Assembly (NCBI GenBank): GCA_003104905.1
Contig: PQAS01000055.1
Location: 107,610 to 171,609 of the forward strand
DNA length: 64,000 nucleotides
Direction: 5' to 3'
DNA from: Candidatus Methanoperedentaceae archaeon
GTDB lineage: Archaea > Halobacteriota > Methanosarcinia > Methanosarcinales > Methanoperedenaceae
Part shown: positions 1 to 64,000 of the stretch, piece after piece
Layout of the letters: each line of letters starts with the position of its first letter
Position numbering within the stretch: the first letter of the stretch is position 1
Translations under genes and position numbers: made by a program
The notes under the pieces: model-generated
The model's input: only the letters and a program-made list of their open reading frames with translations
What the model was told of the DNA's origin: nothing
Databases searched by the model: none

Positions 1-27
1 CACGGCATTAAATATTTGAGGTCTTCA

Positions 28-990
28 ATGGAATGTCCCGAACCACTCCATTTAAAAGGAAAATTTAAGAATACAGAAAAACCATCACATGGATTTGCAG
101 ATTTGCTCAAATGGATTTTTAATAGAAAGAGGGCAAAATGGCCAAAATGGATCGAATCAAAGCCTATCGTTGGAAATGTTTCTCAAGCGAATGGCGATGA
201 AATAAGAGTGACATTCGTCAATCATTCGACGTTCCTGATTCAGGTAGACGGGATAAATATCCTCACTGATCCCATCTGGTCTACCTGGGCAGGCCCCTTA
301 TCTTTTGTAGGAACTAAACGTATCCGGGCTCCGGGAATTAAATTTGAAGAACTTCCCCTAATTGATGTAGTTCTTGTGAGCCATAACCACTACGATCACA
401 TGGACATGCCAACACTGAAAGCATTGGAAAAAGAATTTTCTCCGCTTTTTGTAGTTGGGCTGGGAAACAAGAAATTTCTGGAAAAGAAAGGGTTAAAAAG
501 AGTGGAGGAACTCAATTGGTGTGAAAAAGCATCTCTTTCAAATGGCAGCGTTTTTTTCGTTCCAGCACAGCATTTTTCAGGACGAACTCCCTGGAATATA
601 GATAAGAGCCTCTGGGGAGGATTTATGATCGAAAGTTCACAAGGACAAATTTATTATGCAGGAGATACTGGGTTTGGGAATTTCTTTGAACATCTCCATG
701 CGAATTTTTCTAATATTAAAGTCGCATTGCTACCGATTGGTGCTTACGAACCGCGATGGTTCATGGGTCCAATTCATATGAATCCTGAAGATGCTGTAAG
801 GGCACATCAAATCTTAAAACCAAAAGTCAGTATTGGCGCCCATTTTGGAACGTTTCATCTGGCTGATGAAGGTTTTGAAGCTCCAAAGGAGGAGTTAGCG
901 ATTAACCTGAGTAAAAATGATGTTGACCCAAAGGAGTTCATCATCCTTAATCCTGGTGAAAGTGTAACTATAATGCCAAATGATACATGA
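28..990 (+). CDS. MBL-fold metal-dependent hydrolase (NAPE-PLD / UlaG-like)
   Basis: This is a cytosolic metallo-beta-lactamase-fold hydrolase. The metal motif SHNHYDHMD lies near residue 120, preceded by the strand VNHSTFLIQ and the segment GINILTDPIWS. A later AGDTGF supplies the bridging Asp and GAHFGTFHL a further His. The HMNPEDAVRAHQ segment and the overall layout are typical of the N-acylphosphatidylethanolamine phospholipase D / RomA branch; the real substrate in archaea is unknown. I chose the ATG preceded by GAGG. The frame is open upstream to the window edge, and a TTG lies 12 bases earlier, so the N-terminus could be longer. Family is fairly sure; substrate is not. Confidence 0.82.
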   Translation: MECPEPLHLKGKFKNTEKPSHGFADLLKWIFNRKRAKWPKWIESKPIVGNVSQANGDEIRVTFVNHSTFLIQVDGINILTDPIWSTWAGPLSFVGTKRIRAPGIKFEELPLIDVVLVSHNHYDHMDMPTLKALEKEFSPLFVVGLGNKKFLEKKGLKRVEELNWCEKASLSNGSVFFVPAQHFSGRTPWNIDKSLWGGFMIESSQGQIYYAGDTGFGNFFEHLHANFSNIKVALLPIGAYEPRWFMGPIHMNPEDAVRAHQILKPKVSIGAHFGTFHLADEGFEAPKEELAINLSKNDVDPKEFIILNPGESVTIMPNDT

Positions 991-1054
991 AACAAGATTC
1001 TGTGTAACCTTCGGTTGTTAAAATAAATCTTTGTTCCTCTGCAGACATCAATAT

Positions 1055-1096
1055 GGCCCAATTACAACATAGCTGTCACCAGGTGCCATTGGAAAT
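1055..1096 (+). repeat. Terminal inverted repeat, left end of Tn3-type element
   Basis: This 42-bp arm begins GGCCCAATTACAACATAGCT and matches the right arm exactly when reverse-complemented. The 5 bases outside it are AATAT, the same as outside the other arm. Confidence 0.9.
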
Positions 1097-1099
1097 GCG

Positions 1100-2239
1100 C
1101 TATTCGATAATAATTCTCTCATCCATGTTTAGAACCAACTTACCATATGGATTGATATGACCATAGAGATTTGTAACAGATGTAAAGCTAAGATAGCCGT
1201 CTCCTGATCCTCTTTGTTGTTTACTGCGATTTCTCCACCTTTGCCGTATCAGATAAAATCATTAGCACTATTCCAGTTCTCAATCACATTAAGTCCCTCC
1301 TCAATTTCCTGTCGGAGAATTTCAGAGTTCAGATATTCACACAGAAAAATAGTTTTACGAACTTTCCCAAGCTCTGAAACAGCTTGGTATGCCGGATGCT
1401 TCACTTTGTTTTTCGTAAATCTACTCAAGATTGCTTCAGCATCAGCAGTACTTCTCAACAATTCGTTTGGCTCTGGCACCTATTTTGTGAATAAGCGTGA
1501 TTAATAGTTCAATGAGCGTATCTGTAATTTCCTGCTCACGCTGATAGCAGAAAGCGGAGAGTAGAGTATAGCGAACGGCTGCAGGGTGCCGGCGTATTTC
1601 AGACAAATCCTCAACCGCTATCCGTTGCTTGCACCAAAGGATGCGTTTTCGGGAAAAATCTGAAAATAGATCAGAAGGAAGAGACAGAGCACGAATACGC
1701 TCAAGCTTGGAAATTTCCGAAAGGACATTTTCTAAGGTGGCAGCTCCCGCCTCACTTTTAAGATCAGATAAATGGATATTTCCAGATGAACTATTCTCAT
1801 TTAAGAGCGCTTCCAGATTTTCCTGTGTTTCAAGCGTCAATCTTTCCAGAATTCTTTTATATAATCGTTCATCAGCCGAGCGGACAACAGAATGGACAAG
1901 CCGTTCAATTCTTTTTGGCTCAGGTGGTTCGATTTTGAGCTATTTATACCGTTCATACATAGCCTCTTTTAGGCGGTCAAAGTTGTGTTCTTCGAGTGGC
2001 TGATCATGCGTAAATAGCCATGCCAGGATTGTTTTCGCATCTACAACAGTACCCACACGAACACCGAGGAAAGCCCTTATCTGAACACGGTGTCGTTTAG
2101 CCACCCTTTCCTGCAATTCGTATCGTTTAAATTCATTGCTTTGCACCTTTAGTTGTTGAGCGACGTGTTCCACAACTACGTCTGGAATCTCTTGCTTACG
2201 ATGTGGGAATTTCCCCTCAATCTGAAAATACTTCAGCAA
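1100..2239 (-). pseudogene. tnpA: Remnant of Tn3-family transposase
   Basis: Reading leftwards, the N-terminal DUF4158-like region (start LKYFQIEGKFP, with KRHRVQIRAFLG) is followed by an in-frame stop after MYERYK. The frame then continues as LKIEPPEPKRIERL and runs to [13 protein letters not shown]. Here the protein jumps, with a frame change near 1442-1479, to the C-terminal part: [31 protein letters not shown], another stop, then YGKGGEIAVN. A further frame shift leads to GHINPYGKL and NMDERIIIE at the end. Full Tn3 transposases are near 1000 residues; several hundred are missing from the middle, including two of the three catalytic acidic residues. The ENWN acidic position remains. It cannot be functional. 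Confidence 0.88.
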
Positions 2240-2337
2240 AACAGCATAGCCTATGCGGTTGTAGTCTGTTTCATAAATAGTTGCAGAAATTATTATGCCA
2301 ACGCTTGTTTTAATCTACATCTATTTTATGGTGTAAA

Positions 2338-2379
2338 ATTTCCAATGGCACCTGGTGACAGCTATGTTGTAATTGGGCC
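2338..2379 (-). repeat. Terminal inverted repeat, right end of Tn3-type element
   Basis: This is the exact reverse complement of the left 42-bp arm, ending GGGCC, followed by the AATAT target duplication. About 100 bases separate it from the transposase start; I see no gene in that gap. Confidence 0.9.
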
Positions 2380-2499
2380 AATATAAGCGAAGTTATTGGG
2401 CATCGCGCCATCTGCGTTCCTATTGAAAACCAAACCTTGAAAACACGGAAAATTTAACATTCTTAAAATACATATAAACTTTTTAATATGATAAGGATA

Positions 2500-2538
2500 T
2501 TTAAAAATAAAAGGCGCAAATGTTATCATTTTTGCGCC
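2500..2538 (-). terminator. Hairpin terminator of the collagen-like gene
   Basis: An 8-bp stem GGCGCAAA/TTTGCGCC with a 10-base loop lies about 30 bases beyond the stop codon of the minus-strand gene. On that strand it is followed by TTTTATTTTT. It fits an intrinsic-type terminator. Confidence 0.6.
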
Positions 2539-2567
2539 CCCTCAACAATGTATGGATAGGTCGTTGC

Positions 2568-3251
2568 TTATATCATCGACTTGGCAATGATACGGTATTC
2601 AGAGTTCGTAGCATAGCTTCCGGTGTAAGTCACCTTAACCTGTATGCTATTACCACTGGCGATCGTGTCAAGACTGTATGATCCCGTGCCCGCATTTATT
2701 GGCGTACCAAGAACCTGCTTTGTCGGCGCGTTATACCACTCCCGATACCACCCATACTCGCCATGGTGATACAGGCGATTTGTATCTGAATTCACGTCAT
2801 GGACAAGTGCAATAAGTTCCAGATACGAACTTTGGTGGTTCGAAAGATTATATATTGTATGCGTCTGGGTATCGCCAGGATTCAGCAATGTACCAGTAAA
2901 TATAGTTGCTGAAAGCCCATCGCTCCCTGCTGGTCCCTGCGGCCCAATTGGTCCAGCGGGTCCAACTTCACCCTGCGGTCCAACTGGTCCAATGGGTCCA
3001 ACTTCACCCTGCGGCCCAACTGGTCCAATGGGTCCAACTTCACCCTGCGGTCCAACTGGTCCAATGGGTCCTGGCATGAGTGTAATATTATCTATTCGCC
3101 CATCAAGCAGCGCGATGGCATCCCACAAATCTTTAAAAGGTTGTCCATCTTCTGCTTGATCTTCAGCGCTTACTACTGGAGCAAACGCTAAGGTCATTAG
3201 AATAATTGCCAGTAAAGCAATTATGCTAAATTTTCTCATATTTTTTTCCAT
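2568..3251 (-). CDS. Secreted collagen-like repeat protein
   Basis: The 227-residue product has a clear signal peptide: basic MRK, a hydrophobic stretch, and cleavage near VVSA-ED. A short linker leads to about 50 residues of Gly-X-Y collagen triplets, including three copies of the 12-residue unit [14 protein letters not shown]-terminal globular domain of roughly 115 residues rich in Tyr, Ser and Thr follows ([19 protein letters not shown] near its start). The architecture resembles bacterial collagen-like surface proteins, where the triplets trimerise and the globular end is displayed. No cell-wall or membrane anchor is seen at the C-terminus, so it may be released or held by other surface proteins. 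A GGAGGT ribosome site precedes the chosen ATG; a second ATG lies four codons in. Partners and function are unknown. Confidence 0.85.
2959..3066 (-). repeat. Three tandem 36-bp repeats encoding collagen triplets
   Basis: Three head-to-tail units of 36 bp (plus-strand start GGTCCAACTTCACCCTGCGG) are almost identical; the middle one has a single C for T change. Each encodes 12 residues of Gly-X-Y. Near-identity at the DNA level points to recent slippage or unequal exchange, so copy number may vary between strains. Confidence 0.9.
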
Positions 3252-3460
3252 ATCTAACCTCCACTACATTTATTTCTCATGGCCGTTGCTAACTGCCTGA
3301 GCACCTTCGAAAACCTTCTCCTGATATATGCATCAGGATTTTTTTGGCTTTGCCACTTTTTCCATAGAAAAGATTGTCGCTATTTCCAATGAATCCAACG
3401 CTATTAGCTATTCCATTAGGAAATAAATTGACTACCTATTCCACACGTTTTACCCCTTTT

Positions 3461-3479
3461 TAAACTATAATATAGTTTA
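3461..3479. promoter_or_regulatory. 19-bp perfect palindrome in the collagen-gene upstream region
   Basis: TAAACTATA-A-TATAGTTTA is a perfect inverted repeat with a one-base centre. It includes a TATA-like core and lies about 210 bases before the collagen-like gene, inside a gene-free stretch of about 308 bases. It could be an operator overlapping a promoter, implying a long leader. A second small hairpin (CCTGAT/ATCAGG near 3322-3339) lies in that leader. No other gene is visible in the stretch. Confidence 0.4.
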
Positions 3480-3510
3480 TTCAAGATAAATGTTTCGCAA
3501 GATAAATAGC

Positions 3511-3538
3511 AAAAAAGAAAAGCACCGAATTAATTCGG
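3511..3538 (-). terminator. Possible terminator after the glutamate-synthase-like gene
   Basis: The self-complementary CCGAATTAATTCGG lies about 20 bases past the stop codon. On the minus strand it is followed by GTGCTTTTCTTTTTT. The stem is short with almost no loop, so this is a moderate call. Confidence 0.45.
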
Positions 3539-3559
3539 CCCTATAGTTTTAAAAGAAGT

Positions 3560-5140
3560 TCAGGAATTCAATATTCCTTCAACTTCCTCTTTATCCGTAT
3601 CCATTATATATGGTATCCCGGAGACATCGGCTGCTTCCTTTGTGAGTGCTGCTATATCACTGCGTTCTATGTAATTCAGGGCAAATTTCCTGTTGCCGGT
3701 CATTAGCTGGCGTACGCCCTGCGCAAGACGCTGGTAATATGTGTACACACCCATGGCTCCTGCCGGAATCTCATCAAAGCTGCTTTCATATTTCTTCCTC
3801 AATTCAGGCGCTGTAATGAATATCTCATCAACGGATTTCCCGAACCTGCTGATGTAGACAGGCACCTGTCCCTCCCTGATCTTTTTGCCTATTGTCTTTC
3901 CAACCATTGCTGCGGCAAGGGGTGAACGGGCCATACCCACGATCTTGAAATACGGCGCGCCAATCGAAAGGGCTTTTACTACCTGGTCTTCAAGAGTAAT
4001 GCCTCCTGCTATGGCTACATCGGGTATGAACTCCCCGCGTTCGTCCAGTTTTTTGAGATATCTGTACAGGAGTGAATAAATTTCCACCTGCGGAACGCCC
4101 CATTCATTCATCATTCTCCATGGGCTCATTCCTGTTCCGCCTCCTGCTCCATCAACTGTGAGCAGGTCAAGTTCCGCTTTGCTGGCAAATTTTACTGCCC
4201 TTGCCAGGTCTGCCGGCCTGTATGCACCCGTTTTAAGGAATACATGCTTTGCCCCTGCATTTCTGAGTTCTTCCACGCGGTCCATGAATCCTTTTTCGCT
4301 GACCATTCCTACGCGGCTGTGCCTTTCGAACTCATGGAAGCTGCCTGCATTGAAAGCGGCAATCACATCAGGGTCCATCGGATCGGGAAGAACGACATAA
4401 CCCCTGCTTCTTAGAAGCTGCGCTCTCTTTAATGAACTGAGCTTGACCTCTCCTCCGATGTTCTTTGCTCCCTGCCCCCATTTTAATTCAACGGTATTCA
4501 CATCAAGTTTTTCCAGAGCATATTCCTGAACACCAAGATTTGTATCTTCGACATTGGCCTGAACAATGATATCTCCATACCCGTCCCTTTGCCATTTGTG
4601 GTACATCTTGATCCTGCTTGCAAGATCAGGAGATTCAACTACTTTTCCCTTTTCAATTATTGAATCCGGATCCATTCCACAAACATTCTCACCAATGGTC
4701 AATGGCACACCTGCCATTGCAGAGCCTATTGCCAGCCCATCCCAGTTATTCTTTGCAACTGCCGTACTTCCAAGACCAGGGATAATGAAAGGCAGTTTCA
4801 ATTTAATGTCTTTTTCCTTGCCGATCCTGACTTCAAGATCAACATTGGGAAAAATGGCAACATCGCTGTTTGCCTCTATACCATGAGCTCCGACTGCTGT
4901 CCCCAGAATTGTGAAATGGCTCAGGTCAAGGGGATATTCTTTTTCGGATCCTGCAGTAATAATTCCAAAGGGCTGGGGATAAATTACCTCCTGGCCCCTA
5001 TATGCTGACTTTCCTATCTCACACATGCCGATACACCCGTCTACACAGGTGACACACATGCCGCTTAATGGACTGATCGATCCTTCGGTCCTGTTCTTTG
5101 TTAGTGTTGCTGCTGTTGCATTTACTTTTGTCAGTGACAT
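3560..5140 (-). CDS. FMN-binding glutamate-synthase-like protein (paralogue 1)
   Basis: The 526-residue product matches the central/FMN domain family of glutamate synthases: a TIM barrel binding FMN, with the signature VDGAGGGTGMSPWRMMNEWG and later AIAGGITLEDQ. The N-terminus carries a Cys cluster, CVTCVDGCIGMC, that could bind an Fe-S cluster. No amidotransferase domain is present, so the ammonia source and even the true substrate are open. It is the last gene of a minus-strand operon after nuoE, nuoF and a hoxU-like gene (57-base gap), which suggests it takes or gives electrons through that module. A close paralogue is transcribed divergently on the far side of the operon. The start has a GAGG site. 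Family is sure; reaction is inferred. Confidence 0.85.
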   Translation of the reverse strand: MSLTKVNATAATLTKNRTEGSISPLSGMCVTCVDGCIGMCEIGKSAYRGQEVIYPQPFGIITAGSEKEYPLDLSHFTILGTAVGAHGIEANSDVAIFPNVDLEVRIGKEKDIKLKLPFIIPGLGSTAVAKNNWDGLAIGSAMAGVPLTIGENVCGMDPDSIIEKGKVVESPDLASRIKMYHKWQRDGYGDIIVQANVEDTNLGVQEYALEKLDVNTVELKWGQGAKNIGGEVKLSSLKRAQLLRSRGYVVLPDPMDPDVIAAFNAGSFHEFERHSRVGMVSEKGFMDRVEELRNAGAKHVFLKTGAYRPADLARAVKFASKAELDLLTVDGAGGGTGMSPWRMMNEWGVPQVEIYSLLYRYLKKLDERGEFIPDVAIAGGITLEDQVVKALSIGAPYFKIVGMARSPLAAAMVGKTIGKKIREGQVPVYISRFGKSVDEIFITAPELRKKYESSFDEIPAGAMGVYTYYQRLAQGVRQLMTGNRKFALNYIERSDIAALTKEAADVSGIPYIMDTDKEEVEGILNS

Positions 5141-5198
5141 TTTAATCCTCCAAATATTTTATTTTTTTTATATTTTAATTAGTTCAAGTTTCACTTTT

Positions 5199-5921
5199 TT
5201 ATTTTACGTCCTCAGGTTTTTTTACACACGACAGGCATGGAACCATAAAGCACATGGCTTCACCGTACTTTGGGGCGCACACCGGTTCCGTATTGATGCA
5301 TCCGCTGCAAAGAGTGGTCTTTGCTTCCGGGCCTTGGCAGCGAAGTTCACATGCAGGGCAAATATACATGCATGCTCCGCATTTACGGCACTCATCCGAG
5401 GTCATATCAAAAGGCGTTGTAATATACCGATTCGTCCCGCGGCCGGCATATCCTATCGCTTTTGCGGCCATTTGCTCTTCACACATTCGCACACATAAGC
5501 CGCAAAGGATGCAGTCATCATTCAATGGTTCGAACCTGACTTCCTTTAGTTCCAGCATTGCAGCCATGTCCTGCAATTTCTTTGAACTTGGGCAACGGGC
5601 GATGAGAAGTTCAAGTATCATCTTCCTGGTCTTTATTACCCTGCTGCTGTGAGTGCGCACATTAAGCCCCTCGGTAACAGGATGCATGCAGGATGCAACA
5701 AGTTTTGTCCTGTTCCCGCTTCCTACTTCTACAACGCACATCCTGCATACGCCATAAGGTGTAAGTCCCTCGTCATAGCAAAGTGTGGGGATGTATATGC
5801 CATAGAACTTTATAGCTTCAAGGAGACTCCACCTGGGATCAGCCTGCACCTGGGCGCCGTTCAACATAAACGAAACCATTTCGCCTCTTGGTTTTTCAGA
5901 TTTTTTAGACACTTTTATCAC
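5199..5921 (-). CDS. HoxU / NuoG N-terminal-like iron-sulfur protein
   Basis: This 240-residue electron-transfer subunit begins with a plant-type [2Fe-2S] ferredoxin domain: a Cys before [11 protein letters not shown], then RMC, then a Cys in VASC. A linker follows, then two [4Fe-4S] motifs, [11 protein letters not shown] and [12 protein letters not shown] further Cys-rich tail ([11 protein letters not shown], then [10 protein letters not shown]) is unusual for HoxU and may hold another cluster. It lacks the molybdopterin domain of NuoG and the H-cluster of hydrogenase HydA. GTG start codon overlaps the nuoF stop by four bases, so translation is coupled. It likely passes electrons from the NuoEF flavoprotein to a partner, here perhaps the glutamate-synthase-like protein. 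Confidence 0.85.
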
Positions 5922-7768
5922 TCCTTCCTGACAGCTTTAAACTTGCAAACATCATAGCAGATGCCGCATTTTATGCACACATTAGTATCCAGTACGTGCG
6001 TTTGTTTTCTTTCTCCGCTGATGGCTCCTGACGGGCAGTTCTTCTTACAAAGTCCGCAGCCCGTACAGTTATCTGAATTTATGCCGTATGTAATAAGTTC
6101 CCTGCATACACCAGCCGGGCATTTGTGGTCTGCTATGTGAGCCTCATACTCGTTCCTGAAATATTTCAATGTGGACATTACAGGATTGGCCGCAGTTGTT
6201 CCTAAGGCGCAAAGTGAAGCGTCCTTTAACATTTCCGCCAGGTCTTCAATAAGTGAAAGGTCTTCCATGCTGCCTTTTCCTTCGGTTATGCCTGTCAGTA
6301 TTTCACCCATGCGTCTCAACCCTTCGCGGCATGGCACGCATTTACCGCATGATTCTTCCTGAAGGAAATTCGTGAAGTATCTTGCCAGGTCAACCATACA
6401 GGTATCTTCATCCATCACTATCATCCCGCCCGACCCCATCATAGATCCCACTTCTGTCAAACGTTCATAATCAACAGGGATATCCAAAAGATTTTCCGGG
6501 ATGCATCCCCCGCTTGGACCTCCTGTTTGCACAGCTTTGAAGGATTTGCCGCCAGGGATCCCGCCGCCTATGTCAAAAATAATCTCACGCAGGGTCATAC
6601 CCATTGGAACTTCCACAAGTCCTGTATTGTTAATTTTTCCCACTAAACTGAAAACCTTTGTTCCTTTACTGGATTCTGTTCCTATGCCGGAATACCACTC
6701 ATGGCCCTTGTTTATTATTATGGGTATATTAGCCCAGGTTTCCACATTATTCAGGTTTGAGGGCATGTCCCACAATCCTTTTTCGGAAGTGTGTATGTAT
6801 TTTGCCCTCGGTTCTCCTGGTTTTCCTTCAAGTGATGCCATGAGGGCTGTTGATTCTCCACATATGAATGCTCCTCCGCCTCTGTTGACTTTTACATCAA
6901 AGCTGAATCCTGAGCCAAGAATATCATTTCCAAGAAGACCGAATTCTCTTGCCTGCTTGATAGCTGTCAATAGATTTGAAACAGCAAGCGGATATTCATT
7001 CCTGACATACACATAGCCTTCAGTTGAACCTATTGCGTAGGCGCCGATTATCATTCCTTCAAGGACACTGTGAGGATTTCCTTCAAGAAGGCTCCTGTCC
7101 ATATATGCTCCGGGATCGCCTTCATCAGCATTACAAATGACATACTTGATATCCCCTGACGCTTCGCGGGTTGATTCCCATTTGCGTCCTGTGGGAAAAC
7201 CTCCGCCGCCACGGCCGCGAAGACCTGATAATTTCACTGCATCAATAACAGCCTCAGGAGTCATTTTCCCAAGTACTTTTGCAAGTGCGCCATATCCGCC
7301 TATCGCCAGATAATCCTTAATTTCAATGGGATTGACTATGGTGTTATTCTCAAGCAGCAGACGATTCTGTTTTTGGTAAAAAGATATATCAGTTATATAA
7401 ACCTTTTTTTCACCACTGACAGGATCCTGATAAAGCAATCTATCAATGATCTTTTTATTTTCAATAGTACTGGTAATGATCTCTTCAATATCCTCAGGTA
7501 TTACTTTCTGGTAAAAGATCCCTTCAGGGAATAAGATCACTATAGGACCACGCTCGCAGAATCCATGACATCCTGTTATTTTGAGCTCTACTTTTCCTTT
7601 CAGATTTCTTGAATCCAATTTGGTCTCTATTTCTTTTGCCACATTGCCGCAACCGCTGGCATGGCAGCCAGTGCCCCCACATACTGTAATGCAGGGCCTG
7701 TCCGGATCCCTTCCCGAAAGGATTTCGTTTCGAAGGTCCTCGAGCTCTCTTTCTGATGCTAATTTCAA
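5918..7768 (-). CDS. nuoF: NuoF-like NAD(P)H-oxidising flavoprotein subunit
   Basis: The 616 residues carry the layout of HydB/HndC/HoxF-type subunits. First comes a thioredoxin-like [2Fe-2S] domain ([11 protein letters not shown] and CHGFCERG). The NADH/FMN Rossmann region follows, with [17 protein letters not shown] and [15 protein letters not shown]. The [4Fe-4S] motif [14 protein letters not shown] comes next, and the C-terminus is a two-cluster ferredoxin ([22 protein letters not shown]). The gene starts with TTG placed after AGGTGAG. Only five bases separate it from nuoE upstream. No complex I membrane subunits are nearby, so this is a soluble diaphorase or electron-bifurcating module rather than a proton pump. 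NAD versus NADP preference cannot be told. Confidence 0.92.
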
Positions 7769-7773
7769 TTAAC

Positions 7774-8241
7774 TCACCTTTTAACCTTTTTTGCACCAAG
7801 CAGGCTCTCCACTTTAATAGGGGTCATCTGCCCGCGATATTCTTCATTCTTGACAACTACCGGACCCAGAGCACATGCTCCAACGCAGTTGACGGTCTCA
7901 AGCGTATATTCATTATCTTGCGTCGTATCACCTGCTTTGATCCCCAGTTTGCGTTCCAGCTCTTCCAGAACCATTTTGGAACCCCTGACATGGCAGGCAG
8001 TACCCATGCACACATGGATTTGCTGCTTGCCTTTTGGTTTGAGACTGAATGCCTTGAAAAAAGTTGCCACACCAAACACCTGTACGCGTGGGATTTTTAA
8101 CATCTTTGCCACATAATCCATAGCTTCCGGGGGAAGGTATTTGTATTCAGTCTGTATGTCCTGTAATATCGATATCAAAGAACCCTTTTCATTATTATAT
8201 TCATTTAATATTGAATCCAGTTTGGATTCATCAATTTTCAT
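7774..8241 (-). CDS. nuoE: NuoE-like [2Fe-2S] subunit
   Basis: This 155-residue thioredoxin-like [2Fe-2S] protein is the 24-kDa / HydC / HndA type. The four ligands are Cys78 and Cys83 (CMGTACHVRG) and Cys119 and Cys123 (CVGACALGP), with standard spacing. The N-terminal helical part (ILQDIQTEYKYLPPEAM) is typical of the family. It is the first gene of the operon and would form the NAD(P)H-oxidising pair with the next gene. A ribosome site (AAGGAGG) precedes the ATG. Confidence 0.92.
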   Translation of the reverse strand: MKIDESKLDSILNEYNNEKGSLISILQDIQTEYKYLPPEAMDYVAKMLKIPRVQVFGVATFFKAFSLKPKGKQQIHVCMGTACHVRGSKMVLEELERKLGIKAGDTTQDNEYTLETVNCVGACALGPVVVKNEEYRGQMTPIKVESLLGAKKVKR

Positions 8242-8334
8242 AAATTTCCTCCTTTTTCATAAGCTGATAAGTGCCATGAGATTCCACTTACCGACCAGAT
8301 ACTACATAAAAGGATATTATTTTATCAAAACAGT

Positions 8335-8346
8335 AAAATATTTATA
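8335..8346 (-). promoter_or_regulatory. TATA box for the nuoEF operon
   Basis: On the minus strand the sequence is TATAAATATTTT, about 95 bases before the nuoE start. It matches archaeal TATA boxes. It lies back to back with the divergent promoter of the second glutamate-synthase-like gene, so both could be controlled from the same interval. Confidence 0.45.
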
Positions 8347-8380
8347 GGAAAGAAATTGCCTTCCGTTTCCTTTAACGTAA

Positions 8381-8390
8381 TATTTATATA
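8381..8390 (+). promoter_or_regulatory. TATA box for the second glutamate-synthase-like gene
   Basis: TATTTATATA lies about 110 bases upstream of the ATG. Starting about 25 bases further on, the transcript would begin near a small hairpin (GGAAGC/GCTTCC at about 8393-8410). GGAGG lies just before the start codon. Confidence 0.45.
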
Positions 8391-8500
8391 ATGGAAGCAC
8401 CATTCCGCTTCCGGTGCGTTGAAAAACGCCAAATCAATGCTAACAAAATAGAAGAACTCTCCTTATCGACAGATTCTTCAAAAAACCAATCTGGAGGAAC

Positions 8501-10090
8501 ATGAATCTTAGACAACCCAATGCAAATGAAGCGACGCAGACATATAATCGCTCAAAAAGCGTATCCCCGATGTCGGGGATTTGTACACGGTGCATAGACG
8601 GATGCCGTGGAAATTGTGAAATCTTCAAATCCTCATTCAGGGGAAGAGAAGTAATATACCCAGGGCCATTCGGAAATATAACCGCAGGCGCGGATAAGAA
8701 TTATCCTGTAGACTATTCTCATCTGAATATCCAGGGCTATGCTGTGGGAGCATGGGGCCTTCCGGAAGGCGAAGAGGCAAATCCTGACACAGCCAGATTC
8801 CCGCATGTTAATACTGAGACCGAATATGGCTGGGATAGAAAAGTCAGAATGAAAATGCCAATTTTCACAGGCGCTCTTGGTTCTACTGAAGTCGCAAGAA
8901 AGAACTGGGAGCACTTTGCAGCAGGTGCGGCGATCTCAGGCATAACCATTGTTTGCGGTGAAAATGTTTGCGGCATCGATCCCGGACTTATTCTTGACAG
9001 CAACAAAAAGATAAAACAATCACCCGAAATGGATAGGAGAATTACAACTTATAATAAATATCATGAAGGTTACGGAGAGATCCTTGTCCAGATGAATGTT
9101 GAAGATACAAGACTTGGAGTTGCTGAATATGTCTCTTCAAAGCATAATCTTGATACCATAGAACTAAAATGGGGGCAGGGCGCAAAATGCATTGGCGGGG
9201 AGATCAAAGTAAACAGCATCGAGCGGGCAAAGGAACTAAAGAAGAGAGGATACATAGTAACACCTGACCCTGAAGAACATGCAATAATCGCCGCATATAA
9301 AGATGGCGCAATAAAGGAATTCGAGAGACATTCAAGACTCGGATTTGTAACAAAAGAAGGATTCATGGAAGAAGTTGACCGCCTGCGCGACCTTGGTTTC
9401 AAGAGGGTTACTCTCAAGACGGGCGCATATTCGATGGTAGAAGCGGCAATGGCCGTCAAATACTGCTCGGAAGCAAAGATCGATCTCCTTACAATTGACG
9501 GCGCACCTGGCGGAACAGGCATGAGCCCCTGGCCCATGATGGAAGAATGGGGTATACCAACATTCTATCTCCAGTCGCTTATATATGAATTCGCAGAAAA
9601 ACTCAGCAAGAAAGGCATGAGAGTACCGGATCTTGCCATGGCGGGAGGATTCTCAAGCGAAGACGGCGTATATAAAGCCCTTGCAATGGGAGCGCCATAC
9701 TTCAAGGCAGTCTGCATGGGAAGAGCACTCATGATACCCGGATTTGTGGGTAAGAATATCGGAAATTGGATAAAAGATGGAGATCTGCCCAAGACCGTTT
9801 CCGAGTTCGGAAGCAGACCGGAAGAGATCTTTGTGTGTTATGAAGAACTCGCAGATAGATTTGGAAGCGATATCAAGAACATGCCCCTGGGTGCAATAGG
9901 TATTTACACATATGCCCAGAAATTCAGGACCGGATTGCAGCAATTGATGGCAGGCTCACGAAGATTCAATCTCTCCACCATCGGACGCAATGATGTAATG
10001 GCCCTCACAGAGGATGCTTCTAAAGTTTCAGGAATTCCGTATGTTATGAATGCATATCGGGAGACTGCAGAAGCAATACTTGACGAATAA
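8501..10090 (+). CDS. FMN-binding glutamate-synthase-like protein (paralogue 2)
   Basis: The 529-residue product is colinear with the other glutamate-synthase-like protein in this region: the N-terminal Cys cluster CTRCIDGCRGNC, ENVCGIDP, the strand ELKWGQGAKCIGGE, and the FMN signature IDGAPGGTGMSPWPMMEEWG. By eye over half of the positions are shared. As in its paralogue there is no glutaminase domain. It stands alone, divergent from the nuoEF operon. Two copies either side of one electron-input module suggest alternative partners of that module or condition-specific forms. GGAGG precedes the ATG at ideal spacing. Reaction is inferred only from family. Confidence 0.85.
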   Translation: MNLRQPNANEATQTYNRSKSVSPMSGICTRCIDGCRGNCEIFKSSFRGREVIYPGPFGNITAGADKNYPVDYSHLNIQGYAVGAWGLPEGEEANPDTARFPHVNTETEYGWDRKVRMKMPIFTGALGSTEVARKNWEHFAAGAAISGITIVCGENVCGIDPGLILDSNKKIKQSPEMDRRITTYNKYHEGYGEILVQMNVEDTRLGVAEYVSSKHNLDTIELKWGQGAKCIGGEIKVNSIERAKELKKRGYIVTPDPEEHAIIAAYKDGAIKEFERHSRLGFVTKEGFMEEVDRLRDLGFKRVTLKTGAYSMVEAAMAVKYCSEAKIDLLTIDGAPGGTGMSPWPMMEEWGIPTFYLQSLIYEFAEKLSKKGMRVPDLAMAGGFSSEDGVYKALAMGAPYFKAVCMGRALMIPGFVGKNIGNWIKDGDLPKTVSEFGSRPEEIFVCYEELADRFGSDIKNMPLGAIGIYTYAQKFRTGLQQLMAGSRRFNLSTIGRNDVMALTEDASKVSGIPYVMNAYRETAEAILDE

Positions 10091-10169
10091 GGAATAAATA
10101 ATCGCAGGCGCAGATAGAATTCTGCATCTGCGGTCAATATTTTTTTTATATATTGCCTGATTTATACAA

Positions 10170-10469
10170 CTATCGTCCGCAGGAGTTTAACATTTCTTTC
10201 ATGTCATAAAATGCCTTGCAGAAAAAATTGCACGCAGAATTCAATTCTTCTTCCCCTTTATTCGTCAAAGAATAGAATTTATTCTCATCGGATTCTATCA
10301 AGCCCTTGTCCTTAAGCTCTTTCAATGCAGGATAAAGTGTTCCAGGGCTTGGCTTTACGCCTCTACGTTTTTCCAGTTCCTTGGATATTTCTGCCCCATT
10401 CATTTTATTCTTGCTCAATATCCAGAGTATAAGGTATGACAAAAAACCTTTCATATCGCAACAATTCAT
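10170..10469 (-). CDS. PadR-family transcriptional regulator
   Basis: This 99-residue winged-helix protein contains LSYLILWILSKNKMNGAEISKEL, then RRGVKPSPGTLYPALKELKDKGLI and the wing FYSLTNKGEEEL, the standard PadR pattern. The N-terminal MNCCDMKG is Cys-rich, hinting at redox or metal sensing, but this is speculation. GGAGG precedes the ATG. The left end of a TnpB element lies just upstream, so its original promoter may have been displaced. Confidence 0.88.
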   Translation of the reverse strand: MNCCDMKGFLSYLILWILSKNKMNGAEISKELEKRRGVKPSPGTLYPALKELKDKGLIESDENKFYSLTNKGEEELNSACNFFCKAFYDMKEMLNSCGR

Positions 10470-10500
10470 TGTGTCCTCCGAGGTGCAGGGGTAGAGAATA

Positions 10501-11226
10501 CCCCGGATTTCAATCCGGGGAAGAATCGTGCCTCTCCGCCATAATAATACTTTGCTCTATCATTAATCATATATACCGTCCTCTCGTAATGGGTTTTGAA
10601 TGGAAAAAACAATTAAGTTGAAACTGGATTTGCTCGAAAAAGACAAGGAAACGCTCAGGCAGACCATGACCATGAGCAACAAGGTTCTTAATGAAATCGC
10701 TGCTTACGGGTTTGAGCATCATATTTGCAGCAAAGTATCTGTTCACAAAGCTACTTATTACAATAAGCGGGTCTGCAATATCAATCTTCATAATAACAGT
10801 GTTACCCTTGCATCTATTAAAGGAAGGGTCAAAGGCGCATTTCCGATCCCTGAATATTACAAACAGTATCTTTCGTGGGAATTGAGAACTTCTACACTTA
10901 GCTATAACAAACAAAAGAATGTTTTTTATCTCCATGTAACGATTCATAAACAATCCCCTGAACCATCGGGTGACAGGGTTGCCGTTGAAGATTTGACGGG
11001 AATCAGGATGAATAAGGGGAACAGGAAGGGACATTCTTTCCGATGTTTGAAATGTGGTTTCCAAATTCATGCTGACCTGAACGCTGCCAGAAATATAGCC
11101 TTTATCGGTAAAACTGATATTGGTAGGCTGACTGTAACTCAGCCGTACATCGCATGTAATGATACCGGAGTTGGAATTTTGGTTGAACATAGTGATAATG
11201 GCCCGGTCTTTATAGACCGGGGTTAA
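10501..11226 (+). mobile_element. IS200/IS605-type (IS1341-like) element remnant with tnpB only
   Basis: A 9-bp-stem hairpin (10501-10520, CCCCGGATT/AATCCGGGG) lies upstream of a shrunken tnpB. An 8-bp-stem hairpin (11202-11221, CCCGGTCT/AGACCGGG) overlaps its last codons. Subterminal hairpins and the absence of inverted repeats or target duplication fit the IS200/IS605 group. There is no tnpA. Exact cleavage ends cannot be fixed from one copy. Confidence 0.65.
10600..11226 (+). pseudogene. tnpB: TnpB with several internal in-frame deletions
   Basis: Only 208 residues remain of a protein normally near 370-430. The N-terminus (MEKTIKLKLDLLEKDKETL to HKATYY) is intact. The protein then jumps to the wedge-like middle (IPEYYKQYLSWELRTSTLSY), to the RuvC-II region (AVEDLTGIR), and to the last zinc-finger pair with RuvC-III (CLKCGFQIHADLNAARNIA). 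The RuvC-I Asp region and the first CxxC are missing, so nuclease activity is very unlikely. The frame is nonetheless open throughout, which is unusual for simple decay. The 3' hairpin overlapping the stop is where TnpB guide RNAs usually arise, so a transcript could still matter. Confidence 0.8.
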
Positions 11227-11272
11227 AGTTACGAATAATATAATGGTTACAATGTATAAGAAGTTTATTTTG

Positions 11273-11330
11273 TATCGGATAACCGATATGTTTAAATAAT
11301 TGTAATGCCTATTATCGTATATCCGATAAT
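11273..11330 (+). promoter_or_regulatory. Promoter with twin TATCG-N6-CGATA operators
   Basis: Two inverted repeats of the same form, TATCG-N6-CGATA, lie at 11273-11288 and 11313-11328, with centres 40 bases apart. Between them is a good archaeal TATA box, TTTAAATAA (from 11291). The first repeat overlaps the BRE position and the second the expected start site. This arrangement suits a dimeric repressor. The gene served is the 44-residue protein just downstream. Confidence 0.6.
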
Positions 11331-11349
11331 ACGGAGGAGGTGAAATATA

Positions 11350-11484
11350 ATGAAAACAGAGGAATTCAAAATAACAAACAACGGAAAGGAGATCGCGACC
11401 ATCGAGTGTACGGACAGAGGATTCAGTGTAAAATGTACAGAAGAAGGCGCAAAACTGTGTAAAAGTTTCAAAGGATGCTGCTAA
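11350..11484 (+). CDS. 44-residue Cys-containing protein
   Basis: This short gene encodes 44 residues. It starts MKTEEFKITNNGKEI and has four cysteines in its second half (IEC, VKC, KLC) plus a terminal pair GCC. A very strong ribosome site (GGAGGAGGTG) sits before the ATG, a regulated promoter precedes it, and a terminator follows at once, so it is surely expressed. The cysteines could bind a metal or Fe-S cluster or act as thiols. I do not recognise a family. Confidence 0.75.
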   Translation: MKTEEFKITNNGKEIATIECTDRGFSVKCTEEGAKLCKSFKGCC

Positions 11485-11502
11485 AAGCAGCATCTTTTTT
11501 TT
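11474..11502 (+). terminator. Intrinsic terminator overlapping the stop codon
   Basis: The stem GATGCTGC/GCAGCATC with loop TAAAA is followed by eight T. The left arm contains the last Cys codons and part of the stop codon of the small gene. Confidence 0.85.
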
Positions 11503-11557
11503 ATGTCACATATTTTTAAAGTGAGTTTTTATATTCCTATCAACTATTACGTATCTC

Positions 11558-11860
11558 ATGGATATCCGGCTTTCCCGTCCATGCGTTGATGACCCTACCC
11601 GATATATTGCTGAATGTCATCTTGGAAAAAGATTGGTCATGGAAAAATTATGTGATATCCTGCGTCAGATTGGGGCCAAGGATTTAAAATGCTCGTTAAA
11701 TCTTGGTGTTGCACGTTTTGAACTTGAAGAAAAGAGTGTTATGTTATACCAGAGCGGGCGGGTTGATATCAGGAAGATCCATAACACAGAAGAAGCACGG
11801 ATCTTCCTTGAAAAAATATTTTCAATGGTCAGGGAAGCGCTCAGCGATATATCCTCTTAG
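11558..11860 (+). CDS. Conserved archaeal-type hypothetical protein, 100 residues
   Basis: The product begins MDIRLSRPCVDDPTRY and has alternating strands and helices, for example LNLGVARFELEEKSVMLYQSGRVDI followed by a helix EEARIFLEKIF. The pattern recalls half of a TATA-binding-protein-like fold, but I cannot confirm this. No signal or membrane segment is present. It ends 20 bases inside a convergent membrane-protein gene. Confidence 0.6.
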   Translation: MDIRLSRPCVDDPTRYIAECHLGKRLVMEKLCDILRQIGAKDLKCSLNLGVARFELEEKSVMLYQSGRVDIRKIHNTEEARIFLEKIFSMVREALSDISS

Positions 11861-12161
11861 AGAATTCACCGATCTTATCTTCTGTTTTCTGGACAAATAT
11901 ATCCATCTTTTTATCAAGATGAGATTCTACTCCCTGTATGTTTATCCTTAGTGCGCGCTCCTTGACATCAAGGGCTTCCTCAATATTTCTTAATCTATTA
12001 TCAAGCAGCAATATCATTGCCGCAAGAGAGCCTATCAAAAGAACAGCTGATAATATTATTACCGGATCGGAAACATTACCGAGACGTGTCAGCCATTTAA
12101 TAGTCAATACAACTGAAGACAGTGTCATAATCACTGCAAGTGAGATATCCTTAGTGTCCAT
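11841..12161 (-). CDS. Small membrane protein with coiled-coil tail
   Basis: The 106 residues contain two hydrophobic segments (about 8-26 and 33-52, the latter VIILSAVLLIGSLAAMILLL). A charged helical tail follows (RLRNIEEALDVKERALRINI and onward), predicted to be coiled coil in the cytoplasm. No known family is recognised. It is convergent with, and overlaps, the preceding gene. Confidence 0.6.
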   Translation of the reverse strand: MDTKDISLAVIMTLSSVVLTIKWLTRLGNVSDPVIILSAVLLIGSLAAMILLLDNRLRNIEEALDVKERALRINIQGVESHLDKKMDIFVQKTEDKIGEFSKRIYR

Positions 12162-12300
12162 TCATCCACCTCTGATTTTCCATAGTGATTATTCTTTTGC
12201 ATATATATATATTTAGTTGTACCATTAGCAGAGATACTATATACTAATAAAAAACAACGAACTATATACAAATTATTACGAATTCCAGTTGATTAACCAT

Positions 12301-14619
12301 ATGCACAAACCTGAACTACTGGCTCCGGTCGGGGGCAAAGAATCGCTTATAGCGGCCATCGAGAACGGAGCAGATGCTGTTTATTTTGGAGGAACGCTTT
12401 TTAGCGCCCGGAAATATGCATCTAATTTTACTAATGAAGAAATCGAATCCGCGATCGATTATTCACACATCAGGGGTGTTAAGGCATATGTGACCATAAA
12501 TACCCTGCTAAAGGATTCGGAACTTGAAACAGCAGGCCAATACCTGCAATTCCTGTGCGATGCCGGCGCCGATGCAGTCATAGTGCAGGATATTGGCATC
12601 CTGCGTTTACTGCGGGAGCAGCTTCCAATCCTTCCCGTCCATGCCAGCACCCAGATGACCATCCATAATCCGGAAGGAGTCAAGTTCCTTCAGGAAATGG
12701 GTGTAAAGCGCGTGGTCCTGGCTCGCGAAATGTCCCTGGGGGAAATCCGGAATATCAAATCGCAGACAAATATGGAAATAGAGACATTTATCCATGGCGC
12801 TCTTTGTTTTTCATATTCGGGCCAATGCCTCCTGAGCAGCATGATAGGAGGAAGAAGCGGAAACCGCGGATACTGCGCCCAGCCATGCCGGAAAAAATAC
12901 AGGACCGGCGAGATGGAAGGATATTTTTTAAGCACAAAAGACCTTAACATGAGCGGGCATATCGGCGCGCTGCTGGATGCCGGTATCGACTCTTTCAAGA
13001 TAGAAGGGAGGATGAAGCGTCCGGAATATGTTGCAGGTGTAGTGCGGGTTTACAGAAGACTTATCGACAGGTATCTGGACGCGCCGGGGGATTTTCGGGT
13101 CACAAAAGCTGAAATGCATACGCTTCTTCAATTATTCAACAGGGAATTCACAACAGGATACTTTTTTGGTAATCCGGGCAGTCAATTGATGAGCCCCAAA
13201 TACCCGCATAACCGTGGGACAGTGCTTGGAAAAACGGTTGATTATGATACAAAAGCAAAATTGGTTTCAATTGATCTAAAGTCCCCGCTAAGAATCGGGG
13301 ATGGAATAGGGATAGGAAACAGGGAAACGGGGATCACTGTAAAGAATATATACATTGGCAGCAAAATGGCCAGAGAAGCAGCTCCCGGTTCTCTTATCAG
13401 GATGCCTCTTGATATCGAGGTTTGCGAAGATGAAGATGTTTTTAAGACATTTGACAGCAAGCTCATGGCATCACTGGAAACCGGGCAAATGAATAAAATC
13501 CCTATAAAAATGTCATTTAAAGCAAGAATTGGTGAACCTCTTGGACTTTTGATCGATGATGGGGGAAATAGAATCACAATCAACAGGGATAAAGTCATTT
13601 CTGCAAAGACAAAACCCATTTCCAAAAGTTCGATCGCGCAGCATTTAATAAAGCTGGGGGGCACGATTTTTGAAGCAAAGGAATTGGATTTTGAACTTGA
13701 TAAGAATATTTTTATTCCTGTTTCCGAATTGAACACCATAAGGAGGCAGGGGATAGAAGAACTTGAAAAAATACGTGCCCGGAAATGGAAAAGACAATGC
13801 AGTGAACCGAAGATTTCATTTGTATCAAGAAAATCTGAAATCAGGCCGATTTTATCAGTTAACACCAGCTCTATTGGATCTTTTAAAGCTGCTGTTGATA
13901 ATGGGGCTGATGTTGTTTATATCGGGGGAGAAGAATTAGAGGTTCCGGAAGCTATTGAATATGCGCATAAAAAAGGTGTTAAGATATTCATCAGCACCCC
14001 GCGAATAGTAAAGGATTTAGAGAAGATCTTTGATATTGAACAGGAAGCAGCAGATGGTTTTCTTGTGGGGAACTCAGGTATTTTTCATCATCTTCGAACA
14101 AACCCCGCCAATAAGCCAATAGTTATTGATTATCCGATGAACGTTTTTAACAGGCTGGCACTTGATCATTTCTTGAATTCCAGCCTTAGAGTGACATTAT
14201 CACCTGAACTCACATTGAATGAAATAAGAAATCTTGTCTATTCAGGACCTGTTGAATGCATCGTTCATGGCTTTTTTCCGTTGATGGTATCCGAGCATGA
14301 TCTTGTCGGGGGCAGGAAATCCGGGGATATATTCCTGAAAGATGAAAAAGGTTTTAAATTTCCTGTCTTGAGAGACATGAATAACCGCACTTATGTAATG
14401 AATTCACGCGAACTATGCATGCTTGAATCCGTTCCGGAAATCATAAAAGCAGGTGTTAGCTGCCTCAGGATAGAAGCAAGAACCTACGATGCAAAGATGA
14501 CCGGAGAAACCACGAAAGAGTACAGGGAGGCAATTGAAGATGCAGTCAGCAAAAAGGAGAGGGATAAACGTTGTGTTCGGGAGCATACGACAGGACATTA
14601 TTTCAGGGGAGTTTTATGA
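12301..14619 (+). CDS. U32-family peptidase / RlhA-like protein
   Basis: This large (about 772-residue) member of peptidase family U32 opens KPELLAPVGGKESLIAAIENGADAVYFGG. The family signature spans ETFIHGALCFSYSGQCLLSS, followed by the second Cys pair in GNRGYCAQPC. U32 proteins include bacterial collagenase-like enzymes and the 23S rRNA hydroxylation factor RlhA; the Cys pattern suggests an Fe-S-dependent modification role as well as proteolysis. A second, degenerate barrel-like half follows residue 520 (GSFKAAVDNGADVVYIGG), which looks like an internal duplication. I chose the ATG over a TTG four codons earlier, because family members start immediately before the KPELLAP motif. Confidence 0.85.
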   Translation: MHKPELLAPVGGKESLIAAIENGADAVYFGGTLFSARKYASNFTNEEIESAIDYSHIRGVKAYVTINTLLKDSELETAGQYLQFLCDAGADAVIVQDIGILRLLREQLPILPVHASTQMTIHNPEGVKFLQEMGVKRVVLAREMSLGEIRNIKSQTNMEIETFIHGALCFSYSGQCLLSSMIGGRSGNRGYCAQPCRKKYRTGEMEGYFLSTKDLNMSGHIGALLDAGIDSFKIEGRMKRPEYVAGVVRVYRRLIDRYLDAPGDFRVTKAEMHTLLQLFNREFTTGYFFGNPGSQLMSPKYPHNRGTVLGKTVDYDTKAKLVSIDLKSPLRIGDGIGIGNRETGITVKNIYIGSKMAREAAPGSLIRMPLDIEVCEDEDVFKTFDSKLMASLETGQMNKIPIKMSFKARIGEPLGLLIDDGGNRITINRDKVISAKTKPISKSSIAQHLIKLGGTIFEAKELDFELDKNIFIPVSELNTIRRQGIEELEKIRARKWKRQCSEPKISFVSRKSEIRPILSVNTSSIGSFKAAVDNGADVVYIGGEELEVPEAIEYAHKKGVKIFISTPRIVKDLEKIFDIEQEAADGFLVGNSGIFHHLRTNPANKPIVIDYPMNVFNRLALDHFLNSSLRVTLSPELTLNEIRNLVYSGPVECIVHGFFPLMVSEHDLVGGRKSGDIFLKDEKGFKFPVLRDMNNRTYVMNSRELCMLESVPEIIKAGVSCLRIEARTYDAKMTGETTKEYREAIEDAVSKKERDKRCVREHTTGHYFRGVL

Positions 14620-15049
14620 AAGCGCCCTTTGCTTCTCGCTGTCCGCTATTCAATAATTCAATTGCTGTCTTTGGATTTATTATTTTGATATTACCATATT
14701 CTCTCAGTTCAAGCAAATGGGAATCGCCTGAAACAATATATGACGCTTTGCATGCAATCGCACATTCCAGTATTTTATTATCATCCGGGTCTGATTTTAC
14801 AACATCTACTTTGATCTCCGGATTTATCATTTCAGAGAACAACAGGATCGCTTCCATAGCTGAACTTATTTCTTGTATAGAGAATCCGAATTTCTTTCTT
14901 GAAATAACGTCTTCAACTTCGTCAATTATTTCTTTTGATATATAAAGTGAGTACTTTCTCCCTGCTTCATCAAGAAGCAGCGCAGGAATACTTCTTGTTG
15001 ATATCAAAGCAGAAACAAAGACATTCGTATCAATTACTAATCGTATCAT
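14603..15049 (-). CDS. PIN-domain toxin (COG1569 type)
   Basis: The 148-residue PIN domain has its first catalytic Asp in VIDTNVFVSAL, an acidic residue in IDEVEDVI, and the late pair DPDDNKILECA and VSGDSHLL. This matches the 'toxin component, PIN family' group, which act as ribonucleases. It overlaps its upstream AbrB-type gene by four bases, the standard antitoxin-toxin order, and its 3' end overlaps the end of the U32 gene by 17 bases. Confidence 0.88.
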   Translation of the reverse strand: MIRLVIDTNVFVSALISTRSIPALLLDEAGRKYSLYISKEIIDEVEDVISRKKFGFSIQEISSAMEAILLFSEMINPEIKVDVVKSDPDDNKILECAIACKASYIVSGDSHLLELREYGNIKIINPKTAIELLNSGQREAKGAFIKLP

Positions 15050-15324
15050 GCCTTTATTTTTCGCGCTCTATGTGCTCTTATCTCTATTTCTACATCTCTT
15101 TGTGTCAATCCCTTTGCTTCTGCTTCCTTACGAATTGGCGCCAACATGTTCCTTAAATTCTTCTCAAATACCTCAGGTTTAACTTTTTTCAAAAGAATGT
15201 TTTCACCTTTACTGAATAATATTAATTTATCCTGCTCTTTCAATCCAAGGGTTTTCAGTATCTTCCTGGGAATTACTATCTGACCTTTTGAGGATATAGT
15301 TACCATATCAATTGTAGCATTCAT
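15046..15324 (-). CDS. AbrB/MazE-type antitoxin
   Basis: The swapped-hairpin DNA-binding domain is at the N-terminus: MVTISSKGQIVIPRKILKTL, then EQDKLILFSKGENILLKKV. A helical tail of about 40 residues probably binds the PIN toxin encoded next. I chose the ATG giving MNATIDMVTISS, since the longer reading adds 25 atypical residues and runs across a perfect palindrome. Likely autoregulated through that palindrome. Confidence 0.85.
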   Translation of the reverse strand: MNATIDMVTISSKGQIVIPRKILKTLGLKEQDKLILFSKGENILLKKVKPEVFEKNLRNMLAPIRKEAEAKGLTQRDVEIEIRAHRARKIKA

Positions 15325-15325
15325 A

Positions 15326-15341
15326 GTAAGATATATCTTAC
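15326..15341. promoter_or_regulatory. Perfect 16-bp palindrome before the antitoxin gene
   Basis: GTAAGATATATCTTAC is self-complementary and ends one base before the antitoxin ATG. Autoregulatory operators in this position are the rule for AbrB-type toxin-antitoxin operons. On either strand ATATAT may also serve as part of the promoter, giving a nearly leaderless message. Confidence 0.55.
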
Positions 15342-15501
15342 TTATAAGACATAAACTTTTTTGGCGCCTGATTTGATTCAGACCCGATATAAAAGACAAA
15401 AGACATTAAAATAATTTTTCATATAAGAAACCTTATCAATACTGCAGTTCCTTTGGGTCGACCGGGATACTTGGTCAAAACGACAACTGAGGAATTTAAT
15501 T

Positions 15502-16614
15502 ATGAAATCAGGAAAATCAGCTACTGGCATTAATAAACCACTAATAACCATCATAATTTTGGCCATTGCTGTATTTGCAATTATGACAAACTACCTGCCT
15601 GCAAAGTGTACAAGCGGAGATTGTGTTATACAACCAACTCCAAAATCCAGACCAACTCCAAAAGTGACCCCTGTAATTACACATACTCCTGCCGGTAAAC
15701 CTGATCTTGGAATATTCAATAGGGAAAATGTAGATTTAGTAGATCACCCTTTAATGAAATGGCAAATAATAGCTTCGCCATCATTATTACTTAACTATTC
15801 AAGATCAAAAAGTGTAATTTTTAATATATGGTTAGATTGGTCAAAATCGAAATCTAAATGGACAGATATCGGGCCTGATGGATTTATTGAAAAGAGATTT
15901 GAGTTAGCGAATAAATATAAAAAAGATTATGAATACGCAGGATTCTTGCTTCAAGAGGAAATGTTTGGACCAATCGCCTTATCTGTCTCGAAAGAACCAT
16001 TAAACACATGGCAGCTGGAAGGTAAAGCAACATTCAATGGTGTAGAAGTAAAATTGTTAAAGACATGGATCATTGAAGACAGGCATAAAGAATGGAATCA
16101 AAGTTGGTGGAATGGATTAAAAGGCGGTACGTCTGACCCGTTGCTTAAAGAATGGGAAGAATATTATACCACAAATCTTTACCGGGCATGGAATGAATAT
16201 ATACATAAACTTGGCAAGAAAACTGCGGTAGTTGGCGTATTATCATTGCAAAATAAAGATTATGAGGATGATCTGGCATACTCAATGCCGGCATATAAAT
16301 ATGTGTCTGAAAATTATGATGCAATTATAGATTATTCATATCCAAATAAAACTTCACAGATTTCCTACTCTGCAAATAAAATAAAATTCATTAAATCAAA
16401 ATTCAAAGGTAAAATATTCTGGGTATTAACTTTTAATTTTCCAACAACGACTAACGGGGCTTCATGGTGGTCTCCGGAATTAGCACAATCCGAATTCAAT
16501 GCTGTTGCGCCGTATGCTGATGCAATTTTAACATACCCATTTGTAGATATGCATACAAGAACTAATCCATATCCGCAATATTTGATCAGCTTTTACAAAA
16601 AAAGATACGGATAA
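15502..16614 (+). CDS. Membrane-anchored extracellular protein, unknown
   Basis: The 370 residues start with a basic N-terminus and one membrane segment (ITIIILAIAVFAIMTNYL). A Pro/Thr linker (TPKSRPTPKVTPVITHTP) follows, then a globular domain of about 300 residues outside the cell. The domain is rich in Trp and Tyr and has barrel-like motifs such as GFLLQEEMFGPIALS, AVVGVLSLQ, YDAIIDYSY and ADAILTYPFVDMH. This resembles the TIM barrels of secreted glycosidase-like proteins, but no catalytic signature can be named. Codon use is more AT-rich than that of its neighbours, a possible sign of transfer. Confidence 0.65.
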   Translation: MKSGKSATGINKPLITIIILAIAVFAIMTNYLPAKCTSGDCVIQPTPKSRPTPKVTPVITHTPAGKPDLGIFNRENVDLVDHPLMKWQIIASPSLLLNYSRSKSVIFNIWLDWSKSKSKWTDIGPDGFIEKRFELANKYKKDYEYAGFLLQEEMFGPIALSVSKEPLNTWQLEGKATFNGVEVKLLKTWIIEDRHKEWNQSWWNGLKGGTSDPLLKEWEEYYTTNLYRAWNEYIHKLGKKTAVVGVLSLQNKDYEDDLAYSMPAYKYVSENYDAIIDYSYPNKTSQISYSANKIKFIKSKFKGKIFWVLTFNFPTTTNGASWWSPELAQSEFNAVAPYADAILTYPFVDMHTRTNPYPQYLISFYKKRYG

Positions 16615-16716
16615 AGCAGCTTATTTTTTAATCGAATGTTCCAAACTTCACACCACTGTATATATTAATGTGAATTAAATATAATTAATTGATAATTTTT
16701 GGATTTAAGGCCGAAT

Positions 16717-17124
16717 ATGGAATTATTCAATAAGAATTCTGAAAAACGTATTTGCTATCCCCCCAGGCCACATTCCGACCTTATGCTCGATGTACTTAAA
16801 ACACTGCCAATTCACGTCAAACTCATATTTTATGCACTTCTAAGATTGCATGATCGGGATAGGAAAAATGCAAAAATAACAGTTGCTGATGTTGTTCTGG
16901 AATATCAAAAGTTAGCTGATGAATCAAATATTAGCGGTCTATCTACAAGCCAGGTTACTGACAAAATAAGAGAGCTTGTTATGCTTGGATTCTTGAAATG
17001 CAAGTATGTTCGAAAAGGTTCGGGCAGAATAAAATATGTACATGTTGAACCGGATGAAATTCCCAAATACATTTCTGTGCTTCAAGAAGAATTAGGAAAA
17101 GTTAGATTTGAAGATATTGTGTAA
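16717..17124 (+). CDS. Stand-alone Cdc6/Orc1 C-terminal-type winged-helix protein
   Basis: The 135 residues match the C-terminal winged helix of archaeal Orc1/Cdc6 initiators: TLPIHVKLIFYALLRL, then a middle helix VVLEYQKLADES, the recognition region LSTSQVTDKIRELVMLGFL, and a basic wing (RKGSGRIKYV). No AAA+ ATPase domain is encoded nearby. It may bind origin-like DNA or act as a transcription factor. The ATG is preceded by AAGG; a TTG six codons upstream is an alternative start. Confidence 0.72.
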   Translation: MELFNKNSEKRICYPPRPHSDLMLDVLKTLPIHVKLIFYALLRLHDRDRKNAKITVADVVLEYQKLADESNISGLSTSQVTDKIRELVMLGFLKCKYVRKGSGRIKYVHVEPDEIPKYISVLQEELGKVRFEDIV

Positions 17125-17212
17125 TAGACCACAAACTAATTAAATCTTAAAAAGCAGACTAAATTATTATATAATGAATTTCCTGATTTGGATTTCACAG
17201 AGGTTGACCAAT

Positions 17213-18019
17213 ATGGAAAAAAATAATCGTAAGAAAATGCCCGTATTGTTCATAGGTCATGGTTCACCTATGAACCTGATCTTAAAAAATCAATTTACAT
17301 ATAGTCTTTCTAGATTGGGAGAAAAATTACCGAGACCCAGAGCGATATTGGTCATTTCAGCACACTGGTTAACACCAGGGACATACGTTGCCTGCATGGA
17401 TAAACCAAAAACAATTCATGATTTTTACGGATTTCCCGAAGAATTATTCGAGATGGAATATCCCTGCCAGGGCTCGCCGGATGATGCCAGACTTTTGATA
17501 AGGTCAGTAAAAAAAACTCAGATCAAATGTAACAATGATTGGGGATTAGACCACGCATCATGGGCAATTTTAAAGCACATTTATCCCGGAGCGGATATTC
17601 CGGTTTTTGAAATGAGCCTTGATTATTCTTTTAATGAATGGCATCCAAAAACGTTACGATATCATTACGATATTGCATCGGAACTTGCAATTCTAAGAGA
17701 TAAAGGAGTTCTTATCATTGGCAGCGGCAATATTGTGCATAATCTTGGAATTATTGATTTCAGAAATATTGGCGCTCAAACGTATGATTGGGCTGCTGAA
17801 TTCGATAATATGGTAAAAATAAATTTATTAAATAAAGATCATGGGTCGCTAATAGATTATCAAAAAATGAATGGGGCCGCATTAGCTGTTCCCACACTTG
17901 ACCATTATTTGCCCATGATCTATGTATTGGCTTTACGGGATGAAGATGAACAACTAAAGTTTACGTATGAAGGTTTTCAATATGGATCAATCTCAATGAG
18001 GAGTTTTCAAATCGGATGA
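17213..18019 (+). CDS. LigB / 4,5-DOPA-type extradiol dioxygenase family protein
   Basis: This 268-residue member of the class III extradiol dioxygenase family (YgiD-like) has the metal His motif near the N-terminus in FIGHGSPMN. ISAHWLT, HDFYGFPEELF, the conserved GLDHASWAIL and GSGNIVHNLG follow. These enzymes open catechol-type rings using Fe(II) or Zn and O2. In a strict anaerobe the physiological reaction may differ. The chosen ATG follows GAGGT; a longer start 13 codons upstream is possible. Confidence 0.85.
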   Translation: MEKNNRKKMPVLFIGHGSPMNLILKNQFTYSLSRLGEKLPRPRAILVISAHWLTPGTYVACMDKPKTIHDFYGFPEELFEMEYPCQGSPDDARLLIRSVKKTQIKCNNDWGLDHASWAILKHIYPGADIPVFEMSLDYSFNEWHPKTLRYHYDIASELAILRDKGVLIIGSGNIVHNLGIIDFRNIGAQTYDWAAEFDNMVKINLLNKDHGSLIDYQKMNGAALAVPTLDHYLPMIYVLALRDEDEQLKFTYEGFQYGSISMRSFQIG

Positions 18020-18060
18020 TGCAAATGAAAATATTTGAAGAGAAAAAAATTATATTAGAT

Positions 18061-18225
18061 TTATGAAATGATTTTTCTTCCAGGAACTTTATATGCCCAA
18101 TTGTTGAAACTATTTATGTAAAATGTTTCCTCATATCTGTCCTTTTCAATAAATTGAATATTTCCTTCCTGTACTTCACCGGATTCAAGTTTGAATCGTA
18201 CTATATCTCCAATCGTGTGTTTCAT
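18061..18225 (-). CDS. 54-residue hypothetical protein
   Basis: The short gene reads MKHTIGDIVRFKLESGEVQE at its start and ends YKVPGRKIIS. Its alternating strands and the phrase GDIVRFKLESGE suggest a small SH3-like barrel. A GAGAGGGT ribosome site lies before the ATG. It lies between two convergently arranged larger genes. Family unknown. Confidence 0.6.
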   Translation of the reverse strand: MKHTIGDIVRFKLESGEVQEGNIQFIEKDRYEETFYINSFNNWAYKVPGRKIIS

Positions 18226-18335
18226 ATATTTACCCTCTCATATTTTGAACAATAATTCGAATATTATGGTAAATTTTCCTGTATATAAATTAAAGTGTGA
18301 AATTCGTGTGAAATATGCTCATACAAAACAGGGAA

Positions 18336-19481
18336 TCATTCCACATTAAGCCTTGCAGCTTTTATCAATTCCTTTGTTATCCGGGGCAATTTGTCGCTCA
18401 GCTTCCTGGGTTTTCTGGGTTTGCAGTTTTCAAGAGCATATGCAAAGATTATTGGAATGCCTATCGTAGCATCAAGATACGGGACCACATTTCCTTCTCC
18501 TGCTTTTGGAATCTTGCCCCATGATTTTCCTTCGTTTATCGTGGCTCCTGAAAGTCCGCCTGCATCCGGGCGGTCAACTGTTACCTGGATCACATAATTT
18601 TCGCCAGGGCATTCCATCCCTATGATCTGGGAGATCATGGGACCGGTCTGCTGGAGGAAATTCTTTGGCACGCCCCCTCCCACTTCAAGAACTCCGCGCG
18701 GGATACCATGTACCATGCTGTCATGCACTATGGCAGCGCTTTCAAGGACATCCATTGTGGGGCTCGGATCTACGAAATTTAAGGGATCGAGTTCAGATGA
18801 GACTGATTTTCTATTTGCAAGGATAGGCAAGTAACTTGTTCCCATGCCAACCGATGAATCCGCGAAACTGGGAACGAAAACGGGAACTTTGTTTTTTGAA
18901 GCAGATGCGATGAAAGATTTATCGGGATACTTTGCAGTATTGAGAACACCTTCGCCAAGAATTTTATAATAATAAGCGCTCGAGAATTTTTCCGGGAACA
19001 TATTTTTTTCCCTGGCTTTACTTGTTAATGTCTGTATGATCTTATCCTGGGCAATAAGTGTTCTTTGCATATCAATATAAACATCATAGATGCGTACAAC
19101 ATCATTTTCAGCGAGATCATTATCATCTGCATTGTAATCTCCCTGGTGCACAGGAAGTTTATATGCAAAATGCAGATCATGATAAGTATTTGCGCCTGTT
19201 GTGACGATCCAATCAACAAATCCTTTCTCTATCATTTTTATTATCCCCCCGCCAAGACCCACCGGGGTCATTGCCCCTGCCAGAGTCAGGCATACCGTTG
19301 AATTTTCATCCAGCATGGATTTGAAAAGATGACACGCTTCTGCCAATCGTTTTGCATTATATCCCATACCATCGAATACGTTATCGACAAGCTCCGTTAT
19401 GGTCATATTATCATCAAGAGCGATTGGTGAGATGGTTTTTCCCTTCCAGTAATTATGTTTATTGTTATGCATTTCAATCAT
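18336..19481 (-). CDS. dys: Deoxyhypusine synthase
   Basis: The enzyme transfers the butylamine group of spermidine to a lysine of initiation factor aIF5A, the first step of hypusine formation. The 381 residues carry the NAD-binding segments (LTLAGAMTPVGLGGGI, TTGANTYHDLHF), PRGVLEVGGGVPKNFLQQ and the catalytic Lys region KSWGKI. The usual PDEAVSWGK context is replaced by INEGKSWGK, so this is a divergent member. Some archaeal relatives work on other polyamines, so a homospermidine-synthase-like role is possible. Confidence 0.85.
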   Translation of the reverse strand: MIEMHNNKHNYWKGKTISPIALDDNMTITELVDNVFDGMGYNAKRLAEACHLFKSMLDENSTVCLTLAGAMTPVGLGGGIIKMIEKGFVDWIVTTGANTYHDLHFAYKLPVHQGDYNADDNDLAENDVVRIYDVYIDMQRTLIAQDKIIQTLTSKAREKNMFPEKFSSAYYYKILGEGVLNTAKYPDKSFIASASKNKVPVFVPSFADSSVGMGTSYLPILANRKSVSSELDPLNFVDPSPTMDVLESAAIVHDSMVHGIPRGVLEVGGGVPKNFLQQTGPMISQIIGMECPGENYVIQVTVDRPDAGGLSGATINEGKSWGKIPKAGEGNVVPYLDATIGIPIIFAYALENCKPRKPRKLSDKLPRITKELIKAARLNVE

Positions 19482-19593
19482 TCCCGGTCGATCCCTGATA
19501 TTTCCTATTAATCAAATGCGCAGGTAGATATTTAACAATTGCTAAATCACAGCCCCTAGATTTATAAATGTTGACATGAATTAAAGAGAGTTT

Positions 19594-21060
19594 ATGAATA
19601 TATTAAGACGAGGGCGGCTTCAGGTAGCACCTGACCAGGATATCATGCGCTTCACATCATCAATGGAAGCCGATAAGCAGATCTTCAATGCCGATATTGA
19701 GGTGGATAAGGCGCATGTTGTTATGCTCAAAGAACAGGGAATAATATCTGATGTGGACTGTTCTGCCATATTATCAGGGCTTGAAAAAATACAACAGGAT
19801 GGCATAACGGCCCTTGATACATCCTATGAGGACGTGCATATTGCCCTGGAAGCACGCCTCATTGAAATGGTAGGTGAAGACACCGGCGGCAGGATGCATT
19901 CGGGACGTTCACGAAATGACGAAGTGGCAACGTGCATACGTCTTACCCTTATGATGGAACTCTTAGGTCTCATGGAAGAAAGTGTGGACCTCGTAGGAAT
20001 ACTTATCAAGACCGCTGGAAAACATCATGAAACCATAATGCCCGGCTACACTCACACCCAGCATGCGCAGCCAACCACTCTGGCACACAATCTTCTCGCT
20101 CATGCGAATGCATTTATGCGTGATATTGAAAGAATTAGATCGGCATACAGGCACACTAACCAGAATCCACTAGGAGCTGCTGCATTTGCTTCTACAGGCT
20201 TTGAAATAGACAGGAAAAGGACAACTGAACTTCTAGGTTTTGATTCGGCATTTGAAAATTCCATGGATGCAGTCAGTACACGCGATTTTATGATCGAGAG
20301 CATAAGTTGTTTTTCCAACATGATGACTAATCTTAGTAGAATGGCGGAAGAACTGATACTGTGGAGTTCATCCGAGTTCGGGTTTATTGAACTTGATGAC
20401 AGGTATTCATCAACATCCTCCATCATGCCGCAGAAAAAGAATCCCGATATAGCCGAACTCATGCGTGCAAAAACCGGGACAGTTCACGGAACACTTGTGT
20501 CTGTTCTTACGATATGCAAAGCTCTTCCATACAGCTACAATCGCGACCTTCAGGAAGCAACACCCCACCTGTGGCGCGCCGTCATGACCGTCCGGGCCTC
20601 AGTTCGAATGGCAAGGGGCATGATAGGAACAATGACTATTAAAAAATATGCTATGACCAGGGCAACGGATGTAGGTTTCATGACTGCGACCGAACTTGCT
20701 GATGTCATAGTCCGGAATACTGGTATTCCTTTTCGGACTGCACACCATATTGTCGGGGCAATTGCAAAGGCGGGAACAACTCCAACTATTTCAATCCTTG
20801 ACAGGCTCTCATTGGAAATAATACATGAGAAATTAAGCGATAAGGGTCTTACTGAAAATGCTATCAGGATGGCCCTTGACCCGGTGGATAATGTCAGGAA
20901 ACGCGGGATACAGGGAGGACCATCACCTCTTGAAACAAAGCGGCAGATAGCTTTTATCAAAAAAAATATTATGTTCGTGAAGAAAGATATTCGACGATCT
21001 TATGATAAGATAAACCAGGCATCACATAAACTTTCAAAAATCTGTAAAAAATATAAGTAA
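19594..21060 (+). CDS. argH: Argininosuccinate lyase
   Basis: The last step of arginine synthesis splits argininosuccinate into arginine and fumarate. The 488 residues carry the fumarase-superfamily signature SSIMPQKKNPD and the conserved segments MHSGRSRNDEVAT and PGYTHTQHAQPTT with the catalytic His. Length is usual for the family. It is followed 50 bases on by a CorA-like gene. Confidence 0.95.
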   Translation: MNILRRGRLQVAPDQDIMRFTSSMEADKQIFNADIEVDKAHVVMLKEQGIISDVDCSAILSGLEKIQQDGITALDTSYEDVHIALEARLIEMVGEDTGGRMHSGRSRNDEVATCIRLTLMMELLGLMEESVDLVGILIKTAGKHHETIMPGYTHTQHAQPTTLAHNLLAHANAFMRDIERIRSAYRHTNQNPLGAAAFASTGFEIDRKRTTELLGFDSAFENSMDAVSTRDFMIESISCFSNMMTNLSRMAEELILWSSSEFGFIELDDRYSSTSSIMPQKKNPDIAELMRAKTGTVHGTLVSVLTICKALPYSYNRDLQEATPHLWRAVMTVRASVRMARGMIGTMTIKKYAMTRATDVGFMTATELADVIVRNTGIPFRTAHHIVGAIAKAGTTPTISILDRLSLEIIHEKLSDKGLTENAIRMALDPVDNVRKRGIQGGPSPLETKRQIAFIKKNIMFVKKDIRRSYDKINQASHKLSKICKKYK

Positions 21061-21113
21061 GGCAGATATAAATATGAAAAATTGCATAAATGGTTTTGGA
21101 CCAGAGAGGGATT

Positions 21114-22226
21114 ATGAATGAGGAAAAACCTGTTCAATTGATCGAAGAAAAAAAAGAACCAGGCAGTATCCCACAGCCTGCTACTGAAAGCAAGCAGGCT
21201 TTTTGCGTCGCACTGCCTGTCGCCGGGGGAAGACCATTAAAATTATTAGGGGATAATCCTCATGATTTCATTCCCTTCTTAAAAGATTCCTCTGTCGCAT
21301 GGCTAAATTTTCCTGTTAAAGACATAAAAAAGGAGCCTGAGATAATTGCGATGTCCCTGGGATTCAGTTCTTCTTTAGTTCCAACACTGTTATCCAGTTA
21401 TCTTTCGGCCTATGAAGACAGGGATACAGAAATGGGATTGATGCTTCCCGCGGTCAATGTGAAGAAATTTGATGTTATTATCAGCCCCATCTTGATGCTC
21501 ATCAGGAAAGACCTGATAGTGACAATACATGAAGATAGTGTGACCCGTCTTGTGCGTCTTTCTCGCTATGCAGACGCTTTCATGAGGAAAATAAAGCCAA
21601 ATCTGATGCTGGAAGATAAATTGACAATAATTCTGACAAGACTTATTGATGAAAATATCAACAGGAATTTTGACCATCTAAGACAAATTGAATCCCAGGG
21701 GGATGAATTGAGCAAGATCCTGATGGATCCATTGACGCCAAGAGGAATGATCGCTCCTGAGATACATAACATGAAACATGCACTTATCAGCTATATGGAT
21801 ACACTCTGGGCTACCCTTGATGTAGTGAATTCGTTAAGACACGGGGATGCCGAATTAATGACTGACAGCCCGAAATTGCTTGCAAGGATGGGAATCCTGT
21901 CAGACGATGTCAACAGGCATATTGCCCTCAGTGAGCACATGTCCGACGTGCTTGCATCAGGACTTGAAGTATTGCAGAGTATATACAACAACCAGCTCCA
22001 GATATTAAATAACCGGATGGCTCTTGTCATGACCTGGCTGACAATTCTGGGAACTGCCGTACTTGTCCCGAATACGATTGCAACTGTTTTTGGAAATTCA
22101 GCTTTTAATATGGGGCCGGAAGATAGAGGCTGGTATTTAATACTAATTATTTCATCAACAATAATCGCAACATGGGGTTCATATTGGTTCTTCAAAAAGA
22201 AAGGATTAATGCCAAAAGTGGAATAA
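21114..22226 (+). CDS. corA: CorA-family divalent-cation transporter
   Basis: The 370-residue protein has a long cytosolic helical domain and two C-terminal membrane helices (MVTWLTILGTAVLVPNTIA region, then WYLILIISSTIIATWGSYWF). The usual GMN selectivity motif between them is altered: VFGNSAFN stands where GMN is expected, so ion preference may differ from Mg. I chose the ATG after GAGAGGG; an earlier ATG eight codons upstream is possible. It ends one base before a convergent gene. Confidence 0.8.
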   Translation: MNEEKPVQLIEEKKEPGSIPQPATESKQAFCVALPVAGGRPLKLLGDNPHDFIPFLKDSSVAWLNFPVKDIKKEPEIIAMSLGFSSSLVPTLLSSYLSAYEDRDTEMGLMLPAVNVKKFDVIISPILMLIRKDLIVTIHEDSVTRLVRLSRYADAFMRKIKPNLMLEDKLTIILTRLIDENINRNFDHLRQIESQGDELSKILMDPLTPRGMIAPEIHNMKHALISYMDTLWATLDVVNSLRHGDAELMTDSPKLLARMGILSDDVNRHIALSEHMSDVLASGLEVLQSIYNNQLQILNNRMALVMTWLTILGTAVLVPNTIATVFGNSAFNMGPEDRGWYLILIISSTIIATWGSYWFFKKKGLMPKVE

Positions 22227-23345
22227 TCATTTTTTCATTGATTTGAAATTAGATATCCAGAGGATAACCAGTATTATTACTACGATTATACCCAGTATTA
22301 CTACAAGAGATAAAACTGTTCCCTCCAAAGGACTTTCCGTGGGTGTTTTTTCAATTAAAGGCGTTTCTGTGGGTGTACTCGTTCGTGTAACGGTCGGAAT
22401 TACAGGTGATACCGTGGATACGGTTTCAGGTTTTTTGAGATTTAATATCTTAACTGTTTTAACACCTGTTATGTCGATATCTTCATAAAGAATAGAATAA
22501 CCATCCATGCTCCATTTCGGATTCTCCTGGTTGAAACCCTGGTCTATGAGTCTTCTATATCCCGAACCATCAGGATTAATAATAAAGATCTTTTCACTGC
22601 TTGCTATTTGAGTTTCAGTTGATACGAAAAGGATCCCTTCTTTGCCCCAGCTAAGGTCAGATTTCTTAAAAACATCTTTTGTGATCTGATTTATATCCGT
22701 TCCATCGGCCCTGGCTATATACAATTGGTCGTGGGACTTATTGTCCTGAGAGACAAACACAATAGAATTACCATCGGGGCTCCAGCGTGGATTCCACTGA
22801 CGGAAATTTTCATTAATCAACTGCTTTTTTCCGGTTCCATCTATATTCACTATAAAAATCTTTTCATCACCATTTTCACCCAGTGATGTAAATAATAGCT
22901 TTTTATTTTCAGGATTCCACGAGACTGCACCCCAGAAACGGCTGCTTCCTCCCGGTTCTCTTCCCTGGCGGATAGTCTCATTGAGTAGTTTCCTTCTTTC
23001 AGAACCATCTGAGGAAACAATATATATTTTTTCAATATTATCTGTGTCATAGGATATATAAGAGATTTCATTAGTCAACCATTCAAGTCCCCATTTCTTG
23101 TTTGGGTCAGTGGTTATCTGTTTTCTCTTTGATCCATCTTTCTTGATCGTGAAAATCTGCTGATTCCCGGAATTATCATTGGAAACATATGCGATAGTTC
23201 TGCCATCCGGACTTATAGCAGGACTCCATACATTCTTATCAGTAATATTAGCAGTAGATGTGTTTTCAATAATAAAGTCAGCAGAAACCGGTGCTGAAAA
23301 TAACAATATTAAAAAAAAATAAACGAATATATGTGATACTTTCAT
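22227..23345 (-). CDS. Surface-anchored TolB-like beta-propeller protein
   Basis: A signal peptide (MKVSHIFVYFFLILLFSAPVSA) precedes repeated WD40-like/TolB blades, each with the pattern SPDG..I.YVS....QIFTI..DGS. At least six are visible. A Thr/Pro/Glu-rich linker leads to a single C-terminal membrane helix (LSLVVILGIIVVIILVILWI) and a short basic tail. The propeller would sit outside the cell. Such domains bind partners rather than catalyse. A GTG four codons upstream could also start it. Confidence 0.8.
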   Translation of the reverse strand: MKVSHIFVYFFLILLFSAPVSADFIIENTSTANITDKNVWSPAISPDGRTIAYVSNDNSGNQQIFTIKKDGSKRKQITTDPNKKWGLEWLTNEISYISYDTDNIEKIYIVSSDGSERRKLLNETIRQGREPGGSSRFWGAVSWNPENKKLLFTSLGENGDEKIFIVNIDGTGKKQLINENFRQWNPRWSPDGNSIVFVSQDNKSHDQLYIARADGTDINQITKDVFKKSDLSWGKEGILFVSTETQIASSEKIFIINPDGSGYRRLIDQGFNQENPKWSMDGYSILYEDIDITGVKTVKILNLKKPETVSTVSPVIPTVTRTSTPTETPLIEKTPTESPLEGTVLSLVVILGIIVVIILVILWISNFKSMKK

Positions 23346-23437
23346 AAAACCCATCACATTATATATCTATTTACCATGATAAATGTTGCGTTGTCATTAG
23401 AGCTGAAACTCAAAATAAATCTTCAACTATTTATACC

Positions 23438-24829
23438 TCATTTCTCTTTGCTTTTAAATATTATGCGATCTATTGAAATTTTGGCATTCTTGAAATTAAG
23501 CTTTGTCCCGCCACCACCGAATTGCATGGGCATCCCTGCTGGCATGGAAGGCGATGGCATTGACCACCCGGCCCCTCCTGTCTCTGATGGCGCTTCTTCT
23601 TCAGCAGCAGCCTCTTCTTTTGTCCAGCGCTGCATTACCGGATGCTGGCTCTTCTCAAGATATTCTTTCAGGGTCTTAAGGTCAGTAACATTTTCTTCAG
23701 TAGGTAATTTATCTACAAGTTCGGGGGGAATATCCGCCTTTATTTTTTCCTTGAGGTGCTTGGGCATCCACACAACACGGTTCCATCCGCCATCAGGCTG
23801 TATGAATTTTGGCGAGCGGAAATAATTCACACCAACCCCGAGGAATCCAATTATCTGCTTACCCCCTCCGGTTTGTCCTGCCATTGTAGAGAAAGCAAGG
23901 CCATTCGGGGCAATACCTGTGAAATCCCTGTCCACCCATCCGATTCCATCCACTTCAGGAATATAGAATCCTACGACCTCAAAGCACCCGCAGCTTGTAT
24001 GGGGGTACTCAAAGAATGAATGTATCTTAATACGCGAATATTCACCGCCAGACAGCGCTACAGCCTTCTCATTGACGCCCGAATATTCCCCTCCTATAGC
24101 GTCGATCACTTCACCTTTTGGAATGGCGAACTGCGGCCCTTCAGGGTCAACCTTGGCAGCAGCGCGTCCGTCAAACCAGTTGATAGCGCCGCAAAGGGAT
24201 ATCCTGTCAGGAGTAACGACACATGCATTTGTCGGGGCAAAGCTCTGGCACAATGTGCATCCATAGAACACATCCACATCTTCGTCATGGAGCCCCTTAG
24301 TTCTTGCATCCCTTGCTTCATAGATCTTTATAGCTTCAGCTCTTTGTTTTTCGACCTCATCCGGATCAGTTATATAGGTTGCTTCGATTTTCTCTATAAA
24401 GGACAATTCGTTCTTAAAAAGCATCATTGTGGCTTTTGCTATCTGTTCAAAGGAATTTAATCCCTTTTTAATAGCATCTTTATTAATTCTCACCCAGACA
24501 TCATAACGCTGGTTAAGGTGCATATATCCCTGGATGTAATTCTGGAAATCATGGTTTCGTCTTTCAACTATTGCCTCAAGGTCGGGTTCTACAAGTTTAC
24601 CAGCGATCCTGTATATCATCGCATAAGGATGACGTGAACCTTCCTCCATCTTTGAGAGGTCAGGCCCAATGAGTGTAAATTTTCCATCCTCTATTTCATC
24701 CAATGCTGCAGCCCTTACAAGTTCAAATCCACGTGATTTAGGTCCTGCAAGTTCAACAAACATATCATCTTTTCGTACACGCTCACCCTCGAACATTGGT
24801 GAGATTTCAAAGGGAAATTCGTTTGCCAT
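23438..24829 (-). CDS. cdhC: CO dehydrogenase/acetyl-CoA synthase subunit beta
   Basis: This subunit holds the A-cluster, where methyl, CO and CoA combine to acetyl-CoA. The 463 residues include the cluster Cys set: YGCTLCQSF, then RISLCGAINW, then TSCGCFEVV. The C-terminal Ala/Glu/Gly/Pro-rich stretch (about 395-440) and the closing KLNFKNAKISIDRIIF are typical of archaeal CdhC. It is the third gene of the cdhABC operon, 25 bases after cdhB. cdhD and cdhE do not follow here; a beta-propeller gene does. Confidence 0.96.
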   Translation of the reverse strand: MANEFPFEISPMFEGERVRKDDMFVELAGPKSRGFELVRAAALDEIEDGKFTLIGPDLSKMEEGSRHPYAMIYRIAGKLVEPDLEAIVERRNHDFQNYIQGYMHLNQRYDVWVRINKDAIKKGLNSFEQIAKATMMLFKNELSFIEKIEATYITDPDEVEKQRAEAIKIYEARDARTKGLHDEDVDVFYGCTLCQSFAPTNACVVTPDRISLCGAINWFDGRAAAKVDPEGPQFAIPKGEVIDAIGGEYSGVNEKAVALSGGEYSRIKIHSFFEYPHTSCGCFEVVGFYIPEVDGIGWVDRDFTGIAPNGLAFSTMAGQTGGGKQIIGFLGVGVNYFRSPKFIQPDGGWNRVVWMPKHLKEKIKADIPPELVDKLPTEENVTDLKTLKEYLEKSQHPVMQRWTKEEAAAEEEAPSETGGAGWSMPSPSMPAGMPMQFGGGGTKLNFKNAKISIDRIIFKSKEK

Positions 24830-24853
24830 GATTATCGTCCTCTTCTATTAATT

Positions 24854-25426
24854 TTATCTCGAATTTTTATTTGGTAATTGTTCTATGACCTCATCAAGCG
24901 CTTCGATGAACACATCCTTCCTGAGATTGCCGAATGACATATCGGCATTGGGATGATAGTACTTATCTATCGATATTACTTTCATCCTGGAGAAATTCTT
25001 AAGAGCTGATATTGCCTGGGATGCATAATAATAGGTTATTCCGAAAAAGACTACAAGGTCATATCCGCCTTTCCCGTCAAGCCCAGGCCACTCCGGATCG
25101 CATAGATATGAAGCCAGAGCATGCATATTCACATAATGGGCATCAAGTCCCTTATCTCCCAGGTATTTGTAAGAATCTCCAACTGAGGCAATCTGTATTC
25201 CTGCCTTCCCCAGTGCTACGACTCTTTCAAGAACATCCGGATCATCAATTTCAGAACCAACTATCAGGATAGGGCGTTTTGCCTTTGCAAGCATTTTTCC
25301 CGATATCGCAGGCATCACAGCCCGCGCCATTTTCGGGCCGGGAATATTTCCTGTGTTAAATGGTACGGCCTGGCGGGTGGTATCTATGATTTTTTCTTCC
25401 TGTTTTCCACTAGCCTTAGGTGTCAT
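24854..25426 (-). CDS. cdhB: CO dehydrogenase/acetyl-CoA synthase subunit epsilon
   Basis: This is the small partner of the CO-oxidising alpha subunit. The 190-residue Rossmann-like protein contains [20 protein letters not shown] and [19 protein letters not shown]. It overlaps the 3' end of cdhA by four bases (ATGA), so translation is coupled and the two are made in step for the alpha2-epsilon2 complex. Confidence 0.95.
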
Positions 25427-27795
25427 TTCTTAGCCTCCTTGCAAAGGCGTGAAACATTGGTAGGCTGGAAGGAAACATCAACCTTGCGAAGCGGCCCTTC
25501 AATTATCTTCTTCTTTTCCCAATCAATCTTCCACCCCTTCTCTTCCAGTAATTTCATAAGCGGTTCTCTCTTTGCCACTGGAAGGTCTGCTTCACTTCGC
25601 ACATAAATATGCCAGTCATCCGGCAGCTTTTTCATGTATTTTTCACTGAGCTCGATATAATGGGTCAGTTTAATAGCCCGTCCAAGGCTGTTATCGCTCG
25701 GCCTGAAACAGAGTTTGGCAAGGAGCGGCATGACCTCATTCTTTGTTTCAGCAGTTATCATGAGATGTTCAGGCGCTGGTTCAACATTGACAACCGAACC
25801 GTCTCTTCCGTCCAGTACATTCCAGTTTTCCTTTTTATAAGGTTTCCCGATAAATGCCCGCCTGTATTTTGTCCCGTGCGGCCCGACAACAACGGGGATT
25901 CCAAGCCTGTTGCAGCCCGTTCCGATAGCAAATGCTTTCTGGGAATAAGCGCCCCATGCTATTCCTACGGCTCCCACTCTGTTAAGAACATAATCAGCGA
26001 TCTCTTCCCAGTTCCCTTTTGTCTTTCTTCCGGCAAATATCGAAGCTACTTTTATTGTCGTTGCAGCTATGTGGGCGTTTGAAACGCAGGAACCCGTATT
26101 GAGCAGATTGCCTTTTACAAATCTTCCGGGATAGCGTTCATAAAGAGTCTTTCCATCTTTATCCTTGAACATCCCGATATCCATGGCAGAACATCCGGAA
26201 GAAATTATAATATAACTGCGCTGAATCATCTCCTCGACGATATCATAAACATCCTTTGTACCGTCCGGATAATTTCCGCAGCCTACAAAAGCAAGAACTC
26301 CAGGCGTTGTTCCAAGGACAAGATTACGCCCTTCCTCACGTATCTCAGGATCACCTATTTGCCCTCTTCCAATCCTCATTTTACCTTTTTCTTCTCTTAT
26401 CACGCGCTGTGACGCCTTCTCAATAACATTTAATACCGGGATGCCGGAAGGACAGCTGTAATCACATCGTCCGCATCCAACGCATTTGTCATGCAGTATC
26501 TCAAAAAGTGATAAATCCCCGTTCACTGCGGCCGCCATGGCATCCGATATAGGCAGGCTCTGCGGGCAATCCTTGGTGCACTGGAGACATTTTGTACATT
26601 TCGCGACAAGTAACTTGAATTCCTTGTCATCCGGGAGCGCAGTTAATCCTTTGGCTTTTCTTATCGGCCCCATCTTCATTGCAAGTTTAGGGACCAGTTC
26701 CCCGACCTTCTCAAAATCAAGAAGCAATACGCCTTGCTGTTTTCCACTCACAAGGTCTTCTATGATCGCATCCACGCTGTCATTTGTCCTGTCCGGTAAC
26801 CCGTACATGATTTTTTCATTCGTGGCAATTACCGGGATATGAAGTTTCTGTGCTTCTTTTAAGATATCCGCCCTGACGCACTGTTCATCAGTAACCAGGA
26901 CATCCGGTATTCCGGACCTGATATATTTAAGTTCCTTGCTCATGGAACCGATAATCTTTGCAGTCTTATTATAACGTGTCATGTCGTGGGCGGTACAGCA
27001 TAATCCTGCGATCTCTATTTTATCGAATTGCCCGTTCTTATCCATAAAATCAAGAATGTATGCAGGAGCAGCAATATTATGCCCAACGCAAATAACAACA
27101 GGTTTCTTGGGATCAAGTATTCCCATACCTATCTCTGCAAGGGGTGCTTTTTCATCCGATTTCGGGAATCCGAGGCAGGATATCTGGATGATATCAGCGA
27201 CCTCCATACCGAGAAGGTCGAGCATTCCGGCATGCAGCGCTTTTGATTCAAAGTCACGGGAAGAACCTTCCTGGCCTGTATTTGTGGCCGCAATAAGCTG
27301 TGTAAGTTGTTCTTCAACATATTCAAGGACCGGGATAAAATCGCCAATTGTTTTTGGCGTTATTCCCATTATTGTTTCGGTAAGGGGAGCTTTGAGGTTG
27401 CTTGGACCAACATCAATGGGAAAGTCTTCGCCATATTTCTTGATAAGATAATTAAGAAGATGTCTTCCGTGGGCTGAATGGCATGCAGAGCCCATGATAC
27501 TGATTAAAAGAGCCTGGCGCGCCGATTGTCCCTCCAGGTCAATACCACACGCACCCTCTTTATTCCCTGTAAGGTCGCATTTGCCATATGTGCAATAATC
27601 ACATGTATCTGCCGTAGGAGTATATACCGGATTATATCGATCAATGATGCAGTTATCCCAGTTCCGCAAGCCTATGATCTCAGGTCTGGGTGTAGGCCCT
27701 TCTGGAATTTCTTCTTCTTTTGCGCCTACTTTACCAATGTTTATCTGGACGTTTTCCAATTCTTCTATTATGAAACTTCCTTTCTTTAGGGTCAT
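25423..27795 (-). CDS. cdhA: CO dehydrogenase/acetyl-CoA synthase subunit alpha
   Basis: The 790-residue catalytic subunit reversibly oxidises CO to CO2 at a Ni-Fe-S C-cluster. Visible features are the N-terminal Cys cluster [13 protein letters not shown], the region [12 protein letters not shown], and two ferredoxin-type motifs, [11 protein letters not shown] and [11 protein letters not shown]. The latter are found in archaeal but not bacterial enzymes. C-cluster ligands lie in [23 protein letters not shown] and TGSCVSNAH. First gene of the operon; GGAG precedes the ATG. Confidence 0.96.
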
Positions 27796-27927
27796 TTATT
27801 ATCTCCACTGGTTGCAAATGTCTGGGTGGTTACCTATCCTCACTAACTTCAAAGGATAATATAATTTACCAATGCTATTTGAAATCACACAACTTTCATC
27901 AACTAATTGTTCTATAATTTACATCAA

Positions 27928-27937
27928 TATATTTAAG
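27928..27937 (-). promoter_or_regulatory. Candidate TATA box of the cdh operon
   Basis: On the minus strand CTTAAATATA lies about 130 bases upstream of cdhA, the best match to an archaeal TATA box in the interval. Transcription would start near 27903, giving a leader of about 105 bases. A weaker candidate lies nearer the gene (27859-27868). Confidence 0.35.
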
Positions 27938-28020
27938 AGTTATCAATTTTATCACTATCATACATTATATATTTTAGGTATTAGTATTATCAGATAATAA
28001 AAACAATAAACAAAATCCCA

Positions 28021-28608
28021 ATGAATATCCATTATAAGAATACAAATATAAAATTCACACAAAAGGTATATGAACCTGCTGAAGATTCCTTTCTTCTGGC
28101 AGAAACAGCTTTGTCTATTATTAAAAATTCTGAAAATATTCTGGAAGTCGGGTGTGGAAGCGGAATAATCTGTGCCGTGATCAAAAAGAACACACATGCA
28201 AAGATCATGGGCATTGATATCAATCCTTATGCCGCAGAATGCACAAGAGATAATGGAGTAGAAGCAATAAGAGGGGACTTACTGAACAGTATCAGGGGGA
28301 AATTCGATATAATAATATTCAATCCTCCCTATCTTCCTACTGATGATTCTGAAAGAACAATAGGCTGGATCAATATTGCATTGGACGGCGGAACCAACGG
28401 CAGGAAAATTATCGACAGATTCCTTGAGGATGCAGGTTCTAATCTTGTAGATAACGGAAAGATCCTGATGCTTGTATCCTCACTCACCGGAATAGAAGAA
28501 GTAGAATCAAAGATGAAGTCGTTAGGGTTTCAAATCGAAGAAAGGAACACGGAGAGATTTAATTTTGAACAACTTGTTGTAATAGTTGCCACTAAAGCCA
28601 GGAAATGA
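28021..28608 (+). CDS. HemK2/Mtq2-type glutamine methyltransferase
   Basis: The 195-residue class I methyltransferase has the SAM motif LEVGCGSGII and the catalytic NPPY motif in IIFNPPYLPTDD. Archaeal members methylate the GGQ glutamine of release factor aRF1. The opening KVYEPAEDSFLLAE is the family's usual start. No N-terminal bacterial PrmC domain is present, as expected. Confidence 0.9.
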   Translation: MNIHYKNTNIKFTQKVYEPAEDSFLLAETALSIIKNSENILEVGCGSGIICAVIKKNTHAKIMGIDINPYAAECTRDNGVEAIRGDLLNSIRGKFDIIIFNPPYLPTDDSERTIGWINIALDGGTNGRKIIDRFLEDAGSNLVDNGKILMLVSSLTGIEEVESKMKSLGFQIEERNTERFNFEQLVVIVATKARK

Positions 28609-28630
28609 GTCAAAATCTGCTATTCCGAAA

Positions 28631-28912
28631 TCAAACTTCTATCTCTGCAAACCTGTCAATATCTGTTCTGTGACCCCATATATCCCCGGTCAAAAGTTTT
28701 ATATTTTTCATTTTTAGAAGTGTTTTTGTCGTGTTCGATATTGTTTTCTGGTAAGATGACGGTAACTGTATTCTCTTCAATTTTGGTGTCTTGGTTACCA
28801 GCTCGAATACGTTTTTTTCAGATGGCCTGAAACAGAAATGTACATTCTCTTCTTTCCCTTCAACGTCTTTGAGGTCTTCCTCGGAGCCAATAATTCTGAA
28901 AACTACTTTCAT
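28631..28912 (-). CDS. DUF1699-like protein
   Basis: The 93 residues resemble the DUF1699 family of methanogens: VHFCFRPSEKNVFELV, then IQLPSSYQKTISN and the closing LLTGDIWGHRTDIDRF. The function is unknown. It converges on the methyltransferase gene. Confidence 0.68.
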   Translation of the reverse strand: MKVVFRIIGSEEDLKDVEGKEENVHFCFRPSEKNVFELVTKTPKLKRIQLPSSYQKTISNTTKTLLKMKNIKLLTGDIWGHRTDIDRFAEIEV

Positions 28913-29008
28913 AATATTATTATTAGTGATTCATACTATTTATATTTTTTACTTTCGAAAATGATAATGCCATAAAATATATCCCTATATAAAATCAATT
29001 CTCGACGT

Positions 29009-29467
29009 ATGGTTACAGTTATGGAGCTATATCAGCTTTTACCCAGAACTAACTGCAAGAAATGTGGTGAATCCACATGTATGGCATTTGCGGTGGCCCT
29101 GCTTGGAAGAAAAAAGAATGTGGCAGAATGCACGCCACTCCTGGAGGCGAATTTCAAGCCTCAAAAAGAGAAATTGGAATCACTGCTTTTGCCAACAGCC
29201 GGAGCAGAGGAAACCGGTCTGATAGTACACCCTGAATTATGCACAGGCTGCGGGAATTGTGTTGTTGCTTGCCCCGTGGACGTAGCGAATGATCCGCACG
29301 GCGCAGGTATGGGGTGCGCCCCTACAAATGAGAAGGTGATTTTCAAAGTGGTTGATGGAAAAGTCATGGCCTCGAATATTAAAGAATGCAGACGCTTTGG
29401 GAAAAGCAAGGTATTGTGTTATGCCTGCATTGACCCTTGCCCGACAGGCGCAATAGAATTTGTTTAG
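29009..29467 (+). CDS. Iron-sulfur protein with CdhE-like and ferredoxin domains
   Basis: The N-terminal 45 residues carry the [4Fe-4S] motif CKKCGESTCMAFA seen in the corrinoid Fe-S subunit CdhE and relatives. They are followed by a ferredoxin-like part with CTGCGNCVVAC and, further on, CRRFG and CYACIDPC. The 152-residue protein lies eight bases before the formylmethanofuran dehydrogenase genes and very likely delivers electrons to them. Similar small Fe-S genes accompany fwd/fmd operons. Confidence 0.8.
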   Translation: MVTVMELYQLLPRTNCKKCGESTCMAFAVALLGRKKNVAECTPLLEANFKPQKEKLESLLLPTAGAEETGLIVHPELCTGCGNCVVACPVDVANDPHGAGMGCAPTNEKVIFKVVDGKVMASNIKECRRFGKSKVLCYACIDPCPTGAIEFV

Positions 29468-29474
29468 GAGGATT

Positions 29475-30686
29475 ATGGCCACATGCACAGGATGCGCGCT
29501 TCTATGTGATGACATTGAGGCAATTGTCGAGAATAACCGGATAAAAGAGACCAGGAATGCATGCAGACGAGGGGCCGCAAGAATGAAGGGTTGTGTGAAC
29601 CGGCTTGTTCCTTCCATTGATCAAAAACCAACCGATATAGAAAGTTCCATCAGGAAAACCGTTGAGATCATAAAAAATGCCAGGTCACCAATGCTTTTTG
29701 GCCTGGATAATTCAACGTGTGAAGCACAGGCAAAAGGCATCAGGCTTGCTAAAAAATTGAATGCCGTTATAGATGATACATCTTCATTTTGCCAGGGGCT
29801 CCTCATCGAAAGAATACTTCAGAAGAAATTAAGGACATGTTCGCTGGATGATATAAGAAATAAAGCCGATGTGCTTGTTTATTGGGGTTCGGATGCACAG
29901 GACTCCCAGCCGCGCCATCTTTCACGTTTCTCTTATTTCCCCCGTGGAGAATCACGCCAGCGCGGGTATGAGGAAGATAGAAAGGCAATAGCCATAGATG
30001 TGCGGGAATCAAACACTGCAAAGATATGCAAAGGACACTTTTACAGAATACCTTTGAAAGGGGACCGGGAATTTATTCTGGCATTGATCGAGGCATTGTC
30101 CGGAAAAGTACCCGCATATGATACTAAAAAAATGCTTGAGCTTGCAGGCATTTTGAAAAAAGCGGAGTTCGGGGCAGTATTTGTTGGTATCGGACTTACG
30201 TACTCGATAAAAGAGGATTTCGATATATTAACCGCACTTGCAGAAAAGCTCCCGAATTTTAACATAATGCCAATGGTTGGCCATTACAATATGCGGGGCT
30301 TTAATGAAGCACTTTTCAAAGAGACTGGTTTTGTTAACCGGGTGAAGCTTGAGCCAAAAGCAGTTCATGATAATAAATATTCAATAATGGAATCACTCAT
30401 TAGAAAAAATACAGATGCAATTATTGTCGTGGGCTCTGATCCCATGATAAGTCTTCCGCGTCCTGTTCTAACATATCTTGCATCAATACCTGTTATCTGT
30501 ATCGATCCGTGTATCTCAATGACATCAAAAATTGCTGCTGTAACAATTCCCTGTGCAGCGACATGTATGGAATCAGGGGGAACTGCAATAAGGATGGATG
30601 GAAAAGTGATAAGCTTATCAAAAATCATCACAAGTGAATATATGCCCGACGAAGAAATCATGGATCGTTTGATGGAGGCGATTTAA
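29475..30686 (+). CDS. fwdB: Formylmethanofuran dehydrogenase subunit B
   Basis: This catalytic molybdopterin subunit reduces CO2 to formate, or does the reverse, in the first/last step of the methane pathway. The [4Fe-4S] ligands are Cys4, Cys7, Cys11 and Cys30 (CTGCALLC, then NACRRG). The Cys in SSFCQGLL is the likely Mo/W ligand, so no selenocysteine is needed. The start ATG follows AGGAGG; a TTG five codons earlier is not needed. Tungsten versus molybdenum type cannot be decided by eye. Subunits A, C and E-G are not in the window. Confidence 0.92.
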   Translation: MATCTGCALLCDDIEAIVENNRIKETRNACRRGAARMKGCVNRLVPSIDQKPTDIESSIRKTVEIIKNARSPMLFGLDNSTCEAQAKGIRLAKKLNAVIDDTSSFCQGLLIERILQKKLRTCSLDDIRNKADVLVYWGSDAQDSQPRHLSRFSYFPRGESRQRGYEEDRKAIAIDVRESNTAKICKGHFYRIPLKGDREFILALIEALSGKVPAYDTKKMLELAGILKKAEFGAVFVGIGLTYSIKEDFDILTALAEKLPNFNIMPMVGHYNMRGFNEALFKETGFVNRVKLEPKAVHDNKYSIMESLIRKNTDAIIVVGSDPMISLPRPVLTYLASIPVICIDPCISMTSKIAAVTIPCAATCMESGGTAIRMDGKVISLSKIITSEYMPDEEIMDRLMEAI

Positions 30687-31114
30687 TGGATATTGGAAAA
30701 TTCCTGAAAAGCCCGGAATATGAGATCAAGATCACGACATATCGTGATATCTTCCAGGCCGAGGCAATGGAACGCGACAGGTTTGGAGAAGAATACAAAA
30801 TGCTCAGTGCTGCCATCTCAATCAGCAAAATCGATATGCAAAAAATGGGTCTGAAGCCAAAAGATCGGGTAAAAATATCAAACAGTTATGGTAGTATTAT
30901 TGTTGAAGCAAAAGAAACCAAAAAAGACGAGCCGGGTGGATTGGCTTTTATGGTTAACAGCCCATGGTCAAATTCTCTTGTCTCAGGTGATACTCAGGGA
31001 AAAGGAATACCTGAGTATAAGAATATTAATGCAAAGATTTCTCTTTCAAAAGAAGAAATCACAACCCTTGAAAAATTAATCGCACCTTTTATCAAGAAAC
31101 CTATTCCTTTTTGA
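30686..31114 (+). CDS. fwdD: Formylmethanofuran dehydrogenase subunit D
   Basis: The 142-residue molybdopterin-dinucleotide-binding subunit includes AAISISKIDMQKMGLKPKDR, SNSYGSIIVEA and VNSPWSNSLVSGDT. Its ATG shares one base with the fwdB stop codon (TAATG), so the two are translationally coupled and form one active-site unit. The operon ends here; a convergent membrane-protein gene overlaps its last 14 bases. Confidence 0.88.
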   Translation: MDIGKFLKSPEYEIKITTYRDIFQAEAMERDRFGEEYKMLSAAISISKIDMQKMGLKPKDRVKISNSYGSIIVEAKETKKDEPGGLAFMVNSPWSNSLVSGDTQGKGIPEYKNINAKISLSKEEITTLEKLIAPFIKKPIPF

Positions 31115-31412
31115 CTTTCCATGATGGCAATTCTTTTATCATCAAGAGGGAAAAAAAAGCACCCAGATTCAATAACAAGTATACTGTTTCAAGTAATTCG
31201 TCTAGGACCGTATCTCCTTCTGCCAGCCCATATTTTAAGAATTCCCTGAACGAGAATACTATTATACCTGCACCCATCAACGTGATCGGGATCTTTAATT
31301 TATTTTCCTTATTCAGCTGCTTCCTGAAATCCCTGATAAGAACTAAAGCAATAAGAAGAATCGATAATCCAAGTGTCGCATTCAGGAGTTCCAGGAATTT
31401 TGTATCTATCAT
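31101..31412 (-). CDS. Small three-helix membrane protein
   Basis: The 103 residues have three hydrophobic segments: LLNATLGLSILLIALVLI, then LKIPITLMGAGIIVFSF and VYLLLNLGAFFSLLMI. Charged loops separate them and the tail is basic. It resembles the membrane part of some archaeal sensor proteins, but no signalling domain is attached. Function unknown. Confidence 0.6.
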   Translation of the reverse strand: MIDTKFLELLNATLGLSILLIALVLIRDFRKQLNKENKLKIPITLMGAGIIVFSFREFLKYGLAEGDTVLDELLETVYLLLNLGAFFSLLMIKELPSWKVKKE

Positions 31413-31514
31413 TATTTATCACTTAGATAACACGTGTATGTTTCATAAGGTATAAATATTTCTAATGCCTTATTTTCCCGGAAACCATTATTCTGATTAT
31501 GGAAATGATGCTTA

Positions 31515-32198
31515 CTATTTCATTTTTCTTAGAATATATATTGTCGCGATAATTCCAATTGAAATCATAATACCGAATCCTGGTGATTTGTTAGTTGTTG
31601 CCGGTATAGGTGTTTCTTTTGCTGTTTCAATTGGTGCAGCAATTGTCTGTTTTGCTATTGTTACAGTAATAGTTTCCGTTGGCGTACCTGAAATATTTAT
31701 ATTATTTTTCATAGGTGTGGGTGTTATTGCCGGATAATTACTACCGCTGCTACTTCCGCTACCTGGCGATGAGGTAACCTCTATGGTACTTTTTGCTACA
31801 TCTAATGTAACTCCACCTGTTGTAATGTTACCATTGATATTGTATATTCCAGGGGTCGTACCGGAAGGTACCGTTAACCTGTATTCCACAGTTTTGACAG
31901 TATTGTTTTCTATATTTACCCATACCCATTCATTAGTGTTCGCTTTAAATTGGTCTGCATCATCAGATATTCTTATCAAACCCCAGCCAGGTGGTATTGA
32001 CTCTCTTATAGACAAAGATCTTTTAATGTTATCATTCTGCATGATAATATTTACATTTGTTTCACTACCTGGTGTTAATACGTTTCTATCAATAGTCCTT
32101 TGCGCAGATACTAATGCCTGTCCTGTTGGCGTAAACATAAATATTAATAATATTATACATATAATATATCCCGATTTATTTTTAATATTACTTTTCAT
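31515..32198 (-). CDS. Surface protein with PGF-type C-terminal anchor
   Basis: The 227-residue protein has a signal peptide, one beta-sandwich domain and a Ser/Gly/Pro/Thr spacer. The beta-sandwich runs from TIDRNVLTPGSETNVNI to PGIYNINGNI. The C-terminus is SPGFGIMISIGIIATIYILR plus a basic end. PGF followed by a membrane helix is the archaeosortase recognition signal, so it is probably cleaved and lipid-anchored at the S-layer. The beta-sandwich is repeated at the C-terminus of the large heme/Ig-repeat protein encoded just upstream, which suggests a shared assembly. Confidence 0.8.
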   Translation of the reverse strand: MKSNIKNKSGYIICIILLIFMFTPTGQALVSAQRTIDRNVLTPGSETNVNIIMQNDNIKRSLSIRESIPPGWGLIRISDDADQFKANTNEWVWVNIENNTVKTVEYRLTVPSGTTPGIYNINGNITTGGVTLDVAKSTIEVTSSPGSGSSSGSNYPAITPTPMKNNINISGTPTETITVTIAKQTIAAPIETAKETPIPATTNKSPGFGIMISIGIIATIYILRKMK

Positions 32199-32215
32199 TT
32201 TCCATTCTCCCGAAA

Positions 32216-32281
32216 AATCAAAAAATTTTCATGATATTGTTGATCATTGTTGTTGATACAAGAATGTCAACAATATCATGA
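32216..32281 (-). terminator. Long-stem hairpin between the two surface-protein genes
   Basis: The 14-bp arms CATGATATTGTTGA and TCAACAATATCATG are perfect and separated by 23 bases. On the minus strand the hairpin is followed by AAAATTTTTTGATTT. It lies after the stop of the heme/Ig-repeat gene and before the start of the PGF-anchored gene. It could terminate, attenuate, or be a bound operator. Confidence 0.6.
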
Positions 32282-32334
32282 GACTTTTAATTTATATTAT
32301 CTCGTTTTGTTTCACCCTGATAATTTTTTATTAC

Positions 32335-34590
32335 TTAAGAATTCCTCCATTCATCAATCAGTTCAATTACCTCCTCTGCATTCAACGGTCGATCAAATCC
32401 GTCAGGAACTACGTTATTTCTGAAGTCATCGAAAGCCCTCAACAGATCCATTGTTTCCACTATAGCAGGATCATCGCCGAGTCTTCTGTAGAACTCCAGA
32501 ATATCTATTTTAACACTCTCATCTCCTTCTACGTTTACCACTGTTCCTTTTGAATCTACTATTGTTCCTTTGATCTTATAAGTCCCAACAGAAATGTTCT
32601 CAGGTGCTGTCAATGTATAGGTAACGGTCTTATTGGCTTCCTTGTTTCTCCATACCCATTCAATAGTCTTGTTCTTGAAAACATCTGCATTATCATTTTC
32701 TCTAGTTACAATCCATCCCTTCGGGGGGATTTCATGAAGAGCCAGTGCATTTGCATTTCCAGCGATGCTGACAGTAATATTTGTTGATTCTCCAGGCAAA
32801 ATGGATTTAGTTCCTATGTTGCGTTTGGCAGTTGCATTTACCTGTTCTTTCACAATGGTAAAGTTAACCATATTCTGGGATTCAATATTTCCCGCATTGT
32901 CTGTTGACCAATATGTAAGATCAACCGAACCGATTGTATCAATAATGAATGGCTTAGAATATGTTTTCTTCTTACCACCGTCAAGCATATAATAAGTTTT
33001 GTTTACTCCGGAGCCTCCCGGATTATCTGTGGCATTTAATGTAACAGTCACACTATTAACATACGAACTTCCCTCAGTAACATCACTTGTTGTCACAGGT
33101 GGAATTGTATCTTCTGTTGGAATAATGGTAAAGTTTACCATATTCTGGGGTTCGACATTTCCCACTTTGTCTGTTGACCAGTACGTTAGGTTATCCTGAC
33201 CGGCAATATTCACAACGAATGGCGCGGAATACGTTTCGGACGGACCGCCGTTTACCATATAAAATGTTCCGTTGACTCCAGATCCATCATCTGTGGCATT
33301 TAATGTAATAGTCACGCTATTATTATACGAACTGCCTTCAGTAACGTCACTTGTGGTCACAGGTGGTATTACATCTTCTATTGGAACAATAGTAAAGTTT
33401 ACCATATTCTGGGGTTCGACATTTCCCGCCAGGTCTGTTGACCAATATGTTATATTGTCCTGACCAATGGTATCAACAATGAATGGCTCGGAATATTTCT
33501 TTTTCTTACCACCGTTAACCATATAATAAGTTTTGTTTACTCCGGAGCCTCCCGGATTATCTGTGGCATTTAATGTAACAGTCACAGTATTATTATATGA
33601 ACTGCCCTCAGTAACATCACTCGTGGTCACAGGTGGAATTGTATCTTCCATTGTAACAATAGTAAAGTTTACCATATGCTGGGGTTCGACATTTCCCGCT
33701 TTGTCTGTTGACCAGAATGTCAGATTATCCTGGCCGGCAGTATCCACAACGAATGGCGCGGAATACGTTTCGGTCGGACCGCCGTTAACCATATAAAATG
33801 TTTCGTTGACTCCCGATCCATCATCTGTGGCACTTAATGTAACAGTCACATTATTATTATACGAACTGCCCTCAGTAACATCACTTGTTGTCACAGGTGG
33901 TATTGTATCTTCTATAGTACTACTAACAATAGTAAAGTTTACCATATTCTGGGGTTCAACATTTCCAGCCAGGTCTGTTGACCAGAATGTCAGATTATCC
34001 TGACCGACTGTATCCACAACGAATGGCTCGGAATATGTTGCTACTGTACCGCCGTTAACCGCATAAAATGTTTCGTCGATTCCCGATCCATTATCTGTGG
34101 CATTTAATGTAACAGTCACACTATTATTGTACGAACTGCCCTCAGTAACGTCACTTGTAGTAACAGGTGGAATAGTATCTGATTCATCTGATTCGGGATG
34201 GTCTGATGCGTTTCCCGGGAAAAATCTTGCATTGATTTCATCAATATTACTGAATCCATCTCCATCCGAGTCATTTGATTCTATGGATATCAAACCCTGG
34301 ACCACTTCGGAGTCATTAGAGTTTTTATTAACTCCTGCTCGATTTAGATCTTTTCCATAATCATTCAATTGAGGTGCAGCTTCATGACAGATGATGCATG
34401 AACTGGCATCAATTCTTGAGCCTGACGTATCATAATATTGATTGAAGAACGGTGGGAAATTACCTGCTGCTAAAGTTCCGGGCACTGCTAAAAATACTGC
34501 CAATGCTATTAGCAACCACAAACCCATATTCTTTCTTTGACATACATTTTTATCTACCATATCTATACCTCGTCTATATTTTTGTTTCAT
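32335..34590 (-). CDS. Secreted c-heme protein with five Ig-like repeats
   Basis: The 751 residues begin with a signal peptide (GLWLLIALAVFLAVPGTLAAG). One CxxCH heme site (SCIICHEAA) and a Ca-binding-like DGDGFSNIDE motif follow. Five tandem domains of about 90 residues each start DTIPPVTTSDVTEGSSYNN and end FWSTD.AGNVEPQNMVNFTI, the OmpL47/Ig-like type. A beta-sandwich shared with the next gene follows, then a helical tail with no membrane anchor. A single heme at the tip of a repetitive stalk suggests a surface redox or adhesive role. Two starts with GAGGT sites exist, ten codons apart; I kept the longer. Confidence 0.82.
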   Translation of the reverse strand: MKQKYRRGIDMVDKNVCQRKNMGLWLLIALAVFLAVPGTLAAGNFPPFFNQYYDTSGSRIDASSCIICHEAAPQLNDYGKDLNRAGVNKNSNDSEVVQGLISIESNDSDGDGFSNIDEINARFFPGNASDHPESDESDTIPPVTTSDVTEGSSYNNSVTVTLNATDNGSGIDETFYAVNGGTVATYSEPFVVDTVGQDNLTFWSTDLAGNVEPQNMVNFTIVSSTIEDTIPPVTTSDVTEGSSYNNNVTVTLSATDDGSGVNETFYMVNGGPTETYSAPFVVDTAGQDNLTFWSTDKAGNVEPQHMVNFTIVTMEDTIPPVTTSDVTEGSSYNNTVTVTLNATDNPGGSGVNKTYYMVNGGKKKKYSEPFIVDTIGQDNITYWSTDLAGNVEPQNMVNFTIVPIEDVIPPVTTSDVTEGSSYNNSVTITLNATDDGSGVNGTFYMVNGGPSETYSAPFVVNIAGQDNLTYWSTDKVGNVEPQNMVNFTIIPTEDTIPPVTTSDVTEGSSYVNSVTVTLNATDNPGGSGVNKTYYMLDGGKKKTYSKPFIIDTIGSVDLTYWSTDNAGNIESQNMVNFTIVKEQVNATAKRNIGTKSILPGESTNITVSIAGNANALALHEIPPKGWIVTRENDNADVFKNKTIEWVWRNKEANKTVTYTLTAPENISVGTYKIKGTIVDSKGTVVNVEGDESVKIDILEFYRRLGDDPAIVETMDLLRAFDDFRNNVVPDGFDRPLNAEEVIELIDEWRNS
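32861..34200 (-). repeat. Five tandem ~270-bp repeats encoding Ig-like domains
   Basis: Near-identical segments such as AAAGTTTACCATATTCTGGG recur every 263-276 bases. Copies differ by scattered substitutions and by an alternation between two versions (GGSGVNKTYYM and GSGVNETFYM types). This suggests duplication in pairs as well as singly. Confidence 0.85.
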
Positions 34591-34635
34591 ATATTTACCT
34601 CAGTTTATTTTATTCAATGTGTCTATTTTATGTGC

Positions 34636-34678
34636 CTATTTTTATTTAAATTCCGATTGAGTTGTCTCCCACTCAATC
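34636..34678 (-). promoter_or_regulatory. Promoter with inverted repeat for the heme/Ig-repeat gene
   Basis: On the minus strand an inverted repeat, GATTGAGT-N8-ACTCAATC, sits immediately upstream of ATTTAAATAAAAAT, a good TATA box. A factor bound there would overlap the BRE site. The rest of the 373-base gap to cbiT holds only AT-rich sequence and a likely cbiT TATA box (GTTTTTATATG near 34905). Confidence 0.5.
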
Positions 34679-34963
34679 TTTAGAAAAAATAAAAATACCC
34701 AATTAATATATTTATATATTTCCCAATAAACTGCTCCTTCACATATCTCCCAGGCAATTGATTTTCAATAGTAACAGGCTTTTAGCTATATCATTCCTCC
34801 TCCCAAAGTTTATAAGAATGACCAAAACCTTGTATCTTAATACATTTATCCGGATGGATATATAACTTTTCATACTCATATATAATTGTTCCGACAGTTT
34901 TCAGTTTTTATATGTTCACATAAAGGTTTTTAAGCAAAAAGTGCTGTTTTTAGGATAATTATT

Positions 34964-35485
34964 ATGCTCTATCCAACCGGAACTCCTACACAGTCTGAAA
35001 TAATCGCAATTGTATTATCAAAGCTTGATATCAAATCTACGGAAGTATTTGTGGATATCGGCTGCGGAAGCGGTTCTGTTTCTATAGCCGCGGCAAAATT
35101 CGCAAAAAAAGTGTTTTCCATCGACAATAGGAAGGATGCCATTACAGCCACATCTGCCAACATAAAAGAGTGCTGCATAAATAATATCTCCGTATTAAAA
35201 GGGGAGGCCAGCACACTGATTCCCGACATGGATATGGACTGCGCTTTCATCGGAGGAAGCAAAAATATCAGGCAGGTTATTGAAATATTGATAAGAAAAG
35301 CACAGGTAAGGTTCATTGTAAGCGCTGTTAAGATCGAAACCGTTTCCATCGCTCTGGAAACCATGAAAAGAAACAATGTTTTCAAGGAATTGCTGCAGAT
35401 ACAATTATCAAGGGGAAATGAGCTTGCAGGCGGTACTATGTTCAAACCGGAAAATCCAATATTCCTTATAGTCGGTGGCGCATAA
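34964..35485 (+). CDS. cbiT: Cobalt-precorrin-6B C15-methyltransferase (decarboxylating)
   Basis: The 173-residue class I methyltransferase has the SAM motif VDIGCGSGSVSIAAAKFA and starts YPTGTPTQSEIIAIVLSKL, as CbiT proteins do. It methylates C15 and removes the acetate carboxyl in ring-closing steps of anaerobic cobalamin synthesis. First gene of a five-gene operon; its stop overlaps the next start by one base. Confidence 0.9.
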   Translation: MLYPTGTPTQSEIIAIVLSKLDIKSTEVFVDIGCGSGSVSIAAAKFAKKVFSIDNRKDAITATSANIKECCINNISVLKGEASTLIPDMDMDCAFIGGSKNIRQVIEILIRKAQVRFIVSAVKIETVSIALETMKRNNVFKELLQIQLSRGNELAGGTMFKPENPIFLIVGGA

Positions 35486-36810
35486 TGCTGATCGGCATCG
35501 GTCTTGGCCCTGGAAATCCCGACCTTCTTACCCTGGCGGCAATTAAAGCACTGAAAGAAAGCAAGAAGGTTTTTGTGCCCGGAAAACTCGCAGAAAAACT
35601 TGTTTTGCCTTATGCAAAAGCCCAGATCCTTGATTTTCCTATGATACAGGATAAAAAGGAGCTGGAAAGATTATGGGACAAAAATGCCGCGATCGTGGCA
35701 AAAGAGGCAAAACATAAAATCGTTTCATTTGCGGTCCTGGGCGACCCTAATGTTTTTTCAACATTCTCGCATCTAAAAAGGACAATAGAGGTAAAATATC
35801 CGGATATTGAAATCACTACAATTCCGGGAGTAAGTTCCATTACAGCCTATGCATCCCGTACAAATACCAGTATCGAAAGTTCCTTCATAGTAAGTGATGG
35901 GTCCCCTGTGCAAACTAAAATCGTCCTCAAATCAAAACATCCTGAAGATATAAAAAAGACATTGATAGAGGAAGGATTCAATGAATTTATTTTTGCCCAG
36001 CGCCTGTTTATGGACAATGAAAAAATTACAGACCAGGTTCCTCAAACCGGGGACTATTTTAGCCTGATTGAAGCAAAACGGGGAAAAATACGAACAAATA
36101 ATAAAAAGATGGTTTATTTTGTGGGAGCAGGACCCGGTAATCCAAAATATATCACAGTCAGGGGCCGTGAACTTCTCGAATCCGCGGACTTTGTCATGTA
36201 TGCAGGTTCGCTTGTAAATCCTGTGGTTTTAAATTATGTGCATGGCGAGTCACTTGATAGTTTCGGGATGAAACTCGAAGATATCGCTGATGTACTTTCA
36301 AAGAAAGCGGAAGAGGGAAAAATAGTGGTCAGGCTGCATAGCGGTGACCCTTCATTATACGGCGCTATCATCGAACAAATAGACAGGCTGAAAAAGAAGG
36401 GAATAGAAATAGAGATCATTCCGGGAGTAACATCATTGTTTGCCGCTGCCGCCGCATTAAAAACCCAGCTAACGATAAATGGCATTACAGAAACCCTTAT
36501 TATCACAAGACCGGCAGGAATAACCCTTGAGAAAGATTCGATCCGGGAACTATCGCGGCATAATGCCACAATGGCAATATATCTTGGAACTGACAAACTC
36601 AGAAATATCATGGAAGAGGTTGAATATCCTGGAGATACGCCGGCTGCAGTAGTGTATCATGCCTCATGGGAGGACGAATTCGTGATCCTTGGAACGGTAG
36701 ACGATATTGCAGACAGGGTTGAAGCAGAAGGGATTGCCAGATCAGCAATGATAATTATCGGAAATGTCCTGACGCCCTTGAATTTCAAGAGGTCTCATCT
36801 TTATGGGTGA
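35485..36810 (+). CDS. cbiL-cbiF: CbiL-CbiF fusion (C20- and C11-methyltransferases)
   Basis: Two tetrapyrrole-methylase domains are joined in 441 residues. Residues 1 to about 205 read as cobalt-factor II C20-methyltransferase (IGIGLGPGNPDLLTLAAIKAL, then VLGDPNVFSTF and TTIPGVSSITAYAS). From about 211 the second is precorrin-4 C11-methyltransferase (YFVGAGPGNPKYITVRGREL, RLHSGDPSLYGAI, EIIPGVTSLFAAAAAL). Each domain is near full size and keeps its SAM loop, so both activities are expected. The two steps are not consecutive, which makes the fusion notable. The reading frame is unbroken across the join. Confidence 0.85.
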   Translation: MLIGIGLGPGNPDLLTLAAIKALKESKKVFVPGKLAEKLVLPYAKAQILDFPMIQDKKELERLWDKNAAIVAKEAKHKIVSFAVLGDPNVFSTFSHLKRTIEVKYPDIEITTIPGVSSITAYASRTNTSIESSFIVSDGSPVQTKIVLKSKHPEDIKKTLIEEGFNEFIFAQRLFMDNEKITDQVPQTGDYFSLIEAKRGKIRTNNKKMVYFVGAGPGNPKYITVRGRELLESADFVMYAGSLVNPVVLNYVHGESLDSFGMKLEDIADVLSKKAEEGKIVVRLHSGDPSLYGAIIEQIDRLKKKGIEIEIIPGVTSLFAAAAALKTQLTINGITETLIITRPAGITLEKDSIRELSRHNATMAIYLGTDKLRNIMEEVEYPGDTPAAVVYHASWEDEFVILGTVDDIADRVEAEGIARSAMIIIGNVLTPLNFKRSHLYG

Positions 36811-37672
36811 GCCTGCAATAATCACTTTTCCAAGGAATATTGAGCTTGCGAAAAAAATAAGGGATGTTACCGCCGGAGATATTTTAACATATTCAGATGA
36901 TGTTTTCAAACTGGCTTTTAAAGAATACAGATTGATAATAGCCATAATGGCAGCAGGTATTGCAGTAAGGAATATCGCTCCTCTTATTAGCGATAAATGG
37001 AAAGATCCGGCAGTTGTGGTTGTTGATTCAGGATTGAATTTTGCGATCCCTATCCTGGGAGGTCACCATGGGGGGAATGAACTGGCAAAAAAACTTGACA
37101 TTATGGGTATTTTCCCTGTGATAACGACAGCAACGGAAGTTATGGGAAAGGAATCTGTAGAAGGGATCGCAGCCTGTCTTGGATGCAGGATAATAAACAG
37201 GGACTCAACAAAAAAGCTCAACATGGAATTGCTGGACAGCGATGTTGAAATTCTGGAAATCAAAGGTCCAAAGATAGTAATTGTCGGGGATGACGTCAGT
37301 GTCCTGAAAAAAAACGGACTGGTAGTGGGAATAGGCGCAAATCGGGGTGTCAGCAAAGAAGAAGTTGTGGAAGCAATAAAAACAGCGATTTCTGAATCAA
37401 ATCTGAGGATCGAGGATGTGAATTATTTTGCATCCGCAATGATAAAGGAAAACGAACCGGGAATTATTGATGCTGCAGCAGTATTTGGAAAAGAACTTAT
37501 ATTCGTTCCTCATGAGATTATAAATTCCATGGAGGCACCCACGCCATCAAAAGCAAAAAGCATTGGGTTGAAAGGGGTATGCGAACCGGCTGCACTTGCA
37601 CTTTCAGAGAAAAAGAAACTGTTACTTAAAAAGAGGATTTATGGAAATGTCACAATCGCAATCGCACGGTAA
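36803..37672 (+). CDS. cbiG: Cobalt-precorrin-5A hydrolase
   Basis: CbiG opens the delta-lactone ring and releases acetaldehyde. The 289 residues show the N-terminal domain (AIMAAGIAVRNIAPLISDKW, GGHHGGNELAKKL) and the C-terminal domain (LVVGIGANRGVSKEEVVEAI, FVPHEIINSMEAPTPS). It overlaps the fusion gene upstream by eight bases and the cbiH gene downstream by about 30. Confidence 0.93.
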   Translation: MGEPAIITFPRNIELAKKIRDVTAGDILTYSDDVFKLAFKEYRLIIAIMAAGIAVRNIAPLISDKWKDPAVVVVDSGLNFAIPILGGHHGGNELAKKLDIMGIFPVITTATEVMGKESVEGIAACLGCRIINRDSTKKLNMELLDSDVEILEIKGPKIVIVGDDVSVLKKNGLVVGIGANRGVSKEEVVEAIKTAISESNLRIEDVNYFASAMIKENEPGIIDAAAVFGKELIFVPHEIINSMEAPTPSKAKSIGLKGVCEPAALALSEKKKLLLKKRIYGNVTIAIAR

Positions 37673-38408
37673 ATTATATATCGTTGGCATAGGGCCGGGA
37701 TCAATAGAACATCTCACTAAAAAGGCGGAAAGCGTCCTGCTTGAGTCTGAATATATAATCGGGAACGGCACTTATCTTGACCAGATAGCTGAGGTTATAA
37801 AAGATAAAAAGATCATACGAAGCGGGATGGGTGGTGAGGTCGAGCGCGCAAGGAAGGCGGTTGAACTGGGATATTCCCATATTGTGTCCATTATTAGCGG
37901 CGGGGACGCAAATGTTTATGGGATGGCGGGTCTTGTGTTGGAAGTAGCTGAAAAATCCGGAGATATCGAACTTGAAGTAATCCCGGGCGTAACTGCAATA
38001 AGCGCTGCAGCTTCGCTTCTTGGCGCACCGCTTGTTAATGATTTTGCAGTAATCAGCCTGAGTGACCTTCTCACGCCCGCCGTGATGATAGAAAGCCGCT
38101 TAGAGAGTGCTGCGCAGGCCGATTTTGTGATCGCCATTTATAACCCGAAAAGCAGGGCTCGAAAGCAGAATTTTTCGAGGGCTGTTGAGATCATTAGAAA
38201 ATACAGGAGTGAAAATACACCTGTCGGGATCGTAAAAAATGCCACTCGCAATGGCGAAACCGTGATTGCAGCGACCCTTGGCAGGATAATGGAATATAAT
38301 GATATTATCGATATGAGTACGTTGATTCTTATCGGCAACAGCGAGTCAAGATTATGGAAGAACAGGATAATAACGCCTAGAGGATACCAGAGGAAATATG
38401 AATATTGA
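37641..38408 (+). CDS. cbiH: Cobalt-factor III / precorrin-3B C17-methyltransferase
   Basis: The tetrapyrrole methylase carries LYIVGIGPGSIEHLTKKAE, IISGGDANVYGMAGLVLE, EVIPGVTAISAAASLLGAP and AIYNPKSRARK, all typical of CbiH/CobJ. It contracts the ring in the anaerobic route. I chose the ATG preceded by AGAGGA. This start lies inside the end of cbiG, and a longer reading would extend the overlap without gain. Confidence 0.9.
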   Translation: MEMSQSQSHGKLYIVGIGPGSIEHLTKKAESVLLESEYIIGNGTYLDQIAEVIKDKKIIRSGMGGEVERARKAVELGYSHIVSIISGGDANVYGMAGLVLEVAEKSGDIELEVIPGVTAISAAASLLGAPLVNDFAVISLSDLLTPAVMIESRLESAAQADFVIAIYNPKSRARKQNFSRAVEIIRKYRSENTPVGIVKNATRNGETVIAATLGRIMEYNDIIDMSTLILIGNSESRLWKNRIITPRGYQRKYEY

Positions 38409-39021
38409 ATTCGGCGCACGCACACGGGAAGCAAAAGAGATCAACGAAAAAAGCTGGTCAATAGTAAAAAGTATTGTAAAAGGAAATACGTCCGAAGACA
38501 GGATCAGGCAGCGCTGCGTTATCGCAACAGGCGACACTGCATTTGCAGAAATCATGAGGTTTGACAATGACCCGGTAAATGCAGGAATAAATGCTATCAG
38601 GAACGGTCAATCTATCTTTACGGATATCAGGATGGCGCAGGTAGGTATTACAAAGAGGGGACATAAATGCGATGTCAGATGCGTCCTTGACGAAGGGGCC
38701 GAGATTGCCCGGAAAATCGGAGTGACCAGAACAAGTGCGGGCTTCATGGCCCTTGAGGAGGAACTCGAAGGCGCAATAATCGTTATTGGAAACGCACCTT
38801 CAGCTGCGCTCACTGTTTGCAGGATGATAGATGAAGGTGTTCGCCCTGCGCTTCTTGTGGCAACACCTGTGGGTTTTGTGAATGCGGCCGAATCGAAGGA
38901 AAAAGTCCGGACGCTTTTAGTGCCTTCTATCACTTGCGTTGGGACAAGAGGCGGAACTCCGGTGGCTGTCGCGGTTGTCAATGAACTTGTGGAAATCCAA
39001 TTCAAGAACCCAAAAACATAA
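38398..39021 (+). CDS. cbiC: Cobalt-precorrin-8 methylmutase
   Basis: This 207-residue CbiC/CobH moves the C11 methyl to C12, giving cobyrinate. Diagnostic stretches are RQRCVIATGDTAFAEIMRF, IFTDIRMAQVGI, IVIGNAPSAALTVC and TPVGFVNAAESKE. It overlaps cbiH by 11 bases and closes the operon. CbiD, CbiE, CbiJ and the later amidation genes are not in the window. Confidence 0.93.
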   Translation: MNIEFGARTREAKEINEKSWSIVKSIVKGNTSEDRIRQRCVIATGDTAFAEIMRFDNDPVNAGINAIRNGQSIFTDIRMAQVGITKRGHKCDVRCVLDEGAEIARKIGVTRTSAGFMALEEELEGAIIVIGNAPSAALTVCRMIDEGVRPALLVATPVGFVNAAESKEKVRTLLVPSITCVGTRGGTPVAVAVVNELVEIQFKNPKT

Positions 39022-39072
39022 GCCAAAATAACGCATGCTCATATTGAAAATGTTAACAATTCTGGATAAGAC

Positions 39073-39150
39073 TTAAATATATCTTAAACATATCTGAAGC
39101 TGACGAGCGGGACATTTTTTACTAACCCCCACTCCCCAACCTGCTCGTCA
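39073..39150 (+). promoter_or_regulatory. Promoter and structured leader upstream of rtcA
   Basis: A TATA box (TTAAATATA, from 39074) places the transcript start near 39100. There begins an 11-bp stem: 39101-39111 pairs with 39140-39150 (TGACGAGC/GCTCGTCA plus three more pairs, one G-U). It encloses a 28-base loop rich in C (ACCCCCACTCCCC). So the message would open with a strong hairpin, then about 50 bases to the rtcA ATG. It may be a leader control element or a small separate RNA. Confidence 0.5.
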
Positions 39151-39200
39151 TTCTTGTTATATTCAGCAAACTTCAATATTATCGCAAACAATAGTAATTT

Positions 39201-40190
39201 ATGAAGATTGACGGGTCTTATGGAGAAGGGGGCGGCCAGATATTACGAACCAGTGTGGCTCTTTCTGCAGTTTCCGGAAAACCTGTGGAAATAGAAAATA
39301 TCAGAAAAGGCAGGCCAAAACCCGGATTATCTGCTCAGCATGTAAAGGCGGTGGAAGGGCTGGCCAGGATATGTGAAGCTTCTGTTTCGGAATGTCACCT
39401 TCGATCCACTCGACTCTGTTTTACGCCGGGAAAGATAATGGACGGAAATCATGAGATCGATATCGGGACTGCGGGAAGTATTTCTCTTTTTCTGCAGTGC
39501 CTTATGCCCGCGCTTATGCATGCGCCTGGAACGGTCAGGATAAAAATAACAGGTGGAACTGATGTCCGTTGGTCTCCATCTATTGATTATTTGAGGTTCG
39601 TAACACTTTTTGCCCTGAGGATGATGGGATATGAATGCGAACTCAGGCTTATCAGGAGAGGCTATTATCCCAGAGGCGGAGGCTGCGTTGAAGCCATTAT
39701 CAATCCCTCAAACCTCAAGAAAATAAATTTTGATTCCGGCAGGTGCCGACAGGTAGAAGGAATATCCCATTCATCCGGTCTCCCGTTTCATGTTTCACAA
39801 AGGCAGGCTGCATCAGCCCAAAAGCTTCTGCTTGAAAATGGCTACAAATCAAGAATCACGACTGAAGTTAATGATTATCCTTCAACCGGAAGTGGAATTA
39901 CCCTGTGGTGCGGTACAATTGGCGGTACAGCTCTGGGGGAACCGGGACTGAAAGCAGAAAAAGTAGGCTTCATTGCAGCCAGGGCGCTGCTTGATGATTT
40001 AGGGGCCGGTGTTGATGAATTCCTCCAGGATCAGTTGATACCTTACATAGCGCTGGCCGGAGGCGGTTCATTCACTGCGCGGAATATTTCAATGCACACA
40101 AAGACCAATATCTGGGTGACAGAGCAGTTCCTGCCCGTGAAGTTCAAGGTTGAGAAATTGGAGACGGGGTTGTTCAGGGTGTGGATTTAA
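39201..40190 (+). CDS. rtcA: RNA 3'-terminal phosphate cyclase
   Basis: RtcA converts RNA 3'-phosphate to 2',3'-cyclic phosphate via an adenylated enzyme. The 329 residues open with the usual DGSYGEGGGQILRTSVALS and contain RKGRPKPGLSAQH, GGTDVRWSPSIDYLR and YPRGGG. The catalytic His lies in AGGGSFTARNISMHTKTNI. Length is standard. It is followed by a DUF504 gene whose possible GTG start overlaps the rtcA end. Confidence 0.95.
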   Translation: MKIDGSYGEGGGQILRTSVALSAVSGKPVEIENIRKGRPKPGLSAQHVKAVEGLARICEASVSECHLRSTRLCFTPGKIMDGNHEIDIGTAGSISLFLQCLMPALMHAPGTVRIKITGGTDVRWSPSIDYLRFVTLFALRMMGYECELRLIRRGYYPRGGGCVEAIINPSNLKKINFDSGRCRQVEGISHSSGLPFHVSQRQAASAQKLLLENGYKSRITTEVNDYPSTGSGITLWCGTIGGTALGEPGLKAEKVGFIAARALLDDLGAGVDEFLQDQLIPYIALAGGGSFTARNISMHTKTNIWVTEQFLPVKFKVEKLETGLFRVWI

Positions 40191-40195
40191 TCTTT

Positions 40196-40471
40196 ATGTT
40201 CAAGTCGAAACATCCAAGGGATATTTTCAATGAAATAAAATGGAGATTCGATCTCAATAAATGCAGAATATATTATATTCACAGGGGTGCGCCGGGAGAT
40301 ATGAGAATTGTGGAAGGAAGCATGATAAAGGATATCGAAAAGTCATTTCTGGTACTGGAGGGCATAGAAGTTGATGCGTATATTCCTTACCACAGGATAA
40401 CCAGAATAGATTTTAATGATGAAACAATATTTGAAAAACACATTAGACCATTACCGAAAAAAAAACATTAA
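40196..40471 (+). CDS. DUF504 / UPF0248 family protein
   Basis: The 91-residue protein matches this archaeal family: PRDIFNEIKWRFDLNKCRIYYIHRGAPGDMRIVEGS, and IPYHRITRIDF near the end. Members are small RNA-associated-looking basic proteins of unknown role and often sit by RNA processing genes, as here after rtcA. ATG chosen; a GTG five codons upstream is the alternative. Confidence 0.82.
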   Translation: MFKSKHPRDIFNEIKWRFDLNKCRIYYIHRGAPGDMRIVEGSMIKDIEKSFLVLEGIEVDAYIPYHRITRIDFNDETIFEKHIRPLPKKKH

Positions 40472-40522
40472 AAAAAACATTCAATATTCCAAAATTTTCT
40501 TCCACAAGATTAATTAACCCGG

Positions 40523-40534
40523 TAAAATATATAA
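40523..40534 (+). promoter_or_regulatory. TATA box giving a near-leaderless purP message
   Basis: AAAATATATAAG lies about 21-32 bases before the purP ATG. Archaeal start sites fall about 25 bases after the TATA box, so the transcript would begin at or next to the start codon. Confidence 0.4.
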
Positions 40535-40554
40535 GTGTCGCACTATATAGGTGC

Positions 40555-41628
40555 ATGATGGTACAAAAGAAGGAGATACTTAAGATTTTAGGTGGATACG
40601 ATTTAGAGAACATAGCTATTGCTACGGTTTGTTCACATAGCAGCCTGCAGATTTTCGATGGTGCAAGAAAGGAAGGTTTCAAGACCATCGGGATCAGCGT
40701 CGGGTCACCGCCAAAATTCTATGATGCTTTCCCGAAGGCAAAGCCGGATGAATTTTTCATTGTGAAGGATTATAAAGAGATCCTCTCAAAAACAAAAGAA
40801 CTGGCGGCAAAAAATGCCATCATAATCCCGCATGGTTCTTTTGTGGAATATCTCGGCCCTGAAAATTTTCAGTCGCTGCGCCTTCCCACATATGGTAACC
40901 GAAGCGTGCTTGAATGGGAATCAGACAGGGACATGAGCCGCAGGTGGCTGGAATCCGCAGGCATAAAAATGCCGCGCCAGATAAAGAATCCTGAGGACAT
41001 AGATTCTCCCATGATGGTCAAATATTATGGTGCAAAAGGCGGAATGGGATTTTTTGTGGTCAAAAATTATTCGGATTTCCAGAAAAGGATAAATCCCGCT
41101 GAAAAATTCACCATCCAGGAATTCGTTCTGGGAACACGTTATTACATGCATTATTTCTATTCACCGATTAAGCAGGATGGATATAAACTAAGCAGGGGAT
41201 CACTTGAACTGCTTGGCATTGACAGGCGAGTTGAATCAAATGCTGATGAGATATTCAGGATCGGTTCACCAACAGAGCTGGCAGAAGCCGGTATTTATCC
41301 GACTTTTGTGGTGACAGGGAACCTGCCTCTTATGATAAGAGAATCACTTCTCCCCAAGATCTTTGAAATGGGAGAGAGGGTAGTGGAAAAATCGATTGGT
41401 TTGTTCGGGGGTATGATTGGCCCATTCTGCCTCGAAACAGTTGTTACGGATGCGCTTGAATTGAAAGTTTTTGAAATATCGGCCCGCATTGTTGCAGGAA
41501 CAAACCTGTTCATTTCAGGTTCGCCATATTCTGACCTGGTGGATGAGAACCTCTCGATGGGGCGGCGTATAGCGCGCGAGATCAAAGTTGCACGGGAAAG
41601 GAATGAGCTCTCGGAAGTAATATCATGA
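40555..41628 (+). CDS. purP: FAICAR synthetase (formate-dependent), PurP
   Basis: The archaeal ATP-grasp enzyme adds formate to AICAR in purine synthesis, replacing the bacterial PurH step. The 357 residues include TVCSHSSLQIFDGARKEGF, IIPHGSFVEYLG, PTYGNRSVLEWESDR, VKYYGAKGGMGFF and EISARIVAGTNLF. It overlaps the FAD dehydrogenase gene by four bases. PurP-like paralogues exist, so this copy could be a relative, but the motifs are canonical. Confidence 0.92.
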   Translation: MMVQKKEILKILGGYDLENIAIATVCSHSSLQIFDGARKEGFKTIGISVGSPPKFYDAFPKAKPDEFFIVKDYKEILSKTKELAAKNAIIIPHGSFVEYLGPENFQSLRLPTYGNRSVLEWESDRDMSRRWLESAGIKMPRQIKNPEDIDSPMMVKYYGAKGGMGFFVVKNYSDFQKRINPAEKFTIQEFVLGTRYYMHYFYSPIKQDGYKLSRGSLELLGIDRRVESNADEIFRIGSPTELAEAGIYPTFVVTGNLPLMIRESLLPKIFEMGERVVEKSIGLFGGMIGPFCLETVVTDALELKVFEISARIVAGTNLFISGSPYSDLVDENLSMGRRIAREIKVARERNELSEVIS

Positions 41629-43010
41629 TGCAAAAAAAAGAATATGATGTCATTATCGTAGGTGCAGGACCTGCGGGAATGTTTGCAGCCAATGAACTTG
41701 CCGGGAAGATGACAGTTCTTGTCATAGACATGGGCCGTGATATCAATGAGCGCGAATGCAAAATGAAGCGGCGTGGAATATGCACTCACTGCGACCCATG
41801 CGATATTATGTGCGGTGTGGGAGGTGCGGGAACGTATTCTGACGGGACGCTGAATCTTCGTCCGGACATCGGGGGGGATCTTGCCGAGCAGACCCAGGAC
41901 CCGGAATATGCATGGGAGCTTGTTGATTTTGTGGATAAGATATTCCTTAAATATGGTGCTCCCGATCATCTTTATATTCCAAAAGGTGACGAGGTTGAGC
42001 AATTAAAGCGCAGGGCGGCATCAGTAGGCGCGCGGTTTATCGAAATCATCCAGAGACATATCGGGTCAGATAATGCGCCTATAGTCATCGAAAATTTTGA
42101 GAAGGATATGAAAGAGAAAGGTGTTGAGTTCCTTCTTGATGTGAAAGTAGAGGACTTGATTATCGAAGAAAATACCTGCACGGGTGTAATATTAAAAGAT
42201 AATATTAAGGTAAATTCCCGCTTTACGATCATAGCTCCGGGAAGAGTGGGGGCAAAATGGATCGATGAGATCCTGCATAAACACAAAATTGAAGCAAAAT
42301 ATGCACCCATCGATGTGGGGGTGAGGGTTGAAGTCCCCTCAATAATAATGGATCCGATAACTTACATAAACCATGATCCCAAATTCCATATCCAGACCAA
42401 GACCTATGATGATTTTGTGAGGACTTTTTGTACCAATGAGAAAGGATTTGTTGTAAAGGAAGAATATGAGGATTTCATTGCCACAAATGGTCATTCAATG
42501 ACGAACGAGCAATCCGATAATACGAATTTCGCTTTCCTTGTGAGGGTCGAACTTACTGAACCCATCGAGAATACCGTGCGCTATGGAAGATCAATTGCTA
42601 AGCTGGCAACGACTATCGGCGGCGGAAAGCCGGTTCTCCAGAGGATGGGGGACCTGAGGCGCGGGAGGCGAAGCACCCAGAAAAGACTTAAGAAGAACCA
42701 GGTAATAAATACACTGAAGGATGTGACTCCCGGTGATATATCCATGGCCCTGCCGCATCGCATAGTGACTGATATAAGGGAAGGGCTTGAGGTACTCAAT
42801 GAAATTATTCCTGGGGTTGCTGCGGATTCCACACTTCTGTATGCGCCTGAGATAAAGTTCTATTCGATGCAGGTAATCGTGGATACCAACATGGAATCAA
42901 GCGTCAGGAACCTTTTTGCAGCGGGTGATGGGGCAGGACTTTCAAGGGATATTGTAAATGCTGCAGCCACAGGTGTAATTGCAGGAAGAGGGATATTGAA
43001 GAAGATGTGA
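41625..43010 (+). CDS. FAD-dependent dehydrogenase (COG2509 type)
   Basis: The 461-residue flavoprotein has an N-terminal FAD site (VIIVGAGPAGMFAANELAG). A Cys-containing segment CTHCDPCDIMCGVGGAGTYSD follows, and the C-terminal FAD loop is AGDGAGLSRDIVNAAATG. This matches the uncharacterised FAD dehydrogenase family of archaea and bacteria. The CxxCxxC suggests an Fe-S or thiol centre near the flavin. It is translationally coupled to purP, though no metabolic link is known. Confidence 0.82.
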   Translation: MMQKKEYDVIIVGAGPAGMFAANELAGKMTVLVIDMGRDINERECKMKRRGICTHCDPCDIMCGVGGAGTYSDGTLNLRPDIGGDLAEQTQDPEYAWELVDFVDKIFLKYGAPDHLYIPKGDEVEQLKRRAASVGARFIEIIQRHIGSDNAPIVIENFEKDMKEKGVEFLLDVKVEDLIIEENTCTGVILKDNIKVNSRFTIIAPGRVGAKWIDEILHKHKIEAKYAPIDVGVRVEVPSIIMDPITYINHDPKFHIQTKTYDDFVRTFCTNEKGFVVKEEYEDFIATNGHSMTNEQSDNTNFAFLVRVELTEPIENTVRYGRSIAKLATTIGGGKPVLQRMGDLRRGRRSTQKRLKKNQVINTLKDVTPGDISMALPHRIVTDIREGLEVLNEIIPGVAADSTLLYAPEIKFYSMQVIVDTNMESSVRNLFAAGDGAGLSRDIVNAAATGVIAGRGILKKM

Positions 43011-43118
43011 ACTTCCTTATTAAATCTCATTTTAATTCCAGCATCATCTTTTTATAGTATCATAATCATAACTATAATCATAAACATTAAAGAGTTATAA
43101 CTTAATGAAGCGATTATT

Positions 43119-43976
43119 ATGGCTGAGTCCAATGAATTCGAGAAATATTGCATTCAGACGCTTGAAATACATTTCGGGCAATTGGCGGGCGGAATTGTAA
43201 ATAAGATAAAAATAAAGAAAAGCCTGAATGAAAAATCAAATATCAGCGATCTGAAAGAGTTTATAGACCTTATTGAAATCAATATTAGTATACTGGCCGG
43301 AAAAAATAAAGCTAACGAAATTGGAAATACATTGAGGAGCAAAGCCCTTGATTATGATGGGAAACAGAAAAAATCCGGAAGTGTCCTTACCAGTGATATG
43401 GAAAAAGAAATAGATACTTTCCTGGTGAAAAATTCATTACCCACGGAAAAAGATGTTGCAGAGTATACAAAATACCTGACATTAAAATACGGCGGCATAG
43501 CTAAGAATGTGGAAAAAGAGATAATAGAAAAAATTAAAATCCATATAAAGAAGACAATAAGCCATAAAAGGGTAAAAGAGGAAATTAACGATTTACTCAT
43601 AAGATTCCATGAGCCCACCAAAAATGATATTGATGATTTCATAAATTATATTCGTCTCTCAAAGCTGGATTTTCAGGAAGATGAACTGAGGGATGAAATT
43701 GAAAAAGAGAGGCTCTACAGAAAATTCCACGGTCCGCAGGATACTGCAATGCCTTCCGAAATTAATGAACTTGTAAATTTGATTAAAAATACGAACAATA
43801 ATGATGCCCTCAGCAAAAAATTGCGAAAACAGGAACTCAGCTATCTTATCAAAGATGAATCAGGAATTTCCGATAAATCAGTGTCTGAATTCGTAAACCT
43901 CATGACACCTTCTGAGGAGGATACAAAAGATACGCTTGAGGGACTGGGCCTGAAACATCTGATCCATGAAAAATAA
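43119..43976 (+). CDS. Helical protein, paralogue A of an unknown four-gene cluster
   Basis: The 285-residue soluble protein is almost entirely charged helices. An N-terminal domain of about 80 residues (FGQLAGGIVNKIKIKKSLN, then LAGKNKANEIGNTLRSK) is followed by further helical units. One unit ends DEIEKERLYRKF near residue 205. The same order and the same EIEKER motif occur in the last gene of the cluster, so the two are paralogues over about 200 residues. No enzyme motif or membrane segment is present. First of four same-strand genes with gaps of 1-30 bases. Confidence 0.7.
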   Translation: MAESNEFEKYCIQTLEIHFGQLAGGIVNKIKIKKSLNEKSNISDLKEFIDLIEINISILAGKNKANEIGNTLRSKALDYDGKQKKSGSVLTSDMEKEIDTFLVKNSLPTEKDVAEYTKYLTLKYGGIAKNVEKEIIEKIKIHIKKTISHKRVKEEINDLLIRFHEPTKNDIDDFINYIRLSKLDFQEDELRDEIEKERLYRKFHGPQDTAMPSEINELVNLIKNTNNNDALSKKLRKQELSYLIKDESGISDKSVSEFVNLMTPSEEDTKDTLEGLGLKHLIHEK

Positions 43977-44002
43977 ATTATTGATCACCTGGAGAAAATC
44001 AA

Positions 44003-44743
44003 ATGACAAAAATCCAAAATGAATCCAGGAAAAAAAATGGTGGGCAGAAAAAAACAAAAGGCTTTACGAATACCCGGGAAATTGAAGAATCCAAACACGG
44101 GAAAAAACCGAGCAAAAAAAAACTAAAGATTACAAAAAAGCAAAAGACAAATATCGAAAATAACTTTCCTGAAAAGAATAAAGTTGTTGAAGTTGTCGAA
44201 AAACCTGCAGCAGAAATTCCTCAAAACGTGATTTCAAATCCTCTGGAAAAACTGGTCGAACCAAATGGTATACGATTAAAGGAAAATCCAATTACTGCAT
44301 CGAACCGTTTTTTTTATATTGCTCCAAGAACAAATTATTTTATAATAGTATCTATTATCTCAATAATAATATTCATGGTTGCAGGATATTTTTTACCTGC
44401 CACGCAAGAAGATATAGTTAATAACAAAGTGATCTGGGCTGGTGATGGGAATTATAACAGGGGACTTTTCGATCAATTCTTTACATCGATAGCTTTCACC
44501 TCAGGCGTATTCTTGCTGGGTTATTATATAAATACAACTTTTATAAAATTAAATGTGAAAAATTGGGGTTTTTTTGCATCCGGAATCTTAATGATGTTCA
44601 TTTTTGGCTTAGGAAAGATAGGAGAATTAATATTTAATAATAAAATATTTGATTATACAAAGGATTTTGTCCTTCCCATTGCATTGATAATGATGGCTTA
44701 TTCATCCTACAAAATTCATAAAGATCTGGACGGGATCATATAA
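44003..44743 (+). CDS. Four-helix membrane protein with Lys-rich N-terminus
   Basis: The first 100 or so of 246 residues are very basic and low in complexity (KKPSKKKLKITKKQKT), likely cytoplasmic and able to bind nucleic acid or lipid heads. Four membrane segments follow: YFIIVSIISIIIFMVAGYFL, FFTSIAFTSGVFLLGYYI, WGFFASGILMMFIFGLGKI and FVLPIALIMMAYSSYKI. No family recognised. It lies 26 bases after the helical paralogue A and two bases before the next membrane gene. Confidence 0.68.
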   Translation: MTKIQNESRKKNGGQKKTKGFTNTREIEESKHGKKPSKKKLKITKKQKTNIENNFPEKNKVVEVVEKPAAEIPQNVISNPLEKLVEPNGIRLKENPITASNRFFYIAPRTNYFIIVSIISIIIFMVAGYFLPATQEDIVNNKVIWAGDGNYNRGLFDQFFTSIAFTSGVFLLGYYINTTFIKLNVKNWGFFASGILMMFIFGLGKIGELIFNNKIFDYTKDFVLPIALIMMAYSSYKIHKDLDGII

Positions 44744-44744
44744 T

Positions 44745-45050
44745 ATGGATATTAACAGTTGTTTGCTACTTTTATCAATAATAAATTTCGTGGCTGTGTT
44801 GTTATGTGTTTATTATGGAAAGAAATTATACGATTCAACCAGAGGGGCTGCAGATTTTTGGTTATTCCTTTCTGCTTTTATTTTCAGTCTCGGAGGATAT
44901 ATCATGTTTGATTTCGTTAGAAAATCAATTGTTGCATTTGATTCTCCAATTATGGCCGCACAGGATCTGACCATTACATTTGCAGCCATATTTGCACTTG
45001 TAGCTGCGATCTATATAAAAAAAATGTTTGATAACATGCTCGGAGAATAG
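44745..45050 (+). CDS. Three-helix membrane protein, 101 residues
   Basis: The three hydrophobic segments are CLLLLSIINFVAVLLCVYYG, FWLFLSAFIFSLGGYIMF and ITFAAIFALVAAIYI. The arrangement resembles the membrane sensor part of archaeal histidine kinases but lacks any kinase domain. It begins two bases after the preceding membrane gene and is probably made with it as a complex. Confidence 0.66.
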   Translation: MDINSCLLLLSIINFVAVLLCVYYGKKLYDSTRGAADFWLFLSAFIFSLGGYIMFDFVRKSIVAFDSPIMAAQDLTITFAAIFALVAAIYIKKMFDNMLGE

Positions 45051-45080
45051 AGTTATATGATATTTTACCAGTGAGGATAA

Positions 45081-45857
45081 ATGCCTGCAGATTCCCTGAA
45101 CATTGTCAAAAATTTTCTTGAAACAAATATTGGCGATCTGGGTATCATAATTTTCCGGAAATCAGTTGAAAAATTGAATATAGGTGCAAACCCTTCCAAA
45201 AATGAAATTGAGAATCTGGTCCTATCAGTGGAAAAGACCATAGCAAAACTGTATGGTGAAAAAAAATCCCGATCCATTTTTGATAAGTTGAGAAAAGAAT
45301 TAATTGAATATGATACTTTTTTTGATCGATTTTTCGGATCAAAGATCGAAGACACACTAAATAATTTTTTTGAGATGAAAGGAATTCCCAGGGGCACCGA
45401 GATACAGGAAATTGCCATGTTCTTGATCTCAAACGGATGCCAGGAAAGCGAGAAAAAGCTTATTGAAACTTTAAAACAACTCACAAAGTTGAGGATTATT
45501 CACGATTTGAAAGGAAGCATATTAAATTCAGAGATCAAATCATTTCTTGATAAGAACTCACAATATTCCGAATCGGATATTGAAATTTTTATTAATGAAA
45601 TGAAGAAGAAGAAACTCGAAATAAATGATATTGACCTGAAAGATAAAATTGAAAAAGAAAGGCTTTTTAGAAAATTCAATTATATGGAACGTAAGGAGGA
45701 TGAAGAAGAAAAAATCGTCAACCAATATGTGGCATTGTTCAATTCCAAATTAAAAAAAGAATATGAATATATTACTTCTGATACGGATATAATTTCATTA
45801 ATGAAGAAAAACCATTACCTTTACTTATATTTCAAAAGATATTCAATTAATCTTTGA
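45081..45857 (+). CDS. Helical protein, paralogue B of the four-gene cluster
   Basis: The 258 residues align end to end with paralogue A. The N-terminal domain (NFLETNIGDLGIIIFRKSV, then KLYGEKKSRSIFDKLRKEL) is followed by the middle helices and the shared motif DKIEKERLFRKF near residue 195. The C-terminal part differs and is rich in Tyr and Lys. Soluble, with no catalytic motif. Fourth gene of the cluster. Confidence 0.7.
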   Translation: MPADSLNIVKNFLETNIGDLGIIIFRKSVEKLNIGANPSKNEIENLVLSVEKTIAKLYGEKKSRSIFDKLRKELIEYDTFFDRFFGSKIEDTLNNFFEMKGIPRGTEIQEIAMFLISNGCQESEKKLIETLKQLTKLRIIHDLKGSILNSEIKSFLDKNSQYSESDIEIFINEMKKKKLEINDIDLKDKIEKERLFRKFNYMERKEDEEEKIVNQYVALFNSKLKKEYEYITSDTDIISLMKKNHYLYLYFKRYSINL

Positions 45858-45901
45858 ACCATTAGATTAATTTTAATATGCTCAAAACAAATTGAACTGC
45901 T

Positions 45902-47302
45902 ATGTCCTGCGAAAATTTTACAGAAAAATTTGATGAGTATAAAAAAATCAGGAAACAGAAAAAATTATTCGGAACATTCGGGTTCCGGGGAGTGGTAAAT
46001 GAGGGGATGGGGCCCGAAAAAGCAAAACGCACAGGCGCTGCTCTTGCTGATTATCTCGGTGAAGAAAAAACAATCGCTATAGGGAAAGATCCCCGGATAT
46101 CCTCACCCATGCTTGAAGAAGCATTAATCGAAGGGATAATAGAGCATGGCTGCAATGCATTGACACTCGGTATCATCACCCCCAACACACTTTCACTTGA
46201 AGTGGGAAGACAGGCCGATGCAGGTGTAATGATCACAGCGTCACATAATCCTCCTGAATATAATGGCATGAAATGTTTAAATAAAACCGGTATGGGTTTC
46301 TCACCGGAAGAAGACCTGGCCCTTGAAAAAATATATTTCGGTGATTTGAAACAAATCACCAGAAAGGGGAAAATGATCACTGACACAGGAGCCAGCGACA
46401 GATATCGCGCTCATATTGTTCGGTATGTAACCAGAATGTTCCCTGTCACGCCAATGAAAATAGTAGTTGATGGCGGGGGCGGATCAGCATCCACAGTCAC
46501 ACCTGAGACACTTGTTGCTCTCGGTCATAAAGTTGTAAGATTCAACTGTAAATATGACGGCATGTTCCGGGAGAGGAATCCAGAACCAATAGATGCAAAC
46601 CTTGAAAAACTCAAGAAACTTGTAGTCGCCCAGGGCGCGGATATGGGTGTTGCTCATGACGGCGATGGCGATAGGACTGCTTTTGTGGACGAAAATGGGA
46701 AATTCGTCCAGGGCGACGTGTCTGCTTCAATATTGGCCGACCATATACTGAGACAGAGTAAAGATAAAGATAAGAAGATAGCAGTGACCATTGCCTTCTC
46801 AAATCTCATAAGAGATGTAGCAGGGAAACTGGGGGCCGAAGTGATTTTCACACCGGTTGGTGAGCCTTATCTTGCGCAGGCAAAACTCTTATGCGGCGCC
46901 CAGGTAGGCCTGGAAGAGCATGGCTCTGTGCTTATCGATTGGAGCCGTGAGGGACCGATGCTTGCCGGAGTTATGGCAGGTATACTATCAAAAGTAGAAA
47001 TGACCTTTTCAGAACTTGTAAATTCCTATCCCAAATATCACCAGATTAAAGATGCCAAGACGCTCCCCGGGGGAACAAATACGGATGTCATACTTGAGAA
47101 GCTAAAAACACAGATCCCCGGGGATTATGATAGGATCTCTGATATGGATGGCGTGCGTGTGGACTACCCGGATGGCTGGTTCCTTGTAAGGGCAAGCGGG
47201 ACAGAGCCAAAGGTGAGGGTATTTTCGGAAGGAAGGACCGGGGATATTGCTCTGCGCTTGAACCGGATAGCGATGGAAGGGCTCAATAGGGCCATGGAAT
47301 AG
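45902..47302 (+). CDS. glmM: Phosphohexomutase (phosphoglucosamine/phosphomannomutase)
   Basis: This alpha-D-phosphohexomutase has the catalytic serine loop ITASHNPPEYNGMK, the Mg loop GDGDRTAFVDENG, the sugar-binding EEHGSVL and the phosphate-binding RASGTEPKVRV. All four are intact in 466 residues. It could act on glucosamine-6-P, mannose-6-P or glucose-6-P; archaeal members often have broad use. The symbol is therefore tentative. Confidence 0.88.
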   Translation: MSCENFTEKFDEYKKIRKQKKLFGTFGFRGVVNEGMGPEKAKRTGAALADYLGEEKTIAIGKDPRISSPMLEEALIEGIIEHGCNALTLGIITPNTLSLEVGRQADAGVMITASHNPPEYNGMKCLNKTGMGFSPEEDLALEKIYFGDLKQITRKGKMITDTGASDRYRAHIVRYVTRMFPVTPMKIVVDGGGGSASTVTPETLVALGHKVVRFNCKYDGMFRERNPEPIDANLEKLKKLVVAQGADMGVAHDGDGDRTAFVDENGKFVQGDVSASILADHILRQSKDKDKKIAVTIAFSNLIRDVAGKLGAEVIFTPVGEPYLAQAKLLCGAQVGLEEHGSVLIDWSREGPMLAGVMAGILSKVEMTFSELVNSYPKYHQIKDAKTLPGGTNTDVILEKLKTQIPGDYDRISDMDGVRVDYPDGWFLVRASGTEPKVRVFSEGRTGDIALRLNRIAMEGLNRAME

Positions 47303-47304
47303 GA

Positions 47305-47706
47305 TCAATATCCCGTCAATTTCACGGGCTTTACACCATCTTCCCAGACATAAGCCCTCATACCGTCAGCTCCTGCAATAAGCCACACTGACGGTGCATT
47401 TTCCATTGTTTCCCTGTCCCATGTCGAGGGTATGGCGCAAGAAGATGGATGCGAGTGATAAACTCCAAGTATCTCCTTTCCATATTTCTCTGCATCGTTC
47501 CATGCACTATAGAATTGTTCCGGGTCAAGTTCAAAACTTCTCGTGGTGCGTTTCACATTCCTGACAGGAAGCACTTTTTCAACATTTGCTATATTCCCGT
47601 TGATATTCCCGATCAACACACCACAGGCTTCATACGGCTTATTGGATTCAAGTTCCATCTGGATGAGTTCCATGTCATTGCTGGAGATTTTGAGTTCAAG
47701 GATCAT
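47305..47706 (-). CDS. JAMM/MPN-domain metalloprotease
   Basis: The 133-residue protein has the complete JAMM zinc motif HSHPSSCAIPSTWD with the upstream Glu in YEACGVLIG. Stand-alone archaeal JAMM proteins (HvJAMM1 type) remove ubiquitin-like SAMPs from targets; others act in sulfur-carrier processing. It converges on the phosphohexomutase with a two-base gap. Confidence 0.88.
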   Translation of the reverse strand: MILELKISSNDMELIQMELESNKPYEACGVLIGNINGNIANVEKVLPVRNVKRTTRSFELDPEQFYSAWNDAEKYGKEILGVYHSHPSSCAIPSTWDRETMENAPSVWLIAGADGMRAYVWEDGVKPVKLTGY

Positions 47707-47850
47707 CAGTCATTCCTCAACAAAGGCATTTTTATAAACATCATTAACCCACAACCTGAATACTTAAATCTTTGTAGGAAAAGATAGGAGAAGATATAAA
47801 CCAAAACATTTAAAACTATATAATACCCTAATTAGCGTGGTGATTATGTA

Positions 47851-48468
47851 ATGAGTGATAAAGATTCGAAAGCTCCTATTTATATAGCGATCGTGGTGGC
47901 CGTCATCCTGATTGCAGCCGGTGGTTATTATGTACTGGGTGGCAAAATTACCCCCCCGGCAGTACCTGATGATGAAAAACAAAACCCTTCTGTAACAACA
48001 GCCAAAGAAACATCGGTAGCCCCAAAAATAACCCCTGAGAAAATAACAGCATCAGCACAAACCCCGGCTGTTACACCAGCTCCGGCAAAAGTTGAAACTA
48101 TCAAATGTGAATTATGTCATAAAGATTCTCAAGATCTGACGCCTCATTTAAATGGAGGGAAGCTTTGCGTAACCTGTCACGGAAGCCAGGTACATAATAT
48201 CCATATTGGGACAGGCACAGTAGGCCTTGAATGTAATACCTGTCATGGATCCCCGCCGAAAATACCAACCGTTGATAAATCTGCAGATGGACCGGGTCAT
48301 TTTTCAGTTTGTGAAAATTGCCATGCTCCTCCGCCAGATTCACTTAAACCCAGCCTTGGCAACCTCATAACAGTTCACCTTTCCAGAGGCAAGTACTGTA
48401 CCAATTGCCATGGAACTGACATCAGCGTCATTCACGCCGCAAGCCTGGCAAATGCATCTAAAAAATAA
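47851..48468 (+). CDS. Membrane-anchored pentaheme cytochrome c
   Basis: The 205 residues start with a membrane helix (APIYIAIVVAVILIAAGGYYVL). A Pro/Thr/Lys linker follows, then five CxxCH sites: CELCH, CVTCH, CNTCH, CENCH, CTNCH. A sixth His-rich segment may give distal ligands. The heme domain would face outside. It probably relays electrons from the membrane towards the cell surface, as expected for an anaerobic methane oxidiser. It is monocistronic, with its own TATA region (near 47806) and terminator. Confidence 0.88.
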   Translation: MSDKDSKAPIYIAIVVAVILIAAGGYYVLGGKITPPAVPDDEKQNPSVTTAKETSVAPKITPEKITASAQTPAVTPAPAKVETIKCELCHKDSQDLTPHLNGGKLCVTCHGSQVHNIHIGTGTVGLECNTCHGSPPKIPTVDKSADGPGHFSVCENCHAPPPDSLKPSLGNLITVHLSRGKYCTNCHGTDISVIHAASLANASKK

Positions 48469-48470
48469 AT

Positions 48471-48498
48471 AAAGGGCCAACGCCCTTTTTATTTTTTT
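48471..48498 (+). terminator. Terminator of the pentaheme gene
   Basis: The stem AAAGGGC/GCCCTTT with loop CAAC is followed by TTATTTTTTT. It begins three bases after the stop codon. Confidence 0.85.
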
Positions 48499-48520
48499 GT
48501 TTGGATCTTATTTTTTTAAT

Positions 48521-50188
48521 ATGACTTTTTTTGAACAATTTGCAAAAGTATGCAACACGATAGAACATATTTCAAGTTCTCTTGAAATTACCACAAATGT
48601 TGCGAATTATCTTAAAGAAGTAAGTGATGAGGAACTTCCGATCGTTACGCGTTTTATTATGGGACATGTTTTTCCTGTATGGAGCAATAAGGAACTTGGA
48701 ATCGGACCTAATCTTTTGTATAGTGCAATATCCAAAACATCATCCTTGCCTGTAAAACGAATCCAAGGACTTGTTAAAGAAACAGGAGATGTTGGACTGG
48801 CCCTGGAAAAAGCGATTGTTTCCGGTAAAACTCATCTGAAATTCTTCTCCGAAGACGAACAACTTTCTATTAAAGAAGTTTATTCCAGATTTGAAAATAT
48901 CTCGGAATTAAATGGCAAAGGCTCACAGGAAGCTAAAATAAAAAATCTGCAATATCTTTTTAGTCTGGCAAAACCCACAGAAATCGTTTATCTTTCACGG
49001 TTGTCGATCGAAGAATTGCGTATCGGTGTGGGTGAGGGACTGGTCAGGAATGCGATAGCTGAGGCATTTAATGTACCTTCTGACCTGGTCGAACGGGGTA
49101 TTTTACTCACAAATGATCCGGGGCTTGTAGCTCTTAAGGCAAAACAAGAAGGAAGACAGGGACTTTCGGAACTTGGAGTTATGATCAAGCGCCCGCTGAG
49201 GATGATGCTTGCCCAGATAGGCCCGGGGATCAATGAAACAATAAAAGAGATGGGTCTTGTGGCTGTCGAATGGAAATATGACGGAGCTCGTGTCCAGATA
49301 CACAAGAATGAGAACGAAATTACGATATATTCGCGTAAACTTGAGGATGTCACCTCTTCACTACCGGATTTACAGGAATCCATAAAATCAAATGTTTCTG
49401 CAAAAAGTGTCATTCTGGATGGTGAGGCCGTAGCTATGGGGAAAAATAATAGGCCAATGGCATTCCAGGAAATACTCCGGCGTTTCCGCAGGAAATATGA
49501 TATCTCAACCACAGCAGAGCAAATCCCTCTTTACCTTAATCTTTTTGATATACTTTATTTGAACGGTGAAAGCCTTATCGATATTCCACTTGCCAGGAGG
49601 CGGGAAAAGCTTGAGGAAATTTGTGATGAGAGTATTGTGGCAAAACAGACGATAACGGATGATCCGGCAGTTATTGAAATGATATATAAAGAAGCTCTTT
49701 CGGCCGGGCATGAGGGAGTAATGCTTAAAAACCCGGATTCATTTTATTCTCCCGGAAAACGAGGAAAAAATTGGCTTAAAATGAAACCAATCATGGAGAC
49801 ACTTGATCTTGTGGTTATCGGGGGGGAATGGGGGGAAGGAAGACGTACCAAATTCATAGGTTCTTATTTACTTGCCTGCCGTGATCCTAATACCGAAAAA
49901 TTCCTTCCGATTGGACGGGTGGGAACCGGTATATCGGATGAGCAACTTGAAGATCTGACAAAATTATTCAAAGAAATGATAATCTTAGAAAATGGAATTC
50001 ATGCTGACTTTGAGCCAAAAATCGTGTTTGAAGTCGCTTTTGATGAAATTCAGAAGAGCCCGAATTATGAGTCCGGATATGCGCTTCGCTTTCCAAGGCT
50101 TGTCAATGTCAGAAGCGATAAATCAATTGAGGACTCTGATACGATAGAAAGGATCGAGCAGCTTTATATCGGACAAAAGGGGAGATGA
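48521..50188 (+). CDS. lig: ATP-dependent DNA ligase
   Basis: This replicative-type archaeal ligase of about 555 residues has an N-terminal DNA-binding domain and the adenylation site EWKYDGARVQIHK with its active Lys. LDGEAVA, LFDILYLNGESL, GHEGVMLKNPDS and the motif V segment GKNWLKMKP follow, and the OB fold is at the end. I chose the ATG giving MTFFEQFAK, the family's usual beginning. A longer reading would run into the upstream terminator. Confidence 0.95.
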   Translation: MTFFEQFAKVCNTIEHISSSLEITTNVANYLKEVSDEELPIVTRFIMGHVFPVWSNKELGIGPNLLYSAISKTSSLPVKRIQGLVKETGDVGLALEKAIVSGKTHLKFFSEDEQLSIKEVYSRFENISELNGKGSQEAKIKNLQYLFSLAKPTEIVYLSRLSIEELRIGVGEGLVRNAIAEAFNVPSDLVERGILLTNDPGLVALKAKQEGRQGLSELGVMIKRPLRMMLAQIGPGINETIKEMGLVAVEWKYDGARVQIHKNENEITIYSRKLEDVTSSLPDLQESIKSNVSAKSVILDGEAVAMGKNNRPMAFQEILRRFRRKYDISTTAEQIPLYLNLFDILYLNGESLIDIPLARRREKLEEICDESIVAKQTITDDPAVIEMIYKEALSAGHEGVMLKNPDSFYSPGKRGKNWLKMKPIMETLDLVVIGGEWGEGRRTKFIGSYLLACRDPNTEKFLPIGRVGTGISDEQLEDLTKLFKEMIILENGIHADFEPKIVFEVAFDEIQKSPNYESGYALRFPRLVNVRSDKSIEDSDTIERIEQLYIGQKGR

Positions 50189-50239
50189 AGAAAAAAATTA
50201 TTCGATTTCTTGCTTCATTTCTCCAGTTGAAGCTCAGAT

Positions 50240-50953
50240 TCACAATTTTGTAGCTACAACTGAAACCAGATTGAAATATTTCCCACCCTCAGCTTCCATC
50301 ATTCCTATATCTCTACGAGCATAGTCGTTATCACACAAAAGCCAATCCTGCCAGGATTCTTTTAAGCAATTTAGTTCTTTGCATTCTTTAAAACTTACCA
50401 AATCACAGTTTTTCCATAAATTATACCACCAATCACATGAGTGTAGAGTTAAGCTCATTTCATCAAACCAGTATGGTACTAATTCTGCCGGAACTCCATT
50501 TGTAAATTCCTGCTTCAAACCCGGAACTGCAATTGCTATTTCCCCTCCTTTTTTTACAAGTGGAGCAAAATACTTTGTCAAATAATCTGCTTCGACCCCA
50601 AAATAATGATAGGCATCTACACTTATAGCAAGATCAAAAAACTCATTTGCAAATGGTAAATTATGTGCTTCTGCATGTATTGGTATTATTTTATCTTCCA
50701 ACCCCATTGACTTGATCCTTTCATAATTTTCTGTTGCACTAATCCAGAGATCAGTAGCAAAAACCGTAACCCCGTATTCTTTTGCCAAGAATATCGAAGT
50801 AAGCCCTTTCCCACAACCGAGATCAAGCACTCGCATGCCCTTCTCAAACCTTAATGATTCAGATAATTCCTCAATTATTTTCAATGCATTAGGACCCATC
50901 ATATTTTCTTTAACAAAAGCAGTATCATACTTATTGGATTTTATAAACGTCAT
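50240..50953 (-). CDS. Class I SAM-dependent methyltransferase
   Basis: The 237 residues carry SAM motif I (VLDLGCGKGLTSIFLAKEYG), an acidic loop (ATDLW), and AEAHNLPFANEFFDLAISVDAYHYFG. This is typical of small-molecule methyltransferases (UbiE/CFA-like). Substrate unknown; it stands alone. Some members of this group are carried near resistance or lipid genes, but nothing nearby supports that. Confidence 0.8.
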   Translation of the reverse strand: MTFIKSNKYDTAFVKENMMGPNALKIIEELSESLRFEKGMRVLDLGCGKGLTSIFLAKEYGVTVFATDLWISATENYERIKSMGLEDKIIPIHAEAHNLPFANEFFDLAISVDAYHYFGVEADYLTKYFAPLVKKGGEIAIAVPGLKQEFTNGVPAELVPYWFDEMSLTLHSCDWWYNLWKNCDLVSFKECKELNCLKESWQDWLLCDNDYARRDIGMMEAEGGKYFNLVSVVATKL

Positions 50954-51086
50954 CTTGATAATCTTTCATTTATTGTTCCATAACCATAAAAGTTTTGTCT
51001 TACTATTCACCAAACGGCGCCCAATCATACAAATGGATTTTTGAGGATCAGGAATATCTATCATGATGATATTCCCGTAACGATAC

Positions 51087-51156
51087 TTTTATATATCTTT
51101 GCGTCAGACAATATGTCAGACAAATGTCATACAAGGGTCGCACAAGAGGCGTACAA
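51087..51156 (+). promoter_or_regulatory. cdrS-ftsZ promoter with five phased iterons
   Basis: A TATA box (TTTTATATAT) is followed by five direct repeats of a 9-bp unit: GTCAGACAA, GTCAGACAA, GTCATACAA, GTCGCACAA and GGCGTACAA. They start at 51103, 51115, 51126, 51137 and 51148. Spacing of 11-12 bases puts them on one face of the helix across the expected start site. A ribbon-helix-helix protein binding cooperatively here could repress the operon. The neighbouring cdrS-like product is the obvious candidate. Confidence 0.65.
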
Positions 51157-51233
51157 TTGTAAGCAACTATGATGAACCAGTCTAAAAAATAAAAATCAAG
51201 GATTCATCAATCCTCCCACAGGGAGATACCAAA

Positions 51234-51458
51234 ATGCAAAGAGTAACACTAAGGCTCCCGGAACAGCAATTAAAAATGATCGACATATTGGTTGAGTATG
51301 GCGAATTTCCGTCCGCAAGCGAAGCAATCAGGACGGCTATAAGGGATTTAATCGATCAACGAAGTGATAAATTGGTTGGCAGGATGAAATTATTTGATAA
51401 GGCACAGGAGCAGTCAAAGAACGCAGGGACATTCTTGCGCCTAAAAGAGGAACATTAG
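51234..51458 (+). CDS. cdrS: CdrS-like ribbon-helix-helix regulator
   Basis: The 74 residues form a ribbon-helix-helix domain: strand QRVTLRLPEQQLKMIDIL, then helix SASEAIRTAIRDLI, and a charged tail. A short RHH gene directly before ftsZ is a conserved archaeal arrangement. In haloarchaea this protein (CdrS) controls cell-division genes. It lies 27 bases ahead of ftsZ and shares its promoter. Iterons at the promoter suggest autoregulation. Confidence 0.82.
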   Translation: MQRVTLRLPEQQLKMIDILVEYGEFPSASEAIRTAIRDLIDQRSDKLVGRMKLFDKAQEQSKNAGTFLRLKEEH

Positions 51459-51485
51459 AAGGAATAAAACAAATCATCTGAGGGG

Positions 51486-52643
51486 ATGAATATGGAATCA
51501 TTTGTACAGGACGCATTAAAATATAAAGAAAAGGAACAGTTAAGCAGACAGGCGGCAAGTGGCTCGTCTGAAGAGATGGATGAATTCGGAACACCAAAGA
51601 TCGTAGTAGTCGGGTGCGGCGGAGGCGGCAATAATACAGTTAACCGTCTTTATAATATCGGCGTTGCAGGCGCAGATACTATCGCAATTAACACAGATAA
51701 GATCCACCTTGATATCACACAGGCGGATAAGAAGATCTTAATCGGCAAATCAATAACAAGGGGATTGGGCGCAGGCGGCTTTCCGGAAGTCGGAAGAAGA
51801 GCGGCGGAACTTGCAAGAGGAACCCTTGAAGAAGTTCTTAAAGACGCGAACCTTGTATTCGTTACAGCAGGAATGGGCGGTGGAACAGGAACTGGTGTAG
51901 CCCCGGTTGTAGCACAGGTCGCAAAGGACCAGGGAGCAATCGTAATCGGAATGGTCACAAGCCCATTCAAGGTGGAGCGCTCAAGGATGTTCAAAGCCGA
52001 GGAAGGCCTGGACGAATTAAGAAAAGCAGCAGATACCGTAATAGTTCTCGATAACAACAGGCTGCTTGATTATGTACCGAACCTGCCTATTGATCAGGCA
52101 TTTTCAGTAATGGACCAATTAATATCAGAAACTGTGAAGGGCATCACTGAAACCATCACCCAGCCATCATTGATAAATCTTGACTACGCTGATGTCAGGG
52201 CAATCATGAAGGGCGGAGGACTTGCAGTAATGCTTGTCGGAGAAGCAAAAGGACAGGATAAGGCAAAGGAAGTCGTAAGAGCTGCCTTGAATCACCCGCT
52301 GCTTGACGTGGATACAAATGGCGCAACCGGTTGCCTGCTCCATATAACAGGTGGGACTGATATGTCCCTGCATGAAGCCGAGCAGATAGCTTCATCCCTG
52401 ACTTATGAGCTTGACTCGCACGCAAATGTTATCTGGGGCGCAAGAGTAAAGAAGGAATACGAAGGCAAGGTGCGCTGCATGGCGATCATGACTGGTATCC
52501 ATTCAGCACAGATCATGGGACCAAAGGCAGATAGCATAGCAGTAAAAAACAGTGCCCTGGTTGAAAAGAAAATCAAAGTAGCAATAGAAAATACCAGGAG
52601 TAATAGTAAGAGCAGAGGTTCAATAATCGATCAGATCCTGTGA
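51486..52643 (+). CDS. ftsZ: Cell-division protein FtsZ
   Basis: The tubulin-like GTPase forms the division ring. The 385 residues show [16 protein letters not shown], the tubulin signature [15 protein letters not shown], and the T7 loop [14 protein letters not shown] with the acidic residues that hydrolyse the neighbour's GTP. An archaeal N-terminal extension of about 40 residues precedes the GTPase core; the C-terminal tail is short and basic. Co-transcribed with the RHH gene upstream and followed by a strong terminator. Confidence 0.97.
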
Positions 52644-52668
52644 TATTTAAAACAAGAGTTGGGGTATA

Positions 52669-52701
52669 AATCCGACAAAATTGTCGGATTACATTTTTTT
52701 T
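52669..52701 (+). terminator. Terminator of the cdrS-ftsZ operon
   Basis: A perfect 10-bp stem AATCCGACAA/TTGTCGGATT with a two-base loop is followed by ACA and eight T. Confidence 0.88.
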
Positions 52702-52752
52702 ATTCTCCGTAAAGAAAAGATATTTAGCATACTAAATTAATATGTTGAACTA

Positions 52753-52947
52753 ATGGAAAAAACGAACCCATATTATACTGCTTCTTCGGCATCATTAACA
52801 TATTTTGTTATATTTATAATTCTAAAATATTTTTTGCACAATAAAGAACTGGACTGGAAAGGTGCGCTAATCGGAGCGTTGATTTTCTGGATTGTAATTT
52901 TTATAGTCCATAAATATCTTAACAGGCGGTCTAATAATCTGGAATAA
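52753..52947 (+). CDS. Small two-helix membrane protein
   Basis: The 64 residues have two hydrophobic stretches (LTYFVIFIILKYFL and GALIGALIFWIVIFIVH) and a basic C-terminus. No family is recognised. It lies between the ftsZ terminator and a DUF2117 gene, and no strong ribosome site is seen, so the call is moderate. Confidence 0.5.
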   Translation: MEKTNPYYTASSASLTYFVIFIILKYFLHNKELDWKGALIGALIFWIVIFIVHKYLNRRSNNLE

Positions 52948-52986
52948 AATAAAATATAACACAATATAATTTCCGTAATCAATTGC

Positions 52987-54090
52987 ATGCGCATAGGAAT
53001 AATTCTTCACGGTCCTGAAATCGTGGATGTGGGTTCTGCCCGGAAGATAATCGGCATATTTAACAAAGAACATGATGTAACCGCTAAACTTGGGGGAACT
53101 ATGGGAAGAACGGCAGTACTGGACGCCGGCCTTGAAAATGTCATTGATATTTCCCGGGGGCAAACACCAAGCGAAACCATCAATGCAATGAGGGATGATA
53201 TTGATCTTGCAATACTACTTAATCATGGAAAAACCCTGGATACAGGTCGCTATTTTGGCAGTATAGTGGCCTCAAGGCTGGACAATGAGGTACCTTTTGT
53301 GCATATTGAGAGTCCGGATCATAATGGCAGGATAATCTACTACTATCCGCATGCAAAACGATGTGCTGAATTCGTAAGTAATTTACTGACAGGAAATGAT
53401 GAGAACTATAACCTGCCTGTAGAGTTGGGAATACCTGAACCATCGTTTGTTCGGATTGATGGGGATCGTATCATCCGCCGCATCGGAGGAGGTTTCAGAG
53501 GTGAAAACATACGCCTTGATGGTGTAGTCATAGGTGAAATCACAGATTCCGATATTGAAATTGAATGCAGGGATGGAAAGATAACCGGACTTAAGGGTAT
53601 AAAAGAAAAACCGCATGGGATTGAAAAACTGAAAAATCGAAGGATCGACCTTTTAACAGCCAGGGTAAAAACTGGCGGCATCAGGCGAACGAAATCAAGA
53701 CCAAAGATAGTAGATATTGTTTCAAGCCCCGGGAAGATCGCAATAATTGACCACGCTGCAGAATCAACATTTGAACTTATAAAGGGTGCAGGACTTGTCA
53801 TAACAATAGGAGATGATACAACTACGATCGCTGCTGATATATTGGCCCGGCTTGGAGTTCCGGTTATTGGTATTATTGATGGGGATATAGACGGCGTACT
53901 TAAGAATACAGTTGTTCCCGAAGGGTCTATTATCATTCGGGTCATGGCCGGATTTGATGATGTTGTGGGAAAGGAATTATCCCATGAATTAATGCGAGGA
54001 AAACAGCCATTAATATTTGATAAAGATGAATTAACTTCGAAGATACTTGCATTTGCTGAAAAATATGTGGTTGAAGTAACCTATTATTAA
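52987..54090 (+). CDS. DUF2117 family protein
   Basis: The 367-residue archaeal protein starts MRIGIILHGPEIVDVGSA and has two Rossmann-like parts. One contains GGTMGRTAVLDAGLENVIDI and IDLAILLNHGKTLDTG; the other contains GAGLVITIGDDTTTIAADIL and GVPVIGIIDGDIDGVL. The family is confined largely to methanogens and relatives and has no proven role; toprim-like acidic loops (IIDGDIDG) suggest nucleotide handling. Single gene. Confidence 0.78.
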   Translation: MRIGIILHGPEIVDVGSARKIIGIFNKEHDVTAKLGGTMGRTAVLDAGLENVIDISRGQTPSETINAMRDDIDLAILLNHGKTLDTGRYFGSIVASRLDNEVPFVHIESPDHNGRIIYYYPHAKRCAEFVSNLLTGNDENYNLPVELGIPEPSFVRIDGDRIIRRIGGGFRGENIRLDGVVIGEITDSDIEIECRDGKITGLKGIKEKPHGIEKLKNRRIDLLTARVKTGGIRRTKSRPKIVDIVSSPGKIAIIDHAAESTFELIKGAGLVITIGDDTTTIAADILARLGVPVIGIIDGDIDGVLKNTVVPEGSIIIRVMAGFDDVVGKELSHELMRGKQPLIFDKDELTSKILAFAEKYVVEVTYY

Positions 54091-54110
54091 CTCTGGATCT
54101 CAAGTCACTA

Positions 54111-54130
54111 CCTCCGACCGAGGTCGGAGG
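54111..54130. repeat. Solitary GC-rich hairpin, possible IS200/IS605 end
   Basis: CCTCCGACC-GA-GGTCGGAGG is a perfect 9-bp stem in AT-rich surroundings just past the DUF2117 gene. It resembles subterminal hairpins of IS605-type elements, and the flanking GTCACTA and CATCTTG fit that look. There is no run of T, so a terminator role is less likely. Confidence 0.4.
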
Positions 54131-54218
54131 CATCTTGTGGATGCTCTATGTTTTGCATCTCAGTAAATTAGCTGTGTTCTGTAATCCTTTTCAGGTGCAT
54201 ATGTAACATCCCCCCATC

Positions 54219-54467
54219 CTATTTTCTTTTACTCGCATTAAGTATGGTGATTCCTACGATTTCTCCTTTTTCATATCGGATTAGGATATCATCGTCAGTA
54301 AGCTCGGAATCATCTGCATGGCTTGGCTTTTTAAAATTGATGTACAAGACATCTGCATCTTTATCGTAGGATGTCCATATTCTTTCTTTATTAATGTGGC
54401 ACTTCATATAATCTTTCATATCCTCACCTATTATTTCATATGCATTGAGCATATTCAAATTCGGCAT
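54219..54467 (-). CDS. DUF2283 family protein
   Basis: The 82 residues contain the family's pattern SYDKDADVLYINFKKP, then DDDILIRYEKGEIVGITILNAS. DUF2283 proteins are small beta-rich proteins often paired with DUF4258 toxins, but no such partner is adjacent here. GGAAG precedes the ATG. It follows 11 bases after the remnant F420-dehydrogenase-like gene. Confidence 0.75.
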   Translation of the reverse strand: MPNLNMLNAYEIIGEDMKDYMKCHINKERIWTSYDKDADVLYINFKKPSHADDSELTDDDILIRYEKGEIVGITILNASKRK

Positions 54468-54478
54468 ATTTCTTCCTT

Positions 54479-55195
54479 CTATTCTGAGTTCTGAGCGCCT
54501 ATTTTCATATTGAAAGAGCCCTCTTTAGAAGGTCGAATGATTCCTGTTTCAACTCTTCTCTTTATCATGTACATCTGCACCTTCTTGGCTCTTGCCTGGC
54601 GCAGAACTTTTTCAAGCCCATCTCTTTCGAGTGGCTCTATCTTAATATACCCTCTATCCTAAGCATCTTTAAAAAGCTCAAGCCCCAACCCGGTACGGGC
54701 AAGCACAGTTGTATATCCTTCCTTTGAACCCACACCGCCAAAAGACAGGTCAGCTTTCTCGGCTGTCAGGTCTGTACAGACAGTGCATGAACCGTTCCTG
54801 AATGCATCGATGTTGCATGATGGACCCACAAAGGCGATGGAACGCGAACCTTTTTTTATCGCACTCATGAGGGTCTCCATGGTAAGAGAATGCACATATA
54901 TGGAACCCCTGGAGCGGAGTACATCTTCACTGGTTTGCGCCACTATTGGAAGTGGCTTCCAGGGTTCCTCTTCACTTTTCACGGTCACAACTGCACTGTC
55001 TATTAAACCTTCTTCGAGCGCATAAAGAAGCATTGAAGTTAAGACACCCCCATCCTGTCCTTTTACGCCAGGCATCATTGTCCTGGCTGTAAATACATCA
55101 CGCACATTCCCTATCAGGCTTGATTCTATGGTTATAGTGCGGGGACACTGGTTGTAGCACACGCCGCAGGCGGTACATTTCCCGTGATATTCATT
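54479..55195 (-). pseudogene. Remnant of F420 hydrogenase/dehydrogenase beta-subunit family gene
   Basis: The reading frame begins without a usable ATG as YHGKCTACGVCYNQC, right where the rubrerythrin gene ends. It continues through the FrhB-family part GQDGGVLTSMLLYALEEGLID to IAFVGPSCNIDAFR. There it jumps to NGSCTVCTDLTAEKADLSFGG, leaving out roughly the middle third of the family's usual length. After TVLARTGLGLELFKDA an in-frame UAG occurs (54659-54661). The same frame continues as DRGYIKIEPLERDGLEKVL, the expected C-terminus, to a stop at 54479. The first Cys-rich ferredoxin half is also incomplete. Intact members are F420-dependent electron-transfer flavoproteins; this copy is almost surely dead. 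Confidence 0.78.
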
Positions 55196-55739
55196 TGAAT
55201 TCAGTGAATTTGTCTCTGGATGCACTGCACAGAGGACATTTATCAGGAGCTTCCCCCTCCAGGGTATATCCGCAAACTTCACATACCTGGACAGGGCCGA
55301 GTTTAACATCCTTCCCTGAATTAACCGACTCGAGTGCTTTTTCATAAAGCTGCTTGTGCATTTTTTCAGTGCCATATGCCCACTCAAAGCTTTTTTGTGC
55401 TCCTTTTTCTCCCTGGAATTTTGCCACTTCCAGATATACAGGATACATTTCCTCGATCTCAAATGTCTCACCTGCGATGGCTAATTTCAGGTTTTTCCTG
55501 GAATCGCCGGGGCCAAAAGCTGCCATGCTATTTGCGACAAATCCCCCATCCAGGTGTTTGAGCTCCCGGTAATGGTCCCCTGCATGTATATATTCAGCAT
55601 GTGCGACTGCGCGAAATAAGCGTGCAGTATTATTTAATTTTTCTTTTTCTGCCTGGTTTGCAAAATGCAGATACCTCATATGCGCCTGGCTTTCTCCTCC
55701 AAATGCATTGATAAGATGCTGCTCGGTCATTTTTTTCAT
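55191..55739 (-). CDS. rbr: Rubrerythrin
   Basis: This peroxide-reducing diiron protein of anaerobes has 182 residues. The four-helix ferritin-like domain has Glu/His ligands (NAFGGESQAHMRYLHFA, AVAHAEYIHAGDHY, AGETFEIEEMYP, GTEKMHKQLY). The C-terminal rubredoxin-like domain has CEVCGYTLEG and CPLCSASRDKF. Complete and likely expressed. It lies among broken genes, so it has probably been kept by selection. Confidence 0.95.
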   Translation of the reverse strand: MKKMTEQHLINAFGGESQAHMRYLHFANQAEKEKLNNTARLFRAVAHAEYIHAGDHYRELKHLDGGFVANSMAAFGPGDSRKNLKLAIAGETFEIEEMYPVYLEVAKFQGEKGAQKSFEWAYGTEKMHKQLYEKALESVNSGKDVKLGPVQVCEVCGYTLEGEAPDKCPLCSASRDKFTEFK

Positions 55740-55907
55740 TTAAAAAACCTCTTTCAAATGAACTACTGCTATTTATATTTATACTTTACTTTTTCCTGAT
55801 CCTATAGCAGAAAATTCCACTTATCCATAACCTATTTACGCCTCAAAATCCATTGTATTTTTGCGGTTAGTTAGAAGATTAATTATAGCCAGGTAAGGAG
55901 GTTAAAT

Positions 55908-56077
55908 ATGAAACCTATCATCACAGCAGAGCTTGAGATTGTCGCTCTTGGCACGGGAAACACAAGTATGAGTTCCCATATTTCCGAAGCTGTAAAAGCT
56001 CTCGAAAAATCGGGTGTTAAATATCAATTAACTCCAATGGGAACGAGAAAATAGAATCTGTAAAAAATAAAATTTAG
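55908..56077 (+). pseudogene. Remnant of MTH1187/YkoF-type thiamine-binding protein
   Basis: A strong AAGGAGG site and ATG lead into AELEIVALGTGNTSMSSHIS and KALEKSGVKYQLTPMG, the family's N-terminal half. The frame then reaches a stop after 46 residues. In a shifted frame the next bases read EKIESVKNKI and stop, which is the family's C-terminal end. About 40 residues between have been lost. Intact proteins are near 95-100 residues. Confidence 0.7.
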
Positions 56078-56097
56078 CATTTCAGGAGATAATCAAT

Positions 56098-56255
56098 ATG
56101 AAATTCAACGGAGTAAATCACCTTACGATATGATAGCATTCTTTGAGTGGGAAGGCGTTGAACCTATGGTAAAAAAGGAACATGGAAGGCCCGTTCGCGG
56201 CAGGTTTGGTTTTGATCATGTTTCATTTGGGGTTGAGGAAGGATATCAGAAATAA
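56098..56255 (+). pseudogene. Remnant of a VOC/glyoxalase-family gene
   Basis: After GGAG, the ATG gives MKFNGVNHLTI, a typical VOC start, then a stop. In another frame MIAFFEWEGVEP and GRPVRGRFGFDHVSFGVEE match the later VOC half. The interval between the two motifs is much too short, so the middle is missing. The 90 bases after it (DVQPVKLALEGHLSDEEVL in a third frame) look like part of a further lost gene that I cannot name. Confidence 0.65.
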
Positions 56256-56344
56256 TCCTAGAATGGGAGATGTGCAACCAGTAAAATTAGCACTTGAAGG
56301 ACATCTAAGCGATGAAGAAGTTCTCACGAAACTGATAAGACGTG

Positions 56345-57694
56345 TTAAAGAGATAAATAATAGCCTTTCTCCTTCCATGCAGTCATGCCTCCGATCAGGT
56401 TATACACCTTCTTAAAACCCCCACGCCCCAGAATGCTCGCTCCAAGCCCGGACCTGTTTCCAGTGGAGCATACAGAGACAACAGAACGGTCTGACGGAAC
56501 TTCGTCCAGCCTTTTCTCAAGCTCTCCCACATAGATGTTCACCGCGCCCGGAATGTGGCCCTCGGAATATTCTTCCTTCTCACGCACATCCAGCACAAAT
56601 AGTTTCTTATCTTTGCGTTTCTCATGAAGATCGTCCACAGTATACAGGCCGATATGCTCAAGCAGCATTCCACGATTCTGCCAGGCCTCTTCGCAAAGAT
56701 ACCCTCTGACTTTGTCAAATCCAACGCGTGCGAGATATCGTTTCGCAATCGCAACATCCTCCTGCCTCTCGGTCATAAGAAGGATGTCATTTTCATAATC
56801 AAGAATCCAGCCTGCAAAATTAGGCAATCCTTCGAGCCAGATATTATATGAACCTTTGATATGACCGCCAGCAAAAGAAAGAGGGGAACGGGTATCCACA
56901 ACTGTGCAGTCTATCATAACGTTTGCGAACCAGAGAGCATCCATGGGCCTGACAAGACCGGGCTCAAGCAACAGTGGACCATTCAGGTTGTGATCTGCCA
57001 TTCTGGCAAAATAAGGAGGAAGTGGAATATTTTCTCTCTTTTTTCTTTCGATAAATTCTACACGCGTGATTTTAAGCATGGGATTCATGGCTCGCTCATA
57101 GCCGATTGTGCTTATCGCAATGTCTGACATTGTGCCGCCACATGCTGAGCCTGCTCCATGGGCAGGATACAGGATAGTTCCATCTCCCAATGGAAGGAGT
57201 TTTCCATGAAGGGAGTCATGTAGTATAGCTGCGCATTTAGCTGTCTTCTCCATGCCAGAAAGATCTGTTCGCCCAACATTACCATAAAAAAGTGAGTCTC
57301 CCGTAAAAACAGCAAACGGGATTTCTGAAGAGGACAGATATAGCACAAAGCTCAGGCTTTCCAGGGAATGACCTGGTGTCTCAATAACCCTAATTTTCAT
57401 TCCACCGATATCGAAGGTATCATTCTCAGTTGCTGGCTCGCCATACCCAAAATCAAGTCGATGACTGTGGATTATCCTGCAGCCTGTTAGCCGCTCAAGT
57501 TCAAGCGATCCTGTCAGATAATCTTCGTTTCGGTGCGTCTCGAAAACAAACCGTATCATGCAGCAATTGCTTTTGGCGATTTCAATATACAGATCCACAT
57601 CTATTTTAGGATCAACTACAAATGCATCATTATCATTTCCTGCAACATAAGAGAAATGAGCAAGTCCTTCTGAAACAAGCCTTTCAATGAACAT
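56345..57694 (-). CDS. MBL-fold hydrolase fused to two rhodanese domains
   Basis: Residues 1 to about 240 are a glyoxalase II/ETHE1-like metallo-hydrolase (ETHRNEDYLTGS, ETPGHSLESLSF, FTGDSLFYGNVGRTDL, YPAHGAGSACGG). Two rhodanese domains follow. The first (about 265-345) lacks the active Cys (LLMTERQED), while the second has it in VVSVCSTGNRSGLG. This three-domain protein is widespread and is linked to persulfide or polysulfide handling. Complete at 449 residues. Confidence 0.9.
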   Translation of the reverse strand: MFIERLVSEGLAHFSYVAGNDNDAFVVDPKIDVDLYIEIAKSNCCMIRFVFETHRNEDYLTGSLELERLTGCRIIHSHRLDFGYGEPATENDTFDIGGMKIRVIETPGHSLESLSFVLYLSSSEIPFAVFTGDSLFYGNVGRTDLSGMEKTAKCAAILHDSLHGKLLPLGDGTILYPAHGAGSACGGTMSDIAISTIGYERAMNPMLKITRVEFIERKKRENIPLPPYFARMADHNLNGPLLLEPGLVRPMDALWFANVMIDCTVVDTRSPLSFAGGHIKGSYNIWLEGLPNFAGWILDYENDILLMTERQEDVAIAKRYLARVGFDKVRGYLCEEAWQNRGMLLEHIGLYTVDDLHEKRKDKKLFVLDVREKEEYSEGHIPGAVNIYVGELEKRLDEVPSDRSVVSVCSTGNRSGLGASILGRGGFKKVYNLIGGMTAWKEKGYYLSL

Positions 57695-57799
57695 CCACTC
57701 TTACCTCAAGAAGAGATGATTGCCGCTGATATTAAATGTTGTTATCGAAGCCCCCACAAGGTTAAATACGAACCACTGACATTTAGTCAAAACCCTACA

Positions 57800-57889
57800 G
57801 GGCGCGTGGCCTAGTCTGGATAGGGCGGCAGCCTCCTAAATAAGATCGGAGTCAGCTGTAGGTCGGGGGTTCGAATCCCCCCGCGCCCG
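57800..57889 (+). tRNA. tRNA-Arg (anticodon CCT) with a 15-base intron
   Basis: The acceptor stem GGGCGCG/CGCGCCC, a D stem GCCT/GGGC, and the T arm GGGGG-TTCGAAT-CCCCC fold cleanly, with discriminator G and no encoded CCA. The anticodon stem GCAGC/GCTGT is interrupted after the loop bases CTCCTA by 15 bases, AATAAGATCGGAGTC (57839-57853). The intron forms a bulge-helix-bulge: CTCC pairs with GGAG, flanked by three-base bulges. The cuts are therefore at the usual 37/38 site. Anticodon at 57835-57837 reads AGG codons. Confidence 0.93.
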
Positions 57890-57896
57890 TATAAAA

Positions 57897-58646
57897 TTAA
57901 AACCTGCCTGACAGGGATTCCAGATTCTTTCTTATTTCATTGATTGCCAGGGACAGTGTCTGTTTATTATTGTATCCTCTGACTATCTCTTGAAGTTCTT
58001 CATGTTCCAGGCCTCTTAACTCTTGCGCAAATTTTGAAATGTTCGGGACAGCGCGCGTTATATTATCCACAATCGTTATCGCTGCACATTGTGCTGTTCT
58101 CGAAAGAGGATTCAGGTCAATGGCAATTACGGTTTTGCCCATATCCGCAAGGGCTTTGCACCTGTCTCCGTCCTCAAGAGGCACAAGCACAGTATCAGCA
58201 ATAAAGATGCCATTAGTATCCACTTTTGCCCGTTCATGTCCAAGTCCGGGAATCAAGGCATCGCTATTTGTGAACATATTTTTTGCCCCCGCAGTTTGAA
58301 GATTCCTGATAATTTTATTTACTCTTTCCTGTGTCCTGTGAAATAAATTGACTTCAAGGGGCGCATTTACAAGTTCACTTAATTTTATGATCTCGACAGG
58401 AACAAGGGCTGCGACATTTCCATTAACTGATATTACAGGTTTTTTTGCAAGAAGCAGTTTTGCTGCTGCTACTTTTTCAGCCAGCAGGGCGTATTGCGTG
58501 CTTTTCTCACCTATCAGATAATCAAAAGCTTCTCCACGTCCCTGTGCGATCAATCCCTGGGTACTTGTTATTCCCTTTTTTATTCCCTCAACTATCAACT
58601 CCCGTGTCATTAGTGATTCATATCTGGGATGGTTTTTAGGGATCAT
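57897..58646 (-). CDS. 4-phosphopantoate--beta-alanine ligase
   Basis: This archaeal enzyme of CoA biosynthesis (formerly DUF137) joins 4-phosphopantoate and beta-alanine using ATP. The 249 residues include HPRYESLMTRELIVEGIKKG, AQGRGEAFDYLIGEKS, ISVNGNVAALVPVEII and IAIDLNPLSRTAQCA. It overlaps the pantoate kinase gene by four bases, so the two steps are encoded in pathway order. Confidence 0.94.
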   Translation of the reverse strand: MIPKNHPRYESLMTRELIVEGIKKGITSTQGLIAQGRGEAFDYLIGEKSTQYALLAEKVAAAKLLLAKKPVISVNGNVAALVPVEIIKLSELVNAPLEVNLFHRTQERVNKIIRNLQTAGAKNMFTNSDALIPGLGHERAKVDTNGIFIADTVLVPLEDGDRCKALADMGKTVIAIDLNPLSRTAQCAAITIVDNITRAVPNISKFAQELRGLEHEELQEIVRGYNNKQTLSLAINEIRKNLESLSGRF

Positions 58647-59509
58647 AGAAGATGAGCTCCGGTATTACTAATCCTGCTTTTATGGACTTCCCCGAATTCC
58701 AGAAGGGCGCCGTTATCGTTCATGGCAAATACCGTATCCCCAAGCATTGCCTGGCTTGCAAGACCCCCCGCTGCTTCGACCGCTTCTATAGAATCTCTTA
58801 CTCCCGGACTCATGAGTTCAATATCTTTTGCAAAAGCAGCCGATTGGATCATAAAATTTTCAATCGTGGGTTTCTTTAAGAGTTCTTTAAGCTTTGATTT
58901 TCCTGATTTATTTATACTCTTTTTTTTCAGGTCATCTGTCAAAACTGATTTTGTGGATATCTCATTGAAGCTTATCCAGGATATTTCAGTATCCCTGCAC
59001 GGGATCTTATCAATAATACCGAGAAACGGCGCACTAGCTTTTTTCCTGACAACCATGCCGCCAAAAGTCATTCCTGTAACATCGCCAAGCCCTGTCCTGT
59101 TTGTCACTTCGGCGCAATGGGCTGCATGGGCTAAATCTTTCAGGGTCAAATTCATGGACAGGCTTTCATTTAACGCAAGGGCGGCGCTCAATGCTCCTGC
59201 GCCGCTTGCACCAAACCCGGCTCCGATGGGTATATTGAGTGTTGTATCGACAAGCACAGATTCTGTTGACAGGAGTTTTATTGCCGATAATGTGGTTGGA
59301 GCTTTTACTACATCGCCATTGATCTTCATTATTGTCTTTTTAGCCGGGCGAACCTCTGTTGCAGCGCCATGTTCAAGGCAGATCCCGCAGCCCATTGAAC
59401 CTGAAAGTAAGGGATGCTTTTTTATGTCTATTATGAAGATACCGGAAATATGGGCCGGGGAGAAAGCTTTACCGATTTTATATTGCATGTCATTCATCTG
59501 ATTTTTCAT
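58643..59509 (-). CDS. Pantoate kinase
   Basis: This GHMP-family kinase makes 4-phosphopantoate, the archaeal route to CoA. The 288 residues include the start motif AFSPAHISGIFII, the ATP loop PIGAGFGASGAGALSAALAL and VTNRTGLGDVTGMTFGG. Coupled to the ligase gene downstream. Start could be four or seven codons further in. Confidence 0.92.
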   Translation of the reverse strand: MKNQMNDMQYKIGKAFSPAHISGIFIIDIKKHPLLSGSMGCGICLEHGAATEVRPAKKTIMKINGDVVKAPTTLSAIKLLSTESVLVDTTLNIPIGAGFGASGAGALSAALALNESLSMNLTLKDLAHAAHCAEVTNRTGLGDVTGMTFGGMVVRKKASAPFLGIIDKIPCRDTEISWISFNEISTKSVLTDDLKKKSINKSGKSKLKELLKKPTIENFMIQSAAFAKDIELMSPGVRDSIEAVEAAGGLASQAMLGDTVFAMNDNGALLEFGEVHKSRISNTGAHLL

Positions 59510-59550
59510 GCAATAGGCGATTTAAACAGAAATAACTTTACACTATTGTT

Positions 59551-59793
59551 CTATAAATTCCTGATAAAACGGACCATATATATGAGCACTACCGCTCCTA
59601 TTACGGCTACTATTATTGTCCATAGAATACCATAAGATCCGATCCCCAAAAAACCAAAAATCCAATTACCGATAATGCTTCCAAGGATACCAAGAATAAT
59701 GTCGCCAATTATTCCATATCCACTGCCTTTCATAATAATCCCTGCCAGCCATCCGGCGATTAATCCTACTACAATAGCTATAATTATGTCCAT
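59551..59793 (-). CDS. GlsB/YeaQ/YmgE family membrane protein
   Basis: The 80-residue Gly-rich three-helix protein has IIIAIVVGLIAGWLAGIIM, GDIILGILGSIIGNWIFGFL and IVAVIGAVVLIYMVRFI. Bacterial members are stress-induced; mechanism unknown. Confidence 0.88.
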   Translation of the reverse strand: MDIIIAIVVGLIAGWLAGIIMKGSGYGIIGDIILGILGSIIGNWIFGFLGIGSYGILWTIIVAVIGAVVLIYMVRFIRNL

Positions 59794-59821
59794 GTTAAAA
59801 CCTCATGTGTCAATAATTTAG

Positions 59822-60004
59822 TTACTCACCTTTCTCATGGCCTTTCTCTTTATGGTGTTTCAACACTGTACGAGCAGCCACCTCTTTTGTTCTTTCACCG
59901 TAGCGGCCTGATTCCTTGATGTGCTCATACTGGCGCTGTTCTTTTTCACCTACACCTTTCAAATGCTCTTTCTCTGACTTTTTCCCAGGCTTCTTAATTG
60001 CCAT
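59822..60004 (-). CDS. Small, highly charged stress-type protein
   Basis: The 60-residue Lys/Glu/His-rich protein (GVGEKEQRQYEHIKESGRYG, then ARTVLKHHKEKGHEKGE) resembles short proteins often labelled 'plasmid stabilisation', which usually sit beside stress genes. GGAGTG precedes the ATG. It is 28 bases upstream of the GlsB gene and may be co-transcribed. No toxin or antitoxin motif is visible. The 198 bases between this gene and the cysteine desulfurase hold only a 32-codon frame I do not trust. Confidence 0.65.
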   Translation of the reverse strand: MAIKKPGKKSEKEHLKGVGEKEQRQYEHIKESGRYGERTKEVAARTVLKHHKEKGHEKGE

Positions 60005-60202
60005 ATTGATCACTCCATAATATCCATGTATTTTCATTGCATTTAAGTGTTTGTCCATGCCGGAATATTGAGATGAGTTCCTCGATGGAAAGAGGCACTA
60101 TCAGGATTTCAGGCAGGATCGACTCTATTGTCATAAGCAGGATCTTATTTGAAGATAAAAACGGATGATAAAAATTATATGGTCATTTACTACCCTCATT
60201 TT

Positions 60203-61432
60203 TCATGGACTAAATAATCCTATCGTCTTTTCCAGCACATCAATGAACTTGTGTGCCTCTTCCTCCGTATTATACAAATACAGCGAAGCTCTGACCGCAG
60301 CCTCGCATTTCCTGTAATTGAACCAGGAGTGCACGCAGAATGCGCCTGAGCGTACTTCTATGTTCTCGGTTTCATCAAGAATAAGGGCAATATCATGGGC
60401 ATCACCGCCTTTTGGAAGCTCGACTGTGAACGAAATGATGCCTCCCCTGAGAGATGGTTCCGCCGGACCTATGATTTTTAATCCGGGAAAGTCCTTTATT
60501 CCTCTTGTGATAATGGTATTGAGCCGCTTTTCATGCTTTTCGATATTTGACATGCCAACACTGTTTATATAATCCACTGCTGCGCCTGAACCTATGATGC
60601 CTCCATAATTCTGAAGGCCGGCCTCGAATTTCTCAGGCGGGGGCAGGAATTTTGCGCCCTCATACGTAGTATCGCTAACCGTGTCCCCCCCAACGATATA
60701 AGGTGCAAGCTCTTCGAGCAAATGGTGCTTTCCATAAAGCACTCCCATCCCGGTAGGACCGGCCATCTTATGCACTGAAAGCGCAAAGAAATCCACATCA
60801 AGCGCCTTTACATCAACATGCTTGTGAGGTGCGCTCTGGGCACCGTCAAGCATCACCAGCGCGCCGTGGTCATGGGCAATTTTTATTATTTCTTTTGCAG
60901 GGATTGTATAACCGTCAAGGTTGGCTGTGTGTACCATGCTCACAAGCCGAACCTTGTTCCGGTCAAATAGTCCGGAAAAAGAATCAAGATCGAAGGTATT
61001 GTCAGGATTTGAGTGAACAATGATGTGCTTAATCCCTCTTTTATACGCCTGCACCTGCCAGGGGACAAGATTTGAATTATGCTCCCGGTCTGTTGTAAGT
61101 ACTACATCATCTTTTTTGAGATCCATTGCATTGGAGACAAGATTCAGTCCTTCTGTTGTGTTTTTGGTAAAAATGATCTCTTCAGGGCAGGATGCACCGA
61201 GGAACGTCCTGAATTTCTCCCTTGATTCTGTGACTTTCTCATCCACCTTCTTTGCCATCTTGTGAATGGAACGCCCGCCGCATACCGGATATTCAGTATA
61301 ATATTCATTCATTGCATCAATTACCAGCGTTGGCTTCAGGGTCATGCATGCGTTATCAAAATAAACGGGGTATTTTCCATTCCATTTCTTCCAGAGGGCA
61401 GGGAAGTCACGACGGATTTTCTTGATGTCCAT
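60203..61432 (-). CDS. Cysteine desulfurase (SufS/NifS-like)
   Basis: The PLP enzyme releases sulfur from cysteine for Fe-S clusters. The 409 residues include VYFDNACMTLKP, the PLP Lys in ALSVHKMAGPTGMG, TDREHNSNLVPW and the active Cys in VRSGAFCVHSWFN. The Cys context and length fit the SufS (class II) group. I chose the ATG giving MDIKKIRRDFPAL; nine extra codons lie upstream. Confidence 0.92.
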   Translation of the reverse strand: MDIKKIRRDFPALWKKWNGKYPVYFDNACMTLKPTLVIDAMNEYYTEYPVCGGRSIHKMAKKVDEKVTESREKFRTFLGASCPEEIIFTKNTTEGLNLVSNAMDLKKDDVVLTTDREHNSNLVPWQVQAYKRGIKHIIVHSNPDNTFDLDSFSGLFDRNKVRLVSMVHTANLDGYTIPAKEIIKIAHDHGALVMLDGAQSAPHKHVDVKALDVDFFALSVHKMAGPTGMGVLYGKHHLLEELAPYIVGGDTVSDTTYEGAKFLPPPEKFEAGLQNYGGIIGSGAAVDYINSVGMSNIEKHEKRLNTIITRGIKDFPGLKIIGPAEPSLRGGIISFTVELPKGGDAHDIALILDETENIEVRSGAFCVHSWFNYRKCEAAVRASLYLYNTEEEAHKFIDVLEKTIGLFSP

Positions 61433-61556
61433 GATAGATACTCCAATGCTAAAATCCAATATATAGCTATTTTCAAAGTTTCTTTGAATTTATTAATAAT
61501 CCGCAGATTTTTGATAGTAAGTTTAAACTAACATCCCCCGCATATAGCCCCTCTAC

Positions 61557-63518
61557 ATGAAACAGGAAATGTCAAGCGTGGACGTTGCGGCGCTGGTGGG
61601 GGAATTGCATCCCCGTCTTCTTGATGCCAAGATCACAAAGATATACCAGCATTCACCGGATGAGATAAGGATAGGACTGCATATTTTCAAAGAAGGAAGG
61701 ACAAATCTTGTCATTGAAGCGGGAAAGCGCTTTCATCTCACCAAAAACCCGGAGACAGCCCCCAAATTCCCGCAGTCATTCCCCATGCTTCTTCGCAAAC
61801 ACCTCACCGGGGGCAGGATAACGGAAATCTCGCAGTATGATTTTGACCGGATAATCGAGATGCAAGTCCAGCGCGGCGAGGATAAGACCACACTTATTAT
61901 CGAACTGTTTTCAAGGGGAAATATTGTTTTATTGGATTCCCAGAAGCGGATAATATTGCCATTAAAATCCATAAGTTTCAGGGACAGGAAAGTCAGGGGG
62001 GGTGAACCTTATGAGCTTCCGCAGGCGCAGATAAGTCCCATCACTGTTAATGAAGAGCAGCTTAAAGAAATGTTCTCAAATTCTGATGCGGACATCGTCA
62101 GGACGGTGGCCACAAAAATGAACGTGGGAGGTCAATATGCAGAAGAACTATGTATTCGTGCAGGCATCGAAAAAAATACACCTGCAAAGGATATAAAGGA
62201 TCTGGCCTTTCTTCAAAATGCGCTGCGGGATGTTTTTCAACCGCTAAGCACTGAACTGAAACCTCAGATTATCCTGAAAGACAAGATAAAAATCGATGTA
62301 CTTCCTTTCCCTATTTCCCAGTATGAGAAAAATGAGAAGATATTTTTTGCCACTTTCAATGAGGCGCTTGATGAATATTTCAGCGGTGAAGCCAAAAAGA
62401 AAAATGAGGCAATCAAAGTTGTAAAAGCTGCAAAGGACGATAAAATGGGATCGTACGAATACCGTCTCCAGAAACAGATCCTTGCGCTTTCAAAGTTCAG
62501 GGAAGATGAGCAAAAGCTGGTTCATAAAGGGGAACTGATCTATGCGCATTACCAGACATGCGATGGGATATTAAAGGTGATCAATAATGCCAGGGACAAA
62601 GGATATTCATGGGATGATATCAAGATAATATTGAAAAAATCGGATATCCCGCAGGCAAAAGTATTAAAATCCATCAATCCGGAAAGAGGCCTGATAAATG
62701 TCCTGCTTGATAATGAGGAAGTAGAACTCGATATCCGGCTTCCTGTGACCCAGAATTCCCAGGTATATTACGACAGGTCAAAAAAATTGTCGGGAAAGAT
62801 TAAAGGCGCACTTACTGCAATTGAAGAAACAAAGAAATTAACGCAGAAAAAAGAAGCCCCCAGGATAAGGAAGAAGATCCAGAAGCAAAAACAAAAGTGG
62901 TTCGAGCAGTTCAGGTGGTTCATTTCATCAGATGGGTTCCTTGTCATCGGGGGAAGGGATGCCCAAAGTAACGAAGATATCGTGAAAAAATATCTCCAGA
63001 AAAAAGATATTTTCTTCCATGCCCATGTATCGGGTTCGCCTGCGGTTGTAATAAAAACCGAAGGAAAGGATGTCCCTGAAACAACGCTCCTTGAAGCAGC
63101 ACAGTTCACAGTGTCGTATTCGGGTATCTGGAAATCAGGCCAGGCAAGCGGGGACGCCTACTGGGTGCTGCCTGATCAGGTATCAAAGACCCCTGAATCG
63201 GGTGAGTATGTGGCAAAAGGGGCTTTTGTAATACGCGGAAAGCGAAATTATTTTAAAGATGTATTGCTGGGAGCGGCGCTTGGTCTTGAGCTGGGTGAGG
63301 AGAAAAAGTTGATCGGAGGACCTTTGAGCGCCGTGAAGAAAACATCGCAGTTCGTAATGGAAGTTGAGCCCGGTGAGTTTAACCAGAATGACATTTCAAA
63401 GAAGATCTACCGTATGCTGAATGATAAGTTCGAGGATAAGAAGCTAATAAAAACGATAGCATCACCCGACAGGATAGCGATGTTCCTGCCGCCGGGGGGG
63501 TCGAGGGTGAAGGAATAG
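61557..63518 (+). CDS. rqcH: RqcH (NEMF/Tae2-type ribosome quality control factor)
   Basis: The 653-residue archaeal Rqc2 homologue has an NFACT-N domain at 1-200 (SSVDVAALVGELHPRLLDAK, with the family's Asp-Arg in YDFDRIIEM). Helix-hairpin-helix and coiled-coil parts follow, then NFACT-R at 450-570 (FRWFISSDGFLVIGGRDAQS, FFHAHVSGSPAVVIKT, RGKRNYF). It binds 60S/50S-peptidyl-tRNA complexes and may add Ala tails. Complete. Confidence 0.93.
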   Translation: MKQEMSSVDVAALVGELHPRLLDAKITKIYQHSPDEIRIGLHIFKEGRTNLVIEAGKRFHLTKNPETAPKFPQSFPMLLRKHLTGGRITEISQYDFDRIIEMQVQRGEDKTTLIIELFSRGNIVLLDSQKRIILPLKSISFRDRKVRGGEPYELPQAQISPITVNEEQLKEMFSNSDADIVRTVATKMNVGGQYAEELCIRAGIEKNTPAKDIKDLAFLQNALRDVFQPLSTELKPQIILKDKIKIDVLPFPISQYEKNEKIFFATFNEALDEYFSGEAKKKNEAIKVVKAAKDDKMGSYEYRLQKQILALSKFREDEQKLVHKGELIYAHYQTCDGILKVINNARDKGYSWDDIKIILKKSDIPQAKVLKSINPERGLINVLLDNEEVELDIRLPVTQNSQVYYDRSKKLSGKIKGALTAIEETKKLTQKKEAPRIRKKIQKQKQKWFEQFRWFISSDGFLVIGGRDAQSNEDIVKKYLQKKDIFFHAHVSGSPAVVIKTEGKDVPETTLLEAAQFTVSYSGIWKSGQASGDAYWVLPDQVSKTPESGEYVAKGAFVIRGKRNYFKDVLLGAALGLELGEEKKLIGGPLSAVKKTSQFVMEVEPGEFNQNDISKKIYRMLNDKFEDKKLIKTIASPDRIAMFLPPGGSRVKE

Positions 63519-63627
63519 GATTGATCTCAAAAACAAACAAAATCTTCCCATAAGAATAAAAATACTATTAAATGATTATGCCTTGACTGGATGAAATACC
63601 CCGGATCAAACATGAGCCTTCCCGTTC

Positions 63628-64000
63628 TCATTTCTGTTTATTGAGAGTTACATTTTCAAGTTGTGCAATTTTTTGCTCATAGTTCGCAATTATATTCTTA
63701 AGTTCTATCATCCTCAGTTCTCGCCCCACAAATACCCTGTTAAAGTGTTCAAGTTCTTCATTTTTCTTATTCAGTTCCACAGTGCGCTCTTTGACCAGTT
63801 CTTCAAGATGAACACGATGTTTTCTTAATTCCTCTTCCGTTCGCTTGCGCTCGGTTATGTCCCGAAGAAAAGCCACAATCTGACCACCATTTGTGGGGTG
63901 GTACTGGACGCTGACTTCAACATCAAAGATGCTCCCATCCTTGCGGCGGTGTCGGGTGTCAAAACGCGCCCCGCCCTCTCTATGCAATTGGTCAGTTGTT
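63628..64000 (-). CDS. PAS-domain signalling protein, 3' part only
   Basis: The frame is open to the window edge, so the start lies outside. The visible part is the end of a PAS domain with PAC motif ([16 protein letters not shown], then [20 protein letters not shown]). A long coiled coil follows ([20 protein letters not shown], and [20 protein letters not shown]), then the stop. No kinase domain follows the coiled coil, so it ends as a sensor or scaffold, or as the regulatory end of a larger sensor. Confidence 0.8.

What the first reader, a model, noticed from the sequence alone, without database searches (positions are those of the whole stretch)
43119..45857. Unrecognised four-gene cluster: two paralogous helical proteins flank two membrane proteins
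Seen: four same-strand genes with gaps of 1-30 bases. The first and last products align colinearly over about 200 residues, sharing an N-terminal domain ending LRSK/LRKEL and the motif EIEKERL-x-RKF. The two between have four and three membrane helices; one has a 100-residue Lys-rich head. None has a catalytic motif I know. Inference: duplication around a membrane pair suggests a hetero-oligomeric membrane complex with two related cytoplasmic subunits. This is the window's best candidate for an undescribed system.
Basis: partly seen in the sequence, partly recalled or inferred. Interest (0 to 1): 0.65.

Follow-up and report, generated by a model that had tools for sequence, protein, structure and literature searches.

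The report
Pilus-linked archaeal membrane accessory module
Four unnamed genes in a methane-oxidising archaeon encode two related helical proteins around a pair of membrane proteins; the helical proteins share a domain with the motor ATPase of archaeal type IV pili and in many relatives sit beside the pilus genes, so they are probably an undescribed accessory or control unit of that machine.

Summary
The four genes A, M1, M2 and B are real, and A and B are paralogues (BLASTP 3e-13; profile-profile 8e-32). None meets a Pfam or NCBIfam cut-off. The full A-M1-M2-B order recurs in seven genomes of Ca. Methanoperedens. In nine relatives, spanning two genera, A (with or without M1-M2-B) lies on one side of a type IV pilus (T4P) assembly locus MinD / small TM protein / PilB / PilC, mostly directly divergent from minD.

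The middle of A and B holds a helical motif (two copies in A, one clear copy in B). The same motif forms the N-terminus of that locus's PilB ATPase; whole-genome searches find the match in both directions. PilB of the window's own clade has lost this segment.

The M1-M2 pair is older than A and B: in two other families of the order it sits in an invariant operon, Roadblock protein / probable Roadblock-helical protein / M1 / M2. Roadblock proteins are often encoded in archaeal T4P loci (PMC4858521).

My reading: an undescribed membrane-anchored accessory or regulatory module of the archaeal adhesion-type T4P, in which A/B replaced a Roadblock pair. The pilus link rests on domain sharing and synteny. 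Function, complex formation and contact with PilB are inferred. In the window itself the cluster lies away from the pilus genes.

The parts
43119..43976 (+). Gene A: 285-aa all-helical cytoplasmic protein
   Evidence: ORF; paralogue of B; relatives in 21 of 33 searched Methanoperedenaceae genomes; AlphaFold2 pLDDT 81.5, all helical; dN/dS 0.17-0.19
43119..43370 (+). A residues 1-84: N-terminal helical domain shared with B
   Evidence: A vs B domain hhalign 98.9%, E=1.6e-17; weak resemblance to the C-terminal domain of n1
43380..43556 (+). A residues 88-146: repeat 1 of the PilB-N-like motif
   Evidence: repeat 1 vs repeat 2 hhalign 96.7%, E=4.5e-10; repeat 1 vs PilB-N 93%, E=3.4e-7
43557..43736 (+). 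A residues 147-206: repeat 2, the best match to PilB N-termini, ends IEKERLYRKF
   Evidence: hhalign to PilB-N 96.3%, E=1.8e-9, best of 100 column shuffles E=0.0027; hmmsearch finds PilB N-termini as best out-of-family hits
43758..43973 (+). A residues 214-285: C-terminal region, also found at the end of HEAT-repeat-like proteins of the genus
   Evidence: A profile hits to L064, L065, L068, L069; weak HEAT_2 match of L064
44003..44743 (+). Gene M1: Lys-rich disordered head (residues 1 to about 109) followed by four membrane helices
   Evidence: AlphaFold2 helices and pLDDT; head charge; co-occurs with M2 in 20 genomes; head absent in M1 of loci without B
44745..45050 (+). Gene M2: 101-aa protein with three membrane segments
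   Evidence: hydropathy; conserved family, Methanoperedenaceae members 51-81% identical except G032 at 33%; class-wide and phylum-wide searches
45081..45857 (+). Gene B: 258-aa paralogue of A with a divergent C-terminus
   Evidence: B clade separate from A with 100/100 support; dN/dS about 0.10
45519..45680 (+). B residues 147-200: the clear copy of the PilB-N-like motif, ends IEKERLFRKF
   Evidence: A repeat-2 profile hit 2.7e-13; B alignment vs PilB-N hhalign 92.4%, E=5e-7

Best explanation
A-M1-M2-B is a membrane-anchored accessory or regulatory module of the archaeal adhesion-type (PilB3-like) type IV pilus in Methanoperedenaceae. M1 and M2 form the conserved membrane platform. A and B are paralogous cytoplasmic adaptors, probably acting as a pair, that carry the same helical motif as the PilB N-terminus. 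They would bring the PilB/PilC motor, or the partner that PilB's N-terminus docks to, onto the platform, or compete for that dock, and so set where or when pili are assembled together with the MinD ATPase encoded next door in relatives. Shown: the genes, the A/B paralogy, the M1-M2 pairing, the motif shared with PilB, the synteny with the pilus locus, and an older operon in which Roadblock-type proteins hold the place of A/B. Inferred: complex formation, docking or competition, and the regulatory role.
For: Motif sharing: A vs PilB-N hhalign 94%, E=1.2e-7, B vs PilB-N 92%, E=5e-7; repeat 2 vs PilB-N E=1.8e-9 against a best of 0.0027 in 100 shuffles. The whole-genome search with the A profile hit PilB N-termini of three genomes at 4e-6, 4e-5 and 2e-4 (identified as PilB), and the reverse search with the PilB-N profile hit A/B proteins of many genomes. 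Synteny: A divergent from MinD with PilB/PilC beyond it in eight loci (L034, L035, L037, L039, L040, L042, L047, L050; two of them cut by contig ends) and close to it in L045, including another genus. M1-M2 inseparable. The older operon carries a Roadblock protein, and Roadblock and MinD-type proteins recur in archaeal T4P loci (PMC4858521).
Against: In the window and three sister genomes the cluster is not next to the pilus locus, and their PilB lacks the shared N-terminal segment. Many Methanoperedens with the pilus locus lack A. A paralogues occur next to unrelated genes (KaiC-like, TctA, lipoate ligase). The Roadblock-M1-M2 operons of other families are not next to pilus genes. No structure match.
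Confidence: 0.45

Rival explanations
1. A general membrane signalling module of Roadblock type (regulating a small GTPase or another NTPase), not specific to pili. A/B use a generic helical protein-interaction motif that PilB also happens to carry.
For: M1-M2 sit with Roadblock proteins away from pilus genes in two families; A paralogues lie beside KaiC-like and metabolic genes; zinc-ribbon proteins also carry the motif.
Against: The same motif is in PilB and the A genes lie beside that very PilB locus in nine relatives; no GTPase gene was noticed beside the module.
Confidence: 0.3
2. A lineage-specific structural part of the T4P base itself: M1-M2 as platform subunits next to PilC, and A/B as extra stator-like subunits bound through the PilB-type motif.
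For: Divergent linkage to PilB/PilC and motif sharing.
Against: Absent from many relatives that have the PilC orthologue; patchy loss, for example only A in G018.
Confidence: 0.15
3. A mobile or defence cassette that moves between genomes.
For: GC falls to 31% at 44001-46000; the location varies between genomes.
Against: No credible PADLOC or PHROG match (one weak MTase_II hit at 0.0013 to a helical stretch is judged spurious). No viral contig encodes a relative. The A and B trees show the same close groupings.
Confidence: 0.05

Closest known systems
Archaeal type IV pilus assembly ATPase (PilB3-like; Pfam T2SSE, PilB3_N, PilB3_C)
   Same: A and B share its N-terminal helical motif of about 45 residues and A lies beside its gene in relatives.
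   Different: A and B have no ATPase domain; they repeat the motif and add an N-terminal domain of their own.
Roadblock/LC7 regulators of T4P polarity (MglB-type; PMC9481161) and Roadblock proteins in archaeal T4P loci (PMC4858521)
   Same: A Roadblock protein and a probable Roadblock-helical protein hold the place of A/B next to M1-M2 in other families.
   Different: A and B are all-helical and have no Roadblock match; no GTPase gene was noticed nearby.
FleN/MinD-type ATPases linked to archaeal pili and archaella (PMC4858521, PMC11588486)
   Same: A MinD/ParA-type gene is the divergent neighbour in the pilus-adjacent loci.
   Different: It is not part of the window cluster.
Archaellum accessory proteins (ArlC/D/E, ArlH)
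   Same: Cytoplasmic accessories of a T4P-like motor; some A paralogues have KaiC-like neighbours. Resemblance from general knowledge.
   Different: No archaellum domain matched in A, B, M1 or M2.

Membership tests
T4P-associated accessory module | Conserved gene linkage to T4P assembly genes | tested here: met
   Eight loci with A divergent from MinD of the PilB/PilC locus and one with three genes between; not so in the window and its three sister genomes
T4P-associated accessory module | Sequence relation to a T4P component | tested here: met
   Motif shared with the PilB N-terminus in both search directions and against shuffles
T4P-associated accessory module | Effect on pilus assembly or physical contact with the machine | not testable with these tools
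   Needs complex modelling, pull-downs or mutants
Core T4P machinery | Secretion ATPase, TadC/T2SSF or pilin domain in the four proteins | tested here: not met
   No such Pfam match in A, M1, M2 or B
Roadblock/LC7 | Robl_LC7 domain in A or B | tested here: not met
   No match; A is modelled all-helical. The n2 protein of the related operon does match
Archaellum accessory (ArlC/D/E) | Archaellum protein domain | tested here: not met
   No Pfam match up to E=1
Anti-phage defence system | Match to described defence proteins | tested here: not met
   PADLOC gave only two weak, implausible matches (MTase_II 0.0013, Csm3 0.063)

The most novel reading that the evidence does not exclude
An M1-M2 membrane platform, first run by Roadblock proteins and then in Methanoperedenaceae by A/B proteins that carry PilB's own N-terminal docking motif, is a previously unrecognised control or positioning system for the archaeal T4P motor.
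Probability: 0.35. Interest if true: 0.65.

Novelty: new variant of a known kind. Interest (0 to 1): 0.5.

Why it matters
Little is known about how assembly of archaeal type IV pili is regulated, and 56% of the T4P-linked proteins in a 2016 census were annotated as hypothetical or uncharacterised (PMC4858521). A conserved membrane pair plus soluble proteins that share the ATPase's N-terminal motif would give a concrete, testable set of candidate regulators. Methanoperedens are important methane oxidisers that form aggregates and use external electron acceptors, where surface filaments may matter (general knowledge; PMC12246660). The series Roadblock / Roadblock-like / M1 / M2, then both kinds in one genome (G032), then A-M1-M2-B, looks like one set of soluble partners being exchanged for another on a constant membrane platform.

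Tried and rejected
Pfam, NCBIfam, PADLOC and PHROG matches to A, M1, M2 and B: only sub-threshold or weak; Lig_C (0.028) and MTase_II (0.0013) judged chance hits to helical stretches. PDB sequence search with A and M2 profiles: nothing; with PilB-N: weak calmodulin hits (best 0.0051), judged chance helix-loop-helix similarity. Foldseek with the A and M1 models: nothing significant (best E 1.3 and 0.69). M1 vs M2 homology: not supported. Similarity between M1's Lys-rich head and the window's PilB head: suspected by eye, not supported (E=1.6). Charge pairing between M1's basic head and PilB's linker: linker charge ranges from +5 to -99, no rule. PilB-N loss as a marker of A replacing it: no consistent pattern. 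Viral origin: no relatives in viral contigs. In one search the hmmsearch part used incompatible options and is void; it was redone. The C-terminal domain of n1 as a relative of A/B's N-terminal domain: hits in both directions are weak (E about 0.02 to 0.5) and profile comparison does not support it, so it is kept only as a suggestion.

Full report
What is there. Four + strand genes at 43119-45857: A (285 aa), M1 (246 aa), M2 (101 aa), B (258 aa), gaps 26, 1 and 30 bases. The genome is a Ca. Methanoperedens (inference): the nearest A relatives are in Methanoperedens sp. RBG 1 (86%), BLZ2 (78%) and an uncultured archaeon LFW-24 (76%). A and B are paralogues (BLASTP 3e-13; profile-profile 8e-32) and form two separate, fully supported clades. 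All four genes are under purifying selection (dN/dS 0.10-0.34). No Pfam or NCBIfam family meets its cut-off.

Anatomy. AlphaFold2 gives A as an essentially all-helical protein (mean pLDDT 81.5, pTM 0.55) without a significant PDB match. By sequence A has an N-terminal domain (1-84) shared with B (98.9%), two repeats of a motif of about 45-60 residues (88-146 and 147-206; repeat against repeat E=4.5e-10) ending in IEKERLYRKF, and a C-terminal region also found at the end of HEAT-repeat-like proteins of the genus. B has the same layout with a different C-terminus; its first repeat is barely recognisable to the repeat profile. M1 has four membrane helices and a disordered, Lys-rich head. M2 has three hydrophobic segments.

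Distribution. A is found in 21 of the searched genomes of its family (19 of the genus, plus G031 and G032, not counting a C-terminal fragment in G021); elsewhere only pieces of it match. The order A-M1-M2-B recurs in G000, G004, G020, G002, G007, G005 and G009. In G031 A-M1-M2 stand without B; in G015 a further copy reads M1-M2-A. A-B stand together without M1-M2 in G030, G017 and G011, and are fused in another copy of G015 (L046). G018 keeps A alone. In G009 (Mnv1) A is interrupted by a stop.

The pilus link, part 1: neighbourhood. In G002, G005, G007, G008, G009, G012, G014 and G031 A is directly divergent from a MinD/ParA-type ATPase, which is followed in most by a 62-64 aa single-TM protein, a PilB3-like secretion ATPase and a TadC-like T2SSF protein (contig ends cut G002 and G014 short); in G015 three genes lie between A and minD. 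G031 is a different genus. A 235-aa membrane protein lies on the far side in several. In the window and in G004, G018 and G020 the cluster instead follows an FAD-dependent oxidoreductase, and the pilus locus is elsewhere (G000:C58). The A tree puts this clade beside pilus-adjacent G002, so I infer relocation in the window's lineage.

The pilus link, part 2: shared motif. The PilB proteins of these loci begin with a segment such as DIRERVRGFLAEFTSPGEEDIQRFLSDIESKNPSLD. Profile comparison with A gives 94-96% probability (E 1e-7 to 2e-9) and with B 92% (5e-7), against a best of E=0.0027 in 100 column-shuffled controls. In a search of 238 whole genomes with the A profile, three of the few extra hits are PilB N-termini. 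In the reverse search of 186 genomes, the PilB-N profile finds PilB, a zinc-ribbon protein of another family, and A/B family members from many genomes. The segment also occurs in PilB of other families of the order (G036, G042, G034), so it is probably older than A/B. It is missing from PilB of G000, G003, G004, G018 and G020, and also of G008 and G012.

The membrane pair is older. M1 and M2 co-occur in the same 20 genomes of the class, adjacent in the loci examined; one further weak M2-only match (G043, 4e-4) is not counted, and in G069 M1 is only a fragment. In two other families the pair sits in the same operon everywhere: n2 (about 110 aa), n1 (213-268 aa), M1, M2 (ten loci). n2 is a Roadblock/LC7 protein (PF03259 in 9 of 11 members, best 1.5e-6). 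n1's N-terminus resembles n2 (hhalign 40%, E=3e-4) and its C-terminus is a domain with only a weak resemblance to the N-terminal domain of A/B. G032, in the window's family, has n2-n1-M1-M2 and, divergently about 1.4 kb away, A (L052): an intermediate arrangement. In this family A/B have therefore taken the place of the Roadblock pair beside a constant membrane platform (inference). A search of 393 genomes spread over the phylum added only weak M2 matches in two genomes.

Mechanism, with status. Shown: gene reality, paralogy, pairing, shared motif, synteny, and a different soluble partner set in other families. Inferred: M1-M2 is a membrane platform; A and B act as a pair (adjacency and fusion); their repeats use the dock of the PilB N-terminus, either recruiting the motor or competing with it; the output is control of pilus assembly or position with MinD. 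Literature supports the setting: FleN/MinD ATPases and Roadblock proteins are recurrent companions of archaeal T4P loci (PMC4858521), Haloferax MinD2 affects archaellum assembly and positioning (PMC11588486), and a Roadblock protein controls polarity in Myxococcus, where it governs T4P-dependent motility (PMC9481161). Against: the window's own copy is not pilus-adjacent, many pilus-bearing relatives lack A, and A paralogues occur beside unrelated genes.

Verdict. I found no description of it in the papers searched, which cover openly licensed papers only.

Noticed in passing
L140, L141, L143; window 40555-43010: In a second family the n2-n1-M1-M2 operon lies about five genes from the same ATP-grasp (DUF1246/DUF1297) and FAD-dependent oxidoreductase pair that precedes the window cluster. 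Old synteny or coincidence is open.
   Followed up: partly
L152, L153: 360-aa zinc-ribbon proteins of another family carry two PilB-N-like segments and lie beside a GMP-synthase-like gene.
   Followed up: partly
L053, L056, L058; L057, L059: Longer A paralogues (312-319 aa) sit beside a KaiC-like ATPase, or between a TctA transporter and a lipoate ligase-like gene.
   Followed up: partly
L064, L065, L068, L069: Proteins with weak HEAT-like repeats end in the same C-terminal stretch as A.
   Followed up: partly
L050 (also fetched as L092) in the A gene: A is split by an in-frame stop in Ca. M. nitroreducens Mnv1 although M1, M2 and B are intact: recent loss or sequencing error.
   Followed up: no
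window 47851-48468: A 205-aa protein with one N-terminal membrane segment and several CxxCH haem motifs.
   Followed up: no
window 47305-47706 (-): A JAB/Mov34-type metalloprotease-like gene next to the glmM-like gene.
   Followed up: no
window 57800-57889: ARAGORN reports one tRNA with an undetermined anticodon.
   Followed up: no
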